Shown here: positions 1 to 64,000 of the stretch, in pieces | Layout: the number at the start of each line of letters is the position of its first letter | Position numbering within the stretch: the stretch's first letter is position 1 | Origin: Desulfotomaculum nigrificans DSM 574 | GTDB lineage: Bacteria > Bacillota > Desulfotomaculia > Desulfotomaculales > Desulfotomaculaceae | Direction: 5' to 3' | Length of the DNA: 64,000 nt | NCBI RefSeq assembly: GCF_000189755.2 | Contig: NZ_KI912183.1 | Coordinates: 374,257 to 438,256, forward strand | Translations under genes and position numbers: made by a program | The notes under the pieces: model-generated | Told to the model about the DNA's origin: nothing | The model's database searches: none | The model's input: only the letters and a program-made list of their open reading frames with translations

Positions 1-2
1 GT

Positions 3-677
3 ACTGACCCATGGATTGTGCAGAGGGAAGTCCAGGGTTTATCCCTGGCTAATGTAAATATTACTGTTTTTAACAGCCGGGATAAACGGTTAGCCACCGA
101 AACCGGAGATATTATTTTTACCCACTGGGGCCTGTCGGGTCCAGGGGCTTTACGGGTAGGCCGGGCGGTGGCTCTGGAACGACAAAGGGAACCGGATGCT
201 CCCATTAGGGGTGCCCTGGACTTATTTCCCACCCGGTCAAGTGAGGAACTGGCCCGGGAGTTAGGGAAAATAGCCCAGGCGGCTCCTAAGAAGTCGGTAA
301 AAAACCTGCTAACAATGCTGGTGCCTGAACGTTTGGTTAAGGTATTGCTGGAACTGGCGGGGATGCCGCCGGAAACGCCGGGTGGACCGCTTAATAAAAC
401 CCAGCTGGCTAAACTAGCTGATTTGCTAAAAGCTCTGCCTGTACATATTAAAGGAACCAGACCCATAGAGGAGGCCACTGTTACCGGTGGCGGTGTTAAT
501 ATTAAGGAAATTGACCCCCGCACCATGGGCTCCAAATTAATCAGAGGTTTATTTTTTGCCGGTGAAATTTTGGACGTAGATGCCCATACCGGTGGCTTTA
601 ACATGCAGGTGGCTTTTAGTACCGGTTATGTGGCAGGTGAAGCGGCAGCTTTGTTTGTTAAAGAAACACTTGACTAA
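3..677 (+). CDS. HI0933/BaiN-like FAD-dependent oxidoreductase, C-terminal part
   Basis: The reading frame is open to the left edge, so the N-terminal FAD-binding half lies outside the window; about 224 residues are visible. The visible end carries the family signature GEILDVDAHTGGFN followed by FSTGYVAGEAAA, which in this family closes the second half of the dinucleotide-binding fold. Family members are flavoproteins annotated as NAD(P)/FAD-dependent oxidoreductases; most have no assigned substrate. The GTG at 18 is an internal codon, not the start. No neighbour on the left is visible, and a SAM riboswitch separates it from the methionine genes, so it is probably a different transcription unit. 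Family call is sure; function is not known. Confidence 0.85.
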   Translation, partial: TDPWIVQREVQGLSLANVNITVFNSRDKRLATETGDIIFTHWGLSGPGALRVGRAVALERQREPDAPIRGALDLFPTRSSEELARELGKIAQAAPKKSVKNLLTMLVPERLVKVLLELAGMPPETPGGPLNKTQLAKLADLLKALPVHIKGTRPIEEATVTGGGVNIKEIDPRTMGSKLIRGLFFAGEILDVDAHTGGFNMQVAFSTGYVAGEAAALFVKETLD

Positions 678-731
678 TGGGGACGGATTATTGTACATTA
701 CCATTATTAATAAAATAAAAGTGGCGGAATT

Positions 732-839
732 ACTTTATCAAGAGTGGTGGAGGGACTGGCCCTATGAAACCCGGCAACCGGCCAATGACTTGGCGGCGGT
801 GCCAACTCCTGCGGGACAATGATGTCCGAAAGATGAGGT
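732..839 (+). promoter_or_regulatory. SAM-I (S-box) riboswitch
   Basis: The segment has the conserved S-box core: TTATCAAGAG, then GGTGGAGGGACTGGCCC, ATGAAACCCGGCAACC, GGTGCCAA and a closing GATGAGG. The first helix pairs 732-739 with 832-839. A terminator hairpin follows 24 bases later and the next genes are methionine synthase components. SAM binding would stabilise the aptamer and let the terminator form, so transcription is expected to be high only when SAM is low. Confidence 0.95.
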
Positions 840-862
840 GCGCCATGGATGTTAAGCTCCTG

Positions 863-894
863 ACGCCCTGTGGTGTTGGGTGTTTTTATTTTTT
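863..894 (+). terminator. SAM riboswitch expression-platform terminator
   Basis: A stem ACGCCC (863-868) pairs with GGGTGT (878-883), with a nine-base loop and a T-rich tract to 894. It sits between the aptamer and the ribosome site GGAGG at 895-899, so it is the off-switch of the S-box. Confidence 0.8.
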
Positions 895-906
895 GGAGGT
901 TTTTGG

Positions 907-1560
907 ATGCTGTTACCACAGGTACCTGTATCACTAAAATATGAGCAAGTTTTAAGGTATTTAGGCCATGGTAACCAATCATTTTCCGGAAAACCGGACC
1001 GCTTTATTACTGAAACTATCACCCGAGGCAGGGCTTTACTTCACCCCGCTGCGGTGGTGGCGGACATGTATCCACATGAACAGGAAGTTTGGCCGCAAAG
1101 ACTATTAAAATGTTGTCTTAAGGCCAGCGTGGTGGCGGTAACTGTGGGGGAAACTATTGAACAGGAAACCAACCGGTTATTTCAAATAGGAGAAACTGCG
1201 GCGGCGGTGATACTGGATGCGGTAGCCACAGCCGGAGTAGAGGCGGCAGCCGATTGGGTGGTGCATATTTTGGCCCAACAGAACAGGGGGCGTGGTTTAT
1301 TTGCCACCCCCAGGTATGGCCCCGGGTATGGGGGACTGGCGATGGAGTATCTGCCGACACTGTATGAACTGGCAGGGGCACAGCAAATTGGTATTACTTT
1401 TAATCAATTTTACCAGATGACACCGGTAAAAACCCTGCTCTTTGTAGTTGGCTGGAGTATCAATAAATATGACCACCGGTCCAATTGTGACTGGTGCAGT
1501 AAAAAGGATTGTCAATTTCGTAAGATATGGGAGGAAGGAGAAGATCAAGGTGTCCTTTAA
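907..1560 (+). CDS. Stand-alone methionine synthase activation domain protein
   Basis: The protein of 217 residues matches the AdoMet-binding reactivation domain found at the C-terminus of cobalamin-dependent MetH, here as a separate polypeptide. Signs are the RYGPGYG segment and a following stretch ending MTPVKTLLFVVGWS, with a Cys-rich tail of the type C-x2-C-x4-C. In the family this domain binds SAM and remethylates the inactive cob(II)alamin form of MetH after one-electron reduction. The ATG at 907 follows GGAGG at 895 directly downstream of the riboswitch terminator. It overlaps the MetH start by 11 bases, so the two are probably translationally coupled. Confidence 0.85.
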   Translation: MLLPQVPVSLKYEQVLRYLGHGNQSFSGKPDRFITETITRGRALLHPAAVVADMYPHEQEVWPQRLLKCCLKASVVAVTVGETIEQETNRLFQIGETAAAVILDAVATAGVEAAADWVVHILAQQNRGRGLFATPRYGPGYGGLAMEYLPTLYELAGAQQIGITFNQFYQMTPVKTLLFVVGWSINKYDHRSNCDWCSKKDCQFRKIWEEGEDQGVL

Positions 1561-3949
1561 AGATAGGGTAAGGAAGGAAGTTTTAGTAATTGACGGCGCC
1601 ATGGGTACACTGCTGCAGCAACGAGGTTTACCGCCGGGCTGGTGTCCGGAGGAATGGAATGTAAGCCATCCTGAGGTGGTTAAAGAAATACATAAATTAT
1701 ATTTAAATGTGGGGGCAGATATTATAACCACCAACACCTTTGGGGCCATTAAAGCAAAACTGGCGGATTATGGTATGCAAGACCGGGTAAAAGAATTTAA
1801 CCTGGCCGCTGTACGGTTGGCCCAAGAAGTGGCCCACCCAGTAGGGGCTATGGTGGCAGGATCAGTGGGTCCCCTGGGTAAATTTTTGCAACCTTTAGGC
1901 CCCCTGACCTTTGATGAGGTGTACCGGCAGTTTTTAGAACAATGCCAGGCATTGGTGGAGGCCGGGGTGGATCTGATTATCCTGGAAACCTTCGGGGACA
2001 TCGGAGAAATGCGGGCTGCTTTAATTGCCGCGGCGGATGCCGGAGATGTGCCGGTGGTGGCTAGTTTTACCTTTGATGAAACCGGGCGTACCTTTACCGG
2101 CACCGACCCGGAAACAGCAGCGGTGGTGGTGGAGCGATTGGGTGCATCCGCCGTGGGGGTCAATTGTTCCGTTGGCCCCGGGCAGTTGGAGAAGGTGGTG
2201 CAACAACTAACCCAAAGCACTAACCTGCCGGTGCTGGTTTCTCCCAATGCCGGTATGCCGGAAATGGTTGATGGGCGAACTGTTTTTCGGGAAACCCCGG
2301 CAGTGATGGCTGATTATGCCGGGCGATTTGTGGAGTATGGCGCCTCTATTTTGGGAGGTTGTTGCGGCACCACGCCGGAGCATATTGGGGCCATACATCA
2401 AAGAGTGAAGGGTATGACCCCTAAGATTAGATCAAACCAATTTGGGTTAAGGGTGGCCAGCCGAGTGAAAACCGTCACCATTCACCCTGCCGGTTTACCG
2501 GTGGCCATTGGTGAACGCCTTAATCCCACCGGTAAAAAGGCCTTGCAGGCAGAAATTAAAGAAGGCAAGACCGAAATTACCCGCCGGGATGCCCTGGCCC
2601 AGGTGGAAGCAGGAGCGGAAATTTTGGATGTCAATGTGGGAGTGGCAGGGGTAGACCAGGTGGCGGCCATGGAACGGGCTATTAACGCCCTGCAGGTGCT
2701 GGTGGATGCTCCTTTATGTATTGATAGCACCGATCCGGAAGTTATTGAACAAGCGCTTAAACTATACCATGGCAAAGCTATTATTAATTCAGTTAATGGT
2801 GAGGAAAAAAGCTTAAAAACCATTCTACCACTGGCCAAGCGCTACGGTGCTGCCCTAATTGCTCTCACATTGGATGATCAAGGTATTCCTCCTACGGCTT
2901 CCGAGCGGCTGGCAGTGGCCCGTAAGATTGTGCAGCGGGCTGAGGAGATGGGCATACCCAGGGAGGATATTATGGTTGACTGCCTGGTACTAACAGTTAG
3001 TGCTCAGCCGGAAGGGGTGCCGGAAACCCTCAAGGCCATATCTATGGTTAAGCAGGAACTGGGCTTAACCACCAGCCTAGGGGTAAGTAACGTGTCCTTT
3101 GGCTTGCCTAACAGACCACTCATTAATGCGGCCTTTTTTGCCATGGCCTTAGCCGCCGGGTTAGATGCAGCCATCTTAAACCCCCAGGATCAACGGATGA
3201 TGGAAACCTTGCGGGCTTCTGCGGTATTAACCGGCAGGGACGTGCGGGCGGAAAAATATATTGCCCGGGAGCAGGCGAACACCGGCACCGCAGTACCCAC
3301 GACAGCATCCCCAAAGTCAGCTGCTTCCCCCCTGGAGGTATTGTATCAAGCGGTATTGTCCGGGGATAAGGACAACATCATCAGTTATATCGACCAAGCC
3401 CTGGCCCAGGGATTAAACGCCATGGAATTGCTGGATAAAGCGTTGATTCCCGGTATCGAGGAAGTGGGTCGCCGCTATGGAGAGGGGACTTATTTTCTAC
3501 CCCAGTTGATGATGGCCGGTGAGACCATGACCAAAAGCTTTGAACGGTTGCGGCCGGAATTGGCCAAGAACCCTACCAAGCGGGTGGGTACCGTTGTGCT
3601 GGCCACCGTTAAAGGCGATGTCCATGATATCGGCAAGAATATTGTCTCGGTAATGCTGGCTAACCATGGCTTTGAAGTGATTGATTTGGGTAAGAACGTG
3701 GACAATGAGGAGGTCATTAAGGCCGCCCGGGAGCACCGGGCCGACATCATTGGATTAAGCGCTCTCATGACCACCACTATGGTGCACATGCCCACTGTCA
3801 TTAAACGGGTTAAAGAATTAGGTTTAAATTGTAAGGTGATGGTGGGGGGAGCAGCGGTAACCGCCCAGTATGCCAAAGAAATTGGTGCTGACGGTTATGC
3901 CCAGGATGCCGTTGAAGCTGTGCGCCTGGCCAAAGAATTAGTAGGTTAG
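1550..3949 (+). CDS. metH: Cobalamin-dependent methionine synthase lacking the activation domain
   Basis: The enzyme transfers the methyl group of methyl-tetrahydrofolate through cobalamin to homocysteine. Domains in order: homocysteine/zinc barrel (about residues 1-300, zinc cysteines in GVNCS near 206 and GGCCGTT at 271-272), pterin-binding barrel (about 318-570, starting AIGERLNPTG), a Pro/Thr-rich linker, the four-helix cap and the B12 domain (about 595-799) with the DVHDIG motif, H692 being the expected cobalt ligand. At 799 residues it is shorter than the roughly 1,200 of E. coli MetH because the activation domain is encoded by the preceding gene. The GTG start at 1550 follows GAGGAAGGAG; an ATG further up would lie deep inside the preceding gene. 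Confidence 0.95.
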   Translation: MSFKDRVRKEVLVIDGAMGTLLQQRGLPPGWCPEEWNVSHPEVVKEIHKLYLNVGADIITTNTFGAIKAKLADYGMQDRVKEFNLAAVRLAQEVAHPVGAMVAGSVGPLGKFLQPLGPLTFDEVYRQFLEQCQALVEAGVDLIILETFGDIGEMRAALIAAADAGDVPVVASFTFDETGRTFTGTDPETAAVVVERLGASAVGVNCSVGPGQLEKVVQQLTQSTNLPVLVSPNAGMPEMVDGRTVFRETPAVMADYAGRFVEYGASILGGCCGTTPEHIGAIHQRVKGMTPKIRSNQFGLRVASRVKTVTIHPAGLPVAIGERLNPTGKKALQAEIKEGKTEITRRDALAQVEAGAEILDVNVGVAGVDQVAAMERAINALQVLVDAPLCIDSTDPEVIEQALKLYHGKAIINSVNGEEKSLKTILPLAKRYGAALIALTLDDQGIPPTASERLAVARKIVQRAEEMGIPREDIMVDCLVLTVSAQPEGVPETLKAISMVKQELGLTTSLGVSNVSFGLPNRPLINAAFFAMALAAGLDAAILNPQDQRMMETLRASAVLTGRDVRAEKYIAREQANTGTAVPTTASPKSAASPLEVLYQAVLSGDKDNIISYIDQALAQGLNAMELLDKALIPGIEEVGRRYGEGTYFLPQLMMAGETMTKSFERLRPELAKNPTKRVGTVVLATVKGDVHDIGKNIVSVMLANHGFEVIDLGKNVDNEEVIKAAREHRADIIGLSALMTTTMVHMPTVIKRVKELGLNCKVMVGGAAVTAQYAKEIGADGYAQDAVEAVRLAKELVG

Positions 3950-3969
3950 ACCGGAGATGATTAGTCATC

Positions 3970-5604
3970 TTGACAAATGTAAAGGTTACTTTTAAACCAG
4001 CTAACATTAGTGTACTAGTTAATGCCGGTACTACCATTATGGAGGCAGCCAGGTTAGCAGGTCTGGCTATAACCGCCCCCTGTGGTGGTACCGGTCGTTG
4101 CGGTAAGTGTCGGGTTGACATAATCTCCCCGGTGGGAGAAGAAAAACAAGTGTTAGCCTGTCAAAGGGTAGTGGAGAACGATCTAACGGTGGAGTTGGAT
4201 CAATCCCAACAGCCGGTTATTTTGGCGGAAGGTGAGTCCCGGCAATTCACTCTGGAACCTGCGCTGGTGGTTAGCAACCGGGGGCCATTAATTCACCGGG
4301 CCGGCATTTCCATACCCCGGCCGGAGGGTACCGGGCCACCATTGGGGTTAGCCATTGATTTAGGCACCACTACCATAGTGGGTTATCTTCATGACCTTAC
4401 AACAGGGCAAAGGTTGGCGGTGTCCTCCCTGGCCAATGGTCAGCAGACCTTCGGGGCCGATGTAATGTCCCGGCTGTCCCACGCCTTGCTAGGACCGCCG
4501 CATTATCAGGAGGTACGGCAAGCCGGCCTGGCCAGCTTGGATAGCCTGATAGCCGGTTGCTGTGAGCGGGCGTCAGTGGCACCGGAGTCAATTAAAGAAA
4601 TGGTAATAGTGGGGAATACCCCTATGATTCACATTTTACTTAATTTACCGGTCCAAGGACTGGCCATGGCTCCCTTTCAACCATATGCCAAAGGTCCTTG
4701 GTACTTGACTGCCCGGGAATTGGGACTTTGCGCGGCACCCCTGGCTGTTTGCTATTTGCCGCCTTTAATAGGGGGATTTGTAGGTTCAGATGCCCTGGCC
4801 GCCACCCTGGCCCAAGGGTTTGGTACCACCAACGAAACCAACTTATTGGTGGATATTGGCACCAATGGGGAAATCCTATTACAAGCCGCCGGTAAATTAT
4901 TGGCTGCCTCCGCACCGGCCGGGCCAGCACTGGAAGGCGGTAATATTGCCTGCGGCATGGTGGCCCAACCAGGAGCTGTCAGTCGTATATTGATGGACTA
5001 CGATGTGCACCTGGAGGTTATTGACGGAAAAGACCCCAGGGGTATTTGTGGCTCGGCATTGGTAGATGCTCTGGCAGAAATGCTGCGCCTAAATATTATT
5101 GATCGCACCGGTCGGATGCTGAGCCCCGCAGAGCTGCCCCCCATTATTTCCTTTAAAATTAAACAGCGACTAAAACAATCAGGTGACCATATGTGTTTTA
5201 TGTTGACCGATGACCTTTATATCGGTCAGCAGGATATTCGGGAAGTACAGCTGGCCAAGGCAGCTGTGGCAGCCGGCATAAGGGTGCTAATAGATGATGC
5301 CGGGATAAAAGAGGGAGATGTTGACTGGTGTTTATTGGCAGGCGGTTTTGGTAATTATCTTAACCCCGCCAATGCCCTGAGAATAGGATTATTGGGAGCC
5401 CAGTCATCAGCCCGGGTTAAACAGGTGGGCAATGCCGCCGGGGCCGGGGCCATCATGATGTTATTGTCTTATTCTGAGAGGCGGCACGGAGAAAATTTAA
5501 GCCAGCAATTTAATCACCTGGAACTGGCCACTGACCAGCGCTACCAGGGGGCTTTTATGGATCAGCTTTATTTTCCACATAAAGAGTATGTTGACAAATT
5601 TTAA
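3970..5604 (+). CDS. Ferredoxin-ASKHA corrinoid protein reductive activator (RACo/RamA type)
   Basis: A 544-residue protein with an N-terminal 2Fe-2S domain (cysteines 38, 44, 47 and 64, spacing C-x5-C-x2-C-x16-C) and a long ASKHA ATPase domain from about residue 115, with AIDLGTTT as phosphate-binding motif and LVDIGTNGE and LAGGFGNYLNP later on. The family (DUF4445, for example RACo and RamA) uses ATP to drive reduction of the inactive Co(II) corrinoid back to Co(I). Its position 20 bases after metH suggests MetH as partner; this is inference, and another corrinoid methyltransferase cannot be excluded. The start is TTG at 3970 with GGAG upstream; no better start is visible. Confidence 0.88.
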   Translation: MTNVKVTFKPANISVLVNAGTTIMEAARLAGLAITAPCGGTGRCGKCRVDIISPVGEEKQVLACQRVVENDLTVELDQSQQPVILAEGESRQFTLEPALVVSNRGPLIHRAGISIPRPEGTGPPLGLAIDLGTTTIVGYLHDLTTGQRLAVSSLANGQQTFGADVMSRLSHALLGPPHYQEVRQAGLASLDSLIAGCCERASVAPESIKEMVIVGNTPMIHILLNLPVQGLAMAPFQPYAKGPWYLTARELGLCAAPLAVCYLPPLIGGFVGSDALAATLAQGFGTTNETNLLVDIGTNGEILLQAAGKLLAASAPAGPALEGGNIACGMVAQPGAVSRILMDYDVHLEVIDGKDPRGICGSALVDALAEMLRLNIIDRTGRMLSPAELPPIISFKIKQRLKQSGDHMCFMLTDDLYIGQQDIREVQLAKAAVAAGIRVLIDDAGIKEGDVDWCLLAGGFGNYLNPANALRIGLLGAQSSARVKQVGNAAGAGAIMMLLSYSERRHGENLSQQFNHLELATDQRYQGAFMDQLYFPHKEYVDKF

Positions 5605-5657
5605 AGCGGTTATATTTAGCACCTTCCGGACAAAATAAAACGGGAGGTGTTACAACA

Positions 5658-5798
5658 ATGGCAAAAGAAAAACGTACAAGTAAGGCTGTAGAGGAACTGG
5701 AACAGTTGAACTCCGATTGCTGTCCTTCCAGTGATTGTGCCGATTCTTGTAGTTCAGTTTCAGATGGCTGCGGACGCTTGCCCTCTGATTGCCAGTAA
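5658..5798 (+). CDS. Small cysteine-rich protein, 46 residues, function unknown
   Basis: ATG at 5658 follows GGGAGG (5642-5647) at good distance, and a strong terminator follows the stop, so this looks like a real gene. The first 18 residues are charged and helical in character (EELEQL), the rest is rich in Cys, Ser and Asp with six cysteines (21, 22, 27, 31, 38, 45). There is no signal peptide and no zinc-ribbon or ferredoxin spacing that I recognise. The composition could fit a metal-binding peptide or a precursor peptide for modification, but no modifying enzyme lies next to it. It follows the corrinoid activator by 53 bases and may share its transcript. Confidence 0.6.
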   Translation: MAKEKRTSKAVEELEQLNSDCCPSSDCADSCSSVSDGCGRLPSDCQ

Positions 5799-5810
5799 GT
5801 AACCTCTTGG

Positions 5811-5841
5811 AAGGAGAGCGGGGTAACCCGTTCTTCTTTTT
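5811..5841 (+). terminator. Intrinsic terminator after the methionine synthase unit
   Basis: A 12-base-pair stem (5811-5822 with 5827-5838, GTAA loop) is followed by more T residues. It ends the transcript carrying metH, the activator and the Cys-rich peptide. Confidence 0.85.
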
Positions 5842-5950
5842 AATTGAATACTGCTGTTTAAAATAGAAAATATTGCTATAATCAAGCTAGATAGTTACCG
5901 TAAGTCTTGGATTTGGCGTCTGGATTCTGGTTTATTATGGGGGTTTAAGT

Positions 5951-6166
5951 ATGTCCGTTAAATTATTTGTTAAAACAGAAACCACCAAGGGTATTAATCA
6001 AGATATTGTCAAAGTGTCCTGGGGAGCCGTAAATAATGCGGGTAGGGTTTTTTACAGTAACAGTGAGATCATGAGTGTATCAGATTTTCTTAAATTTAAG
6101 GAACTGTTTGCCAGTATCGGCTTGGATGAAGAAAAAAGAATAGACACCGGGCGGTCGAATTTTTAG
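5951..6166 (+). CDS. Small hypothetical protein, 71 residues
   Basis: I do not recognise the family. The protein is mixed-charge, with no membrane segment, no signal and no cysteines. ATG at 5951 follows GGGGG (5939-5943). A TATAAT at 5876-5881 may be part of its own promoter, since a terminator lies before and a new promoter after it; it is probably monocistronic. Confidence 0.6.
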   Translation: MSVKLFVKTETTKGINQDIVKVSWGAVNNAGRVFYSNSEIMSVSDFLKFKELFASIGLDEEKRIDTGRSNF

Positions 6167-6180
6167 GCTGATTATAAACC

Positions 6181-6209
6181 TTGACTAGCATTTGTGTAAT
6201 ATTTATTCT
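6181..6209 (+). promoter_or_regulatory. SigA-type promoter before the ferredoxin-like gene
   Basis: TTGACT (6181-6186), 17 bases, TATTCT (6204-6209), 48 bases before the ATG at 6257. Confidence 0.55.
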
Positions 6210-6256
6210 AAACCGTGTGGTTAAAATAAAACAATAACAATACTAGGAGTGGACAA

Positions 6257-6655
6257 ATGGCTAAAAGAAAAATCGTTAAAATTAATGAAGATCTATGCAC
6301 GGGTTGCGGGCAGTGTGTAGCTCCTTGTGCTGAGGGGGCCATTGAACTGGTAAACGGTAAAGCCAGGGTTATCAGAGAGGAACTTTGTGATGGAGCAGGA
6401 TTTTGCCTGGGCACCTGCCCCACCGGGGCACTGTCCTTGGAGGAACGGGAGGCACCGGATTTTGATCACCAGGCCGTGGAGGAACATTTAAAAACCAGAG
6501 CAGAACAAGGTGGCGGGTTTCCCCCGGGGCTAGAAATAAAATGCCATCTTTGCGGCAGTTCTGAGGAGAATGGCGTGGCTCTGCTGCCCACTAGGAAAAA
6601 TGGTGAAAGTGTTTGGACCTGTACTCGCTGTTTACCAAGACTAATTCATGGTTAA
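6257..6655 (+). CDS. Dicluster ferredoxin-like protein with one modified cluster and a Cys4 tail
   Basis: The 132-residue protein has a standard cluster motif [11 protein letters not shown] near the start, then a second motif [12 protein letters not shown] in which the second cysteine is replaced by alanine. A third group of cysteines (CHLCG and CTRCL near the end) looks like a zinc-ribbon or extra metal site. Families with the CDGxGxCxGxCP motif are known among anaerobes; the missing ligand suggests a 3Fe-4S or labile site, but this is inference. AGGAGTGG precedes the ATG. It is likely a soluble electron carrier or a redox-sensing subunit; the partner is not visible. Confidence 0.8.
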
Positions 6656-6729
6656 TTTTCTCCAAATTCGGGCATAATTTCCCATGTTGGTAGCAAACTA
6701 AGTTTGTTAATCTGAATGGAGGTGTTACC

Positions 6730-6918
6730 ATGAAAGCAAGCGTAGACCAAGATCTTTGCATTAGTTGTGGTGCCTGCATTGATACCTGCCCGGAAGTCTT
6801 TGACTGGAATGAAGATGATAAGGCCCACGCCAAGGTAGACGAGGTGCCGGAGGCACACGAAGATGCCGCCAAAGAAGCTGCAGAGGGTTGTCCTACTGAA
6901 GCAATTAAACTAAGCTAA
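6730..6918 (+). CDS. Single-cluster 4Fe-4S ferredoxin
   Basis: A 62-residue acidic protein with CISCGACIDTCPEVF and a distal CPTEAI, the pattern of monocluster [4Fe-4S] ferredoxins of Moorella and Desulfotomaculum relatives. GGAGG lies nine bases before the ATG. It is a low-potential cytoplasmic electron carrier. A strong terminator follows, so it ends this transcription unit. Confidence 0.92.
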   Translation: MKASVDQDLCISCGACIDTCPEVFDWNEDDKAHAKVDEVPEAHEDAAKEAAEGCPTEAIKLS

Positions 6919-6925
6919 AGACAAA

Positions 6926-6950
6926 GGCCGCCGATTAGGTGGCCCTTTTT
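6926..6950 (+). terminator. Intrinsic terminator after ferredoxin
   Basis: GGCCGCC (6926-6932) pairs with GGTGGCC (6938-6944), then CTTTTT. Confidence 0.9.
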
Positions 6951-6951
6951 A

Positions 6952-7044
6952 GCGACCGGAAAGACTTTCCTAATGCACAAGTGCAACTAAGGCTGACCGC
7001 CGGAGCCTAAGGGCTTGGCGCCAGCTAAGATTTCTTTACTCTTT
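6952..7044 (+). promoter_or_regulatory. Structured leader, riboswitch-like, class not assigned
   Basis: About 90 bases between two terminators fold into at least two neat elements: a short hairpin TGCAC/GTGCA (6974-6985) and a nested stem-loop from GCTG near 6992 to CAGC near 7022, with an inner AGCC/GGCT helix. An intrinsic terminator follows at 7045 and a gene starts at 7176. This order (structured RNA, terminator, gene) is that of a transcription-terminating riboswitch or attenuator. I looked for the cores of c-di-GMP-I, TPP, cobalamin, glycine and c-di-AMP aptamers and did not find them. Confidence 0.4.
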
Positions 7045-7066
7045 GACGGTATTCCACCGTCTTTTT
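7045..7066 (+). terminator. Leader terminator before the glycosyltransferase gene
   Basis: GACGGT (7045-7050) pairs with ACCGTC (7056-7061), five-base loop, five T residues. It lies about 110 bases before the gene, so it probably controls read-through. Confidence 0.75.
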
Positions 7067-7175
7067 ATTTCTACCCCCTGGGAGGTAAAATGGTAATAGG
7101 TGGCGAATAACTGTTGGATGTATACGGAAGGCTGATTTCGGAGATAATATATATATTTTCGCAGGGGTGACACAG

Positions 7176-8378
7176 TTGTCGAAAATAAAAGTATTACATG
7201 TGGTAAGACCCGCTGCAGGGGGGATGAAAAACCATCTCCTTGACTTGGTTCGCCTCACTGACAAGACTAGGTATGAGGTAACTGTTGCCTGTCCTCCTGG
7301 TAGTCAGATGTGGAATGACCTTGTAAAGTTAGGCATCAATACTTTACCGATTTCTCTGGTAGGAGAACTGTCGCCGGGCAAAGATTATGCAGCGGTGCGA
7401 ACCCTGACAAAATACCTTCATAAATCGGAAACGATGATTTTACATGCCCACAGTTCCAAAGGGGCTTTAGTGGGGCGTTTGGCCGCCATCATTGCCAGAA
7501 CGCCGGTAGTTATTTTTACCGCTCATAATAGTATTTTTTACGAGGAATGGCCCCGCTGGAAAAAAAAGCTCTTTGCCACAGTGGAACGTTTCCTGGCTCG
7601 CTTTACTGATCGTATTATCACAGTATCAGAGGCCCTCAAACAAGAGTTAATAGAACAAGAGAATATTCCTGCAAAACAATTAACTACCATTTATAATGGC
7701 ATTGATACAGACAAGTTCAGTGCTCAGGTGGATACATTGGCCATTAGGAAAAGCCTTAATATACCTGAACTAGGTCCGGTTATTGGTACCATTGCCCGTT
7801 TAGCCCCTCAGAAGGGTGTGAGCTACTTTCTTAAGTCGGCCTCACTGCTAAAAGAATATCAAGCCAACTTCCTGGTGGTGGGAGACGGGCCCTTAAGACA
7901 AGATTTAGAGCAAGAAGCAGCTGAACTGGGGCTGCAAAACAGGGTTACCTTTGCCGGCAGAAGGGAAAACATAGCCGAAATTCTTGCTGCCATAGACATT
8001 TTTGTGTTACCATCTGTTACCGAGGGACTGCCTTTAACCATACTGGAGGCTATGGCTGCGGGCAAACCGGTGGTGGCCACCAGGGTGGGGGGCATTCCGG
8101 AAGCCATTCAAGAGGGTAAGACAGGAATTGTGGTGCCGCCGAAAGATCCGGAAGCACTGGCAGTGGCTTTAGCCGGATTACTGGGCGAAAGAGAACGGGC
8201 AGTCAGAATGGGTATTAACGGGCAAAAATTTGTTCAAGAAAAATTTGGGGTTGCTGGCATGGTTAATAGAACAATGGAGCTTTATCAACAATTGTTAGAA
8301 GATAAAAACCTTATTCCTTCTAAGGTTAACGGACAAACTAATGAAGACAGTAAACCCCAGATAGATGTGGAGGGGTAG
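7176..8378 (+). CDS. Family 4 glycosyltransferase
   Basis: The 400-residue protein has the GT-B layout: an N-terminal domain beginning with VLHVVRPAAGGMK and HAHSSKGALVGRLA, and a C-terminal nucleotide-sugar domain with VGDGPLRQDLE, the E-x7-E motif in EGLPLTILEAMAAGKPVV and a closing VGGIPEAI. It transfers a sugar from a nucleotide donor to an unknown acceptor, probably a cell-envelope glycan or glycolipid. TTG at 7176 is preferred over GTG at 7167 because GCAGGGG (7161-7167) would overlap the GTG but is well spaced for the TTG. It is followed after two bases by a membrane protein with a phosphatase-like domain, so the two probably act together at the envelope. Confidence 0.88.
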   Translation: MSKIKVLHVVRPAAGGMKNHLLDLVRLTDKTRYEVTVACPPGSQMWNDLVKLGINTLPISLVGELSPGKDYAAVRTLTKYLHKSETMILHAHSSKGALVGRLAAIIARTPVVIFTAHNSIFYEEWPRWKKKLFATVERFLARFTDRIITVSEALKQELIEQENIPAKQLTTIYNGIDTDKFSAQVDTLAIRKSLNIPELGPVIGTIARLAPQKGVSYFLKSASLLKEYQANFLVVGDGPLRQDLEQEAAELGLQNRVTFAGRRENIAEILAAIDIFVLPSVTEGLPLTILEAMAAGKPVVATRVGGIPEAIQEGKTGIVVPPKDPEALAVALAGLLGERERAVRMGINGQKFVQEKFGVAGMVNRTMELYQQLLEDKNLIPSKVNGQTNEDSKPQIDVEG

Positions 8379-8380
8379 GA

Positions 8381-10594
8381 TTGACAGTTTCTTTTGGGCG
8401 GAGGCTTTTGTTTGGGTTAATCTTATTAAGTTTAATTTGTTTTAACTTTACGCCTGAGGCAGCAGCTAATTCAATTGGTAAGGTTGAACGGGTTGTTTTA
8501 GTTATCGTCGATAGAGTAAATGTTGATGATTATGCCGGGCCGGGCCTGACGAATATAAAGAACCTGGCTAAACGTGGTGCGGTGGGATTACTTAATAATA
8601 ATACCGGGGCCGGCATTTATCCTGAACATACCTACCCAACCATTGGCGGGGGAGCACATCTGGTTGGGGTTGGCGAGGCGTTTAATGGTTTTAACGAAAA
8701 TGAGAAAGTTGTGGACGCCCTGGCTGCAGATGAATTTATTCGCCGTACCGGCATTAAACCTCCGCCAGGATCGGTGCTGCAATTAGCCATTGGAGAATTA
8801 ATCCGTACCAATAAGGCATTACCCTATCCGGCTGTACCCGGGGAGTTGGGTGAGGCCCTACATCAGGCAGGATTAAAAACAGCCATCATTGGCAATGCGG
8901 ATACCGTAGATGTTCATAGACGACTGGCCACCACCATAACTATGGATAGCCGCGGGTTAACTGATATGGGCAATGTTCAGGAGTCCATTTTAGCCCATGA
9001 ACCCACGGCCCTTGGTGCTTTACGAACCAAATTTGACAAGGTAGAAGAAGAATTTAATCTGTTTAGAAAAAAAGGTGCTGCTCTAATCGTAATTGAAACT
9101 GGAGATATCACCAGGATTTATGAAGAAAAGGATAAGGCTACTGATGAAGCTTATGCCAAACAGCGTAGTAAATCCTTAGCTGAAATAGACAAGTTTGTAG
9201 GTCAGCTAGCCAAGCAAATGGATTTTTCCAGGGAAATGTTAATGGTAGTTCATCCTACTCCCACCGATGAAGCAATAAAAGAAAATAAAAACCTGACGCC
9301 AATCATCGCAGTGGGGCCTGGATTTACACCAGGGGCCCTTTTAACATCCGGTACCACCAAGCGAGACGGGATTGTCATGAATACCGACATCGCCCCTACC
9401 ATTCTAAAGTCGCTGGGTTTAAAAGCACCGGTGCAGATGTCTGGGCGCCCTTTTTTGGTTTCCCCTTTAAAGCTGACAGAAGACAGCTTAACCTACTTGC
9501 AAAACTTAAACCAAAAACTGCTGGTAACTTATAAAGCCAGACCACCATTGCAATCGGCATATGTGTTGCTCCAAATAGCAGTGTTATTTGTGGCTTTATA
9601 TGGTATATTTTTCAAACGACATATCGCAGAAGTGGTTAAACCATTTTTGCTGGTGGTTATGGCTGTTCCTTTAGCAGAGTTGCTATTGCCCCTTATTCCC
9701 CAAAATAATGTGGCAGTTACAGCCATTCTATTAATAATTGTTACACTAATAATTGCCGGGTTGGCTGTGGTTGTTAACAGAAAGTTAGGTTTGGATCCCT
9801 TTATTTTTATTTGTGTTGCCACCGCTGGAGTAATTTTGGGTGATGTGTTCAATGGTTCTTATTTGCAAAAACAGTCCTTGCTGGGGTATGATCCTATAGT
9901 TGGGGCAAGATTTTACGGCATTGGTAATGAATACATGGGTGTGCTGATCGGTTCTGTCATTGTTGGTACTACGGCAGCCATTCAGTACTGGCCCAAGTGG
10001 CGTAAGACTTTAATTGTCGTTAGTGGTTTGTTGTATCTCCTTACCATTTATGCTATGGCGGCACCCAACCTGGGAACTAATGTAGGGGGTACCATTGCCA
10101 TTATTGCTGCTTTGCTGGTTACCTTCTTGTTATTAATGGGAGTCCGTTTTAAATTAAGAACTGTCTTCATGGTTATGGCTTTGGTCCTGGTGGCGTTAAT
10201 TAGCTTTATCGCCTTTGATCTCTCACGTCCACCGGATTTGCGGTCACATATTGGCACTACAGCTTCCCTCATCTTGAGCTCAGGACCGGATCAAGCACTA
10301 CAAATTATTCAACGTAAATGGGAAATGAATATGAAGTTACTTCGCTATACCGTGTGGAGTAGAGTATTGCTGATGAGTATCGCCATGTTGGCGTTGCTGT
10401 TTTACCGGCCTAGGGGAGTTATGGAAAAAATCCGCATTAAATATCCTTTTTTATTTAAAGGTTTTATAGGAGTTGTCACAGGCGCACTGGTGGCCTTTAC
10501 CTTTAACGATTCAGGAGTGGTAGCGGCTGCCACCACCATGATTTTTGGCGCCCCACCGCTGGCCTACCTGGTATTGTCTGAGCAAACCGATTAA
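8381..10594 (+). CDS. Membrane protein with extracytoplasmic alkaline-phosphatase-like domain
   Basis: The 737-residue protein starts with a signal or anchor segment (about residues 8-30, ending near AAAN), followed by a soluble domain (about 35-370) that begins VVLVIVDRVNVDD and contains the threonine-rich PEHTYPTIGGGAH and MNTDIAPTIL, typical of the alkaline phosphatase/sulfatase fold. The second half (about 390-735) is a run of roughly ten hydrophobic helices with the repeated theme of YGIGNEYMGVLIG in a loop. The substrate is unknown; phosphoglycol or glycan phosphate handling is a guess from the fold and from the upstream glycosyltransferase. TTG start at 8381 with GGAGGGG upstream. Confidence 0.75.
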   Translation: MTVSFGRRLLFGLILLSLICFNFTPEAAANSIGKVERVVLVIVDRVNVDDYAGPGLTNIKNLAKRGAVGLLNNNTGAGIYPEHTYPTIGGGAHLVGVGEAFNGFNENEKVVDALAADEFIRRTGIKPPPGSVLQLAIGELIRTNKALPYPAVPGELGEALHQAGLKTAIIGNADTVDVHRRLATTITMDSRGLTDMGNVQESILAHEPTALGALRTKFDKVEEEFNLFRKKGAALIVIETGDITRIYEEKDKATDEAYAKQRSKSLAEIDKFVGQLAKQMDFSREMLMVVHPTPTDEAIKENKNLTPIIAVGPGFTPGALLTSGTTKRDGIVMNTDIAPTILKSLGLKAPVQMSGRPFLVSPLKLTEDSLTYLQNLNQKLLVTYKARPPLQSAYVLLQIAVLFVALYGIFFKRHIAEVVKPFLLVVMAVPLAELLLPLIPQNNVAVTAILLIIVTLIIAGLAVVVNRKLGLDPFIFICVATAGVILGDVFNGSYLQKQSLLGYDPIVGARFYGIGNEYMGVLIGSVIVGTTAAIQYWPKWRKTLIVVSGLLYLLTIYAMAAPNLGTNVGGTIAIIAALLVTFLLLMGVRFKLRTVFMVMALVLVALISFIAFDLSRPPDLRSHIGTTASLILSSGPDQALQIIQRKWEMNMKLLRYTVWSRVLLMSIAMLALLFYRPRGVMEKIRIKYPFLFKGFIGVVTGALVAFTFNDSGVVAAATTMIFGAPPLAYLVLSEQTD

Positions 10595-10788
10595 GCTCGG
10601 TCTGGACAGGCAGAATTTCCGGAGTAATAGCCTGCATCCGGGGGACATTATTAATGCGCCGTGCCAGGTAGCACGGCAGGCACAGCGGATCAAACATGGC
10701 GGAAAATATAGGAAATCAGATCTAATACGTGAAATAAGGTGCTAATAGGTTTGTTCGCCAAATAAAGCCAAATAAGCGCATAAAATTA
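10595..10788. other. Intergenic stretch with one hairpin
   Basis: No gene is visible here. A hairpin GCCGTGC (10658-10664) with GCACGGC (10671-10677) has no T tract, so it is a poor terminator; it may be a processing or transcript-end structure after the phosphatase-like gene. Confidence 0.4.
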
Positions 10789-10816
10789 TTGACAATCAAA
10801 GAGTTTGTGTTAAAAT
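10789..10816 (+). promoter_or_regulatory. SigA-type promoter before speD
   Basis: TTGACA (10789-10794), 16 bases, TAAAAT (10811-10816). A hairpin (GTTGGAA 10825-10831 with TTCCAAC 10867-10873, inner AGCCC/GGGCT) fills the leader before the ATG at 10908 and could be a control element. Confidence 0.65.
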
Positions 10817-10907
10817 TGATTTTGGTTGGAATTGGCCAGCCCGAAAATTAGTAATGGGCTTGTTGGTTCCAACAATTTTATTAATGAAATGGAGGAGGAT
10901 AATTAGA

Positions 10908-11291
10908 ATGAAACCTTTGGGCCGCCACGTCTTGGCTGAAATCTATGGCTGTGATTTTGATATCCTCAACGATGTAAAGAAGGTTGAGGAAATAATGGTC
11001 AACGCAGCACTGGAATCGGGGGCTGAGGTCCGCGAATATGTTTTTCACAAATTTAGTCCACAAGGTGTAAGTGGTGTTGTTGTTATTAGCGAAAGTCACC
11101 TGGCTATTCATACTTGGCCTGAATTAGGCTACGCTGCGGTTGATGTATTTACCTGTGGGGATACAGTGAATCCCTGGGATGCATGTAACTTCCTGACTAG
11201 AGAATTTGGAGCAAAGGATATGGCTGCTCAGGAAACTAAAAGAGGAATCCTCCCTGGGATGACGCCGCGCTTGGTAGCCGTAAATTCATAG
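10908..11291 (+). CDS. speD: S-adenosylmethionine decarboxylase proenzyme
   Basis: The 127-residue protein is a prokaryotic class AdoMetDC. It makes decarboxylated SAM, the aminopropyl donor for spermidine. The self-cleavage and pyruvoyl-forming site is visible as [12 protein letters not shown], with cleavage expected between E62 and S63, and the conserved FTCG follows. ATG at 10908 with GGAGGAGG (10891-10898) is the start; the frame is open further up but without a ribosome site. No speE lies next to it in this window. It has its own promoter, a leader hairpin and a following terminator, so it is monocistronic. Confidence 0.95.
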
Positions 11292-11328
11292 GAGGGATAT
11301 TTATTAGTACCAAGTGTAGCAAAGACTG

Positions 11329-11377
11329 ACGAGCCTTGCTCATCTGAAAAGAGAGAGCGAGGCTCGTTAGTTTTTTT
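11329..11377 (+). terminator. Intrinsic terminator after speD
   Basis: A 12-base-pair stem (11329-11340 with 11356-11367, one G-U pair) followed by seven T residues at 11371-11377. Confidence 0.92.
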
Positions 11378-11480
11378 ACGGGTTGTACATATGGTAACTA
11401 TTTTAAACATGATTAAGGGAGGAAATTGCCCATGCTTAACGAATTAATAAAAAGTTAAGCGCCAGTAAGGGGGACATGTA

Positions 11481-12248
11481 ATGTCAGGCGATAATTTCGC
11501 AGTTATTAAGAAAGAACTTCAATCTGTACATGATATTATTAGAAATCAACTAATTATTAAAGCGGGGCATGTGGGTCAATATGCCCATTTAGAGTTTTGC
11601 CCCACAGATAATTTTATTCGCCCGGCTTTAGTCTTAACGGTTGCCAGGTTATACAACTGCATGTCTCCCAAGGTGATTTCCCTAGGAGCCATTGTGCAGT
11701 TTATTTTTATGGCTTCCCAGATTCATGCCCGCATACCAGAAACAGCAGATAACAATAGAGACCCCAGAGATGGCACCCAATTTCCCGTTTTGGTGGGAGA
11801 TTATCTTTTTGGCAAGTTTTTTACCACTCTTTGCGACAACGGTATTGTTCATTATTTACGTCCGTTAGCAGAAATCATTGGGCGCCTTAATGAAGGCGGT
11901 ATCTTGAGCAAGACAAATCCCAATGCCATTACTGAAAATGAAAGTCTATTTGAGGAAATAGTTAAATTAGAAGTGGCCGAACTAATGGCTGGTTCAGCTC
12001 GCCTGGCCGGAGATTTAGCAGGTGCCCCCGAAGAAGACAAATCTTTACTACATGAATTTGGTTTAAGTTTAGGGATGGTATATGGCCTTACCCAAAGGAA
12101 TTTTGGCCACCAGCAAATACAAAAATATTTTGACCGGGCTATGCAGGCTCTCAAGGGTTTACCCAATCGCCTGGAAAAGGATCTGTTAGAAAAACTTATT
12201 CATAGCTTACGAACGCCGGACGGCTTTTCTATACGAAAGGTAGTGTAG
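11481..12248 (+). CDS. HepS-like non-catalytic polyprenyl diphosphate synthase subunit
   Basis: The 255-residue helical protein resembles component I of heptaprenyl diphosphate synthase: it has the family pattern FPVLVGDYLFGKFF and an all-helical polyprenyl-synthase layout, but the aspartate-rich DDxxD motifs are missing (the first is replaced by a region reading ASQIHARIPE). Such subunits set product chain length together with a catalytic partner, which here is probably the polyprenyl synthase at 45016-45978. It leads the menaquinone gene block, consistent with making the quinone side chain. ATG 11481 follows AAGGGGG. Confidence 0.7.
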   Translation: MSGDNFAVIKKELQSVHDIIRNQLIIKAGHVGQYAHLEFCPTDNFIRPALVLTVARLYNCMSPKVISLGAIVQFIFMASQIHARIPETADNNRDPRDGTQFPVLVGDYLFGKFFTTLCDNGIVHYLRPLAEIIGRLNEGGILSKTNPNAITENESLFEEIVKLEVAELMAGSARLAGDLAGAPEEDKSLLHEFGLSLGMVYGLTQRNFGHQQIQKYFDRAMQALKGLPNRLEKDLLEKLIHSLRTPDGFSIRKVV

Positions 12249-12271
12249 TTAATCTGATGGGAGAACAGCCT

Positions 12272-12988
12272 GTGCAACAGTTTAACGGTAAAAGTAAAGA
12301 GGAATTTGTCCACGGAGTATTTTCTAGCATCGCCCACCGCTATGATCTACTTAATACCACCTTGAGCTTTAATCAAGACAAATATTGGAGAAGGTATGCT
12401 GTCAAACAGACCAACATAAAACCAGGCGGTATGGCCCTTGATGTGGCCTGCGGCACCGGTATGCTGAGTATCGAATTAGCTAAAGCCATGGGCGGCCGGG
12501 GCAAAGTTGTGGGTTTAGATTTTTGTGAGAATATGTTGGCTAAAGCCGTTGAAAACATTAATAAAACACCATACGTAGATGTTATTGAACTAATTCAGGG
12601 TAATGCTATGGATTTACCCTTTCCTGATGATACCTTTGATTGTGCCACCATTGGGTTTGCCCTGCGCAATGTTCCTAATGTAAAGGGATGTATAGCTGAA
12701 ATGAGACGAGTAGTAAAACCAGGTGGTAAGGTTGTCTCTCTGGAACTGGCCAAACCAAGCGCTCCCATCTTTAAACAGTTATATTATTTATATTTTGACC
12801 ATTTGGTTCCGATACTGGGCAAATTAGGCATTGGTAAGGACGGCCCTTACCAGTGGTTGCCCAACTCCCTGAAAATGTTTCCGCATCAGTCTGTTATTAA
12901 AGATATGTTTACCGAAGTTGGATTAACAGACGCTACTTATTATGAATTAACCGGTGGCATTGTTGCTGTTCATGTAGGAACCAAGTAA
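12272..12988 (+). CDS. ubiE: Demethylmenaquinone methyltransferase (UbiE/MenG family)
   Basis: A class I SAM methyltransferase with motif I as LDVACGTGMLSIEL and family blocks SIAHRYDLLN at the N-terminus and GFALRNVPN in the middle. It performs the C-methylation that ends menaquinone synthesis. GTG 12272 has GGGAGA at good distance; an in-frame ATG at 12257 is possible but has no clear ribosome site. Position after the HepS-like gene and before ubiD/ubiA/mqn genes supports a quinone role. Confidence 0.93.
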   Translation: MQQFNGKSKEEFVHGVFSSIAHRYDLLNTTLSFNQDKYWRRYAVKQTNIKPGGMALDVACGTGMLSIELAKAMGGRGKVVGLDFCENMLAKAVENINKTPYVDVIELIQGNAMDLPFPDDTFDCATIGFALRNVPNVKGCIAEMRRVVKPGGKVVSLELAKPSAPIFKQLYYLYFDHLVPILGKLGIGKDGPYQWLPNSLKMFPHQSVIKDMFTEVGLTDATYYELTGGIVAVHVGTK

Positions 12989-13019
12989 GATGTAGAGAAA
13001 TAAGGATGGTGCATTAGTT

Positions 13020-14465
13020 GTGGCTTATCAGGACCTGCGAGATTACCTCAGAACGCTGGAAAGTAAAGGACTATTAAAAAGAATTAAAACAGAGGTTAGT
13101 GCTGATTTAGAGATAACCGAGATTTCCGACCGGGTAGTAAAAGCCGGTGGACCTACCCTGCTTTTTGAAAATGTGCAGGGCTATCAAATGCCGGTGGTGA
13201 CCAACTTAATGGGCACCCTGGAACATATGAAATTAGCCCTGCAGGTTGATGATTTAGATGATATTGGCAGACAAATGTTAGAATTTTTACAACCACCTGA
13301 ATTGCCCACCGGCTTTATTGATAAATTGAAGGCTTTACCCAAGTTGGCCCAATTATCGTCCTTTTTGCCTAAAATAGTACGTACCGGCCCCTGTAAAGAA
13401 GTGGTTATTAAAGATAAACCTTCCCTGGCTGCGTTACCGGTTCTTAAATGTTGGCCCCAGGATGGGGGGCCTTTTATTACATTGCCCCTGGTATTTACTA
13501 AAGATCCGGAAACCGGTAGAAGGAACGTAGGCATGTACCGAATGCAGGTTTATGATGAGATCACCACCGGTATGCACTGGCACATGCACAAGGATGGTGC
13601 GAAAAATCACCGCAAACAAAAACGTCAAAATAAGCCTTTAGAAGTGGCAGTGGCTTTAGGAGCGGATCCTGCTTGTATCTTTTCGGCGGTGGCCCCGTTG
13701 CCGCCAGGCATTGATGAAATGCTATTGGCCGGTTTCCTACGCAAGGAACCGGTGGAATTGGTTAAATGTGAAACGGTGGATATAGAAGTGCCAGCCAGGG
13801 CCGAGATTATTTTGGAAGGTTATGTAGACCCGGAGGAAACTCGCCTGGAGGGTCCCTTTGGTGATCACACCGGTTATTATTCACTGGCTGACTATTATCC
13901 GGTGTTTCATTTAACTTGCATTACCCATAGAAAAAACCCGATTTATCCAGCCACCATCGTTGGTAAACCACCCATTGAAGATAATTTTATTGGCAAAGCC
14001 ATTGAGAGAACCTTTTTGCCTTTATTGAAGTTGCAGTTGCCAGAAATTGTAGACATGAATATGCCACCGGAAGGTGTTTTCCATAACTGCGTAATTGTCT
14101 CCATAAAAAAACGTTACCCCGGCCACGCTAAAAAGGTGATGAGTGCCCTGTGGGGTATGGGACAAATGATGTTTGCTAAACTCATTATCGTAGTAGATGA
14201 TCACGTCAACGTGCAAAACCCATCGGAAGTGGCCTGGCGGGTATTTAATAATATTGATCCCCGCCGGGATGTGATGATGGTGGACGGGCCTTTGGACGCT
14301 TTGGATCATTCTTCACCCATGCCATTTTACGGCAGTAAAATGGGGATTGATGCCACTAAAAAGTGGCCTGCTGAAGGACACAACCGAGAATGGCCCGATG
14401 ATATTGAAATGAGCGAAGAGATTAAGTCCCTGGTTGACAGGAAGTGGCAGAGTTATGGTTTTTAA
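13020..14465 (+). CDS. UbiD-family prenylated-FMN decarboxylase (menaquinone pathway)
   Basis: The 481-residue protein matches UbiD decarboxylases, with typical blocks EGPFGDHTGYYS, YPATIVGKPP and the C-terminal KWPAEG. These enzymes use prenylated FMN. In futalosine-pathway genomes a UbiD member (often called MqnL) removes the carboxyl group of a late naphthoate intermediate. The cluster with ubiA and mqnE/A/C makes this assignment likely. No ubiX is next to it in this window. GTG start with AAGGATGG upstream. Confidence 0.88.
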   Translation: MAYQDLRDYLRTLESKGLLKRIKTEVSADLEITEISDRVVKAGGPTLLFENVQGYQMPVVTNLMGTLEHMKLALQVDDLDDIGRQMLEFLQPPELPTGFIDKLKALPKLAQLSSFLPKIVRTGPCKEVVIKDKPSLAALPVLKCWPQDGGPFITLPLVFTKDPETGRRNVGMYRMQVYDEITTGMHWHMHKDGAKNHRKQKRQNKPLEVAVALGADPACIFSAVAPLPPGIDEMLLAGFLRKEPVELVKCETVDIEVPARAEIILEGYVDPEETRLEGPFGDHTGYYSLADYYPVFHLTCITHRKNPIYPATIVGKPPIEDNFIGKAIERTFLPLLKLQLPEIVDMNMPPEGVFHNCVIVSIKKRYPGHAKKVMSALWGMGQMMFAKLIIVVDDHVNVQNPSEVAWRVFNNIDPRRDVMMVDGPLDALDHSSPMPFYGSKMGIDATKKWPAEGHNREWPDDIEMSEEIKSLVDRKWQSYGF

Positions 14466-15324
14466 TAAGTTTAAAGTATTTCTCGAAATGATTAAATTTG
14501 AACACACTATCTTTGCCTTACCCTTTGCTTACATCGGGGCATTACTAACTCAACAACGGATTCCCAGTTTATATAATATTGTTTGGATTACCCTGGCCAT
14601 GGTGGGGGCCAGAACCGCTGCCATGTCTTTTAACCGGTTGGTTGACCGGCATATTGATGCCAAGAACCCCCGGACCGCAGGCAGAGCTATCCCCCAGGGG
14701 AAAATTGGGGTCAAAGAGGTATGGGTTTATGTAATCCTTTCCTTTTGCTTGTTAGGCATCTCAGCCTACCATCTTAGTTCCCTGGCTTTTAAATTGTTTC
14801 CCATTGCTGTGTTAGCTTTAAGTTTTTATTCCTTTACTAAAAGGTTTACCTGGACCTGTCATTTTTGGTGTGGTTTATCCCTGGGATTAGCACCGCTGGG
14901 AGCTTGGATTGCTATTACGGATAGTTTTCATCCGGCACCTGTTTTGTTAGGCATAGGTGTTTTACTATGGGTGGCTGGTTTTGACATCATTTATGCCTGT
15001 GATGACTATGACTTTGACCGGAAAGAAGGGGTGTATTCCATTCCAGCCAGATTTGGCCTGAAAACTGCCTTAAAAATATCTTCTTGGCTGCATGTGTGGG
15101 CTCCTTTATGCTTCCTGGGAGCAGGACTTATGCTTGATCTGGGTCTCTTTTATATGTTGGGGGTTGTTGTTGCTACTGGTTTGCTGTTTTACCAGCACCT
15201 GCTGGTTAGCCCCCAGGATCTTTCTCGGGCTGGTATAGCCTTTTTTAACCTAAACGGTACCTTGAGTGTGATGATGTTTGTATTTACCGTCGTGGACATA
15301 TTGTTTCCTGTACAAATTTTTTAG
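14455..15324 (+). CDS. UbiA-family prenyltransferase (4-hydroxybenzoate octaprenyltransferase-like, MqnP)
   Basis: An integral membrane prenyltransferase of 289 residues with the two Asp-rich motifs NRLVDRHIDAKNPRTAGR and DIIYACDDYDFDRKEG and about eight membrane helices. It attaches the polyprenyl chain to a naphthalene or dihydroxybenzoate-like acceptor; in this context it is the menaquinone prenyltransferase. ATG 14455 overlaps the end of the decarboxylase gene by 11 bases, with AGGAAG upstream, indicating translational coupling. Confidence 0.9.
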   Translation: MVFNKFKVFLEMIKFEHTIFALPFAYIGALLTQQRIPSLYNIVWITLAMVGARTAAMSFNRLVDRHIDAKNPRTAGRAIPQGKIGVKEVWVYVILSFCLLGISAYHLSSLAFKLFPIAVLALSFYSFTKRFTWTCHFWCGLSLGLAPLGAWIAITDSFHPAPVLLGIGVLLWVAGFDIIYACDDYDFDRKEGVYSIPARFGLKTALKISSWLHVWAPLCFLGAGLMLDLGLFYMLGVVVATGLLFYQHLLVSPQDLSRAGIAFFNLNGTLSVMMFVFTVVDILFPVQIF

Positions 15325-15339
15325 ATTGGGGAGAAAACC

Positions 15340-16443
15340 ATGGACTATCTTTTTGCTGACGGTGAGCTAGCAGACATAAAAGAGAAGGTTCTTGCGGGGG
15401 AAAGACTCAGCAAGGAGGATGGCTTACGACTTTATCGCTCCAATAACTTGCTGGCCATCGGTTACCTGGCGGATATCGTGAGAAAACGTAAAAACGGTGA
15501 CAAAACATATTTTATTGTGAACCGGCATATTAATCATACCAATGTCTGTGAAAACCTGTGCAAGCTATGCGCCTTTGGCCGTAAGGCAGATGCCCCGGGT
15601 GCCTTTACTTTAACCTTAGATGAAGTAGAAGCTAAGGCCAAAGAATGCAACGGGCTAAAAGTATCCGAAATACACATTGTAGGTGGATTAAATCCGGAAC
15701 TTAAATTGGACTACTATGTGGAAATGCTAAAACGCGTGCGCCGTGCTGCTCCGGGAGCGGTTATTCAATCCTTTACCGCCGTTGAAATAGACTACCTGGC
15801 CAGAACTCATAATATACCGGTCCGGGATGTTCTTTTGGAGTTGCAAAGGGCGGGGCTTGATTCACTGCCTGGGGGAGGGGCAGAAATATTTTCCCAGCGG
15901 GTAAGGGATAAAATCTGTGAGAAAAAAATCAGCGGTAAAAGATGGTTGGAAGTGCACGAAGTTGCTCACAGCATAGGTATGCGTACCAATGCTACCATGT
16001 TATACGGACATATAGAAACCCTTGAAGAACGAATTGATCACCTGATCCAGTTAAGAGAATTACAGGACAGAACCGGTGGATTCTTAACCTTTATTACATT
16101 TCCCTTCCATTCCAAAAACACTGCGATGGAGAATTGGGAGTTGACCAATACCACTGGTTATGAGGACTTAAAAACTTTAGCCATTTCACGTTTGATGTTG
16201 GATAACTTTGATCATATTAAAGCTTTTTGGATTATGCTTGGTCCAAAGTTATCCCAAATATCTTTGTCATTTGGTGTGGATGATTTAGACGGGACTGTAG
16301 TTGAGGAAAAAATTATGCATGATGCCGGAGCGGAAACTGCCCAATTTATGGCCAAGAACAAGTTAATTAATCTAATCAAAGCTGCTGGCAAGTGCCCGGT
16401 TGAGCGAGATACCCTGTACAATGTTCTTTGGGAGGGTTTTTAG
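15340..16443 (+). CDS. mqnE: Aminofutalosine synthase
   Basis: Radical SAM enzyme of 367 residues that joins 3-(1-carboxyvinyloxy)benzoate and SAM to give aminodeoxyfutalosine. The cluster cysteines are 70, 74 and 77 (CENLCKLC), followed by FGRK. The blocks LQRAGLDSLPGGGAEIF and the FHSKNT region are characteristic of MqnE/MqnC relatives; the HSKN variant together with LARTHN distinguishes it from the MqnC copy downstream. GGGGAG precedes the ATG. It overlaps mqnA by one base. Confidence 0.93.
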   Translation: MDYLFADGELADIKEKVLAGERLSKEDGLRLYRSNNLLAIGYLADIVRKRKNGDKTYFIVNRHINHTNVCENLCKLCAFGRKADAPGAFTLTLDEVEAKAKECNGLKVSEIHIVGGLNPELKLDYYVEMLKRVRRAAPGAVIQSFTAVEIDYLARTHNIPVRDVLLELQRAGLDSLPGGGAEIFSQRVRDKICEKKISGKRWLEVHEVAHSIGMRTNATMLYGHIETLEERIDHLIQLRELQDRTGGFLTFITFPFHSKNTAMENWELTNTTGYEDLKTLAISRLMLDNFDHIKAFWIMLGPKLSQISLSFGVDDLDGTVVEEKIMHDAGAETAQFMAKNKLINLIKAAGKCPVERDTLYNVLWEGF

Positions 16444-17291
16444 TGACCAAAATTCGGTTCGGGCAGGTGGACTACCTTAATACACTGCCTGTCTACCATG
16501 CCCTGGAGGAAGGTATTCTGCCCTTTGACGGGGAGTTAGTAAAAGGGCCACCTACTATGCTGAATAAAATGCTTTTGGAGGGCAAGCTGCATATATCATC
16601 TATGTCGTCCATAGAGTATGCCCGTAATGTGGACCAGTGTATGATTTTGCCTAACCTATCAGTTAGTGCGGACGGACCGGTACAGAGTATCTTGCTATTT
16701 AGCCGGTTGCCGGTCACCGAGCTGGACGGAAAAACAATATGTCTTACCTCGTCATCTGCCACCTCGGTAGGTCTGTTAAAGGTGCTCTTTGATCACTATT
16801 ATCATGTTGAGGCCAGATATGTTACCATGGCACCAGATTTGGACCGAATGATGACAACCGGAGATGCAGCATTGCTGATCGGTGATGATGCTATGAAGGA
16901 GCATCTTAAGGTGAAACGTGAAAATTTACCTTATCAGGTAACTGACCTGGGTGAGGTTTGGAAGCAGTTTACCGGGGAAAGCATGGTTTACGCTCTTTGG
17001 GTCATTAGAAGGGACTTTGCCAAAGCTCACCCGGAAGCGGTAAACGCTCTTTGCCAGACTTGCTTAGCGGCTAAATCCTATGCGGCTGATCATCTGGAGG
17101 GGCTGTTAGAAAAAAGCCGGCGCCGAACCGGGCTGCCCATAGATGTATTAGTTGATTATTTCAAGACTATTAATAATGAGTTTACGGAAGAACATAGAAA
17201 AGCCTTGCTTACTTACTATGACTACTGTTATAAAAGCGGTTTGATTGAAGAGCGGGTGCGGTTGGCTGTTTGGGGTGAAGAGAGTGTCTAA
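16443..17291 (+). CDS. mqnA: Chorismate dehydratase
   Basis: The 282-residue protein has the periplasmic-binding-protein-like fold of MqnA, starting RFGQVDYLNTLPV and containing SSIEYARN and the SSATSVGL phosphate-loop-like turn. It converts chorismate to 3-(1-carboxyvinyloxy)benzoate, the first step of the futalosine route. The start GTG at 16443 shares its first base with the mqnE stop, with GGGAGG upstream inside mqnE. Confidence 0.93.
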   Translation: MTKIRFGQVDYLNTLPVYHALEEGILPFDGELVKGPPTMLNKMLLEGKLHISSMSSIEYARNVDQCMILPNLSVSADGPVQSILLFSRLPVTELDGKTICLTSSSATSVGLLKVLFDHYYHVEARYVTMAPDLDRMMTTGDAALLIGDDAMKEHLKVKRENLPYQVTDLGEVWKQFTGESMVYALWVIRRDFAKAHPEAVNALCQTCLAAKSYAADHLEGLLEKSRRRTGLPIDVLVDYFKTINNEFTEEHRKALLTYYDYCYKSGLIEERVRLAVWGEESV

Positions 17292-18351
17292 TGTCGAAGA
17301 GATATTAAATAAGGCCGTGGCTGGCCAGAGATTGACAGTTGACGAAGGTGTTACCCTAATGAAGTCAGCAGACTTAATCTCCCTGGGAGCCGCGGCAAAT
17401 GCAGTGCGGCGGCGCCTGCACCCAGATAACCACGTTACTTTCATTATTGATCGGAACATTAATTATACCAATATTTGCTATTGTAAGTGCCGATTTTGTG
17501 CCTTTTGGCGGGAGCCCGATGCCCCGGATGCCTATGTCATATCGCAGGATGAACTATTTACTAAAATTGATGAGACAATCGCTGTTGGGGGTACTGAGCT
17601 GTTAATTCAGGGTGGATTACACCCGGAGTTAGGATTAGATTATTATGTTAATCTTCTGAGATCCATTAAGAAACGGTATGACATTCATATCCATTCCTTC
17701 TCACCGCCGGAAATCTGGCATATAGCCAGAAAATCCGGGGTTTCCATCCGGGAGGCTTTACAGCAACTGCATCAGGCCGGATTGGATTCACTGCCGGGCG
17801 GGGGAGCAGAAATTTTGGATAACCGGGTTCGTAAGGCCATTAGCCCCAATAAGATATCCTGGGAAGAATGGATGGAGGTAATGACCACTGCCCATAGCAT
17901 TGGAATGAAAACCACCGCCACCATGATGTTTGGTCATGTGGAGACTACCGAGGAACGGGTCTTACACATGGTTCGGGTCAGAGAGGCCCAGGATAAAACA
18001 GGGGGTTTCACGGCTTTTATTCCCTGGAGCTTCCAGCCCAGGAACACCGCCTTGGGCGGCGAAACCACGGATGGTGTTGATTATTTAAGAACTCTGGCGG
18101 TGGCCCGATTAATGTTGGATAATGTTAAGAATATCCAGGCCTCTTGGGTTACTCAGGGGGCCAAGTTGGCCCAGATATCCTTAAGTTTTGGTGCCAATGA
18201 TTTCGGCAGCACCATGCTGGAGGAAAATGTGGTGCGAGCCGCCGGAGTTACCTACCGCGTACCCCTGGAGGAAATTTTACGCTGCATTAGGGAAGCCGGT
18301 TTCCGGCCGGCGCAAAGAACAACCGACTACCGGATTATTAAAGAACTTTAA
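17284..18351 (+). CDS. mqnC: Cyclic dehypoxanthinyl futalosine synthase
   Basis: Radical SAM enzyme with cluster cysteines 65, 69 and 72 (CYCKCRFC) followed by AFWREP, and the paired blocks LHQAGLDSLPGGGAEIL and SFQPRNT. It cyclises dehypoxanthine futalosine in menaquinone synthesis. The frame is open far into mqnA; GTG 17284 fits the family length and overlaps mqnA by eight bases, GTG 17275 is the alternative. No gene for the intermediate hydrolase (MqnB or an MTA nucleosidase) lies in the cluster. Confidence 0.93.
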   Translation: MSNVEEILNKAVAGQRLTVDEGVTLMKSADLISLGAAANAVRRRLHPDNHVTFIIDRNINYTNICYCKCRFCAFWREPDAPDAYVISQDELFTKIDETIAVGGTELLIQGGLHPELGLDYYVNLLRSIKKRYDIHIHSFSPPEIWHIARKSGVSIREALQQLHQAGLDSLPGGGAEILDNRVRKAISPNKISWEEWMEVMTTAHSIGMKTTATMMFGHVETTEERVLHMVRVREAQDKTGGFTAFIPWSFQPRNTALGGETTDGVDYLRTLAVARLMLDNVKNIQASWVTQGAKLAQISLSFGANDFGSTMLEENVVRAAGVTYRVPLEEILRCIREAGFRPAQRTTDYRIIKEL

Positions 18352-18374
18352 CCCACCATTACTGGTGGGTTTTT
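18352..18374 (+). terminator. Intrinsic terminator ending the menaquinone operon
   Basis: CCCACC (18352-18357) pairs with GGTGGG (18364-18369), then five T residues. Confidence 0.88.
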
Positions 18375-18386
18375 GTCGATTCTCAA

Positions 18387-18878
18387 TTAGCCAACGTTCT
18401 TAAAACTACTGCCTTTGGCACCGCAAATAGGACATTTATCCGGGGCACTGCCTTCATGAATATAGCCACAAACCGGGCACAGGTAGAAATCTATATCTTC
18501 CTTCTTCTCCAAAGCAGCTAATGCTTTCTTATATAATTCTGCATGAACTTTTTCTGCCTCGTTGGCAAAGTGAAAAACTCTTTTAGCCTGATTATTTCCT
18601 TCTTCTTCAGCGGTTTTTATAAAATCGGGATACATTTCAGTAAATTCGTAGGTTTCTCCCTCAATGGCAGCCTGTAGGTTCTCGGCGGTGGATTTAACTA
18701 ACCCGAGAGCTTTTAGTTCACTTAAGGCATGAATAGTTTCTGCCTCAGCAGCTGCCCGGAATAACTTTGCTACCCCCGGATATCCTTCCTGATCCGCTTT
18801 AGCGGCAAACGCCAGATATTTACGGTTAGCCTGGGATTCCCCGGCAAAAGCCGCTTTTAAATTGTTTTCTGTGCTCAT
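18387..18878 (-). CDS. Rubrerythrin
   Basis: A 163-residue protein with an N-terminal ferritin-like diiron domain (ESQANRKY, AEAETIHA, two further E-x2-H motifs) and a C-terminal rubredoxin-like domain with CPVCGYIHEG and CPICGA. It reduces hydrogen peroxide in the cytoplasm of anaerobes. The ATG at 18878 has GGAGGAAA upstream; the longer frame lacks a ribosome site. It converges on the menaquinone operon. Confidence 0.95.
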   Translation of the reverse strand: MSTENNLKAAFAGESQANRKYLAFAAKADQEGYPGVAKLFRAAAEAETIHALSELKALGLVKSTAENLQAAIEGETYEFTEMYPDFIKTAEEEGNNQAKRVFHFANEAEKVHAELYKKALAALEKKEDIDFYLCPVCGYIHEGSAPDKCPICGAKGSSFKNVG

Positions 18879-19073
18879 GATTTTCCTCCTTTGACAGTTA
18901 TTTTTTCTTTCGTTGTCAGTTTCTAATATAATAGCATCAAGTATTGAACACAAGCTCTTATAACCATAGTTAATAATGTTGTAATGAAAAAGTAAAATAA
19001 TTTTTTTATTTTAAACAGAAAGTTTGCAAGCTATAATAAAATAAGTACACAATAATTTTTAGACAAGGGATTG

Positions 19074-19946
19074 ATGACAGTGCAGATAAGTAAATTATAC
19101 CAGCAAAAGAAACCGGTTATTTCCTTTGAGATATTTCCGCCTAAAAGCACCTCCCCCCTGGAAACAGTCTTTACGACTTTGGACCAGTTAGTTAGACTTA
19201 AACCCGATTTTATTAGTGTAACCTACGGGGCGGGGGGAAGCAGCAGAGACAGGACCAAAGAAATTGCCTCCCGTATTAAAAACCAATATCACATTGAAAC
19301 CTTAGCTCACTTAACCTGTGTCGGACATTCCTCAGCTGAGATTGATCAGATTATTAAGGATTTGCTGGCAGAAAATATTGAAAATGTTTTAGCCCTCAGA
19401 GGAGATCCACCGGCGAACCAACCGGATTTTGACTTTTCCAAGTGTGAATTTAGTTATGCGGCAGATTTAATTAGGCATATCAAAGCTAAAACCAATATTT
19501 GTGTTGCTGCCGCAGCTTATCCTGAGGGACATGCCAGTTGTAAGAGACTGAGTGAAGACCTTAATTGGTTAAAATATAAGGTTGATCAGGGTGTTGATTT
19601 TCTAATTACCCAATTATATTTTGACAATAGAATTTTTTATAACTTCATAGAAAATGCCCGTAGAATTGGTATTCAATGCCCTGTGGCTGCCGGGATTATG
19701 CCGGTGCTTAATGCCAAACAGATTAAGCGAATCATATCATTATGCGGCGCCTCCATGCCGGCCAAGCTGCTCATGCTAGTGGATAAGTTTGGAGATAATA
19801 ATGAGGATATGGAAAAAGCCGGTCTGGAGTATGCCAGTGAACAGGTCAGAGATCTACTGGAAAGCGGTGTGGAAGGTATTCACCTCTACACCATGAATAA
19901 ACCACAACAAATTACTCAGATATTAAAGAATGTCGGATTAGCTTAA
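19074..19946 (+). CDS. metF: 5,10-methylenetetrahydrofolate reductase
   Basis: A TIM-barrel flavoprotein of about 290 residues with FEIFPPKS, VTYGAGGS, ALRGDPP and the QLYFDN motif. It makes methyl-tetrahydrofolate, the substrate of the MetH encoded at 1550. TATAAT at 19033-19038 is a probable -10 box. ATG 19074 is close to AAGGGA; GTG 19080 is an equally possible start. No MetV-like partner is next to it. Separate from the S-box unit and without a visible SAM riboswitch. Confidence 0.95.
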   Translation: MTVQISKLYQQKKPVISFEIFPPKSTSPLETVFTTLDQLVRLKPDFISVTYGAGGSSRDRTKEIASRIKNQYHIETLAHLTCVGHSSAEIDQIIKDLLAENIENVLALRGDPPANQPDFDFSKCEFSYAADLIRHIKAKTNICVAAAAYPEGHASCKRLSEDLNWLKYKVDQGVDFLITQLYFDNRIFYNFIENARRIGIQCPVAAGIMPVLNAKQIKRIISLCGASMPAKLLMLVDKFGDNNEDMEKAGLEYASEQVRDLLESGVEGIHLYTMNKPQQITQILKNVGLA

Positions 19947-19950
19947 ACAA

Positions 19951-19978
19951 AGGGTTCCTGAGACTAATCAGGAACCCT
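19951..19978. terminator. Inverted repeat after metF
   Basis: A perfect 11-base-pair stem (19951-19961 with 19968-19978) with six-base loop; the tract after it is not T-rich, so termination is likely only partial and the next gene may be co-transcribed. Confidence 0.5.
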
Positions 19979-20000
19979 CTGGTTGAGGGGGCTCTTAGTT

Positions 20001-20843
20001 TTGCAAGACCTAAAAATAGCTGTGGTACAAATGGAGTCCAAGTTGGGGCAAGTTCAGGAAAACCTGAATAAAATAAACCATTTTATTTCTGAGGCAGCAT
20101 TACAAAAGGTTAATATTATTTGCTTTCCAGAAATGTGCCTGCCAGGATATACCAGGGAAATGGCAGCTGAACTGGCCATAGATTTAGAAACCAGTGATAT
20201 CATCACTAATTTAAAGAAAACGGCTCAGGAAAAAGATATTGTAATTTTAGTAGGTCTAGCTGAAAAAAACGCCACCCACCAACCATTTATTACTCAGGTA
20301 GTTATTCATCCAAACGGGACTATTGATAAATACAGAAAAACCCATTTGGGTAAAAGTGAGCAGCCTTATTTTACTCCTGGGAATGAAATTAAAACCTATG
20401 CAACTGTGCAGGCCAGGTTTGGTATACAAATTTGTTGGGATATGCATTTTCCGGAGATGACCACCATCCTGTCATTAGCAGGTGCCGAAATTATTTTCGC
20501 CCCCCATGCTTCACCATCCATGGTGGGAGACCGAAGAGGCATCTGGTTAAAGTATTTAGCGGCCAGAGCCTATGATAATACCGTATTTGTGGCGGCCTGT
20601 AATTTAGTGGGTGATGATGGTCAAGGCCACCGCTTTTGCGGGGGAACCCTGGTCCTGGACCCTAAAGGTAACATAGTGGCCGAAGATTTTAGGGGTCGGG
20701 AAGCAATGTTAATTACAGACTTAAAAGCAGCTAAAATCAATAAAATCAGGGGACAAAAGTCTTCTTCTATGGCCAATAGTTTCTATTTAACGGCTCGCCG
20801 TCCGGAATTGTACGGAGCCTTACTGACAAACCCAAAGGGGTAA
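20001..20843 (+). CDS. Nitrilase-family carbon-nitrogen hydrolase
   Basis: The 280-residue protein has the complete nitrilase-superfamily triad: E44 in FPEMCLPGY, K113 in YRKTHLGK and C145 in QICWDMHFPE. These enzymes hydrolyse amide or nitrile C-N bonds; the pattern resembles N-carbamoyl amino-acid/omega-amidase-type members, but the substrate cannot be read. TTG 20001 is chosen because GAGGGGG (19985-19991) is well placed; the longer frame from TTG 19983 would place this site inside the gene. Confidence 0.88.
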   Translation: MQDLKIAVVQMESKLGQVQENLNKINHFISEAALQKVNIICFPEMCLPGYTREMAAELAIDLETSDIITNLKKTAQEKDIVILVGLAEKNATHQPFITQVVIHPNGTIDKYRKTHLGKSEQPYFTPGNEIKTYATVQARFGIQICWDMHFPEMTTILSLAGAEIIFAPHASPSMVGDRRGIWLKYLAARAYDNTVFVAACNLVGDDGQGHRFCGGTLVLDPKGNIVAEDFRGREAMLITDLKAAKINKIRGQKSSSMANSFYLTARRPELYGALLTNPKG

Positions 20844-20900
20844 AGTTTCTAGAATCACCTGTTTTTTTAAAAAATTGGTTCCTTTTTGACTTACAAAATC

Positions 20901-20929
20901 TTGATATTTGTCGATATTTCTAATATACT
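20901..20929 (+). promoter_or_regulatory. SigA-type promoter of the lactate permease gene
   Basis: TTGATA (20901-20906), 17 bases, TATACT (20924-20929). The rest of the 380-base gap to the permease holds the operator below and no gene. Confidence 0.6.
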
Positions 20930-20971
20930 GAAAAATGTAAAAAGCCTTAGCAGGGGTTTTATGTTAACGTG

Positions 20972-20986
20972 ATTGGTATGACCATT
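20972..20986. promoter_or_regulatory. FadR/LldR-type operator
   Basis: The palindrome TTGGT-ATG-ACCA fits the TGGTnnnACCA half-sites bound by GntR regulators of the FadR subgroup (PdhR, LldR). It lies about 43 bases downstream of the -10 box, where binding would block elongation. The regulator encoded at 23154 is the obvious candidate. Confidence 0.6.
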
Positions 20987-21224
20987 ATGCCATAAGATGA
21001 TTACCTCTTAAGACCTCAAAATTTTTTGGTTTGTCTTATCTTTTGGCAATTTTCTAACATTAATCTCTATTAACGGTTATAACTAGTTAGTTAAGTAATT
21101 CAAAATGGTTAGTGAGGACCTTAAATTAAACTAGATCAGGGGGGGATGCAAAGAAATAAGGAGATCCGTGTAAGTATCGCGGGCATGCTATTATTGACAT
21201 TATGAGATAGGAGGAGCAAAAAAC

Positions 21225-22949
21225 ATGTGGGTTCAAGAAACCAATCCCTTTGGTAACCTGGGACTTTCTGCCTTGGTTGCAGCCATCCCTATTTTAATTC
21301 TTTTTTATGCCCTGGCCATTAAACGGATGAAGGGACATATTGCCGGCCTCATAACCCTGATATCCGCCATTGCCGTAGCCATTATTGCTTACGGTATGCC
21401 TGTTAAACTGGCTATGTTATCTACCCTTTATGGTATTCTAACTGGGTTGTTTCCCATTGGTTGGATTGTTTTATGTGCAGTGTTTTTGTACAACCTTACT
21501 GTAAAGACAGGACATTTTGAAGTAATTAAAGACTCCATTGCATCAATTACTGAAGACCGTAGATTACAGGCCTTATTAATTGGTTATTGTTTTGGTGCCT
21601 TTCTGGAAGGTGCTGCAGGTTTCGGTGCACCGGTTGCCATTACAGCCGGTATGTTGGTTGGTTTAGGCTTCCAGCCGCTGTATGCTGCCGGTTTATGCTT
21701 AATTGCTAACACTGCTCCGGTGGCATTTGGTGGTATCGGCATTCCGATTATTACCGCTGGTAAAGTGTCTGGCTTAGATCCAGCTGTTATCAGCCAGATG
21801 ATTGCCAATCAACTACCCTTACTGTCCTTTATAGTTCCCTTCTGGCTAGTATTTATCATGTCCGGTTGGCAGGGGATGAAGGAAGTCTTTCTGCCTGTGT
21901 TTGTTACTGCTGCCACATTCAGCGTTACTATGGCTGTAGTAGCTGCCACCATGGGCCCCGAACTACCCAATATTATTTCGGCTCTGGTTTCAATTATTGC
22001 TTTAATTGCTGTCTTGAAAGTATGGAAGCCCAAAAAGGTTTGGCGTTTCCCCAACGAGCCCGCTGCAACTATGGAAGTTAAAAAACATTCTGCGGGTAAA
22101 ATAATTCAAGCCTGGACTCCCTTTATCATCCTGACAGTGTTGATTGGTGACTGGGGGATTTCCGGTATCAAGTATATCTTAAACCAATTTACCATTAAAA
22201 TTCCCATTGCCGGTCTACACAACGCCATTTTGGTAAATAACAAGCCTATGGAGGTAATTTACAAGTTTGACTGGCTGGCAGCGGCCGGTACTGCTATACT
22301 GATTGCTGCTTTGATATCCGCCGTTATCTTAAGAATCCGTGTGGGTACTGTAGTATCTGTTTTCGGCGAAACATTAAGCAACTTAAAATGGGCCTTACTA
22401 AACATTGCCTTTGTATTAGGCTTTGCCTATATTGCCAACTTTGCCGGTATCACACCAACTTTAGGTAAGGCACTGACTGTTACCGGTTCTTTCTTCCCGT
22501 TTGTTTCTCCATTCCTGGGGTGGTTGGGTGTGTTTGTAACCGGTAGTGATACCTCGGCCAATGCTCTGTTTGGTAACATGCAGAAAATTACAGCCCAGCA
22601 AATTAATGTTAACCCGGTACTTACTGTAACTGCTAACACCAGTGGTGGCGTTGCCGCCAAGATGATTTCACCACAGAGTATTGCTGTGGCCTGTGCTTCA
22701 GTTAAACTGGTGGGCCAGGAGAGTGATCTCTTCCGTTTTACCGTTAAGCATAGTATTTTGTTCACTGCAATCATGGGTGTTATCGTTTATTTGCAGGCAT
22801 ATTACTTGAGGTGGATGGTGCCTAAAATGGTGGAAGCTTCTACTGCTGCCCAGACTGTAGCTCCCAGTAACGGATTTAGTATTGTGGCTTTAATAATTTC
22901 TGTGTTAATTATGGTATTTCTTGGTGTAGTAGCTGCACGTCAAAGATGA
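21225..22949 (+). CDS. lctP: L-lactate permease family transporter
   Basis: The 574-residue protein has about 13 hydrophobic helices and the conserved LctP/LldP blocks FLEGAAGFGAPVAI, GFQPLYAAGLCLIANTAP, TGSDTSANALFGN and NTSGGVAAKMISPQS. It imports lactate (and possibly glycolate) with protons. AGGAGGAG precedes the ATG. Lactate oxidation genes are not visible next to it. Lactate is a standard electron donor for sulfate reducers, which fits the inferred host. Confidence 0.95.
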   Translation: MWVQETNPFGNLGLSALVAAIPILILFYALAIKRMKGHIAGLITLISAIAVAIIAYGMPVKLAMLSTLYGILTGLFPIGWIVLCAVFLYNLTVKTGHFEVIKDSIASITEDRRLQALLIGYCFGAFLEGAAGFGAPVAITAGMLVGLGFQPLYAAGLCLIANTAPVAFGGIGIPIITAGKVSGLDPAVISQMIANQLPLLSFIVPFWLVFIMSGWQGMKEVFLPVFVTAATFSVTMAVVAATMGPELPNIISALVSIIALIAVLKVWKPKKVWRFPNEPAATMEVKKHSAGKIIQAWTPFIILTVLIGDWGISGIKYILNQFTIKIPIAGLHNAILVNNKPMEVIYKFDWLAAAGTAILIAALISAVILRIRVGTVVSVFGETLSNLKWALLNIAFVLGFAYIANFAGITPTLGKALTVTGSFFPFVSPFLGWLGVFVTGSDTSANALFGNMQKITAQQINVNPVLTVTANTSGGVAAKMISPQSIAVACASVKLVGQESDLFRFTVKHSILFTAIMGVIVYLQAYYLRWMVPKMVEASTAAQTVAPSNGFSIVALIISVLIMVFLGVVAARQR

Positions 22950-22991
22950 GCTGAAAAATAAACTAACACACCTAAGTAAGAAGCAAGTTTG

Positions 22992-23018
22992 GCCAGTGAT
23001 TGAAGTCACTGGCTTTTT
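22992..23018 (+). terminator. Intrinsic terminator after lctP
   Basis: GCCAGTGA (22992-22999) pairs with TCACTGGC (23006-23013), then five T residues. Confidence 0.92.
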
Positions 23019-23153
23019 GTTTCATTTGATGCCGTTGCTCGGGCCCGGTTACCTTCATCATATTAACTGGACTTAAGACTATTTACTTTGTCAGCTAGTT
23101 CGATTATGATTAAAATAAGAGAATACTTGCAAATATAATGGGAGTGGCTAAAA

Positions 23154-23885
23154 GTGGACTTTAAACCCATTAAAGCAAAAAAAATTTATGAAGAAATTGT
23201 TGATCAAATTAAAAGTATGATTGCCAGCGGTACTCTTACCACGGGTGATAAGCTGCTCCCTGAGCGTGAACTGGCTGAACGTATGCAAGTGGGCCGCTCA
23301 GCCGTTCGCGAGGCTTATCGCACCTTAGAGGCACTTGGAATTATTGAAATTCGGCCCGGTGAGGGTACTTTTGTGCGGGAAATTGGTACTAAATCCATGA
23401 CTGATATCATGTCCCTGGTGGTAATGACCGAAAAGGACACCCTTAGTGAGTTATTGGAATTACGTAAAATAATCGAAGTCGAAGCAGCAGCGCTGGCTGC
23501 CGTGCGTAGAACAGACGATGATATTAAAACCATGAAACTCTGGCTTGATCAAATGAAACAAGATATAAATAAACAAGATTTAGGCGAATTAGCCGATATG
23601 AAGTTTCACTATGCGCTAGCAGACTCAGCCCATAATTCTTTATTAATGAGATTAATGAATACCATTTCCGAAACTATGAAAAACTCCTTACGTACAGCCC
23701 GGCAACAATTATACCTGACCCCTAATACCCCACAGCGATTATATGACGAGCATGTGGCCATCTATGAAGCAGTGGTACGAGGCGATGTGCAAGAGGCCAG
23801 AAACAACATGATGGTTCACCTGACTAACGTTGAAAAAGGCCTGGTTTTGGATAATGAAAACAAAAACAGCAAATTGAATAATTAA
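23154..23885 (+). CDS. FadR-subfamily GntR transcriptional regulator
   Basis: The 243-residue protein has an N-terminal winged helix (residues about 8-78, LPERELAERMQVGRSAVREA and GEGTFV) and a C-terminal all-helical FCD ligand domain from about residue 92 to 225. This is the architecture of LldR/PdhR, which answer to lactate or pyruvate. Together with the TGGTnnnACCA site before lctP it probably represses lactate uptake until lactate is present; this is inference. GTG start with GGGAGTGG upstream. Confidence 0.88.
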   Translation: MDFKPIKAKKIYEEIVDQIKSMIASGTLTTGDKLLPERELAERMQVGRSAVREAYRTLEALGIIEIRPGEGTFVREIGTKSMTDIMSLVVMTEKDTLSELLELRKIIEVEAAALAAVRRTDDDIKTMKLWLDQMKQDINKQDLGELADMKFHYALADSAHNSLLMRLMNTISETMKNSLRTARQQLYLTPNTPQRLYDEHVAIYEAVVRGDVQEARNNMMVHLTNVEKGLVLDNENKNSKLNN

Positions 23886-23890
23886 TCAAA

Positions 23891-23924
23891 CGGCCCAGCT
23901 TTTTGCTGGGCCGCTTGCTTTTTT
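23891..23924 (+). terminator. Intrinsic terminator after the GntR gene
   Basis: CGGCCCAGC (23891-23899) pairs with GCTGGGCCG (23905-23913), followed by a T-rich tract. Confidence 0.92.
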
Positions 23925-23973
23925 GACATTTAGTGCCATATAATGTTAGGGAATGTAAATGTGGAGGAGAATT

Positions 23974-25401
23974 ATGGAGCGATCTGTTGATAAATCATTA
24001 TTAAGATACTTACCTAAAGTGGACCAACTGCTGCACCACCCGGAGATTGCAGCCTTAATGGCAATTTGTCCTAGACCGCTGGTGGTGGACAGTGTTAGGG
24101 CATCCATCGAGGTTATGCGTAGGCTTATCTATAGTGGTGAGTTTACGGGTTCCGCCGATGATATTGCAGAGTTAGTGGTGGATAAATCTATTTCTTTGAT
24201 TAAAAAGGCAACCAGACCGAATTTACGTACAGTTATTAATGGCACCGGTGTGGTGTTGCATACCAATTTAGGACGAGCTCTTTTGTCCCAGTCGGCTAGG
24301 GTGGCCGTTGATCAAGTTGCCTCTTCTTATTGTAACTTGGAGATTAACCTGGAAACAGGTAAAAGGGGATCCAGGTATGAACCCCTGGAAGACCTTCTGA
24401 TTAAATTAACCGGGGCTGAAGCAGCAATGGTGGTTAATAATAATGCTTCTGCTGTACTGCTGGCACTTGGGGCTTTAGCCAGGGGTAAGGAAGTTATCGT
24501 ATCCCGGGGGCAATTGGTGGAAATTGGCGGGTCTTTTAGGATTCCCGAGGTGATGGAGCAGAGTGGGGCCAGATTAGTGGAGGTAGGTACCACCAATAAG
24601 ACTTATCCCCGGGATTATATTAAAGCCATTACATCTGAGACCGCTTTACTTTTGCACGTGCATACCAGTAACTACCGCATCGTTGGTTTTACTAGGGAAA
24701 CTTCTGTGGAAGAGCTGGTACAAATAGGCAGGCAGTCTAACATTCCGGTGATGTCTGACTTGGGTAGTGGGTTTTTAGTAGATTTATCTAAGTATGGTTT
24801 ACCCAGAGAACCCAGTGTGCAGGAAACGGTGGCTGCCGGGGCGGATGTAGTAACTTTTTCCGGGGACAAGCTGTTGGGTGGCCCCCAGGCCGGCATTATT
24901 GTTGGTAAGCGCCATTATATAGAAGAGATGAAGAGAAATCCATTGACCCGGGCCGTGCGGATAAATAAGTTTACGGTGGCGGCCCTGGAAGCTACCTTGA
25001 GGGAATACTTAGATGAAGATAACGTGTTAAAAAATGTGCCCACTTTGCGGATGTTAACTGAACCAGCCCAGGATATACTGGCCCGGGCGGAGAGATTACT
25101 GAACAAATTACAGGAACAGATAACCGTCAATTGTCAATTAGAAATCATTGAGGGTTTTTCACAGGTGGGTGGCGGTTCCATGCCCACTGCTGAACTGCCT
25201 ACGTATCTTATGGCCTGTGTGCCCACACATTTAACGGTGGGTGAATTAGCAGCCCGGTTGCGGTTAGGGGAACCCTCGGTTTTGGGCAGGGTGCAGGACG
25301 AAAAATACTTGATAGATTTACGCACTGTGCAACCGGATGAAATTGACCAACTGGCTGAGGTAATGGCAAGACTCATAAATTCAGCGGAGGTGTCCCGGTA
25401 G
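23974..25401 (+). CDS. selA: L-seryl-tRNA(Sec) selenium transferase
   Basis: A 475-residue PLP enzyme that converts seryl-tRNA(Sec) to selenocysteinyl-tRNA(Sec) with selenophosphate. The N-terminal block, the GTGVVLHTNLGRALLS motif and the PLP lysine K299 in FSGDKLLGGPQAGI are all present. ATG 23974 follows GGAGGAG. It overlaps selB by one base. The substrate tRNA is encoded at 43512-43609 in this window. Confidence 0.96.
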   Translation: MERSVDKSLLRYLPKVDQLLHHPEIAALMAICPRPLVVDSVRASIEVMRRLIYSGEFTGSADDIAELVVDKSISLIKKATRPNLRTVINGTGVVLHTNLGRALLSQSARVAVDQVASSYCNLEINLETGKRGSRYEPLEDLLIKLTGAEAAMVVNNNASAVLLALGALARGKEVIVSRGQLVEIGGSFRIPEVMEQSGARLVEVGTTNKTYPRDYIKAITSETALLLHVHTSNYRIVGFTRETSVEELVQIGRQSNIPVMSDLGSGFLVDLSKYGLPREPSVQETVAAGADVVTFSGDKLLGGPQAGIIVGKRHYIEEMKRNPLTRAVRINKFTVAALEATLREYLDEDNVLKNVPTLRMLTEPAQDILARAERLLNKLQEQITVNCQLEIIEGFSQVGGGSMPTAELPTYLMACVPTHLTVGELAARLRLGEPSVLGRVQDEKYLIDLRTVQPDEIDQLAEVMARLINSAEVSR

Positions 25402-27320
25402 TGAAACATATTATTATAGGTACGGCGGGTCATGTGGACCATGGGAAAACCGCACTGATTAAATCATTAACCGGGGTTGATACTGACCGACTAAAGGAAG
25501 AAAAAGAACGGGGCATTTCCATAGAGTTAGGTTTTACCCAACTGACCTTACCCAGTGGTAAAAAAGCAGGTATTGTGGATGTACCCGGACATGAAAGGTT
25601 TATCAAGAATATGTTGGCCGGTGTAGGCGGTATCGACCTGGTACTGCTGGTGATTGCCGCTGATGAAGGAGTTATGCCGCAAACCAGGGAACATCTGGAT
25701 ATTTTACAACTTTTGCAAGTTAAACAAGGTATTGTGGTATTAACCAAAGTTGATCTGGTTGATGAAGAGTGGCTGGGCTTGGTTACAGAGGAAGTTAAGG
25801 AATTTCTCAAGGGAACAGTACTTGAGAAAGCACCGGTTGTTCCGGTGTCTTCTGTCACCGGAGAAGGTCTCCCTGAGTTATTAAAGTTAATTGATAAAGC
25901 AGTTGATGATACAGAAGAAAAAATTAGTACCGGTAAACTACGGCTACCGATAGACAGGGTATTTTCTGTTACCGGCTTTGGTACTGTTGTTACCGGAACC
26001 CTGCTATCCGGCAAGATTTCTTTAGGGGATACCGTACAAATAATGCCCCAGGGTTTATTGTCCAGGGTACGGTCTTTACAAGTGCATGGCCAAAAGGTGG
26101 AGCAGGCCCGGGCCGGCCAACGAACAGCGGTTAATTTAACCGGTGTAGAGGTAGATCAGGTTAAACGGGGAAACGTGCTGGCCACACCTAATAGTTTAAC
26201 GCCTTCCCACCGCCTGGATGTTAAGCTTTTATTATTGGAGAGCGTTAGTAAATCTTTAAGCAACAGAGAAAGAGTTAGGGTATACCTGGGTACCGATGAA
26301 ATTTTGGGTCGGGTAAGGCTGTTGGACCGGGAAGAATTAGAACCGGGGCAAGAAGTATTTGCCCAGTTGGAAATGGAGGAGCAGGTGGTTGCCGGCAAAG
26401 GAGATCGATTTGTCATTCGTTCCTACTCGCCCATGAGAACCATAGGTGGTGGTACGGTGATTGACCCCAATGCCCCCAAACATAAACGCTTCCGCCCAGA
26501 GGTGTTGGCCGCCCTGGCTACTAAGGAACAAGGTACCCCGGATGAATTGATTGATCAGTTCCTAACAGGTAAACAAGGTTTGTTTACCCTGGAAGAACTG
26601 GCCGCTGCCACCGGATTGCCCGGAACCGAAGTGGACCAGGCTATAAAAGACTTGGCAGATAAAGTTAAAGTAATTCCTACGGACAAGGAAGATTTATTTG
26701 TAGCCAGTCAGGTTTACCGGCAATGGGGGCTGGAGGTACAAAAGATGGCGGAAAATTATCACCGGGAATTTCCGCTGCGGGAGGGCTACCCCAAGGAGGA
26801 AATGCGTTCCCGAAAATTTGCCTTTGTGAGTAGCAAAAATTTCCTTTATTTATTGCAAGCACTACAAAAGGATGGATATATTGTAGTATTTGAAAAAACC
26901 ATGGCCAGCCCAACATTTAAGAGCCAATTGTCAGCAGCCCAACAAAAACAGGTCGATGCATTAGTTAAAGCTATGATGGATGGCAATTTGCAGCCACCCT
27001 CCTGGAATGAGTTAGTTAAAAAAATGAAGCTCAAGGATACCGAGGCACAGGAATATTTGCAGTATTTGTTGCGTCGGGGAGATTTGGTGAAAATAGGCGA
27101 TGATTTATATTTGGCGGCTGAACGGTTTAAGCAGGGGCGCAGGTTAATCGTTGATTTTCTTAAGGAGCATCAAGAAATATCTGTGGCCCAAACCAGGGAT
27201 TTACTGCAGACCTCCCGTAAATTTGCACTTCCCTTATTAGAATACCTGGATCGGGAACGGGTAACCCGCCGGGTAGGGGACAACCGGGTTTTAGGAGCAG
27301 AAGCAGCTAAAATTTCTTAA
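25401..27320 (+). CDS. selB: Selenocysteine-specific elongation factor
   Basis: The 639-residue GTPase has G1 as GTAGHVDHGKT, G3 as DVPGHERF, and TKVD as G4, followed by beta-barrel domains and C-terminal winged-helix domains (about 390-639) that bind SECIS elements in mRNA. It delivers Sec-tRNA to UGA codons. The GTG at 25401 uses the last base of the selA stop. With selA and tRNA-Sec it shows the host decodes UGA as selenocysteine; no selD is in this window. Confidence 0.96.
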   Translation: MKHIIIGTAGHVDHGKTALIKSLTGVDTDRLKEEKERGISIELGFTQLTLPSGKKAGIVDVPGHERFIKNMLAGVGGIDLVLLVIAADEGVMPQTREHLDILQLLQVKQGIVVLTKVDLVDEEWLGLVTEEVKEFLKGTVLEKAPVVPVSSVTGEGLPELLKLIDKAVDDTEEKISTGKLRLPIDRVFSVTGFGTVVTGTLLSGKISLGDTVQIMPQGLLSRVRSLQVHGQKVEQARAGQRTAVNLTGVEVDQVKRGNVLATPNSLTPSHRLDVKLLLLESVSKSLSNRERVRVYLGTDEILGRVRLLDREELEPGQEVFAQLEMEEQVVAGKGDRFVIRSYSPMRTIGGGTVIDPNAPKHKRFRPEVLAALATKEQGTPDELIDQFLTGKQGLFTLEELAAATGLPGTEVDQAIKDLADKVKVIPTDKEDLFVASQVYRQWGLEVQKMAENYHREFPLREGYPKEEMRSRKFAFVSSKNFLYLLQALQKDGYIVVFEKTMASPTFKSQLSAAQQKQVDALVKAMMDGNLQPPSWNELVKKMKLKDTEAQEYLQYLLRRGDLVKIGDDLYLAAERFKQGRRLIVDFLKEHQEISVAQTRDLLQTSRKFALPLLEYLDRERVTRRVGDNRVLGAEAAKIS

Positions 27321-27438
27321 GTTGGGCGAAAGTTAGTTAACCAGGGCTTACATTATTATATAACGACCATAGTATAGGCAGGAATCCGAAACCGTGGCAA
27401 AGAACTTATATTAATGGCACCAACAGGAGGTAGGCATC

Positions 27439-27864
27439 ATGGTTACTTTAGACACTTTTAAACGGGGATTAAATAAGGGTTTGACCACCACCTGGGAATT
27501 ATCTAAGGTGGTGGTTCCGGTTTATGTGGCGGTAACGTTCTTAAGTTTTACACCTCTGTTAAATAAAATTGCCGAATTTTGTGCTCCTTTTATGGAGTAT
27601 GTGGGGTTGCCTGGTGAGGCTTCCTTAGCCATTGTGGTTGGTAACGCCATCAACATTTATGCTGCCCTTGGAGTAATCACGTCACTGCATTTAAATGCCA
27701 GGGAGATTACTATTATTGCTATGATGCTGCTGATGTCCCATACCATATTTGTGGAAAGTGCCGTGGCGGGCAAGTGTGGGATAAACCCCTGGTTCATTGG
27801 TTTGGGGAGGTTTGCCATAGGTATTGCTGCCGGCTTTATATTAAATATCATATTAATAAGTTAG
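27439..27864 (+). CDS. Gate-type (nucleoside recognition) membrane protein, first of a pair
   Basis: A 141-residue hydrophobic protein with about four membrane helices and the Gate domain pattern (KVVVPVYVAVTFL, NAINIYAALG, LLMSHTIFVESAV). Such half-size Gate proteins usually occur in pairs, as here. The transported substrate is unknown. GGAGGTAGG precedes the ATG. Confidence 0.75.
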   Translation: MVTLDTFKRGLNKGLTTTWELSKVVVPVYVAVTFLSFTPLLNKIAEFCAPFMEYVGLPGEASLAIVVGNAINIYAALGVITSLHLNAREITIIAMMLLMSHTIFVESAVAGKCGINPWFIGLGRFAIGIAAGFILNIILIS

Positions 27865-27882
27865 GTAATTATAAAGAAAGAA

Positions 27883-28407
27883 GTGAACGGAGTGGACTGG
27901 TTTGAGTTTATCAAAACAGCTTTAACAGGTAGTCTGCATAGTATATGGCAAATGGCTAGGATTATTTTGCCTTTAATGATAATTTTGGAACTGGCCAAGG
28001 ATATGCATATCCTTGATAAAATAGCCGGATGGATGGCCCCGGCGATGAAATTTTTTAAATTACCCAAAGAAGGGGCTTTTCCCTTATTAATCGGACTTAC
28101 CTTTGGTTTGGCTTATGGTGCCGGGGTAATTATTGATAGTATTAAAGAGGGTCACCTGACCTGGCGGGATTTGTTTTTAATTAACATCTTCCTGGTGCTT
28201 TGCCATTCTGTTTTTGAGGATACCGCTTTATTTATGTCTGTGGGGGCCAATGGGGTGGTAATTTTAATCAGCCGCATCATACTGGCGGTTGTGGTGACAT
28301 TTGCCCTTTCCCGTTGGAGTGGCTTAGCCAAACTTGAGAAATTGCTAGGCAATAAGTTGATGATTCCTTACTGCTCCCACTGTGGAAAAGGTGATCACAT
28401 TGGTTAA
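27883..28407 (+). CDS. Gate-type membrane protein, second of a pair, with CxxC tail
   Basis: A 174-residue membrane protein that mirrors the upstream gene (ARIILPLMIILELAKD, GLAYGAGVIIDS, LVLCHSVFEDTALF), so the two look like the halves of one transporter or channel. The C-terminus carries CSHCGKGDHIG, a possible metal-binding tail. GTG 27883 is used; GTG 27892 is possible. It overlaps the next gene by eight bases. Confidence 0.75.
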   Translation: MNGVDWFEFIKTALTGSLHSIWQMARIILPLMIILELAKDMHILDKIAGWMAPAMKFFKLPKEGAFPLLIGLTFGLAYGAGVIIDSIKEGHLTWRDLFLINIFLVLCHSVFEDTALFMSVGANGVVILISRIILAVVVTFALSRWSGLAKLEKLLGNKLMIPYCSHCGKGDHIG

Positions 28408-28777
28408 GACAGTAACCATTAGTACCGGAACGGGTAAATTTGCCATCTGTCTGATAACCAGCTTTACCGAAAACGGCCTGGTTTGCCAGCTCTTTGGCGG
28501 CGACAGACCACATGTGGGGGCGGTGGTCTTGTCTGTACCCCGGCCAAGTTTGCGGGATAGTCAAAGGGTCAGTTGTAATTCCAGTGTATTACCTATGATT
28601 AATCATAAGGATGATGAATTGGCTAAACCAGTGGCCGAAAAATTGGCCAAACATTTTAACCAACCGGTGGCATTAGTGGCGGGAGTTCATTTGGACAATG
28701 CCTCGCCAGAGGACATTAACGTATTGGTTAACAACTGTTGGCTGGCTGTGGATCAATTACTGCAAAGTAAAATCTAA
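28400..28777 (+). CDS. LpdD-like small protein (prenylated-flavin decarboxylase accessory type)
   Basis: A 125-residue protein with GDRPHVGAVVLS, HKDDELAKPVAEKLA and GVHLDNASPEDI. I recognise this as the small family that includes LpdD, a partner of UbiD-type decarboxylases. TTG 28400 follows AAAAGGTGAT at good distance. Its genetic coupling to Gate-type membrane proteins rather than to a decarboxylase is unexpected; the UbiD gene of this window is 14 kb away. Function here is unknown. Confidence 0.6.
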   Translation: MVKTVTISTGTGKFAICLITSFTENGLVCQLFGGDRPHVGAVVLSVPRPSLRDSQRVSCNSSVLPMINHKDDELAKPVAEKLAKHFNQPVALVAGVHLDNASPEDINVLVNNCWLAVDQLLQSKI

Positions 28778-28791
28778 ATTAAAACAAATGA

Positions 28792-28840
28792 AATCACCCC
28801 GAATGGGGAAGATTATTCCCAGGGATTAAACGGGGTGATT
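28792..28840 (+). promoter_or_regulatory. Hairpin that covers the ribosome site of the next gene
   Basis: AATCACCCCG (28792-28801) pairs perfectly with CGGGGTGATT (28831-28840). The 3' arm contains the Shine-Dalgarno GGGGTGAT of the gene starting at 28845. A smaller inner hairpin GGGAA/TTCCC lies in the loop. No T tract follows, so it is not a terminator. Confidence 0.6.
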
Positions 28841-28844
28841 GTGT

Positions 28845-29111
28845 TTGGATAAACTATGTGTAATGTGCAACGGACTTTATAATATAATCATCAGCTGCCC
28901 CAATTGCGGTCAAATAATGCAAGATTTAGGATTGATCCAGGACTATTACGGGCCATATAGTGCCTATGAGGATCAGGAAATATTTGAGGACGGGTATAAA
29001 GGTTACACGGAAGAATGTTGTGTTCACCTATTACATTGTCATGCTTGTGGCTGGGAGGAATTCCGGCCCATGCATCGGTTTACCGAGGCTCAGGTTACCC
29101 ATATTGATTAA
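28845..29111 (+). CDS. Small zinc-ribbon-like protein, 88 residues
   Basis: The protein has paired cysteines CVMC and CPNC near the start and a second Cys/His group (ECCVHLLHCHACGW) near the end, which suggests one or two structural zinc sites. I do not recognise a family. TTG 28845 is chosen from the spacing to GGGGTGAT, which is buried in the hairpin described above. Confidence 0.55.
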   Translation: MDKLCVMCNGLYNIIISCPNCGQIMQDLGLIQDYYGPYSAYEDQEIFEDGYKGYTEECCVHLLHCHACGWEEFRPMHRFTEAQVTHID

Positions 29112-29197
29112 TAATGTAGCTTAGTCCCATTTTTTACAGATTTTACGTTGTAAAACAAATTTGCTAACCGTTCATAATAAGAACGGAGGTGAATAAC

Positions 29198-29410
29198 ATG
29201 CGGCAGAACATGAATTCCACCGAAAGGTTGTTGAGTGTGGTGGGTGGAATTGCCTTTACCGGACTTGGTCGGTCCAGTAAGTTTAAAAATTCAATACTGG
29301 GCAAAGGAATGACATTGCTGGGCTTGAAAACTGCTGCAGTTGGTATTATAGGATATGATCCGGTTATAGATTGGTTAAACAAAGAAGAGGAAGAAGATGA
29401 GTTTTTTTAA
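29198..29410 (+). CDS. Small membrane-associated protein, 70 residues (DUF2892-like)
   Basis: The start MNSTERLLSVVGGI and the glycine-rich helix LGLKTAAVGIIGYDPV resemble small inner-membrane proteins of the YgaP/DUF2892 kind, and the tail is acidic (KEEEEDEFF). ATG 29198 follows GGAGGTG. A terminator follows, so it is a single-gene unit or the end of the preceding one. Confidence 0.6.
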   Translation: MRQNMNSTERLLSVVGGIAFTGLGRSSKFKNSILGKGMTLLGLKTAAVGIIGYDPVIDWLNKEEEEDEFF

Positions 29411-29416
29411 TTAAAC

Positions 29417-29440
29417 GTCCGGTTGTGGCCGGACTTTTTT
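29417..29440 (+). terminator. Intrinsic terminator
   Basis: GTCCGG (29417-29422) pairs with CCGGAC (29429-29434), then six T residues. Confidence 0.9.
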
Positions 29441-29495
29441 ATTTTTTAGGGGAATGCCAATGGAATTCGACTAGGCCAAAACCGTAGTTAAATAT

Positions 29496-29672
29496 TTAAT
29501 TCATTTGATCCGATAAATCAGTATCACACAGAGGACAATTTTTTAGTATCCCGGTGGCGGCAAATTCTTGATTACACCTTTTACATTTATAAAAATAAAT
29601 CATAGTGATACCACAGTAAGGGCAGGTATCTAAACCTTCTTCTATTTCCTTTTGACAGTAGGGGCAAATCAT
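29496..29672 (-). CDS. Double zinc-ribbon protein, 58 residues
   Basis: The protein has four CxxC knuckles: CPYC, CPYC, CKRC and CPLC, forming two zinc ribbons. ATG 29672 has GGGAGG at the right distance on the minus strand; the GTG at 29681 would overlap it. Such stand-alone ribbons have no single known role. Confidence 0.7.
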   Translation of the reverse strand: MICPYCQKEIEEGLDTCPYCGITMIYFYKCKRCNQEFAATGILKNCPLCDTDLSDQMN

Positions 29673-29704
29673 TCTAAACACCTCCCATACTCCATACTAT
29701 GCAA

Positions 29705-29742
29705 CAAAATTTGAATCCGGGTTAACCCGGATTTAAATTTTG
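29705..29742. repeat. 38-bp near-perfect palindrome at the intron edge
   Basis: CAAAATTT, one base, then AATCCGGGTTAACCCGGATT, one base, AAATTTTG. Only the two single bases do not match. It resembles an intrinsic terminator and lies exactly at the 5' end of the group II intron remnant; class C group II introns are known to insert after terminator hairpins. Confidence 0.75.
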
Positions 29743-31410
29743 TGGTATGCCCGGCATGGGCGATAGCTCTAGGGTGAAAGCCCCGAACAGGGGTTGGCAA
29801 CACCAACTGATAGCCAAGAGCAAGGGTGTCCGTCGTGAGGTGGAGTCTGAAGAGCTTGAGGAGAAGTACCGGGCCGTAGTGAAACAGGGCTACCTGAATT
29901 GCGAACTGGTCGGCCAAAGATGGAGCAAGGTCGAGCCTGCACTATGGAGGCGAAGGCGTTCCAGTTCACCCATCGTACCAAGGTGTGTGCGGGCGGCACG
30001 GTATAGAAGATGACGTTGTGACCCACGGAGACCTCGTATCATCTGGATAAGTACACTGTAATGGGCCGGTGTATAAACTTAGCCGGAGTGAAGGTTACTG
30101 GCACGTTCATTCCTATCAGACAAGCTCAGTAATTCCAGTAAGGTTTTCTATAAGGAAGCCCCAAAATGAAAGCTTAAGTGATGCGAGGAGTCGGAGAGCT
30201 GAATAGTACTTGAACTGGCGAACAACAGAAACACCAGGACCATCTATCCTGGTATAGATGGCTTTGATTTGCTCAAAAGGCAAATGCAAAGGGGAAGGCA
30301 GCTCGCTTTATGGAACCAAAAACCGGAAATAGGATTCGTGAGTAGGCGGCAAGGAAAGGATAGTTCCCTACGTGAAAGACCCAGAACTTGCATGCGGAGG
30401 AGACGAGACCAATGACGGAGGATGGTACAGTCAAGAAAGTTCATTCCCTGATTGACAAGGTCTACCACCCAACAAATCTGAAAATGGCATGGGAAATGGT
30501 AAAAGCTAATCGCGGTAGCGGAGGAATTGACAAAGTTGGAATTCCGGCATTTGAAAAGGTCGCGGAAGAAGAGCTTCAGAAGCTTTATGAAGAGCTGAAA
30601 ACTGACACGTACAAACCATTACCGGTACGTAGGGTAAATATTCCTAAGAGGGGCAAACCCAATGAGAAAAGACCACTCGGAATACCCGCTATACGTGACA
30701 GGGTCTGTCAGCAAGCATTGAAAAACCGCCTTGAACCTATTTCGAGCCAGAATTCAGTAACTCCAGCTTTGGCTATCGGCCAGGACGTTCTACCCATCAG
30801 GCAATGCGTAAGATATACTACGAAATGATGGATGGGTGCGAATGGGTTGTCGATGCTGACCTGCGGGACTTCTTTGGAACTGTTCATCATGAACGGCTAA
30901 TTGACATGATTGCGGAAAAGATTAGCGACGGAAGGGTTCTGAAACTCGTTAGGCTAATGCTTGAGGCGGGATACATGGACAAGGGGAAGAAATACCCCAC
31001 TCCTCAAGGAACACCACAAGGCGGGGTTGCAAGTCCCCTGTTCAGCAACATCTATTTAAATCCGTTTGACCATGCAATGGAAAGAAAAGGATACCGCCTA
31101 ACTCGTTTTGCAGATGATTGGATAGTGCTTTGCAAGACTCGAGTGGAAGCGGAGAGGGCTCTACGAGATGCGAAAATGATACTGGAATCGCTAGGCCTGA
31201 TTCTCCACCCGGAAAAGACTCGAATCACTAAAATAGATTGGGGATTCGAGTTTTTAGGATACAAGGTCAAACGTGGAAATTCCCCGGCAAATACCCGAAA
31301 TCTTAATCGCTGAGTAATCAAATCAGTTAACCCTGACCAACCGCCGGATGCGGCCCCGCATGGCCGGCGGTTAGTCAGGGTCGGTGGAGTTTTTCTCCGC
31401 CCCCTATCCC
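29742..31410 (+). mobile_element. Degenerate group II intron
   Basis: The 5' end reads GTGGTATGCCCGGCATGGG and GGTGAAAGCC, like the conserved 5' domain of bacterial group II introns. A reverse transcriptase reading frame lies inside, and near the 3' end there is a domain V-like hairpin (31339-31372, CCGCCGG/CCGGCGG) followed by a domain VI-like hairpin (GGTGGAG/CTCCGCC, about 31383-31401). The reverse transcriptase is frameshifted and lacks its C-terminal part, so the copy cannot move by itself. The exact ends are estimates. The two flanks do not belong together, see findings. Confidence 0.8.
30412..31313 (+). pseudogene. ltrA: Group II intron reverse transcriptase, frameshifted and truncated
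   Basis: Two frames together give the start of an intron-encoded protein: residues from MTEDGTVKK through RGKPNEKRPLGIPAIRDR in the first frame and from MRKIYYEMMDG through the catalytic RFADD block and GFEFLGYKVKRG in the second. Reading across, the frames meet at about 30740, where one T seems to be missing from ATTTCGAG (family reading needs I-F-E-P-E-F-S). The protein then stops after NTRNLNR, without the X/maturase domain, and domain V follows at once. It is therefore inactive; the single-base loss could also be a sequencing error, but the missing maturase cannot. Confidence 0.88.
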
Positions 31411-31758
31411 TTTGATGAAATTAGCAGGAAATACCCTGATGAATTTAAGCAAAGAGGTAAGGATATTGCCAACTTCCGACCACCCGGCGGGGAGAGTTTT
31501 GCTGACTGCAGCAAAAGGGTTATGGCCGAGTTTGAGAGAATCGTGCAAAATACCACAGGCCATATTTTGATCACCGGACATGCCGGGATAAATAGAACGA
31601 TAATATGCCATATTATGGGGATTCCTCTGGAGAAAATATTTAGTTTCAGTCAGGATTACGGTTGTCTCAACCTGATAATATATGGAACTTTTGGCTACCG
31701 TATGAAAAAATTAAATCAAACCTACACGGGTAATTCCAGTTTAGTTTTTGCTCCATAG
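31411..31758 (+). pseudogene. Histidine phosphatase (CobC/phosphoglycerate mutase-like), 3' part only
   Basis: From FDEISRKYPDEFKQ onward the frame reads like the second half of a histidine phosphatase, with FRPPGGESFADCSKRV and the catalytic GHAGINR. The first half, which carries the RHGET phosphohistidine motif, is missing; what precedes is intron sequence. No matching first half is present on the other side of the intron. The product cannot be active. Confidence 0.8.
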
Positions 31759-31780
31759 CATCTACAGCCGCTGCCTCTAC

Positions 31781-31817
31781 AGCGACTTTATAGTTTTGAT
31801 AAAGTTCCAAAGTCGCT
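31781..31817. terminator. Hairpin between convergent genes
   Basis: AGCGACTTT (31781-31789) pairs with AAAGTCGCT (31809-31817). It could serve as a terminator for either side, but neither T tract is strong. Confidence 0.4.
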
Positions 31818-31870
31818 AATAATTTACGCCGAAAGAAAACAGTTGCACAGGGCTGTGTCCATTCAAAAGT

Positions 31871-32842
31871 TCATATTTCAGCAACTATTTTACCTGTTTC
31901 ATTTAAATCGTAGTCCCCCAATCCCTCAAGTTCCTTTTTAAATTCCCGGGACTGTAAAATTTCAAGAACGGCTTGAAAACAGGGTTTATGAATGTCTTCT
32001 TTCTTTATAACCAGTTCGTAATGCTCCTTTTGCAATGGAACAAATTCAATTCCCCGAACCTGCATGGATACTTTCTCATTGCCCAAACCTACATCTGCGT
32101 CTCCCCGGGCAACGGCACTGGCAATGGCCAGGTGGGATGGCCCTTCTACGTGATAACCATTAATTAACCGCCTGTCCAACCCTAACAGCCGGAGTTTTTC
32201 ATCGAGAAGCACCCTGGTACCGCTTCCTTTTTCCCGGTTTATAAACCGAATATCCCGGCGGGTTAAATCGTACCAGTCTTTAATATTCTTTGGGTTACCT
32301 TTTGCCACGTAAAACCCCTGCATTCGACAGGCCAGATGAATAATCATTGCGGGAATTCCAGGGAGTAGGCGACGAACATAAGGAATGTTGTATACTCCGG
32401 TGTCCCCGTCCCACAGGTGTATGGCTGCCATATCAACGTTTTCTTGATAAAGAGCCAGCAATCCGGGAAAACTCCCAACATAATGCCGGAAAGCACGAGT
32501 ACCATGGGGATGCTGCTCAAGGTGGCGGGTCAAGATATCTAAAAGAACGTCTTGACCACAAATGACCAGTTCCCGGGAGTCATGAATTTCATTTGCTGTA
32601 TTGATGGTCTGCCGGGGTACAACTTCCCTGGTTAAGCCAGGCACAGGAGCTGTATCTTCGAGAGTAAGCTCTACTTTTTTGCCCTGCTTTTTATAGGCCT
32701 CCACATCCTTCAGGTCGACCCGGATCTTTCTCCCCACCCGGTAGGCCGGAAGATCTCCACGCTTAATTAATTCGTAGACGGTGTTTTTTGCTATCTTAAG
32801 CCTAATTGCAACTTCTTCCGGAGTTAATGAAATCTCTTCCAT
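31871..32842 (-). CDS. Excisionase-type HTH plus PBP-like molybdate regulator
   Basis: The 323-residue protein has an N-terminal helix-turn-helix of the excisionase/MerR kind (residues about 4-52: TPEEVAIRLKIAKNTVYEL and AYRVGRKIRV) fused to a periplasmic-binding-protein-like domain (about 90-320, with NREKGSGTRVLLDEKL and GDADVGLGNE). This arrangement is common next to molybdate and tungstate transport or cofactor genes, where it is taken to sense the oxyanion or its cofactor. It is divergent from modABC and probably controls both directions through the repeats at 32901-32980. ATG 32842 has GGAGG upstream on the minus strand. Confidence 0.82.
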   Translation of the reverse strand: MEEISLTPEEVAIRLKIAKNTVYELIKRGDLPAYRVGRKIRVDLKDVEAYKKQGKKVELTLEDTAPVPGLTREVVPRQTINTANEIHDSRELVICGQDVLLDILTRHLEQHPHGTRAFRHYVGSFPGLLALYQENVDMAAIHLWDGDTGVYNIPYVRRLLPGIPAMIIHLACRMQGFYVAKGNPKNIKDWYDLTRRDIRFINREKGSGTRVLLDEKLRLLGLDRRLINGYHVEGPSHLAIASAVARGDADVGLGNEKVSMQVRGIEFVPLQKEHYELVIKKEDIHKPCFQAVLEILQSREFKKELEGLGDYDLNETGKIVAEI

Positions 32843-32862
32843 AAAATAAACCTCCATACGTA

Positions 32863-32980
32863 TTGACAAGTATTATACCATAGTTTACTATTACTACATA
32901 GTAATGTTATGTAATGTTACGTTATGTCTTGTTTGTTAAAAACAAGTTAATTGTATCGCTATGTTAAGTTTTGTAATGTT
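32863..32980. promoter_or_regulatory. Divergent promoter region with GTAATGTT repeats
   Basis: On the plus strand TTGACA (32863-32868), 17 bases, TACTAT (32886-32891) form a promoter toward modABC. On the minus strand TATAAT (32877-32872) is a -10 box for the regulator gene. Downstream, GTAATGTT occurs at 32901, 32911 and 32973, with a related GTTATGT at 32921; these are candidate operators for the regulator. Confidence 0.55.
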
Positions 32981-33014
32981 GTAATTACACACCAAAATAA
33001 TGATAGGCAACGAC

Positions 33015-33062
33015 GCCCTGGATCTAGCTTGCGCGGAGGATTCCAGGGCTTTCATTCTTTTT
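33015..33062 (+). terminator. Leader hairpin with T tract in the modABC leader
   Basis: GCCCTGGA (33015-33022) pairs with TCCAGGGC (33042-33049), then a T-rich tract to 33062. It lies inside the long leader between the promoter and modA, so it may act as an attenuator. The remaining 33063-33334 holds no convincing gene. Confidence 0.65.
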
Positions 33063-33334
33063 ACATGGTGTCTAAACGGGGGCGAGACGTCAATTAAATC
33101 GATATTCAAAATTCGTTTTGAAAGAGGGTGTTCGCTATCAATACCGGTTATCTCTCATTGTTTACAGGTGTTCAATGGATATTTATGCTTACCCTTTTTT
33201 CACTCACTGTATATTTTCTACTGGAAAGGTTGTTTCCCTCTTGTCCTAGTGCTTTGGAATATGAGGATTTTCAGGCCAAATTTGAGCAAGCCCTTTTGTA
33301 ATTCTTTATTATGTATAAGGGAGGACCCCATACC

Positions 33335-34129
33335 ATGAAAAGATTGATAGTCTTAACAGCAATTGTGCTATTTGTTTTATCAGTTATCAATGGTTGCGCA
33401 AGCACCAAAGAACAAAAACCCCAGGCTGCAGCAGAACCGGTCAAACTAACCGTCTCGGCAGCAGCCAGTTTGAAGGATGCTGCGGAGGAATTAAAAAATC
33501 TGTACGTGAAGCAGCATCCGAATGTCAGCATTAACTACAATTTTGGCGCTTCCGGTACTTTGCAAAAACAAATTGAAGAAGGGGCTCCGGCGGACCTGTT
33601 TATTTCTGCCGGCGAGAAACAAATGGATGATCTTGCCGAAGAAGGTTTAATTGTAAAGGAATCCCTGAGAAATCTTTTAACCAATGAATTGGTGTTAGTT
33701 GCCAAAAAGGACAGCAAAATTACCAATTTTGAAGACCTGGTTAAGCCGGAAGTAAGCAAAATCAGTATTGGGACGCCTGAATCCGTACCGGCCGGGAAGT
33801 ATGCTAAGGAAGCGTTAACAGCTATGCAATTATGGGATAAACTTCAACCGAAGCTGGTCCCGGCTAAGGATGTCCGTCAGGTACTGACTTATGTGGAAAC
33901 AGGCAATGTTGACGCTGGCTTGGTTTACCGATCCGATGCCATCGTTGCCAAGGAATCCAGAATTGTGGCTAGCGCCCCGGCCAATTCCCATAAACCCATT
34001 AATTACCCCATGGCTATATTAAAAAATACCAAGCAGCAGAAGGCAGTGGAAGATTTTGCTTCTTTCTTATTCAGCACTGAAGCTGCCAAGGTATTTGAAA
34101 AATATGGATTTAAAACTATTAAACAGTAA
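33335..34129 (+). CDS. modA: Molybdate ABC transporter substrate-binding lipoprotein
   Basis: The 264-residue protein has a lipoprotein signal (SVINGC, lipid-bearing C21), and the ModA pattern: SAAASLKDAAEEL at the start of the mature domain, NFGASGTLQKQI and YRSDAI. It captures molybdate (or tungstate) outside the membrane. ATG 33335 follows AAGGGAGG. First gene of a tight modA-modB-modC operon. Confidence 0.95.
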   Translation: MKRLIVLTAIVLFVLSVINGCASTKEQKPQAAAEPVKLTVSAAASLKDAAEELKNLYVKQHPNVSINYNFGASGTLQKQIEEGAPADLFISAGEKQMDDLAEEGLIVKESLRNLLTNELVLVAKKDSKITNFEDLVKPEVSKISIGTPESVPAGKYAKEALTAMQLWDKLQPKLVPAKDVRQVLTYVETGNVDAGLVYRSDAIVAKESRIVASAPANSHKPINYPMAILKNTKQQKAVEDFASFLFSTEAAKVFEKYGFKTIKQ

Positions 34130-34141
34130 CGGGTATTAAAT

Positions 34142-34813
34142 ATGTTCGGGCAATTGACAGACTGGTTTCCGGTGTTTCTTTCCCTGCGTACAGCACTTAT
34201 CGCCACAATTGCCGTTACTTGCCTGGGGCTACCTCTGTCTCGTCTTATGGCCCGCAGGGAATTTCCCGGTAAGGATTGGTTGGAATCTGCGATAACCCTG
34301 CCGATGGTGCTGCCTCCTTCGGTAGTTGGATACGGATTACTTATGCTAATTGGAAAAAACGGTCTATTGGGGCAACTGCTGGCCAAAATGGGAATTACCA
34401 TCGTCTTTACATGGTGGGCGGCTGTTCTGGCGTCCACAGTGGTGGCTTTCCCTTTAATGTACCAAAGCGCCAAGGCAGCATTTAGAAGTGTAGATGAGAA
34501 TTACGAAAAAGCAGCCAGAACACTGGGAGCAGGTGAGGTAAGAATATTTTTTACCATAACTCTCCCCTTGGCCTGGCCTGGCATACTGGCAGGTTTAGTG
34601 CTCTCCTTTGCCCGGGCCCTGGGAGAGTTTGGAGCCACCTTGATGGTGGCAGGAAACATACCCGGGCAAACACAAACCATTCCGTTGGCCATTTTCTTTG
34701 CTGTAGATGCGGGTGATAAGGCCACTGCTCAAACGTTGGTGACAATCGTAACCGTGTTTAGTTTCCTGGTGATTTTCTGGGCGAATCGCTGGGCCAAGCG
34801 GCGGAACTATTAA
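34142..34813 (+). CDS. modB: Molybdate ABC transporter permease
   Basis: A 223-residue membrane protein with about five helices and the ATPase-coupling loop EKAARTLGAGEVRIFFTI, followed by FARALGEFGATLMVAGN, the classical ModB ending. It starts 12 bases after modA. Confidence 0.95.
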   Translation: MFGQLTDWFPVFLSLRTALIATIAVTCLGLPLSRLMARREFPGKDWLESAITLPMVLPPSVVGYGLLMLIGKNGLLGQLLAKMGITIVFTWWAAVLASTVVAFPLMYQSAKAAFRSVDENYEKAARTLGAGEVRIFFTITLPLAWPGILAGLVLSFARALGEFGATLMVAGNIPGQTQTIPLAIFFAVDAGDKATAQTLVTIVTVFSFLVIFWANRWAKRRNY

Positions 34814-34826
34814 CGGGGTGACTACC

Positions 34827-35489
34827 ATGCTAGAAGCTTCGTTCAGTAAAAAGTTATGGCACTTTACTTTAAATATAAAATTGGAAGTCGGCAATGAAAT
34901 TCTAGTGTTATCGGGACCATCTGGTGCTGGTAAAACAACCATACTACACTGCCTGGCTGGTTTGCGAAAACCATTCTCGGGTTTTATTAAATTAAATAAC
35001 CAGGTATTTTTTTCTTCTGATGATAAAGTTAATATCCCTACACGTTACAGAAATACAGGCTACCTGTTTCAAGATTATGCACTTTTTCCTCACATGACCG
35101 TAAGGCAAAACCTAATGTATGGCCTGAAATGTAAAAACATGAAGCCGGAATCTACTGGAACTTTACAGCTTCTAGATTCCTTCGGCGTGGGTCATCTTCT
35201 AGATCGCTATCCCCGCCAGCTTTCCGGTGGGGAAAAACAGCGGGTGGCTCTGGCCAGAGCATTGGTCGTTCAACCTCAATTGCTTTTATTGGACGAACCT
35301 TTCAGTGCCCTGGATAAGAATACCAAAGAAGTGCTGCGACAGGAGGTAAAAAGACTCCATCAGCAGTGGCAAATTCCCTTTATACTGGTTACCCATGATG
35401 AAGAGGATGCCCGGTATTTAGGAGATAAACTTATTTCGCTGGAAGGACAAATCAAAGAAGCCAGGCGCATGGTAAGTGCAGTTACTTAA
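34827..35489 (+). CDS. modC: Molybdate ABC transporter ATP-binding protein, short form
   Basis: The 220-residue ATPase has Walker A GPSGAGKT, signature LSGGEKQRVALARAL and Walker B LLLLDEPFSALD, then a His-loop VTHDEEDA. It ends right after the ATPase core, without the C-terminal molybdate-binding (Mop/TOBE) domain of E. coli ModC. ATG 34827 is preferred over GTG 34818 because ACGGGGTG is then correctly spaced. Confidence 0.9.
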   Translation: MLEASFSKKLWHFTLNIKLEVGNEILVLSGPSGAGKTTILHCLAGLRKPFSGFIKLNNQVFFSSDDKVNIPTRYRNTGYLFQDYALFPHMTVRQNLMYGLKCKNMKPESTGTLQLLDSFGVGHLLDRYPRQLSGGEKQRVALARALVVQPQLLLLDEPFSALDKNTKEVLRQEVKRLHQQWQIPFILVTHDEEDARYLGDKLISLEGQIKEARRMVSAVT

Positions 35490-35585
35490 ATTGTGAAAAT
35501 AACATTCAACAGGCAGTTTTTTCAGAAAATAAAAAGGATTTTACTTCTATTTATAGAATAATATTATAAAATAATGTTTATTTTT

Positions 35586-35692
35586 AGCTCCCGAGCCCTG
35601 GAACCTGAAATGGTAGATTATGGGTTCCCTGGCCGATAGGGTTTGTCTGGGAAACGGACGAACCTTCCGTGCGGAAAGGTGGTAGGGTTTAT
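35586..35692 (+). promoter_or_regulatory. Moco/Tuco-type riboswitch, first of a tandem pair
   Basis: The segment has CTCCCGAGCCC, later GGCCGATAGGGTT, a GGGAAAC tetraloop stem and CGGAAAGGTGG. The copy at 35749 repeats the same order with different stems, which argues for a conserved aptamer. The pattern matches my memory of the Moco RNA motif and it lies downstream of modABC; the class should be confirmed with a covariance model. Confidence 0.6.
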
Positions 35693-35706
35693 TAATTATA
35701 TCCTTT

Positions 35707-35731
35707 AACCGCACAAGATTGCGGTTTTTTT
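35707..35731 (+). terminator. Terminator of the first riboswitch
   Basis: AACCGCA (35707-35713) pairs with TGCGGTT (35720-35726), followed by seven or more T residues. Confidence 0.88.
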
Positions 35732-35748
35732 ATTTTTAATCATGTCGT

Positions 35749-35845
35749 TCTCCGAGCCATTAAAACCTAAGGTGATGAAACTATGGTGTTTTGGCCGTTA
35801 GGGTTAGCCGGGAAACTGGTTAGCCTCCCTGTTGGAAAGGAGAGC
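35749..35845 (+). promoter_or_regulatory. Moco/Tuco-type riboswitch, second of a tandem pair
   Basis: It reads TCTCCGAGCCA, GGCCGTTAGGGTTAGCC, GGGAAACTGG and CCTCCC...GGAAAGGAGAG, the same architecture as the copy 160 bases upstream. Its terminator lies at 35865. The gene behind it is a wreck, so this control element is an orphan. Confidence 0.6.
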
Positions 35846-35864
35846 ATTTTTCCCACCTGTCTTG

Positions 35865-35926
35865 AACAGGGCCGGGTTAGTGCTGCTTTTCTTCCGGGGC
35901 ACTTCCGGCCCTGTTTGCTTTTAAAA
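35865..35926 (+). terminator. Terminator of the second riboswitch
   Basis: AACAGGGCCGG (35865-35875) pairs with CCGGCCCTGTT (35905-35915) around a structured loop (GTGC/GCAC); a T-rich stretch follows. Confidence 0.75.
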
Positions 35927-35937
35927 AGGTTGGCTAT

Positions 35938-36540
35938 GTGTCCAAAGCGTCTATAGTAGAGGCCGAACAGGCCTTGGACTGTGCAGAAAGGGCCTTTGCT
36001 GCTTGGTCCGGTGTGAGTCCCCGGGAAAGGGCAGGGTATCTGTTTAAAGCGGCTGCCATCATGAGAAAAAGAAAATTTGAGCTATCCAGTTGGCTAGTTT
36101 ATGAAGCCGGTAAAAACTGGGCCGAAGCCGATGCAGATACCGCCGAAGCCATTGACTTTTTGGGATTTTACGGACGGGAAATGTGCCGCCTGGCAGAACC
36201 ACAGCCCCTGGTGAGGATTCAAGGTGAAGACAATGAATTAGTTTACATACCATTGGGGATTATCTTGTAACCAGCTCCAGAATCCGCTTTATCAACTTCA
36301 CAGGTTCCAAAGAAGTCTGGCTAAGGATTATTGAGCTGGCTGCCAAAACCGTTAAGGGACAGAGATTTATCAAACGCGTGGTGGCTGAGATGGGCGGTAA
36401 GGACGCCATTATTGTTGACAGCAGCGCAGATTTAGCAGAAGCAGCCGGTGCTATTGTAAACTCAGCCTTTGGCTTCCAGAGTCAAAAATGTTCAGCCTGC
36501 TCCCGGGCCATTGTGTTAGAGGATGTATATGATGAGGTAG
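35938..36540 (+). pseudogene. Delta-1-pyrroline-5-carboxylate dehydrogenase remnant (RocA/PutA type)
   Basis: The first frame (35938-36270) reads SKASIVEAEQALDCAERAF through EAIDFLGFYGREMCRLAEP and ends in a stop after IPLGIIL. A second frame from about 36280 reads [31 protein letters not shown] and [15 protein letters not shown], which includes the catalytic cysteine. The parts between (the NAD-binding WNFP region), the N-terminal 60 or so residues and the C-terminal third are missing. So at least two deletions have broken the gene. It has no ribosome site of note. Confidence 0.85.
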
Positions 36541-36550
36541 TCGCGCCTGC

Positions 36551-36577
36551 CCCTGGGAAAACCCGGGGTATTTTTTT
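36551..36577 (+). terminator. Intrinsic terminator
   Basis: CCCTGGG (36551-36557) pairs with CCCGGGG (36562-36568, one G-U), then TA and seven T residues. Probably the terminator of the former dehydrogenase gene or the operon. Confidence 0.75.
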
Positions 36578-36744
36578 GTTTAAATATGAAAAACATGGCA
36601 CTGCCCAACAAGTGGTTTAACGGGATTGGCCTAGCCAATCTGCCTCAGCATAAAGTTAGCGTTTTGCATCACTTATGGCAGAAAGTGACAGAGGCTTATT
36701 ATGAGCCGTATACGCTACTCGTACGTACGGTCTATGAGAAGGCT

Positions 36745-36774
36745 AACGCCGTAGCAAAAAATTACTACGGCGTT
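36745..36774. terminator. Perfect inverted repeat downstream of the cold-shock gene
   Basis: AACGCCGTAG (36745-36754) pairs with CTACGGCGTT (36765-36774). It lies 15 bases past the stop of the minus-strand csp gene and probably marks its transcript end. Confidence 0.55.
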
Positions 36775-36788
36775 ACTCTGCTCCCGTT

Positions 36789-36986
36789 TTACAGCTTTAT
36801 TACATTGGCCGCCTGGGGACCACGAGCACCTTCTACAATGTCAAATTGAACTAGTTGTCCTTCCTCTAAAGTGCGGTAGCCTTCAGCTTGGATAGCGGAA
36901 TAATGTACGAACACATCGCTACCGGTTTCGGCTTCAATGAAGCCATAGCCTTTGTTGGCATTAAACCATTTAACTTTGCCTTGCAA
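36789..36986 (-). CDS. cspA: Cold-shock protein
   Basis: A 65-residue OB-fold protein with [16 protein letters not shown] (RNP1) and DVFVHYSAI (RNP2), ending ARGPQAANV. It binds single-stranded RNA and acts as an RNA chaperone. The ATG has GGGGGAAA upstream. A long AT-rich leader (36987-37080) lies before it, as in many csp genes. Confidence 0.96.
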
Positions 36987-37159
36987 AATAAATTTCCCCC
37001 TTGAAGTTAATAAAAACCTACTCCTTAATTATTAACAAATATATACCAAACTATTCCTTTTTTACTAATAAAAAAATATTGATTTTTAGAAAATAATTTG
37101 TTGTACAGTAGGAACCCGGTAGGATGGGGATACGTCAATTAATACGAGGAGGGAATTCT

Positions 37160-38050
37160 ATGCAAAAGAAAATAGGCTATATGCTCCTCGGGGCAGTATT
37201 ACTGGGTGCCACATCCTTAATGCCAATTGGCGCGGGGCAAGCAGATGAAATAAATCCATTACCGGTTTCACCTGCTGAGCCAAACGTTATTACTAATCTC
37301 AACAAGGCGGTTACCAATAATTATATTACCAGGGCTGAATTAGCCATCCAATTGGTTGACAGGTTAGATTTGAATTTAGACGGATACAGATTTTTAAAGG
37401 CTCCGCAAGTTACTGATTTTTTCAGTGATGTATCGGTAGATGATCCCTGTGCCAATGCAGTGATGGTCTTGGGGTATAACGGAATAGTTAATACCACGGA
37501 AAAATCCTATCGTCCAAAGGATAAAATTTCTCGGGAAGAACTGGCCAAAATATTTGCCAATGTTTTACGGCACAAGGCCAAAGACGATATTATTAAGGTT
37601 CAACAAATTCCGGAAATTAAAGATTTATCCGCCGCAAATAATGAAACAGCCAATGATATTAAATTAACTGTAGGTCTGGGTATTATGACTTTACGAGCAG
37701 GCGGTAATTTTCAACCAAAGCAAGGAGTAACCTATGATGAGTTCTCCAATGCTTTAAGTAAATTACAACAACTAATTCAAGTTAATAATTCTGATATATC
37801 AGCTAAAATTATATCGCAGCAAGATGGAACCAGGGCTGTGGAAATATCCTGGGGAGAAAAGCCTTCTAGCGGTTATGTCATTAAGATTGTTGACATGAAA
37901 TTAAAGGGTAATACTTTGCTGGTAATTTATCATACCGAAGAACCGGCCCCAGGATCATTTAATTCCACTGTGATTACTGAACCTAAAGATAGTAAACCAA
38001 TTCCACAAAATTTCCCAGCCCAATTAAATATTGAGTTGCGTAATATTTAA
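37160..38050 (+). CDS. Exported SLH-like protein with PrcB-type C-terminal domain
   Basis: The 296-residue protein has a signal peptide (about residues 1-29, ending GAGQA), two SLH-like repeats (ITRAELAIQLVDRL with FSDVSVDDP, then ISREELAKIFANVL and the YRPKDK motif) and a C-terminal domain (about 225-296) with KPSSGYVIKI and EEPAPGSF that resembles the PrcB protease-complex domain. It is probably anchored to the cell wall. GAGGAGGGA precedes ATG 37160. Confidence 0.75.
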   Translation: MQKKIGYMLLGAVLLGATSLMPIGAGQADEINPLPVSPAEPNVITNLNKAVTNNYITRAELAIQLVDRLDLNLDGYRFLKAPQVTDFFSDVSVDDPCANAVMVLGYNGIVNTTEKSYRPKDKISREELAKIFANVLRHKAKDDIIKVQQIPEIKDLSAANNETANDIKLTVGLGIMTLRAGGNFQPKQGVTYDEFSNALSKLQQLIQVNNSDISAKIISQQDGTRAVEISWGEKPSSGYVIKIVDMKLKGNTLLVIYHTEEPAPGSFNSTVITEPKDSKPIPQNFPAQLNIELRNI

Positions 38051-38058
38051 AAAATAAG

Positions 38059-38093
38059 AACAACCGTCAGAAGTTAAACTGACGGTTGTTTTC
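38059..38093. terminator. Bidirectional terminator
   Basis: A perfect 12-base-pair stem (38059-38070 with 38079-38090) with an A-rich start and T-rich end, between convergent genes. Confidence 0.9.
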
Positions 38094-38106
38094 GATTATT
38101 TACTTT

Positions 38107-38544
38107 TTAATGGATAATTAGCACCGGGCAGGAGGCGTGTCGAGCGACCCGGTTACTCACACTTCCCATTAGGTAACCTTTAATTTCTCCTAAGCCACGG
38201 CTTCCCATAACAATTAAATCATAATCTTCTGATTTAGCTTTCTCTAAAATTTCATCTGCCGGCTGACCCAGTACTGTATAGGTATCAATTTCTATTCCTT
38301 TATCTGAAACGGAGGAAGCAACTTCTTCCATCATTTCCTGACCATGTCTGGTTAACTCATTAATAATGGTCTGTTGTGCATGGCCTAGTTGATCCACTGC
38401 CGTATTCACATAGGCCGGCAAACTAGGCACTACGTGCATTAATGTTAGTTTTGCACCAAACTTTTGAGCTATTTCAACAGCATGAGCCAAAGCTTTAACC
38501 GCGCGTTCAGAACCATCCAAGGGCAATAATATCTTCTTATACAT
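38107..38544 (-). CDS. Universal stress protein (UspA family)
   Basis: The 145-residue protein has the Usp fold: ILLPLDGSERAVKALAHA at the start and the ATP-binding G-x2-G-x9-G-S/T pattern as GSRGLGEIKGYLMGSVSNRV near the end. It is a cytoplasmic ATP-binding stress protein. GGAGGG precedes the ATG on the minus strand. Confidence 0.94.
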   Translation of the reverse strand: MYKKILLPLDGSERAVKALAHAVEIAQKFGAKLTLMHVVPSLPAYVNTAVDQLGHAQQTIINELTRHGQEMMEEVASSVSDKGIEIDTYTVLGQPADEILEKAKSEDYDLIVMGSRGLGEIKGYLMGSVSNRVARHASCPVLIIH

Positions 38545-38776
38545 GGCATACCCTCCTTTTTAACACCTATTTCTATTTCACGGGTTAAATTCCTGCTAAG
38601 GAGGGGATGCAATAAAAGTAACAAATAGTTCTATATATCTCCCCCTTTCGTTATTTATGGTATAACTTATGAATGAAAAAATAAGATTAGACTAATTTGT
38701 GAACGGAAATATTTACGAATAATGGCTAAACCAGGACAAATGGGAAGAAAAACGGAATTTTTGTTAGGTTTTTATT

Positions 38777-38806
38777 TTGACAAGCTTCACTTGAATATGC
38801 TATATT
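38777..38806 (+). promoter_or_regulatory. Promoter of the tRNA-Gly gene
   Basis: TTGACA (38777-38782), 18 bases, TATATT (38801-38806), 12 bases before the tRNA. Confidence 0.75.
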
Positions 38807-38818
38807 ATACTTGCCGAT

Positions 38819-38893
38819 GCGGAAGTGGCTCAGTGGTAGAGCATCGCCTTGCCAAGGCGAGGGCCGCGGGTTCGAATCCCGTCTTCCGCTCCA
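38819..38893 (+). tRNA. tRNA-Gly (GCC)
   Basis: The 75 bases fold as a cloverleaf: acceptor GCGGAAG with CTTCCGC, D arm GCTC...GAGC, anticodon stem CGCCT/AGGCG with anticodon GCC in CTTGCCAAG, T arm GCGGG/CCCGT with TTCGAAT, and an encoded CCA. Confidence 0.96.
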
Positions 38894-38954
38894 TTTATTT
38901 TGTGATTAAGCAGGGTAAACATCCCTGCTTTTTTATTGGGAAGGTTTGAAAAAC

Positions 38955-39632
38955 GTGAAGATAAAAGTTTTTAGCAAGTCTTTAGCTAAAGGGCCGGGGT
39001 ACGATGTGGCGGTTTTAGACCCACAGGCCACTGTTCAAGATTATTTAGATGCCATCAATAATTTTATTGAGCAAAATACCGATCCTCCTTGTAAGGGGTG
39101 CGATGAGTGCTGTTGGGAAAGAATTCCCCTTACCAGCATAGATGTGTTTAATTATGTTAACCATTTGAGAGATCAATTAGGTTTAGGCCAAGATTGGCCA
39201 CTTTTGGATTTCCTTGAAAAATACGCCTATATTTATGTAGAGGGCAGGGTAGTGGATATTAGTTTAGGTTATACTATGGAAGGAGCCTGCCGTTTTCTCA
39301 ATCAATCAGAACGTATTTGTTCCAGCTATGTTGCCCGTTCCTTAGTTTGTCAAAGTTTTATATGTATGGAAAGCACCCAAAGAGCCAGTGAACTTCGTTC
39401 TGAATTAGTCAACACCGGAATGGACGAATTGGTACGATTATGGTTGGTGCAAAGTCAGCAAGCCGGGCGACAGCTTTTTATTCATGAAGCGCACCGAGCC
39501 GCCCCCCAACTGGAAGATTACCATGTTAACGGTTTTACAAATAAAAAAAGTTATCAGGAAGTTTTGTTAAAAGACATTTGCAGTAAACGATTGTGGGCAA
39601 GTCTAACTTCCGAATTAAAGAAACCGTCCTGA
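38955..39632 (+). CDS. YkgJ-family cysteine cluster protein
   Basis: The 225-residue protein has the CxxCxxCC motif (CKGCDECC) and further cysteines in CRFLNQSERIC, SLVC and FICM, the pattern of the YkgJ/CxxCxxCC family thought to bind zinc or an Fe-S cluster. Function unknown. GTG 38955 is taken because GGGAAGG (38938-38944) fits it; TTG 38946 would be too close. The hairpin after the gene overlaps its stop. Confidence 0.75.
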   Translation: MKIKVFSKSLAKGPGYDVAVLDPQATVQDYLDAINNFIEQNTDPPCKGCDECCWERIPLTSIDVFNYVNHLRDQLGLGQDWPLLDFLEKYAYIYVEGRVVDISLGYTMEGACRFLNQSERICSSYVARSLVCQSFICMESTQRASELRSELVNTGMDELVRLWLVQSQQAGRQLFIHEAHRAAPQLEDYHVNGFTNKKSYQEVLLKDICSKRLWASLTSELKKPS

Positions 39633-39650
39633 GGACGGTTTAACTATTAT
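39621..39650 (+). terminator. Hairpin overlapping the end of the YkgJ-like gene
   Basis: AAACCGTCC (39621-39629) pairs with GGACGGTTT (39633-39641) around the stop codon TGA. Confidence 0.65.
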
Positions 39651-39772
39651 CTTTCGTTTTTCTCCTGAGAATTTATCTTGCTGGCTACGAAACCAATAAT
39701 GGGTGCTGCCATAAACATGAAAGCCAGAGTTAACATATTAGTACCTGTTAATCTCTTTTCTTTTTTGAACAT
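39647..39772 (-). CDS. Small single-pass membrane protein, 41 residues
   Basis: The reading frame starts with ATG at 39772 behind a strong AAGGAGGTG ribosome site. It encodes a charged head (FKKEKR), one hydrophobic segment of about 20 residues (MLTLAFMFMAAPIIGFVA) and a charged tail. I do not recognise a family. Confidence 0.6.
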   Translation of the reverse strand: MFKKEKRLTGTNMLTLAFMFMAAPIIGFVASKINSQEKNER

Positions 39773-39900
39773 ACCAACACCTCCTTTATGATATTATGAA
39801 CCTATATCTAAGTATTACACGGTTAAGATAATGGTAGATAAACCATTTAATTAGTGATATTTTCTCCGAGCAAAAATAAAAGCTGCCCAGGACAGCTAAA

Positions 39901-40083
39901 TTAGTAGTTCTCTAAAGCTTTCTCCAGAATATCTCTGTTGTCCAATAACCTCATTATTTTATTTCCATCACTTTCTACCCTTAGGCGCTGGTCTATCGTT
40001 TTTAACAAATCTTCTATGTCATCTTTAGTCATAATGGGAAGAAATTGCTTTAGTTCGGCGGGGTCAGTATAAGGCGAAACCAT
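39901..40083 (-). CDS. Small hypothetical protein, 60 residues
   Basis: A mostly helical, acidic protein without cysteines or membrane segments (DDIEDLLKTIDQRLRVESDG). ATG 40083 follows AAGGAAG on the minus strand; the upstream GTG overlaps that site. Family not recognised; a small regulatory protein is possible. Confidence 0.5.
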   Translation of the reverse strand: MVSPYTDPAELKQFLPIMTKDDIEDLLKTIDQRLRVESDGNKIMRLLDNRDILEKALENY

Positions 40084-40358
40084 GCAAATCACTTCCTTTT
40101 CTTAGTTACGGTGTTAAAATATGCAATAGTATAAGGGAAAGTTACAATTCACATTTGAGAAAGATTTAATTAACTCCGTTTGTTAACCCATAATATGGAA
40201 TTTAGTTAATAAATATTGTAACAAGTAAGCGGGAACAATAGTTATGCCTTACGGCAAAATATATTACTCTCCGTTACAAGACCCGATCGGATTGATCGGG
40301 TCTTCGTCTGGCTATGGGTTTAGGGTAAGGATTTTGTGAATTAAGATGTAATGTTAAA
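40084..40358. other. AT-rich intergenic stretch with one perfect hairpin
   Basis: No convincing gene is visible. AAGACCCGATC (40278-40288) pairs with GATCGGGTCTT (40294-40304) around a GGATT loop, without a T tract. A 32-codon frame across it has no ribosome site. Confidence 0.4.
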
Positions 40359-40381
40359 AGGCTTCTGATCCTCAGAAGCCT
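40359..40381. terminator. Terminator of the minus-strand gene that follows
   Basis: AGGCTTCTGA (40359-40368) pairs with TCAGAAGCCT (40372-40381); on the minus strand the stem is followed by TTTTAAC. Confidence 0.65.
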
Positions 40382-40397
40382 ATCTAAAAGTGGTAGG

Positions 40398-40667
40398 TTA
40401 CTTATCTATTTTTCCGCCATGATTTGCTATGATTGAGAAAGCCTGGTTTAATTTTTCCGGGTTGGTTGGCTGGACGAAGTTTATAAAATAGTTAAATTCA
40501 AGATCAGAAAGGGTTCCTCCGCTATTGTCCGGATGTATTGATTCTGTAAAGTTTTTGATGTTAGAACAAAGACCCTTAAAACCTGCCTCTTGTAGGTCTT
40601 TTAACGCTTGTCCAGCCCGGTTTACCGAGGCAAAGTAAGCTGTTGTGATATTGTTTGCGTCGTTCAC
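40398..40667 (-). CDS. Hypothetical protein, 89 residues
   Basis: The GTG at 40667 follows GCGAGGTG on the minus strand; the frame is open a little further. The sequence (LKDLQEAGFKG, SIIANHGGKIDK) looks like a small alpha/beta protein, with GGTLSDLEF in the middle. Family not recognised. The imperfect hairpin AAGCCTTCT/AGAAGGCTT at about 40729-40765 lies between it and the insertion sequence. Confidence 0.45.
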   Translation of the reverse strand: MNDANNITTAYFASVNRAGQALKDLQEAGFKGLCSNIKNFTESIHPDNSGGTLSDLEFNYFINFVQPTNPEKLNQAFSIIANHGGKIDK

Positions 40668-40925
40668 ACTAATGCACCTCGCAATAAGTTTTCCTGTTAG
40701 TATAACCATTTAACCAGGAGAATAATAAAAGCCTTCTGGTTCTTTTACAGAACCTTAGAAGGCTTGTTTACTAATTGAATAAAGACAACAAAATATACCA
40801 CTTGTGCCATGTTTATGAGCCACTTATGACATGATTTTGAGCCAATCCTGCCATCAAGAGAGCCATCTCCTGTATAATCAAAATTGTACGTAAAAGTACA
40901 AATTTTTAATACAGGAGGTTTTTTT

Positions 40926-42485
40926 ATGATCAAGTACCGGGAAATCCTGAGACTTCATGCCCAGGGACTTAGTATGAGGGGCATTGCCGCCAGTTGTTCC
41001 AACTCAAGGAACACGGTGAGTGAAGTCCTCAAACGGGCTGAGAGTCAGGGTATTTCTTGGCCATTTGAGAGGGATATGTCAGATGGCCAACTCCAAGAGG
41101 TTTTGTTCCCTGAAAAGAATGCTTCTTCTAACTTCAGGAGAAGGCCCGACTGCGAGTATATCCACAAGGAAATGGCCAAAAGTGGGGTAACACTTTCGCT
41201 ATTGTGGGATGAATATTGCCAGAACTGTAGGCAAAATCATGAGATTCCTTATAGTTATCGACAATTCTGCCGGTTTTATCATGATTATGCCAATACTAAA
41301 AAGGCCACAATGAGGATAAAAAGAAAACCCGGTGAATTAATGGAAGTAGACTGGGCGGGCCAGACTATGTCCATTAAAGATAATATTACAGGGGAGGACA
41401 TCACTGCTTACGTATTTGTTGCGGCTTTGCCCTGCAGTCAATACGCTTATGTAGAAGCTTTCCTCTCAATGGAGACTGAGAGTTGGATCACGGCTCACAT
41501 TCATGCCTTCCAGTTCTTCGGCGGTGTAACGAGAATGATTGTACCAGATAACTTGAAGACCGGTGTGGAAAAGTCCTCCCGGACTGATCCCGTTATTAAC
41601 CGCACGTATCAGGAAATGGCCGAACACTACAACACCACTATTATTCCCGCCAGAGTACGCCACCCGAAAGATAAAGCTAGTGCAGAAGGTACGGTGGGTA
41701 CCATCTCCACTTGGATCATTGCCTCTCTCCGTAATCAGCAGTTTTTCTCAATTAAAGAACTCAATGAAGCCATCCGTAAAAAATTAACGGAATACAACAC
41801 CAAACCTTTTCAAAAAAAGCCGGGAAACAGGCTTTCCGCTTTCACAGAAGAGGAGAAATTTGCGCTAATTCCCCTGCCTGCTTCCCCGTACGAGTTAGCC
41901 ACTTGGAAAAAAGCCACCGTACAATACGATTATCACATATCTGTGGATAAAATGTACTACTCAGTTCCTTATGAATATATCAAACAACTAGTTGATGTCC
42001 GAATTACGAAAAACTTGGTGGAAATTTTCTTCAAACATTTCCGTATTGCCTCCCATAAAAGGCTTTATGGGAAAGTAGGACAAGCCTCCACAATTCCAGA
42101 ACATATGCCTGACAATCACAAAAAATATATCGATTTCAACCAAGATTCAGTTCTTGAATGGGCAAGTAAAGTTGGACCACACACATTAACCACTGTTAAA
42201 AGCATTTTAGCTTCTTACAAGACTGAAAAGCAAGGACTTAATTCTTGCTTAGCACTAATGAAGCTGGCTGATAAACATTCGGTTGAACGCGTCGAAGCCG
42301 CATGTAAGAGGGCTCTAGACTATACCCTCAGGCCCACTCTAAAGAGTATTCAAACCATCCTGAAGACCGGACAGGATAAATTACCCGAGGCAAATCCATC
42401 TGTGGATAACACAACTAAAAATACAACCAGCTCTTACGGATTCACTAGAGGAGCCACTTACTATGGAGGGAAAAACAATGACTAA
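40926..42485 (+). CDS. istA: IS21 transposase
   Basis: The 519-residue protein starts with an HTH (REILRLHAQGLSMRGIAAS), followed by the integrase catalytic core with the acidic triad in VDWAGQ, PDNLKTG and KDKASAEGTVG, and a C-terminal Mu-type domain. ATG 40926 follows AGGAGG. It overlaps istB by eight bases. A complete transposase of the family. Confidence 0.95.
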   Translation: MIKYREILRLHAQGLSMRGIAASCSNSRNTVSEVLKRAESQGISWPFERDMSDGQLQEVLFPEKNASSNFRRRPDCEYIHKEMAKSGVTLSLLWDEYCQNCRQNHEIPYSYRQFCRFYHDYANTKKATMRIKRKPGELMEVDWAGQTMSIKDNITGEDITAYVFVAALPCSQYAYVEAFLSMETESWITAHIHAFQFFGGVTRMIVPDNLKTGVEKSSRTDPVINRTYQEMAEHYNTTIIPARVRHPKDKASAEGTVGTISTWIIASLRNQQFFSIKELNEAIRKKLTEYNTKPFQKKPGNRLSAFTEEEKFALIPLPASPYELATWKKATVQYDYHISVDKMYYSVPYEYIKQLVDVRITKNLVEIFFKHFRIASHKRLYGKVGQASTIPEHMPDNHKKYIDFNQDSVLEWASKVGPHTLTTVKSILASYKTEKQGLNSCLALMKLADKHSVERVEAACKRALDYTLRPTLKSIQTILKTGQDKLPEANPSVDNTTKNTTSSYGFTRGATYYGGKNND

Positions 42486-43221
42486 TGAAAGTACATTATC
42501 AAAATTAAACGATATGCGTTTAACTGCAATGGCTGAAACCTACAGGAAACAGTTGCATGACACCGATTACCAGGAACTATCCTTCGAAGATCGCTTTAGC
42601 CTGCTTGTGGATGTAGAATGGTCACGCAGAAAGAATAATAAGCTGGATCGCCTCATTAAAGGAGCCCAATTTCGCTACAATCAAGCCTGTATTGAAGACA
42701 TAGAATATCATCCGGACAGAAAGCTGGATAAAGCTCAAATTCTACGTTTGGCTTCAGGTCAATACATTCAGGATCACCACAATATTATTATCATGGGTGC
42801 TTCAGGGAACGGCAAAACGTATCTTGCGTGCGCATTTGGAGTGGCAGCATGTCGCCAGTTCTACAAAGTTAAGTATGTTCGGCTACCGGATCTGCTTGAT
42901 GAACTGGCAATCGCCAGAGGCGAGGGCATATTTCAAAAGGTCATGAAGCAATACAAGAAAGTCAATCTACTTATACTGGACGAATGGCTTCTAACACCTT
43001 TAAAAGGGAACGAGGCCCGCGACCTTCTAGAAATAGTGGAATCAAGGCATCAGACTGGTTCAACCATTTTCTGTTCTCAGTTTGATCCCAGAGGATGGCA
43101 TGAAAAAATAGGTGAGGTAACCTTAGCAGATGCTATTTTGGACCGTATTGTCCATGATTCCTATAGCATTCTGATTGATGGGGAGATATCAATGAGAGAA
43201 CGATATGTCTTAGAAAAATAA
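42478..43221 (+). CDS. istB: IS21 helper ATPase
   Basis: The 247-residue AAA+ ATPase is related to DnaC, with Walker A GASGNGKTYLA and Walker B NLLILDEW. It selects the target and recruits IstA. ATG 42478 follows GGAGGG; the ATG at 42463 lies before that site. Intact. Confidence 0.95.
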   Translation: MTNESTLSKLNDMRLTAMAETYRKQLHDTDYQELSFEDRFSLLVDVEWSRRKNNKLDRLIKGAQFRYNQACIEDIEYHPDRKLDKAQILRLASGQYIQDHHNIIIMGASGNGKTYLACAFGVAACRQFYKVKYVRLPDLLDELAIARGEGIFQKVMKQYKKVNLLILDEWLLTPLKGNEARDLLEIVESRHQTGSTIFCSQFDPRGWHEKIGEVTLADAILDRIVHDSYSILIDGEISMRERYVLEK

Positions 43222-43511
43222 CAATCCCGGGCCACCACTATAGGGGGTGGCCCTATTAATGTCATCAGTGGCTCATTTTAATGTCATAAGTGGCTCAAAA
43301 ATATGGCATAGTTGGCTCTATTCTATGGCAATAATCACTAATTGCGTTGATTTGAGCGAATCCAGCCTGAATCAATACTTATTATCTATCACTTATCCCG
43401 TGGGGTGGGACATCCGGCAAAGTAAATGATGTTTTATAGTGACAGGTCTTGATAATTAAGGCAGATAAAAAGGACTTACCCATTTCATATGGATAAGTCC
43501 TTTAGTCCTTT

Positions 43512-43609
43512 TGGCGGGAGTGTGTGGGAATCGAACCCACCAGAGACAGGAACGCTGCCTCACGACTGGTTTTGAAGACCAGGAGCACCACCAGGCACCA
43601 TCCACCCCC
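43512..43609 (-). tRNA. selC: tRNA-Sec (UCA)
   Basis: Read on the minus strand, the 98 bases give an extended acceptor stem, a long D stem, the anticodon loop CTTCAAA with TCA, a long variable arm (GAGGCAGCG...) and a T arm GTGGG/CCCAC with TTCGATT, ending in an encoded CCA. The long variable arm and UCA anticodon define selenocysteine tRNA. The partner genes selA and selB lie 16 kb away. Confidence 0.93.
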
Positions 43610-43610
43610 G

Positions 43611-44320
43611 TAAAACTATAAGGTTCCTCGAATCTCTGTTCAGTTTAGGGTGACTGATTTTCATATGAGTAAATGTCTTGTAAGATTAAAACCAGTCGAT
43701 TCTAATTTCGCTGTGTATTCGCTGGAACCCTTTAAAGAAGTCAGAAATAATTATAAAAAATATAGTCTGTTTTTCTGACCGTTTTTTATTTTACAGGAGA
43801 ATTTATGTTAAGTCAAACATAACAAGAAAATTAATTGTTATGAATATTGCTCGGCGATATGATAATCTATTAGACAAAATTGAGAGATGGCTCAGCAATC
43901 CATAAAAGTAAGTCTAAAGCCACTCAAAAGAAAAGGACAGCATAAAGTTAGCTGATTTTTGTGTTCCATGACCGATTTTTGGTTTAAAAAGGGAGTGAGT
44001 AAATTTTATCCGATTCTCAAATCAGTTCTTACCTAAAGGAAATGGAAAATTCTTAAGTGATAAGAAAAACCATAACCCAGTTTTGTTGAATAAAGATTGA
44101 GCAAAGGGGGTTCCAGGTGACGCTGGCGTGTAGTTGTTTATGTTGGTGAAACAGTCAGTATACGGGGAAGAATGAGAACCCTACCAAAGCAACAAGGGAA
44201 GGTGAAGATAGAACAGACGTTGTTATTTATTTCTTAAAGAACCCTGGAAAAGGCTTGATTTTAGTGACTTTAGGGGCTTTTAGTAAAAGGTTATTGGCGG
44301 TGTTTGTGAGACCATGCCCT
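43611..44320. other. Gene-poor, probably decayed region between two tRNA-Sec copies
   Basis: No gene with ribosome site and family likeness is visible. Short frames with amino-acid-like content (for instance a 21-codon ending starting ATG near 43838) look like remnants. The region is AT-rich and lacks hairpins of terminator type. Confidence 0.5.
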
Positions 44321-44369
44321 ACGACTGGTTTTGAAGACCAGGAGAACCATCAGGCACCGTCCATCCCCG
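44321..44369 (-). pseudogene. Partial copy of tRNA-Sec (5' half only)
   Basis: These 49 bases match the 5' half of the tRNA-Sec gene at 43562-43610, in the same orientation, with 4 differences. The copy covers the acceptor 5' strand, D arm and anticodon arm including the TCA anticodon. The sequence that should give the variable arm, T arm and CCA is unrelated. It cannot form a tRNA. Confidence 0.88.
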
Positions 44370-44470
44370 TATTTAGAAATAAAAACTTACAACAACGTAG
44401 AAGATGGTATAAGGTGATTATATTTTTCGGCAACCTAAATAGATACGCACAAAAAACAAGTTTTATCTCT

Positions 44471-44785
44471 CTATTTAAGCCGTTTAAAAGGTATGACTTT
44501 CCCGTTATTGCTCCCTTTAGAAGAGGGTTTGTTTTCTGTTTCTTTAGAAGGTGAATTGCCGTGGCAACCTCCCCCGTTACAACCCGGGCAACCTGCGTTT
44601 ATATTTACCAAACCGAATTCAAAGGCTGCCTTTAAAACATCATGCCCCAGCTTATCCAAGTTAGGATTAAACTGTGCATTAGTCTGGCATTCATCTATCC
44701 GTTCAAGAATTAAGCTAATGAATTGTTTCATGATTTCGGCGTTGAGATTATCCAGCAGGTCCTGACGGGTAATAAATCTTTTCAT
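44471..44785 (-). CDS. Hypothetical protein with CPGCNGGGCHG motif, 104 residues
   Basis: The N-terminal two thirds are helical (LLDNLNAEIMKQFISLILERI), followed by a glycine/cysteine cluster CPGCNGGGCHG and a basic Lys/Ser tail. The cysteine-histidine group suggests metal binding. ATG 44785 follows GGGAGG on the minus strand. Family not recognised. Confidence 0.55.
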   Translation of the reverse strand: MKRFITRQDLLDNLNAEIMKQFISLILERIDECQTNAQFNPNLDKLGHDVLKAAFEFGLVNINAGCPGCNGGGCHGNSPSKETENKPSSKGSNNGKVIPFKRLK

Positions 44786-45015
44786 AAATACCTCCCGTGA
44801 AATTAATATCACCATTTAACATAACTTAATTTATCTTTTAACGACAATTTTCCTGCCAGAGATTAAAATTTTACCAATACAGGAAGAATAATTTCATACT
44901 TTGAGTTTATCTATAAAAATAGGGAATTTGCTAATTGGGAAGGAATTTTTTAACTCCTGGCGAATAAATACATGTTGAGGTTGGGAAGATAGATGAGTAG
45001 GTGACAGATTAGATC

Positions 45016-45978
45016 ATGCTTGATTTTTTTAGCCTAATTAGGGAAGATCTCGGGATGGTAGAGTCAGAAATCAGGAAAGTAGTTCAGTCCCGGGACTCCT
45101 TGTTAACAAAAACTTCTTTGCAGTTATTAAACGCCGGAGGGAAAAGATTACGTCCGGCTTTTGCACTTTTGGCAGGTCGCTTGTATGATGCCGATGTGGA
45201 AAAACTTATACCCCTGGCGGTGGCTTTAGAACTTATTCATATGGCTACATTGGTACATGATGACGTGGTGGATGACTCCATGACCCGTCGGGGAACCCCT
45301 ACGGTCAAGGCTAACTGGGGTAATAAAATTTCTATGCATACCGGAGATTACCTTTTTGCCAAATCCCTGGTATTGATATCCACCTATAAAGAACCTTTAA
45401 TTGCCGAATTATTAGCTAAAACCAGTGTGAAGATGTGTGAAGGTGAGATACACCAAATTTCCACAGCCTATAGTGCCAACCAAAGCTGGCGGGATTATTT
45501 TTATCGCATTGAGCGTAAAACAGCCTTGCTGATAGCTGCCAGCTGCCAACTTGGGGCGGTGGCAGCAGGGGCCCCGGCAAAAGATCATAAACGACTGGGT
45601 AAGTTTGGCCACCAGTTAGGTATGGCCTTTCAGATAACTGATGATATTTTGGATATGGTGGCAGACCAGCGGGAATTAGGGAAGCCCATCGGTGGGGACT
45701 TACGTCAGGGGATTTTGACGATGCCGGTAATTTATTCCCTGGAAAAGAGTCCCCGGCGTGAACGTCTACGTGAATTGGTGGAAATCCGTGAAAAAACCGA
45801 GGATCAAGTAAAGGAAGCCATTGAACTGATTAAAGAGGCTGGGGGCATTCAATTCTCCTTTGAAGTGGCCCAGCGATATATTGCCAAGGCTAAAAATAAT
45901 CTTAAGTATTTACCAGATCGGCCGGTTAAAAAAGTATTTGAGCAAATTGCTGATTTTATTGGGGTCAGGAGGTTCTAA
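45016..45978 (+). CDS. hepT: Polyprenyl diphosphate synthase, catalytic subunit
   Basis: The 320-residue enzyme has both aspartate-rich motifs: LVHDDVVDDSMTRRG and QITDDILD, with GGKRLRPAF near the start. It elongates a prenyl diphosphate for the menaquinone tail, probably with the HepS-like subunit at 11481. It stands at the head of the tetrapyrrole genes rather than next to its partner. The ribosome site is distant (GTAGGTGA, 14 bases), so the start is less sure than the identity. Confidence 0.88.
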   Translation: MLDFFSLIREDLGMVESEIRKVVQSRDSLLTKTSLQLLNAGGKRLRPAFALLAGRLYDADVEKLIPLAVALELIHMATLVHDDVVDDSMTRRGTPTVKANWGNKISMHTGDYLFAKSLVLISTYKEPLIAELLAKTSVKMCEGEIHQISTAYSANQSWRDYFYRIERKTALLIAASCQLGAVAAGAPAKDHKRLGKFGHQLGMAFQITDDILDMVADQRELGKPIGGDLRQGILTMPVIYSLEKSPRRERLRELVEIREKTEDQVKEAIELIKEAGGIQFSFEVAQRYIAKAKNNLKYLPDRPVKKVFEQIADFIGVRRF

Positions 45979-45990
45979 TTCTACCAAACT

Positions 45991-46632
45991 ATGGGTAATC
46001 TTTATCCAATCTACCTGAACCTGGAAGGCCAACTTTGCCTGGTGGTTGGTGGAGGTAAAGTAGCTGAGCGTAAAATAGGCTCTTTGTTAGAATGTGGGGC
46101 CAGGGTGAGGTTGGTAAGCCCGCAGGTTACCGACCAAATCAAGAAGTGGGCTGACCTGGGTCAAATTGAATTACTGCAGCGAGAATACCGACCGTCTGAT
46201 TTAACGGGTAGCTTTTTGGTGTTTGCCACCACTGATAATGCAGAGGTAAACTGCCAGGTGGCGCGGGACTGCGAAGAACGGCATTTGCCAGTAAATGTAG
46301 CAGATAATCCTACCCATTGTAGTTTTTTTGTTCCGTCCGTTATTCGACGGGGTAAACTGTCCATTGCCATCTCCACCGGTGGGTCCAGTCCCAAATTGGC
46401 GGCTAAAATAAGACGCCAGTTGGAATCACAATTTGGTCCTGAATATGCTGAATTTCTGGATTTACTATCGGATGTACGCCGTCAGGTTTTGGCCGATGTA
46501 GAGGACATTGGCCAAAGACAGGCGATTTTTTATAGCCTGGTCGAGTCTGACATTCTGGATCTGCTTAAGAACAAAAAATATGACCAGGTAAAGGAGCGGC
46601 TTAAGAATGCTTATAGCGGTTATCGGAGTTAA
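45991..46632 (+). CDS. Precorrin-2 dehydrogenase/sirohydrochlorin ferrochelatase (CysG-N/Met8 type)
   Basis: The 213-residue protein has an N-terminal NAD-binding site ([21 protein letters not shown]) and [16 protein letters not shown] and [10 protein letters not shown], typical of the siroheme synthase N-terminal module. It oxidises precorrin-2 to sirohydrochlorin and may insert iron. Siroheme is the starting point of the Ahb haem genes downstream. It overlaps hemA by 26 bases. Confidence 0.92.
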
Positions 46633-47935
46633 CCACCGCACCGCGCCATTGGATGTGCGGGAGAAACTATCTTTTCCTGAATATGGAATATCCGCTTGGT
46701 TGAAAAAATTACAATCATCACCGGGCATTGAAGGCTGCGCCATTCTTTCTACTTGCAACCGAACCGAGATTTATATTGCTCCCATGGAACTAGACACCGG
46801 GATGAGTTCAGTGTGGTCTTTTTTGTCTGAGAAGTCGGGCCTGGATATTTCTGAAATAAAAAATTATACCTTTTGTCATACCCTGTACGATGCCATCAGA
46901 CACCTGTTCCGGGTAGTATCGGGCTTAGATTCCATGATTTTAGGGGAAACCCAGATTTTAGGTCAGGTTAAAAGAACTTACGAACTGGCTTTAGAGGCCG
47001 GCACCACCAATGTCGTTTTGAACACCCTGTTCCAACAGGCCATTACCACCGGTAAAAGGGTGAGAACAGAAACGGGTATTGATCAAAATCCCGTTTCCAT
47101 TCCCTATGCAGCGGTGGAATTAGCTAAACAAAATCTCGGTAGCCTGGAAGGTCGCTCGGTGCTGGTGGTGGGGGCCGGAGAAATGAGTGAAATAACAGCT
47201 GTTAACCTGGTAGCCAACGGGGTTTCCAGTGTTATTGTTTCCAACCGCTCTTATGACCGGGCGGTGCAACTGGCTGAAAAGTTTAACGGTACAGCGGTAA
47301 AATTTGATCAACTCTTTGACTACATGGCCAAGTCTGATATTGTTATTTCCAGCACCGCAGCCCGGCACTATGTAATTAAGCCCCGGGAAGTAGAAAAAGT
47401 AATGGCGTTACGGGGTTGGAAAGATATTATGATGATTGATATTGCAGTGCCGAGGGATATTGATCCAGAGGTAGGTAAACTGCCCGGGGTAACATTGTAT
47501 GATGTTGATAGCTTACAAAACGTAGTGGATGCCAACCTGGCCGAAAGACGTAAGGCTGCCGTGGTAGCGGAAGGTATTATTGAAGAGGAATTAGATGAAT
47601 TTATGAAATGGTTGTCCACTCGGTTTGTGGTGCCAACCATTACTGCTTTAAAGAAAATGGCGGAAGAGATTAAACAAAGAGAGCTGCACCGGGCTTTTAA
47701 CCGGCTGGGTGAGTTAAATGAAAGGGAGAAAAAAATCATTAGCTCACTGGCTTCTTCCATTGTTAACCAATTACTTCATACCCCTGTGATTAAGCTTAAA
47801 CAATATGCATTAACACCCGAGGGACATTTATATACTGAGATATTGCAAAACTTATTTAACTTGCAGGTTGAAGGTCAGCGACCCCAAGCTGAGATACCCC
47901 CGCCGGAAAAGAAACAAAAAAGAACTGTTTCCTAA
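46607..47935 (+). CDS. hemA: Glutamyl-tRNA reductase
   Basis: The 442-residue enzyme has the catalytic-domain block [15 protein letters not shown] with the nucleophile in STCNRTEIY, the [20 protein letters not shown] block, a Rossmann domain ([11 protein letters not shown]) and a helical dimerisation tail. It reduces glutamyl-tRNA to glutamate-1-semialdehyde, the first committed step of tetrapyrrole synthesis. ATG 46607 follows AAGGAG inside the preceding gene. Confidence 0.96.
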
Positions 47936-47995
47936 TTTTCGGTGTTCCGGTTAGGAACAAGAGGGCGACTTTGAACCTCGAAAAGGGAGGCTAAC

Positions 47996-48925
47996 ATGAA
48001 ACGGAAAATTAAAGTGGGGAGTAGAGACAGTGCTTTAGCCCTTTGGCAGACCCGCTGGGTAGTGGCACAACTGGAGCAACAAAACCCGCATCTATCCTTT
48101 GAAATCGTCACCATGAAGACCAAGGGCGATAAAATGTTGGATGTGGCCCTGGCTAAGATCGGGGACAAGGGGCTTTTTACCAAAGAACTGGAACTGGCGA
48201 TGCTGAACAAAGAGATAGATTTCGCTGTACACAGCCTGAAAGATATGCCCACCGCTCTGCCTGCAGGGCTAACCATTGGGGCGGTATGCAAGAGGGACAA
48301 TCCCGGGGATGCATTGATCTCCAAGGATGGCCGAAAGTTGGCGGAATTGCCCCAGGGAGCCAGGATTGGCACTTCGTCGCTCAGGCGCTGTGCCCAACTG
48401 TTAAATTACCGGCCGGACTTCCGGTTAGAAGCACTGCGAGGCAATTTGAACACCAGAATGAAAAAAATGGCCTCCCAGCAGTTGGATGCCATTATACTGG
48501 CAGCTGCCGGAATTTACCGGATGGGCTGGTCAGATATGATTGCCGAGATTATTCCCTTTAATGTATGCTTGCCGGCGGTTGGCCAGGGGGCCATTGCTGT
48601 GGAATGCCGGGAAGATGATATAGAAATTAATCAACTTCTCCAAGGGGTGGAGCACCAACCCACCAGAGTGGCTACCGATGCTGAGAGATCGTTGCTGCGG
48701 CGGTTGGAGGGAGGCTGCCAGGTGCCCATCGGTGCCTATGGGGAAGTAATAGAGGATAGGCTTTCATTGCAGGCCATTGTAGCCACCTTGGATGGTCAAA
48801 GGCTAATCCGGGCACAGGGAGAAGGGGCTTTGAATCAAGCCGAAGAATTGGGTATTGAAGTGGCTGACAAGTTACTTAGTATGGGTGGTAAAGAAATTTT
48901 GCAACAAGTTAGATCAGGGGATTGA
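47996..48925 (+). CDS. hemC: Porphobilinogen deaminase
   Basis: The 309-residue enzyme has VGSRDSALALWQTRWV, SLKDMPT, and the dipyrromethane-cofactor cysteine in LEGGCQVPIGAY. It condenses four porphobilinogens to hydroxymethylbilane. GGGAGG precedes the ATG. Confidence 0.96.
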   Translation: MKRKIKVGSRDSALALWQTRWVVAQLEQQNPHLSFEIVTMKTKGDKMLDVALAKIGDKGLFTKELELAMLNKEIDFAVHSLKDMPTALPAGLTIGAVCKRDNPGDALISKDGRKLAELPQGARIGTSSLRRCAQLLNYRPDFRLEALRGNLNTRMKKMASQQLDAIILAAAGIYRMGWSDMIAEIIPFNVCLPAVGQGAIAVECREDDIEINQLLQGVEHQPTRVATDAERSLLRRLEGGCQVPIGAYGEVIEDRLSLQAIVATLDGQRLIRAQGEGALNQAEELGIEVADKLLSMGGKEILQQVRSGD

Positions 48926-48930
48926 TAGCT

Positions 48931-50463
48931 ATGGCTAAAGGTATTGTATATTTAGTTGGTGCCGGCCCAGGGGATCCTGGCTTAATTACCGTCAAAGGGC
49001 TTGAGTGTATTCGCAAAGCAGACGTGTTGGTTTATGACCGGCTGGCCAGTCCGCGACTGTTGGCTTATGCCAGGCCGGATGCAGAAAAAATTTACGTTGG
49101 TAAATCACCTGACCGTCACGCTGTGGCTCAGGAGGAAATTAACCAGCTACTGGTGGATAAAGCTAAGGAAGGTAAGGTTGTTACCCGGTTGAAGGGCGGC
49201 GATCCCTTTGTCTTTGGACGAGGGGGAGAAGAAGCTGAGCTATTAGTAGAAAATGGTCTGCCCTTTGAAGTTGTACCAGGTATAACCTCGGCCATATCTG
49301 TACCGGCCTATGCTGGCATTCCGGTTACCCACCGGGGATATACCTCAACGTTGGCCATCATCACCGGAAATGAAGACCCCACCAAGGATGATTCCAGCAT
49401 TGCCTGGGATAAGTTAGCCACCAGTGCCGGTACCATGGTTTTTTTAATGGGCATGGGAAATTTACCTAAGATTTGTGCTCGCTTAATAGAATTTGGCCGG
49501 TCGCCGGACACCCCCGTGGCCCTCATCCGCTGGGGTACCAGACCAGAACAGCGCACCATTACCGGTACATTAGATGACATCTATGCGAAGGCCATCAGGG
49601 CCCAATTTAAAAACCCCGCTATTATCATCGTGGGAGAGGTTGTTAAACTACGGGATAAATTGGCTTGGTTTGAGAAAAAACCTTTGTTTGGCAAACGGGT
49701 GGTGGTTACCCGTTCCAGGGAACAGGCCAGTGTACTATCGGCAGCCATTGAAGCCCTGGGGGGCGAGGCCTGGGAATTTCCCACCATTCAAATTGCCCCA
49801 CCGGAGGATTTTGCACCGCTGGATAATGCTATTAATGACGTTAGATCCTATCGTTGGGTTATCTTCACCAGTGTAAATGGCGTCAACATGTTCTTTGATC
49901 GGATGCGGGCTAATGGCAGAGATATTCGTGACCTTTCTGACGTGCGGATATGTGCCATTGGACCACGTACCAGAGATGAACTGGCCAACCGGGGGCTGCT
50001 GGTTGACTATGTTCCTGGCGAGTACCGGGCGGAAGAGATTGTGGCCGGTTTAAAAGACAAGGTTTTACCGGGAGATCGTGTGCTGCTACCTCGGGCGGAC
50101 ATTGCCCGTAAAGTGCTGCCCCAGGCCCTGGCGGAAATGGGCGCCGAGGTACATGAAGTTACGGCTTACTGCACGGTGTTGGGAGATGGCGATGCCGCCG
50201 CCATTAGGCAGGGGTTGGTGAACGGGGAAATTAGTGTGGTTACATTTACTAGTTCATCCACCGTACAAAATTTTGTTAAACTTATAGGAGAAGAAGAGCT
50301 ACCGAAATTAATGGATAAGGTTGTGGTGGCCAGTATTGGGCCCATTACCTCCCGTACGGCCAGGGAATTGGGCTTACGGGTGGATGTGGAAGCTAAGGAG
50401 TATACCATTGACGGTTTGGTACAAGCTATCACCAGTTATTTTGCCGGCCGGGAAGATGCTTAA
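48931..50463 (+). CDS. cobA-hemD: Uroporphyrinogen-III methyltransferase/uroporphyrinogen-III synthase fusion
   Basis: The 510-residue protein fuses a CobA/SUMT domain (residues about 1-245, VGAGPGDPGLIT, KGGDPFVFGRGGEE, VPGITSA) to a HemD domain (about 250-510, KRVVVTRSREQA and VTFTSSSTVQNF). One polypeptide thus closes the ring and methylates it to precorrin-2. This fusion is common in clostridia. ATG 48931 is used; TTG 48922 is possible. Confidence 0.95.
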   Translation: MAKGIVYLVGAGPGDPGLITVKGLECIRKADVLVYDRLASPRLLAYARPDAEKIYVGKSPDRHAVAQEEINQLLVDKAKEGKVVTRLKGGDPFVFGRGGEEAELLVENGLPFEVVPGITSAISVPAYAGIPVTHRGYTSTLAIITGNEDPTKDDSSIAWDKLATSAGTMVFLMGMGNLPKICARLIEFGRSPDTPVALIRWGTRPEQRTITGTLDDIYAKAIRAQFKNPAIIIVGEVVKLRDKLAWFEKKPLFGKRVVVTRSREQASVLSAAIEALGGEAWEFPTIQIAPPEDFAPLDNAINDVRSYRWVIFTSVNGVNMFFDRMRANGRDIRDLSDVRICAIGPRTRDELANRGLLVDYVPGEYRAEEIVAGLKDKVLPGDRVLLPRADIARKVLPQALAEMGAEVHEVTAYCTVLGDGDAAAIRQGLVNGEISVVTFTSSSTVQNFVKLIGEEELPKLMDKVVVASIGPITSRTARELGLRVDVEAKEYTIDGLVQAITSYFAGREDA

Positions 50464-50511
50464 CACCATCTTTCCGACCGGATTAAAGTTTATAGAAAAG
50501 TGGGAGTAGTT

Positions 50512-51681
50512 ATGATTAGTATAAGTAAGTTGTTAGGTGGTAGTGAAAATTTTGGCGATTCCCTCCGTTATGCCAGTGGTGCCAGAGGACAGGTCCATGG
50601 TACGGTAAGTGGGCATGGCCCGGTGGTGGTCTGGAATTCCACCCGCACCTGCAATTTGAAATGCCGGCACTGCTACTCAGAGTCCGACAGCAAGAAATAT
50701 AATGAGCTAAGCACAGAGGAAGCTAAAAGGTTTATTGATGATTTAGCCGAGTTTAAGGTACCGGTGTTATTGTTCTCCGGTGGGGAACCCTTAGTGCGGC
50801 CGGATTTCTTTGAATTGGTGGCTTATGCCGGGGAAAAAGGAATCAGAACCACCATTTCCACCAATGGCACGCTGATAACCCCGCAGGTAGCCTGGCGGCT
50901 GAAGGACCTGGGTGTAGGGTATGTGGGCATCAGCCTGGATGGTATCGGTAAAATTAATGATGAATTTCGTGGCCGGGAAGGGGCCTATGAGGCAGCCCTG
51001 GCCGGTATCCGCAACTGTTTGGCGGTGGGCCAGCGGGTCGGACTGCGCTTTACCATAAACCGTCATAATTATAAGGAAATAAACAATATTTTTGACCTGA
51101 TTGAAAGGGAGAACATCCCCCGGGTATGCTTCTACCATCTGGTATATTCCGGCAGGGGCTGTGAGATGGTGAAGGAAGATATTTCCCACGCTGAATCTCG
51201 GGCAGTATTGGATTTAATTATGGAGCGAACCCAAGACTTTATCAGACGGGGTTTAGATAAAGAAATATTAACGGTGGACAACCACGCTGACGCTATTTAT
51301 CTATATTTAAAACTGCACCGGGAAAACCCGGAACGGGCCCGGCAGGTGTGGGAATTGTTATCCCATAACGGTGGTAACCGCACCGGTATTGCCATTGGTG
51401 AGGTGGACTGGGAAGGTAATGTACACGCCGATCAGTTTACTCGCAACCACCGCTTTGGCAATGTGCGGGAGCGCAAGTTCGGAGAGATTTGGACCGACCT
51501 TAGTCACCCCATTCTGGCGGGATTAAAGAACCGTAAGCCATTACTTAAAGGTCGTTGTGCCAAGTGCCAGTGGTTAGATCTCTGCAACGGCAACTTCCGG
51601 GCTCGGGCCGAGGCAGTACATGGAGACTTCTGGGCCGAAGACCCGGCTTGTTATTTAACAGATGAAGAGATTGGCTTATAA
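50512..51681 (+). CDS. ahbC: 12,18-didecarboxysiroheme deacetylase, radical SAM (AhbC/NirJ1)
   Basis: The 389-residue enzyme has the radical SAM motif C47-x3-C51-x2-C54 (CNLKCRHC), the SGGEPL motif, and a C-terminal twitch-type Cys group (CAKCQWLDLC). It belongs to the NirJ1/AhbC group that removes acetate side chains from didecarboxysiroheme to give Fe-coproporphyrin III. The neighbours ahbA, ahbB and ahbD support the alternative haem pathway. ATG 50512 follows GGGAG. Confidence 0.9.
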   Translation: MISISKLLGGSENFGDSLRYASGARGQVHGTVSGHGPVVVWNSTRTCNLKCRHCYSESDSKKYNELSTEEAKRFIDDLAEFKVPVLLFSGGEPLVRPDFFELVAYAGEKGIRTTISTNGTLITPQVAWRLKDLGVGYVGISLDGIGKINDEFRGREGAYEAALAGIRNCLAVGQRVGLRFTINRHNYKEINNIFDLIERENIPRVCFYHLVYSGRGCEMVKEDISHAESRAVLDLIMERTQDFIRRGLDKEILTVDNHADAIYLYLKLHRENPERARQVWELLSHNGGNRTGIAIGEVDWEGNVHADQFTRNHRFGNVRERKFGEIWTDLSHPILAGLKNRKPLLKGRCAKCQWLDLCNGNFRARAEAVHGDFWAEDPACYLTDEEIGL

Positions 51682-51687
51682 GAGGTG

Positions 51688-51864
51688 CTTTAGGGTCTAG
51701 GTGTTAGACTAAGGGGTATTCCTAAAGGGTCCTGTTGTTAGTAAACAAGCATTTCATATATCTGATCTTGCAGGACCTAAAAACAATGCATTATAAGTCT
51801 AACAACAGGACCAAACAGAAATGCCCATAAGCTAACGACGGGACCTCAAAGCAATACCCTAAAG
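51688..51864. repeat. Array of about 35-bp repeats in direct and inverted orientation
   Basis: Between ahbC and hemB, a unit of the type CAGGACCtaaAaacAATgC...TAAGtCTAACaac occurs three times in direct order (from 51771, 51806 and 51840). The part 51688-51745 carries the same unit in inverted orientation. The result is a large imperfect hairpin: GGTCCTGTTGTTA (51728-51740) pairs perfectly with 51800-51812, and CTTTAGGGT (51688-51696) with 51856-51864. Confidence 0.75.
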
Positions 51865-51881
51865 TAAGGAGGGTTTTATCC

Positions 51882-52865
51882 ATGCCTATTTTTCCCCATA
51901 TTCGTCACAGACGTTTAAGACTTAATGAAAATGTCCGGCGGCTGGTACGGGAAAATCACCTTTCCGTGGATGATTTAATTTATCCTGTTTTTGTCACCTT
52001 TGGTCAAGGTATACGCCGGGAGGTACCCAGTATGCCCGGCGTATACAATCTTTCCATTGACATGCTGTTGGCAGAATTAAAACAGGTGGAGGAACTGGGG
52101 ATACCCGGCATTTTGGTATTTGGCATTCCGGAGGAAAAGGATGAGGTGGGTTCCGGGGCCTATGCAACTGACGGTATTGTTCAGCAGGCAGTCCGGGCGG
52201 TTAAGCAAGCCTACCCCAATATGCTGGTGATTACTGATGTTTGCCTGTGTGAATATACCAGCCACGGCCACTGTGGCTTGATTAAGGATAATACCGTTGA
52301 TAATGACCTCACTTTGGAGTTAATTGCCAAAACAGCTTTGTCCCATGTTGAGGCTGGTGCTGATATGGTGGCTCCATCAGACATGATGGACGGGCGGGTG
52401 GCGGCCATCAGGGAGAAACTTGATGCAGCCGGCTATACTCATATACCCATTATGGCCTATTCAGCTAAATACGCTTCCGCCTACTATGGTCCTTTCCGGG
52501 AGGCCGCTGATTCCGCACCCCAATTCGGTGATCGCAAGACCTATCAAATGGACCCGGCTAACGGGGATGAAGCTATTCGGGAAACCAGGCAAGACATTGA
52601 GGAAGGTGCCGACATTGTGATGGTCAAGCCTGCCCTGGCTTTTATGGATATTATTCGCCGGGTAAAAGATGAATTTAATTACCCGGTGTGTGCTTATAAT
52701 GTCAGTGGCGAGTATGCCATGATTAAGGCTGCGTCTCGATTGGGCTGGATTGATGAGCAAAGCATCGTGCTGGAAACCTTAACCGGTTTTAAACGGGCCG
52801 GGGCGGATATGATTATTACTTATCATGCTATCGAGGTGGCCCGCTGGCTTAAAGGGGGCAGGTAA
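51882..52865 (+). CDS. hemB: Delta-aminolevulinate dehydratase (porphobilinogen synthase)
   Basis: The 327-residue enzyme has the zinc-type cysteines in [13 protein letters not shown], the Schiff-base lysine regions MAYSAKYAS and [10 protein letters not shown], and the usual RRLR start. It joins two aminolevulinates to porphobilinogen. AAGGAGGG precedes the ATG, immediately after the repeat array. Confidence 0.96.
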
Positions 52866-52866
52866 C

Positions 52867-53859
52867 ATGCTGGTATCCTGGAATACCACCAATGCCTGTA
52901 ATTTATACTGTGCCCACTGCTACCGGGATGCCGGGGTAAAGGCGGAAGAAGAGCTTAATACCGAAGAAGGTAAAAGGCTGATCGATCAAATTGCCGAAGC
53001 AGGCTTTAAGATTATGATCTTTAGCGGTGGCGAACCCTTAATGCGGCCGGATATTTTTGAACTGGTGGCCTATGCCAAATCTAAAGGTTTGCGTCCTGTC
53101 TTTGGTACCAACGGCACCTTGATTACTCCTGAGGTGGCAAAACGTCTTAAGGATTGCGGTGCTGCCGGTATGGGCATCAGCTTGGATAGTGTGGACCCGG
53201 TTAAACACGATAAGTTCCGAGCCCAGGAGGGCTGCTGGCAGGCAGCGGTTGAGGGTATGCGTAACTGCCGCCAGGCCGGATTACCTTTTCAAATTCATAC
53301 CACCGTAGTGGATTGGAATTATGATGAAGTGGAAGCATTAACTGACCTGGCAGTAAGGGAAGGGGCCGTGGCCCACCATGTGTTCTTTTTAGTACCCACC
53401 GGCCGGGCGGTGAATATAGAACAAGAGTCACTGCGGGCCGAGCAGTACGAGAAGTTACTGCATAGAATTATGGCCAAGCAGAAGCAGGTGGACATTGAAT
53501 TAAAACCCACCTGTGCACCCCAGTTTATGAGAATCGCCAAGCAACTGGGGGTTAACACCCGCTTTCAGCGGGGTTGCCTGGCCGGTACAGCCTATTGTAT
53601 TATCAGTCCCAAGGGTGATGTTCAGCCCTGTGCCTACTTAAATATTCCCCTGGGCAATGTGCGGGAAAAATCCTTTGTGGACATTTGGCGTAACCACCCG
53701 GTACTGCAGGAACTACGTACCATGGACTATAAAGGGGGATGCGGCACCTGTGGTTACCGTAAGGTCTGCGGCGGCTGCCGGGCCAGAGCACACTTTTATC
53801 ACGGGGATTACATGGCCGAGGAGCCATGGTGTTTATACCACGGGCGAAAGGGGTATTAA
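52867..53859 (+). CDS. ahbD: Fe-coproporphyrin decarboxylase, radical SAM (AhbD/NirJ2)
   Basis: The 330-residue enzyme has cluster cysteines C11-x3-C15-x2-C18 (CNLYCAHC), SGGEPLM, and a C-terminal SPASM-like Cys cluster (CGTCGYRKVCGGCRAR). In the Ahb pathway it converts two propionates of Fe-coproporphyrin III to vinyls, giving haem. ATG 52867 follows GGGGGCAGG, one base after the hemB stop; the longer frame is inside hemB. Confidence 0.9.
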   Translation: MLVSWNTTNACNLYCAHCYRDAGVKAEEELNTEEGKRLIDQIAEAGFKIMIFSGGEPLMRPDIFELVAYAKSKGLRPVFGTNGTLITPEVAKRLKDCGAAGMGISLDSVDPVKHDKFRAQEGCWQAAVEGMRNCRQAGLPFQIHTTVVDWNYDEVEALTDLAVREGAVAHHVFFLVPTGRAVNIEQESLRAEQYEKLLHRIMAKQKQVDIELKPTCAPQFMRIAKQLGVNTRFQRGCLAGTAYCIISPKGDVQPCAYLNIPLGNVREKSFVDIWRNHPVLQELRTMDYKGGCGTCGYRKVCGGCRARAHFYHGDYMAEEPWCLYHGRKGY

Positions 53860-54327
53860 ATGGAGTTAGATCATATCGACAGGCGGCTGCTTAATTTAGT
53901 CCAAAGCGAATTTCCCATTTGTTTGGAGCCCTACCGGGTGCTGGCTGAAAGGTTAGGCATCTCAGAACAAGAAGTACTGGACCGTTTAGAACATTTAATG
54001 AAGCAGGATATTATTCGCCGGTTGGGTGGGGTTTTTGACTCCAGAAAATTAGGATACAAGGGAACCCTTTGTGCCATTAAAGTTCCCCCAGACCGTATTG
54101 AAGAGGTAGCTGCGGTGGTCAACAGTTATATTGGTATTACCCATAATTACCTGCGGGACCATGAGTATAATATGTGGTTTACCGTTTTAGCCCAATCCCC
54201 GGCCAAGGTGGAACAAATCCTGGCGGAGATCAAGCAAGCCACAGGTATTGAAGATATTATCAACCTTCCTTCCAAGCGCTTTTTCAAAGTACTGGTTAAC
54301 TTTGATGTGGAAGATAACAGAGATTAG
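53860..54327 (+). CDS. ahbA: Siroheme decarboxylase subunit, Lrp/AsnC-like (AhbA)
   Basis: The 155-residue protein has an AsnC-type HTH (residues about 5-55, LDHIDRRLLNLVQSEFP, IIRRLGGVFDSRKLGY) and a RAM-like domain. In the Ahb pathway AhbA/AhbB form a heterodimer that decarboxylates siroheme at C12 and C18. The position between ahbD and ahbB fixes the assignment; it is not a regulator here, though that cannot be excluded from sequence alone. The start ATG follows the ahbD stop directly. Confidence 0.88.
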   Translation: MELDHIDRRLLNLVQSEFPICLEPYRVLAERLGISEQEVLDRLEHLMKQDIIRRLGGVFDSRKLGYKGTLCAIKVPPDRIEEVAAVVNSYIGITHNYLRDHEYNMWFTVLAQSPAKVEQILAEIKQATGIEDIINLPSKRFFKVLVNFDVEDNRD

Positions 54328-54343
54328 AGTTTGGGGGGAGAAT

Positions 54344-54817
54344 ATGGAGTTAAGTGATCTTGATAAGCAGATTGTAAAGGAACTACAATCTGGGTTACCA
54401 CTGGTTAAAAGGCCCTTTGCAGTGCTGGCCCGGCGGTTGGGTATTAGCGAGGAAGAACTTTTCCAGCGGGTACAGGCTTTACAGCAGGCGGGGATTATGA
54501 GACGCATCGGTGCGGCGCTGCGTCATCATAAGGTGGGTTTTACCGCCAACGCCATGATTGTTTGGCAAGTACCAGAGGAAAAAATAGAAGAAGTGGGCCA
54601 GATGTTTTCCCAGTTACCGGAAGTAACACACTGTTATCAAAGGGAAGAACTACCTCACTGGCCCTTTAATTTCTATACTATGGTACATGGCCGCAACCGG
54701 GAGACTTGTGAACAAATTGCGGCCAGGTTATCCCAGTTGGCCGGTATAAGTAACTACCGGTTGCTATACAGTGTAGCAGAATTAAAAAAAAGCAGCATGA
54801 AATATTTCATGGATTAG
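54344..54817 (+). CDS. ahbB: Siroheme decarboxylase subunit, Lrp/AsnC-like (AhbB)
   Basis: The 157-residue protein is a paralogue of the upstream gene ([35 protein letters not shown]) and forms its partner in siroheme decarboxylation. ATG 54344 follows GGGGGAG. The RRxGA...HHK motif is typical of siroheme decarboxylase subunits. Confidence 0.88.
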
Positions 54818-54828
54818 GAGGATACCTT

Positions 54829-56127
54829 ATGGCTCCCAGTTACCAAAAATCCAAGGATTTGTTTGAGGAGTCCCAATTGTTTATTCCGGGTGGGGTAAAC
54901 AGCCCAGTCCGGGCTTTTAAATCGGTGGGGACCAACCCGCCCTTTATTGCCAAAGCCAACGGCGCCCGTATGTGGGACGTGGACGGTAATGAATATATTG
55001 ACTATGTTTGTTCTTGGGGACCGCTTATTTTGGGTCACCGTCACCCAGCGGTAATTCATGCCATTCAGCGGTGTTTAGAGAGGGGTACTACCTACGGGGC
55101 TCCTACGGATCTGGAATTAACCCTGGCTCAGATGATTGTAGAAGCTCTCCCATCGGTGGAGATGGTGCGGATGGTCAACTCCGGAACCGAAGCCACCATG
55201 AGTGCCCTGCGTCTAGCCCGGGCATATACCGGCCGTAACAAGATTGTAAAGTTTGAAGGTTGTTATCACGGACACCATGACTCCCTGTTAATCAAAGCAG
55301 GCTCCGGCCTGTTGACCCACGGTGTTCCCACCAGTCCTGGGGTGCCGGATAATATTGCCGGTAACACTATCAATGCCCGCTACAACGATTTGGAACTTTT
55401 AGAGCAGATCTTTAACGAAGTGGGATCCGATATTGCCGCAGTAATTGTGGAACCGGTGGCCGGCAATATGGGTGTGGTTCCTCCCACCAAGGATTTCCTG
55501 TCAGGGCTTAGAAACTTGTGCACCAAGCATGGGGCTTTACTCATCTTTGATGAAGTAATTACCGGCTTCCGGGTTAGTTACGGGGGGGCTCAATCCTATT
55601 ACAATGTGATGCCTGACTTGACCTGCCTGGGTAAGATTATCGGCGGCGGTTTACCGGTGGGGGCCTATGGCGGGCGTAAAGAAATTATGCAGATGGTTTC
55701 ACCGGCGGGGCCGGTGTATCAGGCCGGTACCCTGTCTGGTAACCCCCTGGCTATGTCTGCCGGTATTGCTACACTGGAGCAACTACAGCAACCCGGTGTT
55801 TATGAAGAACTGGATCGCAAGTCAGCACTCTTAGCCCAGGGCTTAAGCCAGGCGGCCAGGGCTGCCGGTGTGCCGGTTAGTTTTAACCGTGTGCAATCCC
55901 TGCAAAGCGGTTTCTTTACCAAACACCCGGTAAATGACTTTGCCAGCGCCTCCACATCCGATACCAACCGCTACGCTGTTTTCTTTAGAAGCATGTTAGA
56001 TCAAGGCATTTATCTGGCACCATCCCAGTTTGAGGCCGCCTTTGTCTCCCTGGCTCACACTGACAGCGATATTGAGCGTACGGTGGAAGCTGCCTATACC
56101 GCCTATAAAATGGCGGCCCAAGTGTAA
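54829..56127 (+). CDS. hemL: Glutamate-1-semialdehyde 2,1-aminomutase
   Basis: The 432-residue PLP enzyme has [22 protein letters not shown] and PLP lysine K269 in [15 protein letters not shown]. It converts glutamate-1-semialdehyde to 5-aminolevulinate. GGAGGA precedes the ATG. Last gene of the tetrapyrrole operon; with hemA, hemB and hemC it covers all steps from glutamyl-tRNA to hydroxymethylbilane. Confidence 0.96.
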
Positions 56128-56145
56128 CTAAATATAACTTCAACC

Positions 56146-56181
56146 AGGACAGGCCGCATAGTATAAGGATCTGTCCTTTTT
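56146..56181 (+). terminator. Terminator ending the tetrapyrrole operon
   Basis: AGGACAG (56146-56152) pairs with CTGTCCT (56171-56177), then TTTT. Confidence 0.75.
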
Positions 56182-56221
56182 CATAGTTTAATAAAAGCTA
56201 TGATTTGAGGGAAGTGATAAC

Positions 56222-56488
56222 TTGGCATCCGTCATAATAACATTGATTACTGCTTTTTTGGTTAACCTACCATTGGGCCACTGGCGGTCCAAAACCCGCA
56301 AATTTTCCTTGCCCTGGTTTATGGCGGTTCATCTTTCTATACCCTTAATTATTTGGCTGCGGTTTCATTTTGACCTGGGAATGGTTTACATACCATGCAC
56401 TATTGGCAGTGCAGTGGCGGGACAATTTCTGGGTGGCTATAAGTTGGTTTTAATTAATACAAAATTCGTCAGGAGGAAGATGCTATGA
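56222..56488 (+). CDS. Small integral membrane protein, 88 residues
   Basis: About three hydrophobic helices ([44 protein letters not shown]) with basic residues between them. The pattern resembles small conserved Firmicute membrane proteins without known function. TTG 56222 follows GGAAGTGA. It overlaps the next gene by four bases (ATGA), so the two are co-translated. Confidence 0.65.
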
Positions 56489-56796
56489 TTGTTACCACCA
56501 CCCCAACCATTGAAGGGAAACCTATCAAACAATACTATGGATTGGTCTGCGGTGAGGCTATTATGGGGGCCAACATAGTGCGGGACATTTTTGCCAGTAT
56601 TACCGATGTAGTGGGCGGACGCAGCGGGGCCTACGAGGATAAATTGGCCCATGCCCGGGAAATTGCCTTAGCTGAGATGAAAGAACAGGCTCAGCGCCTG
56701 GGGGCCAATGCGGTGGTAGGAGTGGACCTTGATTACGAAGTGATTCGGGACGGTATGCTAATGGTCACTGCCAGCGGAACAGCTGTATTAATCTAA
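56485..56796 (+). CDS. YbjQ/UPF0145-family protein
   Basis: The 103-residue protein shows the YbjQ family blocks [36 protein letters not shown] and [14 protein letters not shown]. Members form pentamers and are annotated as heavy-metal-binding, but their role is unclear. AGGAGG precedes the ATG. Confidence 0.88.
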
Positions 56797-56804
56797 AAAT
56801 TAAA

Positions 56805-56823
56805 GCGCGGCCAACGGCCGCGC
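56805..56823 (-). terminator. Terminator of cheW
   Basis: GCGCGGCC pairs with GGCCGCGC around a three-base loop; on the minus strand the stem is followed by TTTAATTTTT. It may also help end the plus-strand unit. Confidence 0.85.
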
Positions 56824-56835
56824 CTATAAATCTCT

Positions 56836-57255
56836 TTACAGGACAGTGTCCAAATTAATTAACAACCATAACTGGTCGTCTTTTTTTACCACACCCTTTA
56901 GGAAATCAACACCCTCCCCAATCATGTTGGGTGGTTCAACCTCATCTTCAGTATAACGACCTACCTCTAGGACACTATCTACAATCATACCTACTTTATT
57001 TCCTTTATTCTCTACCACGATGATTCTAGTATCCTCAGTTTGTTCCTTTTCAGGCAGTCCAAGGCGGCGGTTAAGGCTAATGACAGGCAGGATAGTACCA
57101 CGCAGGTTAATGATACCTTCAATGTAATAGTTGGTATTGGGCAACCGGGTGACTTCAGCCATCCGAATTATTTCCTGGGTTTCGTTAATGGGGAGGGCAT
57201 ATTCTTGATCATTTAGCTGGAATACCACCAGTTGTTCCTCTTGTCCAGCTGCCAT
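56836..57255 (-). CDS. cheW: Chemotaxis coupling protein CheW
   Basis: The 139-residue protein has the CheW pattern: VVFQLNDQEYALPI, INLRGTILPVISL and VGMIVDSVLEV. It links chemoreceptors to the CheA kinase. Here it stands alone, without other chemotaxis genes. ATG 57255 follows GGAG on the minus strand. Confidence 0.94.
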   Translation of the reverse strand: MAAGQEEQLVVFQLNDQEYALPINETQEIIRMAEVTRLPNTNYYIEGIINLRGTILPVISLNRRLGLPEKEQTEDTRIIVVENKGNKVGMIVDSVLEVGRYTEDEVEPPNMIGEGVDFLKGVVKKDDQLWLLINLDTVL

Positions 57256-57467
57256 AATAATCACTCCTTCAATTATTACCCTGGTTCTGCACGGGTAATA
57301 TTCCTAACCCTATTAATTCTACATAGGTGGAATATTTCCTCTGCAATGGATAATTTTAAGTGGATTGTAATATTTCTTTTATTATGATATGACTGGAGGT
57401 CTAAAGAAGATAAAGTTATATCTAAAAATAAAAATATTACGGAAATATAACAAAGTTATGAAAACAA

Positions 57468-57495
57468 TTGACTGATAATTCAAAAATAGTATAAT
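57468..57495 (+). promoter_or_regulatory. SigA-type promoter of the hydrogenase maturation unit
   Basis: TTGACT (57468-57473), 16 bases, TATAAT (57490-57495). It starts a leader of about 160 bases before the first gene. The stretch 57256-57467 holds nothing else I can name. Confidence 0.7.
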
Positions 57496-57504
57496 TAGGA
57501 TAAC

Positions 57505-57616
57505 ACCTAACAAATCGGGTGCGCCTGGTTTGGAGGGTGGTCAATGTAAGGATATTCCCTGAGGAGTAGGGCAAAGGCCTTGGACCAAGGGGTATACCAT
57601 TAATGTGGTGTACACT
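57505..57616 (+). promoter_or_regulatory. Structured leader RNA before the hyd genes, class not assigned
   Basis: The leader has several conserved-looking segments: GGAGGGTGGTCAATGTAAGG, CCTGAGGAGTAGGGC, and a hairpin CCTTGG/CCAAGG near 57578-57590. GGCAAAGGC (57570-57578) is perfectly complementary to GCCTTTGCC (57627-57635) in the terminator loop, and CGCCTGG (57522-57528) to CCAGGTG (57634-57640). So the leader can form two competing or interlocked folds around a terminator, as in a riboswitch. Confidence 0.5.
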
Positions 57617-57659
57617 ACCCGTCTATGCCTTTGCCAGGTGAGACGGGTTTGTTGTTTTT
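57617..57659 (+). terminator. Terminator in the hyd leader
   Basis: ACCCGTCT (57617-57624) pairs with AGACGGGT (57641-57648), followed by TTGTTGTTTTT. It lies between promoter and first gene, so it must be read through or opened for expression. Confidence 0.85.
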
Positions 57660-57663
57660 GGAG

Positions 57664-57930
57664 GTGGTTATAATACAGCGCCGCATTGGTGTAGTAGGCA
57701 TTGTCATTGAGGATCGAGCCAAGGCCCCGGGAATCAACAACATACTAAGTAATTATTCGGAAATCATCATCGGTCGCATGGGTATACCACACCGGGAAAG
57801 GGAACTTTCCGTTATATCCCTCATTGTGGAAGGCACCAATGAGGAAATAGGGGCCATGACCGGCAAGTTGGGTAATATCAAAGGTGTGCAGGTGAAATCA
57901 GCTCTCAGTACTAAGTATTGGGAGACTTAA
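57664..57930 (+). CDS. TM1266-like regulator of the [FeFe]-hydrogenase system
   Basis: A small ferredoxin-fold/ACT-like protein that begins RRIGVVGIVIEDR and contains NNILSNYSEIIIGRMGIPH and a final VKSALS. This family (iron-only hydrogenase system regulator) occurs with hydE, hydF and hydG. The start is uncertain: GTG 57664 lies within the ribosome site GGAGGTGG (57660-57667), and the best-spaced codon is the ATA at 57673; the ATG at 57625 is inside the terminator loop. Confidence 0.85.
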   Translation: MVIIQRRIGVVGIVIEDRAKAPGINNILSNYSEIIIGRMGIPHRERELSVISLIVEGTNEEIGAMTGKLGNIKGVQVKSALSTKYWET

Positions 57931-58019
57931 AAACATGCGCAATATACCGGGTAACAGATTGTACGTAGCAATTTTCGTAAAGAAGACGAAACTGGACTAG
58001 AACTTACAGGAAAGGGGTC

Positions 58020-59111
58020 ATGCCCTTGGGGTTGGAGTTTAGGACAGCTCTGGCTAAGGCCAGGGCAGGTGAAGAATTAACCAAGGAAGACATCATTGAC
58101 CTGCTTAAGGCGGCTCCGGGAGAGGAGGCAAGTCAATTATTTGCCCTGGCCGACCAGGTTAGACAGCAAAACATGGGTGATGAGGTACACCTGCGGGGTA
58201 TTATTGAATTCTCTAATTACTGCTGTAACGATTGTTACTATTGTGGACTGCGACGCAGCAACAAAGACATTAAAAGATACCGCATCCCCCGGGAGGAAGT
58301 TCTGGCAGCAGCCAAGCATGCCGCTGAACTGGGCTACGGCACCATAGTCTTACAGTCCGGGGAAGACCTTTACTATAGTGGTGCGGAGCTGGCCGAGATG
58401 GTTGCCCAGATTAAACGAATTGGTAATTTTGCCGTTACAGTTTGTGTAGGTGAACGAAGCTTGGCAGATTACCAACTAATGAGAGAAGCCGGTGCCGATC
58501 GTTACCTGTTAAAGCATGAAACCGCTGACCCGCAATTGTTTTCTCAGTTGCGTCCCGGCACCACCTTGCAAGAACGGTTGGAGAGATTAAAGTGGTTGCG
58601 GGAACTTGGTTACCAGGTGGGTTCCGGCAATATGGTGGGGCTGCCGGGTCAAACCATGGCCACACTGGCCGATGACATTTTGCTGCTAAAGGAATTAGAT
58701 GTGGAGATGGCCGGTATTGGGCCCTTTATACCACATCACCAGACTCCCTTAAGGGACTGTCCACCCGGGGATTTAAACCTTACCCTTAAGGTACTGGCAG
58801 TGGCCAGGTTGGTGCTGCCGCAAACCCATTTGCCGGCCACCACCGCGGTGGGAACATTACATCCCAGGGGGCGCCAAATGGCCCTAGGCTGTGGGGCCAA
58901 TGTGATTATGCCTAATTTGTCGCCAGCCAGTTATCGAAAGATGTATGCCATCTACCCGGAGAAGGCTGGCAGTAAAGAGGATCCTGATGAGTCTCATCAC
59001 AAAATTGTTTCGTTGATTAAGGAAGCGGGACGTGCCGTTAGCTCAGGCAGGGGTGACAGTCCTAAAGAAAAATTTAAATACTTTCCGGGGGAGAGTACCG
59101 GAGAAAGGTAG
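58020..59111 (+). CDS. hydE: [FeFe]-hydrogenase maturation radical SAM protein HydE
   Basis: The 363-residue enzyme has the cluster motif C68-x3-C72-x2-C75 in NYCCNDCYYCGLR, then RYRIPREEVL and LQSGED. It helps build the dithiolate ligand of the H-cluster. AAGGGG precedes the ATG. It is followed at ten bases by hydG; hydF is not in this window. Confidence 0.94.
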   Translation: MPLGLEFRTALAKARAGEELTKEDIIDLLKAAPGEEASQLFALADQVRQQNMGDEVHLRGIIEFSNYCCNDCYYCGLRRSNKDIKRYRIPREEVLAAAKHAAELGYGTIVLQSGEDLYYSGAELAEMVAQIKRIGNFAVTVCVGERSLADYQLMREAGADRYLLKHETADPQLFSQLRPGTTLQERLERLKWLRELGYQVGSGNMVGLPGQTMATLADDILLLKELDVEMAGIGPFIPHHQTPLRDCPPGDLNLTLKVLAVARLVLPQTHLPATTAVGTLHPRGRQMALGCGANVIMPNLSPASYRKMYAIYPEKAGSKEDPDESHHKIVSLIKEAGRAVSSGRGDSPKEKFKYFPGESTGER

Positions 59112-59121
59112 GGTGATTGGA

Positions 59122-60588
59122 ATGGCAGTGAACAAAGCAGTTTATAACAACCAGTGGGAACCGGCTGATTTTATTAATGAAGAGGAAATCAACCGGTTGT
59201 TGGAGGAAGGTAAGCAGGCAACACCGGCCAGAGTCCGGGAGATCATTGAGAAGGCTCGCTTGGCCAAAGGATTAACCCCGGAGGAAGTGGCTATTTTACT
59301 GCAAAATGATGATCCGGAATTACTGCAGCTAATGTACCAAGCGGCCCGGGAGATTAAACTGAAAATCTATGGTAAACGGCTGGTGTTATTTGCTCCCCTG
59401 TATATCAGCGACCACTGTGTAAACAACTGTGTTTATTGTGGTTATCGCCGGGATAATAAGTTTAACCGGCGTAAGCTGAGCCAGCAAGAAATAGAGGAAG
59501 AAGTGAAGATTTTAGAGTCTTTAGGTCATAAAAGACTGGCTCTGGAAGCTGGGGAACATCCCGGGGAATGTCCCATTGATTATGTTCTGGAATGTCTGAA
59601 GACCATTTATAGTATTAAATTTGAGAACGGCAGTATCCGTCGTTGTAACGTTAATATTGCTGCCACCACCATTGAGGATTACAAAAAACTCAAAGAGGCC
59701 GGGATCGGTACCTACATCCTGTTCCAGGAGACCTACCACCGGGAGACCTATAAAAAAATGCACCCAAGCGGTCCTAAGTCAGATTATGACTGGCATACCA
59801 CTGCTCACGACCGGGCCATGCTGGCGGGTATTGATGACGTAGGTTTCGGTCCTTTGTTTGGACTGTATGACTATAAATTTGAGGTTATGGGCTTGATGAT
59901 GCACGTTCGTCATATGGAGGAACGATTTGGTGTAGGTCCTCACACCATTTCCGTACCAAGGCTGCGCCCGGCCCTGGGAGTAAACCATGATAGCTTTCCT
60001 TATTTGGTTAACGATGATCAATTTTTGAAATTAGTGGCCATCATCCGGCTGGCAGTTCCTTATACCGGTATGATTATATCTACCCGGGAAAGTCCCGAAT
60101 TTCGTGATATATTAATTAATCACGGTATTTCCCAAATTTCCGCCGGGTCTTGCACCGGGGTAGGCGGTTATAAGAGGGAAGTAGAACGGAAGCGCTGTTC
60201 CGCCAGCGGGGAGACTGGCTGCGGTTGCGGTGAGGAGGATACCCCACAATTTGCTGTCAGTGACCATCGCACCCCTGATGAAGTTTTACGCCATATTTGT
60301 GAGTCCGGCTGGCTGCCCAGCTACTGCACCGCTTGTTATCGCAAGGGACGGACCGGTGACCGGTTCATGTCTCTGGCTAAAACAGGTGAGATTCAAAATG
60401 TTTGCCAGCCCAATGCCATTTTAACCTTTAAAGAGTACTTGATGGATTATGCCTCCCCGGAAACCAGGAAAGTTGGGGAAGAGGCCATCCAAAAACATTT
60501 AGCCGAAATTAAAAACCCTGAAATCCGTAGAATTACCGAGCAAAGGCTTAAGCAAATTGAAGCAGGTGTCAGAGACTTATATTTCTAA
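59122..60588 (+). CDS. hydG: [FeFe]-hydrogenase maturation radical SAM tyrosine lyase HydG
   Basis: The 488-residue enzyme has the SAM cluster C99-x3-C103-x2-C106 (CVNNCVYC) and the C-terminal second cluster motif C402-x2-C405-x22-C428, which separates HydG from ThiH. It splits tyrosine to provide CO and cyanide ligands. ATG 59122 follows AGGGTGAT; the longer frame overlaps hydE. Confidence 0.96.
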   Translation: MAVNKAVYNNQWEPADFINEEEINRLLEEGKQATPARVREIIEKARLAKGLTPEEVAILLQNDDPELLQLMYQAAREIKLKIYGKRLVLFAPLYISDHCVNNCVYCGYRRDNKFNRRKLSQQEIEEEVKILESLGHKRLALEAGEHPGECPIDYVLECLKTIYSIKFENGSIRRCNVNIAATTIEDYKKLKEAGIGTYILFQETYHRETYKKMHPSGPKSDYDWHTTAHDRAMLAGIDDVGFGPLFGLYDYKFEVMGLMMHVRHMEERFGVGPHTISVPRLRPALGVNHDSFPYLVNDDQFLKLVAIIRLAVPYTGMIISTRESPEFRDILINHGISQISAGSCTGVGGYKREVERKRCSASGETGCGCGEEDTPQFAVSDHRTPDEVLRHICESGWLPSYCTACYRKGRTGDRFMSLAKTGEIQNVCQPNAILTFKEYLMDYASPETRKVGEEAIQKHLAEIKNPEIRRITEQRLKQIEAGVRDLYF

Positions 60589-60635
60589 AGCTTTCAAAAA
60601 CCATATTATAAAACAAAAGCCTAAAAAAACACCTG

Positions 60636-60666
60636 GAATCCCCCATCAAAGGGGGATTCTCAATTT
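60636..60666 (+). terminator. Terminator after hydG
   Basis: GAATCCCCC (60636-60644) pairs with GGGGGATTC (60651-60659), followed by TCAATTTTT. Confidence 0.8.
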
Positions 60667-60792
60667 TTGGTCAGATTGATTTTCTTTTTTATTTCACCAT
60701 TCAGGGTTATAAGGTTATAATATTAACTGTGAGATCTAGCCCTAAGGGGCAATTTTATGGAAATATTTATGTTTTAAGGGGAGTTTAAAGTT

Positions 60793-61401
60793 TTGTTAAA
60801 TAATGATGTTCATTTGGCTAGGTATATTACCATCGCCGCCGATATAGCGGAAAGGATTGTTCGGGGGGAATACCAGGAAGGGCAAAAGGTCTTTGGTCGT
60901 TCTACCTTAGCCGGTAAATATAATGTATCACCGGAAACAATTCGCCGGGCCCTCAGCCTGCTGCAAGAAGTTGGCATTGTACAGGTATCACCGGGAGTAG
61001 GGGTGGTTGTGCAATCCTTGGAGGCCGCCCAAAAGTATTTGGAAGACTTTGATCAGCGTAGGTTGTTGCATGATATTCACGAAAATCTTATGCACCTGCT
61101 TAAGGAACGTGACAGGATTAACCAAGAAATCAGTAAGTTAACGGTGGAATTGATGAACCATACGTTGCGCCTGGAAGCCCGCCTGGCCCGGATAGAAGAA
61201 TGGAAAGTTCTACCTGAATCAAAACTGGTGGGTCAACCGGTAGCTAACAGCAAACTTGATGGTGGTAAGATCATAGCTATTCAACGAGGTCAAGAAGAGA
61301 TTATCGACCCTGCTCCGGATACGATCATCCAAAGCGGTGATATTCTAACCATTTATGGTTCCTTAAACGAGGGCAGTAAAGAAGGTCTAGTACGGGTTTA
61401 A
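60793..61401 (+). CDS. GntR regulator with C-terminal RCK_C (TrkA-C) domain, BusR-like
   Basis: The 202-residue protein has an N-terminal winged helix (residues about 8-75, ADIAERIVRGEYQEG, GRSTLAGKYNVSPETIRRA), a coiled-coil linker (about 95-130) and a C-terminal RCK_C domain (about 135-200, VLPESKLVGQPVANSKL, IDPAPDTIIQSGDILTIYG). This is the architecture of BusR, a c-di-AMP-dependent repressor of osmolyte uptake in lactic acid bacteria. RCK_C domains of this kind bind c-di-AMP. Its neighbour is the c-di-AMP riboswitch and aminomutase gene. TTG 60793 follows GGGGAG. Confidence 0.82.
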   Translation: MLNNDVHLARYITIAADIAERIVRGEYQEGQKVFGRSTLAGKYNVSPETIRRALSLLQEVGIVQVSPGVGVVVQSLEAAQKYLEDFDQRRLLHDIHENLMHLLKERDRINQEISKLTVELMNHTLRLEARLARIEEWKVLPESKLVGQPVANSKLDGGKIIAIQRGQEEIIDPAPDTIIQSGDILTIYGSLNEGSKEGLVRV

Positions 61402-61419
61402 CTTTTATAACTGTAGTTT

Positions 61420-61447
61420 AAGGTACTCCCTGGGAGTACCTTTTTTT
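61420..61447 (+). terminator. Terminator after the BusR-like gene
   Basis: AAGGTACTCC (61420-61429) pairs with GGAGTACCTT (61433-61442), then seven T residues. Confidence 0.92.
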
Positions 61448-61455
61448 ATTTACAA

Positions 61456-61484
61456 TTGAGAACAGACAACTTCTATGATATAAT
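61456..61484 (+). promoter_or_regulatory. SigA-type promoter of the riboswitch-aminomutase unit
   Basis: TTGAGA (61456-61461), 17 bases, TATAAT (61479-61484). Confidence 0.75.
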
Positions 61485-61530
61485 AAGTTTGTGGCAACTT
61501 ATTAATAAATAACAGTTGCCTGGAAAATAA

Positions 61531-61648
61531 TTGCTTAATCCCGTTAATCGGGAGCGGAGGAACCATTATTTGGGGTGAATCCTATGCCTTGGCACAGGTA
61601 GGGTTTTAAACCTTTCGACCCGAACCCGACAGCTAACTTCGTAAGCAA
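61531..61648 (+). promoter_or_regulatory. c-di-AMP riboswitch (ydaO-yuaA class)
   Basis: The segment carries the ydaO core: GCTTAATC, GGGAGCGGAGGAACC, TTGGGGTGAATCC, GGTAGGG, CGACCCGAACCCGACAGC and TAACTTCGTAAGC. The closing helix pairs TTGCTTA (61531-61537) with TAAGCAA (61642-61648). The ribosome site of the next gene starts seven bases later, and no separate T-tract terminator is visible, so control may act on translation. The class normally switches genes off when c-di-AMP is high. Confidence 0.93.
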
Positions 61649-61667
61649 TGGAAAGGGAGGATGGTTT

Positions 61668-62936
61668 GTGTCAGTTAATTTAAAGCAAGAGGGGCAGTGG
61701 TTAGAACAGGAAAAAAGGAATGTAGCCCTAAAGAGGGCAAGGGAACTGAAATCACGGATAAAGGATTATTTGGATAACAAGCAGAACATTCCTAACGGAT
61801 TTGAGAAACAGGCAGCATTTGCCCAAGCTAAAGAAAAAATTCTGCAATATTTTGGGGCCAGTGAGGAACAATGGGATGATTGGCGTTGGCAGATGGCCAA
61901 TAGGATCAAAGATGTCCAAGTTTTAGGCCAATTAATGAATTTATCAGCGGAGGATATGAACTTAATTGACCAAGTGGGTCAGCATTACCGCTGGGCTGTA
62001 TCACCTTACTATTTGGCTCTGGTGATAATAAGCGGCCTGACTGGTCCCATAGGGAAGCAAGCCATTCCCAGTATTAAGGAGATTGAAGACCACTCTGGTG
62101 TAGAAGACCCCATGGGTGAAGAATTTACCTCGCCAGCGCCGGCCATAACCAGACGTTATCCAGACCGGCTGATTATAAATGTAACAAATCAATGTGCCAT
62201 GTATTGTCGGCACTGCCAGAGAAGACGCAACATCGGTGAGGTTGATGTGCATAAGCCACGTAAAGTGTTACAAGCTGCCCTGGACTATATCAGAGAAAAT
62301 GAAGAAATTCGAGATGTTTTAATTACCGGTGGGGATGCCTTACTTTTACCCGACAAGCAAATTGATTGGTTATTAACCGAGTTAGATCGTATTCCCCATG
62401 TGGAAATTAAACGGATAGGTACCCGTACCCCGGTAACCATGCCTCAGCGTATTACTCCCACCCTGTGTGCTATTTTAGAAAAACATCCGCCTATTTATAT
62501 TAATACTCAATTTAATCACCCGCTAGAAGTCACCCCCGAGGCTAAAACCGCCTGTGACCGTCTGGTTAAAGCCGGGGTTGTTTTAGGAAACCAGGCTGTG
62601 CTATTAAAGGACATTAATAACCATCCGGATGTTATGAAAAGGCTAAATCAAAGCCTGTTACAAATTCGGGTCAGACCTTATTACATTTTTCATGCTAAAA
62701 ATGTAAAGGGGACCGGACATTTTATTACCAGCGTAGAAGAGGGCATTGCTATTATGGATCAACTAAGGGGATATACTTCCGGATTAGCTGTTCCTACCTA
62801 TATAATTAATGCACCCAACGGTTATGGTAAGACACCCATATTACCCCAGTATGTCCTGGATCGTAAGGATAATTATATTACCCTGCGAACATGGGAAAAG
62901 AGAGTAATCCGTTATCCTATAGATGGTCAACATTAA
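61668..62936 (+). CDS. eam: Glutamate 2,3-aminomutase (lysine 2,3-aminomutase family)
   Basis: The 422-residue PLP and radical SAM enzyme has cluster cysteines C176-x3-C180-x2-C183 (CAMYCRHC), SGD-type ITGGDALLL, and PLP lysine K388 in NGYGKTPI. Lysine 2,3-aminomutases bind the substrate amine with two aspartates; here these positions are K344 (FHAKNVKG) and N381 (YIINAP), which is the pair described for glutamate 2,3-aminomutase, and the spacing of 37 residues also agrees. So it should make beta-glutamate, a compatible solute. GTG 61668 follows GGGAGG. Confidence 0.82.
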   Translation: MSVNLKQEGQWLEQEKRNVALKRARELKSRIKDYLDNKQNIPNGFEKQAAFAQAKEKILQYFGASEEQWDDWRWQMANRIKDVQVLGQLMNLSAEDMNLIDQVGQHYRWAVSPYYLALVIISGLTGPIGKQAIPSIKEIEDHSGVEDPMGEEFTSPAPAITRRYPDRLIINVTNQCAMYCRHCQRRRNIGEVDVHKPRKVLQAALDYIRENEEIRDVLITGGDALLLPDKQIDWLLTELDRIPHVEIKRIGTRTPVTMPQRITPTLCAILEKHPPIYINTQFNHPLEVTPEAKTACDRLVKAGVVLGNQAVLLKDINNHPDVMKRLNQSLLQIRVRPYYIFHAKNVKGTGHFITSVEEGIAIMDQLRGYTSGLAVPTYIINAPNGYGKTPILPQYVLDRKDNYITLRTWEKRVIRYPIDGQH

Positions 62937-62962
62937 TAAAAACATTCATGACTTAAGGTCAC

Positions 62963-63001
62963 GGGCTATGATAAAGATTAATCGTAGCCTGTATTTTTTT
63001 T
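62963..63001 (+). terminator. Terminator after eam
   Basis: GGGCTATGAT (62963-62972) pairs with ATCGTAGCCT (62981-62990, two G-U pairs), then a run of T residues from 62994. Confidence 0.88.
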
Positions 63002-63052
63002 ATCATCCCTCCCATAATAACAGTTGTACCTTATAGATTTAGGAGGGCAAAG

Positions 63053-64000
63053 GTGACAAAGGTATATGTATTGGGAGCAGGAGCTGCAGCGGCCTATAAG
63101 GGTTCCTTTCTGGGGGAAACCTCCCCGGTGGCTAAAAACTTTTTTCAAAAGGCTATGCGAGTAATAAATATACATCAGGTGGGAGACCGCCGCTTCGGGG
63201 ATGATAATCTAAGCTTTGATCACATATTTAATTTTATTTATAAATTTTGGGGTATACCAAAAGAGAAAATTGCTGAGGCCAACCTGGATATGGAAGAGGT
63301 TCTCACTATTCTCAACATTGAATTGGAGGAGGATGTTAGCGGGCGGGATAAGCTTTTGCAAGCCTATGAGGAGTATCTTTTGTTAATGGCTTTAACCTTT
63401 GATAAGATATTATACGGTGAGCCATGCCCCAATCATTATCAAATTGCCAGGTCACTAAATCCAGGTGATACCATTATTTCCTTTAATTATGAACTGCTGA
63501 TGGATTACGCCTTACATAATTTAAAGGACAGTCGGACACATTGGTATATTGGAGACGGTTATGGCCTACCCTGCACTTACCTTAGCAGTGATGATTTGGA
63601 CAAAAAGGGAATTGTAAAAAATAAACGCGGGGTGCAATATAAAAATAGGTTTTCAAATGTTAAACTTTTAAAATTACATGGCTCCCTAAACTGGCTTTAC
63701 TGTCCTCAATGCGGGGAATTGTATGCCTATGAACATAGTGACGCCAGAGGTCACAGTGTGATCGTTAACGGTATGGCCAATATGATCAAATGCAGCACTA
63801 AGCACTGCTGTCATCGATTAAGCCGGGTCATTATTCCGCCTACGCTAATGAAAAACTATCAATCAATACCTTTCATACCTAAACTATGGCAGCAGGCCCG
63901 GCAAGCTCTGGAACGAGCAATTGAAATCATTGTAATAGGTTACTCTTTTCCGCCTACTGACTTTAGGTCCAACTGGATGTTTCGTAAGGCTATGGTAAAA
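63053..64000 (+). CDS. SIR2-like protein, 3' end outside the window
   Basis: The frame is open from GTG 63053 (AGGAGGG upstream) to the right edge, at least 316 residues. It starts with a Rossmann-like VYVLGAGAAAAYKGSF, continues with ISFNYELLMDYAL (the SIR2-like N-Y segment), KLHGSLNWLYC with the expected catalytic histidine, a zinc-type group (CPQC and KCSTKHCC), and IIVIGYSFPPTDF. This is the pattern of bacterial SIR2_2-like proteins, many of which are NADases in anti-phage systems; other roles are possible. A terminator separates it from eam. Confidence 0.7.
   Translation, partial: MTKVYVLGAGAAAAYKGSFLGETSPVAKNFFQKAMRVINIHQVGDRRFGDDNLSFDHIFNFIYKFWGIPKEKIAEANLDMEEVLTILNIELEEDVSGRDKLLQAYEEYLLLMALTFDKILYGEPCPNHYQIARSLNPGDTIISFNYELLMDYALHNLKDSRTHWYIGDGYGLPCTYLSSDDLDKKGIVKNKRGVQYKNRFSNVKLLKLHGSLNWLYCPQCGELYAYEHSDARGHSVIVNGMANMIKCSTKHCCHRLSRVIIPPTLMKNYQSIPFIPKLWQQARQALERAIEIIVIGYSFPPTDFRSNWMFRKAMVK

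Follow-up and report, generated by a model that had tools for sequence, protein, structure and literature searches.

Several described systems resemble in part the leader RNA found upstream of TM1266, hydE and hydG in Desulfotomaculum nigrificans DSM 574. The Moco/Wco riboswitch (RF01055) is likewise a cis-acting RNA serving the biosynthesis genes of a metal cofactor, but its architecture is different and it gives no match to the leader element. The NiCo (czcD) riboswitch (RF02683) is built on repeated quasi-symmetric motifs with G/A-rich internal loops. Quasi-symmetric motifs are found in the leader as well, and a metal-linked function is conceivable for it, but no Rfam match supports a relationship. 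Indeed, no family of Rfam release 15 (NiCo, T-box, SAM, Moco and ydaO included) matches positions 57380-57720 at E<=10, or the element of 20 relatives at E<=1, in agreement with the earlier note, in which no known aptamer had been recognised. The autoregulatory leaders of the ribosomal-protein type offer a third parallel, since the first gene of the operon, TM1266, may encode the protein ligand of the RNA; unlike in these leaders, copies of the RNA also precede hydG, hydE and aspA units located far from TM1266. Finally, TM1266 shares the fold of the C-terminal metal-sensing domain of NikR (Z 12-13) but is devoid of the ribbon-helix-helix DNA-binding domain, and its proposed target is an RNA.

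We know of no RNA-binding role for TM1266 and of no signal-responsive control of H-cluster synthesis. A search of the open-access literature returned no such control and nothing on a hydE/hydG riboswitch, on the function of TM1266 or on a cis-acting RNA associated with HydG. The leader is a real cis-regulatory RNA that belongs to a widespread class standing in front of maturation genes of the H-cluster, the iron cofactor of [FeFe]-hydrogenase. This class is new by its structure and regulon, and works like known attenuators and riboswitches. The window, that is the whole stretch of 64,000 nucleotides analysed, also holds two Moco/Wco riboswitches in tandem (35577-35697 and 35738-35858) and a c-di-AMP riboswitch (61522-61662) directly 5' of a glutamate 2,3-aminomutase gene.

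A conserved two-hairpin leader

The leader covers about 155 nt between its promoter and TM1266-hydE-hydG (Table 1), with a transcription start predicted at about 57502 from the position of the promoter. The promoter anticipated in the earlier note was recovered as the joint best of the region, and the three proteins read there behind the leader, TM1266, HydE and HydG, all score above curated cut-offs. Two initiation codons can be considered for TM1266. An ATA codon (57673-57675), common to the window and one relative (L003), aligns with the ATG or TTG of the orthologues and is located 8 nt 3' of the GGAGG; a GTG at 57664 lacks a good Shine-Dalgarno sequence.

Table 1. Features of the leader and of the genes behind it (positions in the window)
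Feature	Position	Strand	Basis or remark
Sigma-A type promoter TTGACT-16-TATAAT	57468-57495	+	Joint best of region, 11/12; also present in Desulforamulus relatives
Conserved two-hairpin RNA, class-defining element, 90 nt	57503-57592	+	Covariance model 87.6 bits; covariation
Hairpin 1	57505-57538	+	Strands 57506-57519 (CCTAACAAATCGGG) / 57524-57537 (CCTGGTTTGGAGGG)
Hairpin 2	57557-57592	+	Strands 57558-57571 (CCTGAGGAGTAGGG) / 57578-57591 (CCTTGGACCAAGGG)
Antiterminator 5' strand GGCAAAGGC	57570-57578	+	Complementarity, folding
Spacer hairpin GUAUACCA/UGGUGUAC	57592-57613	+	Folding
Intrinsic terminator ACCCGTCT/AGACGGGT and T-rich tail	57617-57659	+	Fold, complementarity, scan
Antiterminator 3' strand GCCTTTGCC, within terminator loop	57627-57635	+	Complementarity, folding
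Shine-Dalgarno GGAGG of TM1266	57660-57664	+	Sequence
TM1266 family protein (NikR-C/ACT-like fold, no DNA-binding domain)	57673-57930	+	Start codon uncertain
hydE	58020-59111	+	Above curated cut-off
hydG open frame	59032-60588	+	True start inside frame; above curated cut-off

None of 200 shuffled sequences folds as well as the leader (z -4.6), which bears out the structured RNA proposed for it. Its extent, previously put at about 110 bases, had to be corrected, the conserved part being the 90-nt element. This element is made of four strands, two per hairpin, which follow the pattern CCUG...GGG. Depending on the strand, a length of 14 nt is found in 27-32 of the 34 sequences, and both hairpins show quasi-two-fold symmetry. 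Hairpin 1 of the window comprises a U-G pair (57508/57535) and an AA/GA internal loop, while hairpin 2 is closed at its base by the helix CCCU 57557-57560 / GGGG 57589-57592. The U-G pair is nearly invariant (32/34) and adjoins a G-A/A-R internal loop at the hairpin base, with conservation of the tandem G-A positions. An A-rich linker and conserved unpaired G and A positions complete this architecture, whose four equal strands in two quasi-symmetric hairpins would suit an oligomeric protein.

Orthologues of TM1266 were collected by family and by protein search, and their leaders were compared. The same leader is present in all Desulforamulus, the genome of the window being itself of Desulforamulus type, and recognisable versions occur at distant loci. 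In a first alignment of 14 sequences, produced with plain MAFFT and with the structure deduced from conserved complementarity, both sides change in 15 of the 23 pairs, a value that none of 500 shuffles reached; sliding the partner by one column brought the covariation score well below half. The count rose to 18 of 23 in an enlarged alignment and to 19 of 23 in a third one, made with one exception of sequences outside the training set of the R2 model described below (0/500 shuffles in each case); as these two alignments were fitted to the model, they are biased in favour of the structure. The covariation test across homologous leaders called for in the earlier note was thus passed, and the leader contains, like riboswitches, a conserved aptamer-like structured domain.

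Terminator, antiterminator and leader reading frames

The strong terminator noticed behind the leader was confirmed, its arms (57617-57624 and 57641-57648) being perfectly complementary. At least 73 of 81 copies have an intrinsic terminator within 150 nt behind hairpin 2, and the scan missed at least one more (L090). The pairing already pointed out between GGCAAAGGC and GCCTTTGCC is a perfect complementarity of 9 nt and constitutes a conserved antiterminator in Desulforamulus. A second match proposed at the same time, between CGCCTGG (57522-57528) and CCAGGTG (57634-57640), does exist, with one G-U pair, but is absent from the leaders of the relatives and was rejected as a functional pairing.

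Growing transcripts of the window were folded by minimum free energy (MFE). Hairpin 2 is intact in transcripts up to 57625. Once the terminator loop has been made, in the transcript ending at 57636, the predicted fold is the antiterminator (-61.6), composed of GGCAAAGGC/GCCUUUGCC, UGGAC/GUCUA and GGG/CCC. It extends the spacer hairpin by GGG 57589-57591 / CCC 57618-57620, and disrupts hairpin 2 and the terminator simultaneously. At full length, the best fold combines hairpin 2 and the terminator (-67.6). The competing pairings suspected from the beginning are therefore those of terminator and antiterminator, which are mutually exclusive in these folds.

Ten Desulforamulus leaders retain a complementarity of hairpin 2 to the terminator loop (-12.7 to -20.5 kcal/mol versus shuffled means of -8 to -14), which was not found in the eleventh leader tested (L080). 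In further relatives (L042, L048, L049 and L033), the GGGG strand can form antiterminators of about 7-10 bp. Of 15 Desulforamulus-type leaders, 11 have no hairpin 2 in their truncated fold. Outside this type, hairpin 2 is missing from the truncated fold in 66% of the cases versus 52% of the swapped controls, and one antiterminator universal to all lineages, weakly supported by such a difference, was not retained. The exclusion of part of the aptamer by the platform fold, a property of riboswitches, is clear in Desulforamulus-type leaders and weak elsewhere.

A Shine-Dalgarno sequence with an ATG stands directly behind hairpin 2 in 22 of 80 copies (shuffles 4.1 +- 1.8, maximum 11), and the short leader ORFs often stop at the terminator (peptides MRVNF, MSTRL and MKVTV, for example, each followed by a stop). 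These frames would be expected if attenuation were coupled to translation, a ribosome on the short ORF holding the terminator open and the RNA only tuning its access. However, the peptides share neither codon nor sequence, which argues against the sensing of an amino acid; a convincing leader ORF is lacking in most copies, including that of the window; and the coupling would give no reason for hairpin 1 to be conserved. Translational coupling of this kind is consequently considered very unlikely. Amino-acid attenuation was rejected, the conserved regulatory codons typical of trp-type attenuators being absent from the unrelated peptides of these 22 copies. In Riflebacteria and, by eye, in WOR-3, the CCGAGGAG strand is the Shine-Dalgarno sequence of the gene itself. 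At three loci (L083, L084 and L091) the leader ORF continues in frame into hydE or into a permease gene, and the terminator-like sequence is translated; the fused leader peptide of L083 and L084 reads MxLxKA...LTNQARPFL.

Because the strands of hairpin 2 serve the antiterminator, the Shine-Dalgarno sequence of a leader ORF or that of the gene itself, the folded RNA should be the OFF state. Judging from the anatomy, where it is readable, this probably holds for all three kinds of platform. With the two-hairpin domain folded, the terminator would form and TM1266-hydE-hydG would be off. A hairpin 2 that is not stabilised would release its strands for pairing with the loop and the 5' arm of the terminator, and RNA polymerase would read through the resulting antiterminator. 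In other lineages, where the region overlaps a Shine-Dalgarno sequence, be it that of the gene or that of a short leader ORF, folding would also mean OFF. The attenuator core by itself, considered apart from the direction of the switch and from any part for TM1266, is very probably correct.

Distribution and regulon

A covariance model, R1, was used for a blind search of 299 Bacillota genomes in which no gene information was provided, and a second model, R2, was built from 34 sequences. At E<=1e-3, the R2 search returned 43 places in 39 of the 299 genomes, distributed among 23 families. As many as 41 of these blind places are directly 5' of H-cluster maturation genes (TM1266, hydE, hydG, aspA-hydF), to which the leader is dedicated, as had been proposed. 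One of the other two precedes the N-terminus of an ABC permease, the equivalent of which in a different genome (L091) opens a permease...TM1266-hydE cluster, and the other an orphan gene (L080). The most frequent gene behind the RNA is TM1266, which comes first at 38 of the 61 loci classified; hydG, hydE or aspA-hydF are found otherwise. As for riboswitches, the regulon is coherent (TM1266, hydE, hydF, hydG and aspA), and it corresponds to the [2Fe]-subcluster pathway because the ammonia-lyase AspA supplies in vitro the nitrogen of the dithiomethylamine bridge (PMC11736057). This gene association, the covariation and the terminators all contradict an ordinary, non-regulatory 5' UTR in which a hairpin arose by chance, and such a reading can practically be dismissed. 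A dedicated RNA class present in at least 23 Bacillota families makes the control of H-cluster synthesis directly testable, and marks aspA, possibly also a NitT/TauT-like transporter, as members of the H-cluster regulon.

At four loci (L091, L084, L104 and L107), a NitT/TauT-like ABC permease or an NMT1-type binding protein is encoded in the hyd cluster behind the RNA, and the compound moved by this transporter may be linked to the signal. In D. aeronauticus, a second RNA copy is located 5' of the gene of an orphan 185-aa protein without Pfam match (L132 10235-10792, G001:C16), the role of which could help to name the signal. Beyond Bacillota, the class may be represented in WOR-3 and Riflebacteria by single loci: those of Riflebacteria (L038/L039 and L037) are weak matches (E 0.0017-0.065), and that of WOR-3 (L043), which obtains no R2 score, resembles a two-module member by eye. 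Candidates L095-L098, L106, L110, L115 and L117 (E above about 0.01), as well as L066, were discarded for having no hyd gene nearby.

TM1266 and the nature of the signal

Each of the 48 genomes checked that carry the RNA (39 + 9) also encodes TM1266, even where an RNA copy stands far from it (G184, G048, G169, G187 and G280). Of the genomes that encode HydG, 133 also have TM1266, and 38 of these carry the RNA; none of the 24 without TM1266 does (Fisher, 0.0012 by genome and 0.004 by family, relatedness being taken into account only approximately). One family comprises five RNA genomes, all with TM1266, and two genomes with HydG but no TM1266, both without RNA; five others with HydG and TM1266 are also without it. 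TM1266, whose structure has been solved (2NZC, four chains), has no DNA-binding part. Together with the NikR-C fold, the presence in 48/48 genomes and the contrast of 38/133 with 0/24 make a protein acting on the RNA a serious candidate beside a direct ligand. As in protein-binding leaders, this cognate protein is always present (48/48) and is often encoded by the first gene (38/61 loci). The data would be explained by an action of TM1266 on the RNA no less well than by a metabolite, even if their co-occurrence may come only from the first place of TM1266 in the same operon. No RNA copy was detectable in 114 of 153 TM1266 genomes, which implies either further roles for TM1266 or divergence of the RNA.

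The reading that we prefer is an attenuator of a new class, OFF when folded, whose fold is stabilised by TM1266. As a sensor domain of NikR-C type without DNA-binding part, TM1266 would most likely hold the fold, perhaps together with a ligand reporting the status of the H-cluster, in a feedback of the product type. Taken as a whole, with TM1266 proposed as the sensor, this statement is given close to, but short of, an even chance. An RNA that is OFF when folded fits product or protein feedback better than the substrates evoked in the earlier note (iron, SAM and tyrosine); from iron or tyrosine, as substrates, one would rather expect an activation of the genes. The RNA is also a candidate molecular target for TM1266, a 'putative regulator' family without DNA-binding domain.

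The same structural and genomic evidence would be accounted for by an orphan riboswitch, the two-hairpin domain itself binding an indicator of H-cluster assembly, either a small molecule or a metal complex (such as an Fe-CO-CN precursor, the [2Fe] unit or a downstream signal), and turning the maturation genes off. The A-rich linker and the conservation of G and A residues outside the pairs point in this direction, as do the riboswitches of three known classes that occupy four sites of the window and indicate wide use of this mode by the host. A self-sufficient riboswitch, however, needs no TM1266, which every RNA-bearing genome checked contains, and direct binding is regarded as a possibility of somewhat less than even chance. 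More specifically, direct sensing of an organometallic intermediate or product of the H-cluster (Fe-CO-CN species), with feedback on hydE, hydF, hydG and aspA, seems unlikely; if true, it would be the first RNA sensor of such a compound.

Each Desulforamulus genome contains one or two further TM1266 paralogues (G000:C1:1167965-1168189; L011-L027), with no RNA in front. At one locus (L062 2039-2104), a TwoAYGGAY RNA (RF01731, above gathering score) is located between TM1266 and aspA, within the hyd operon.
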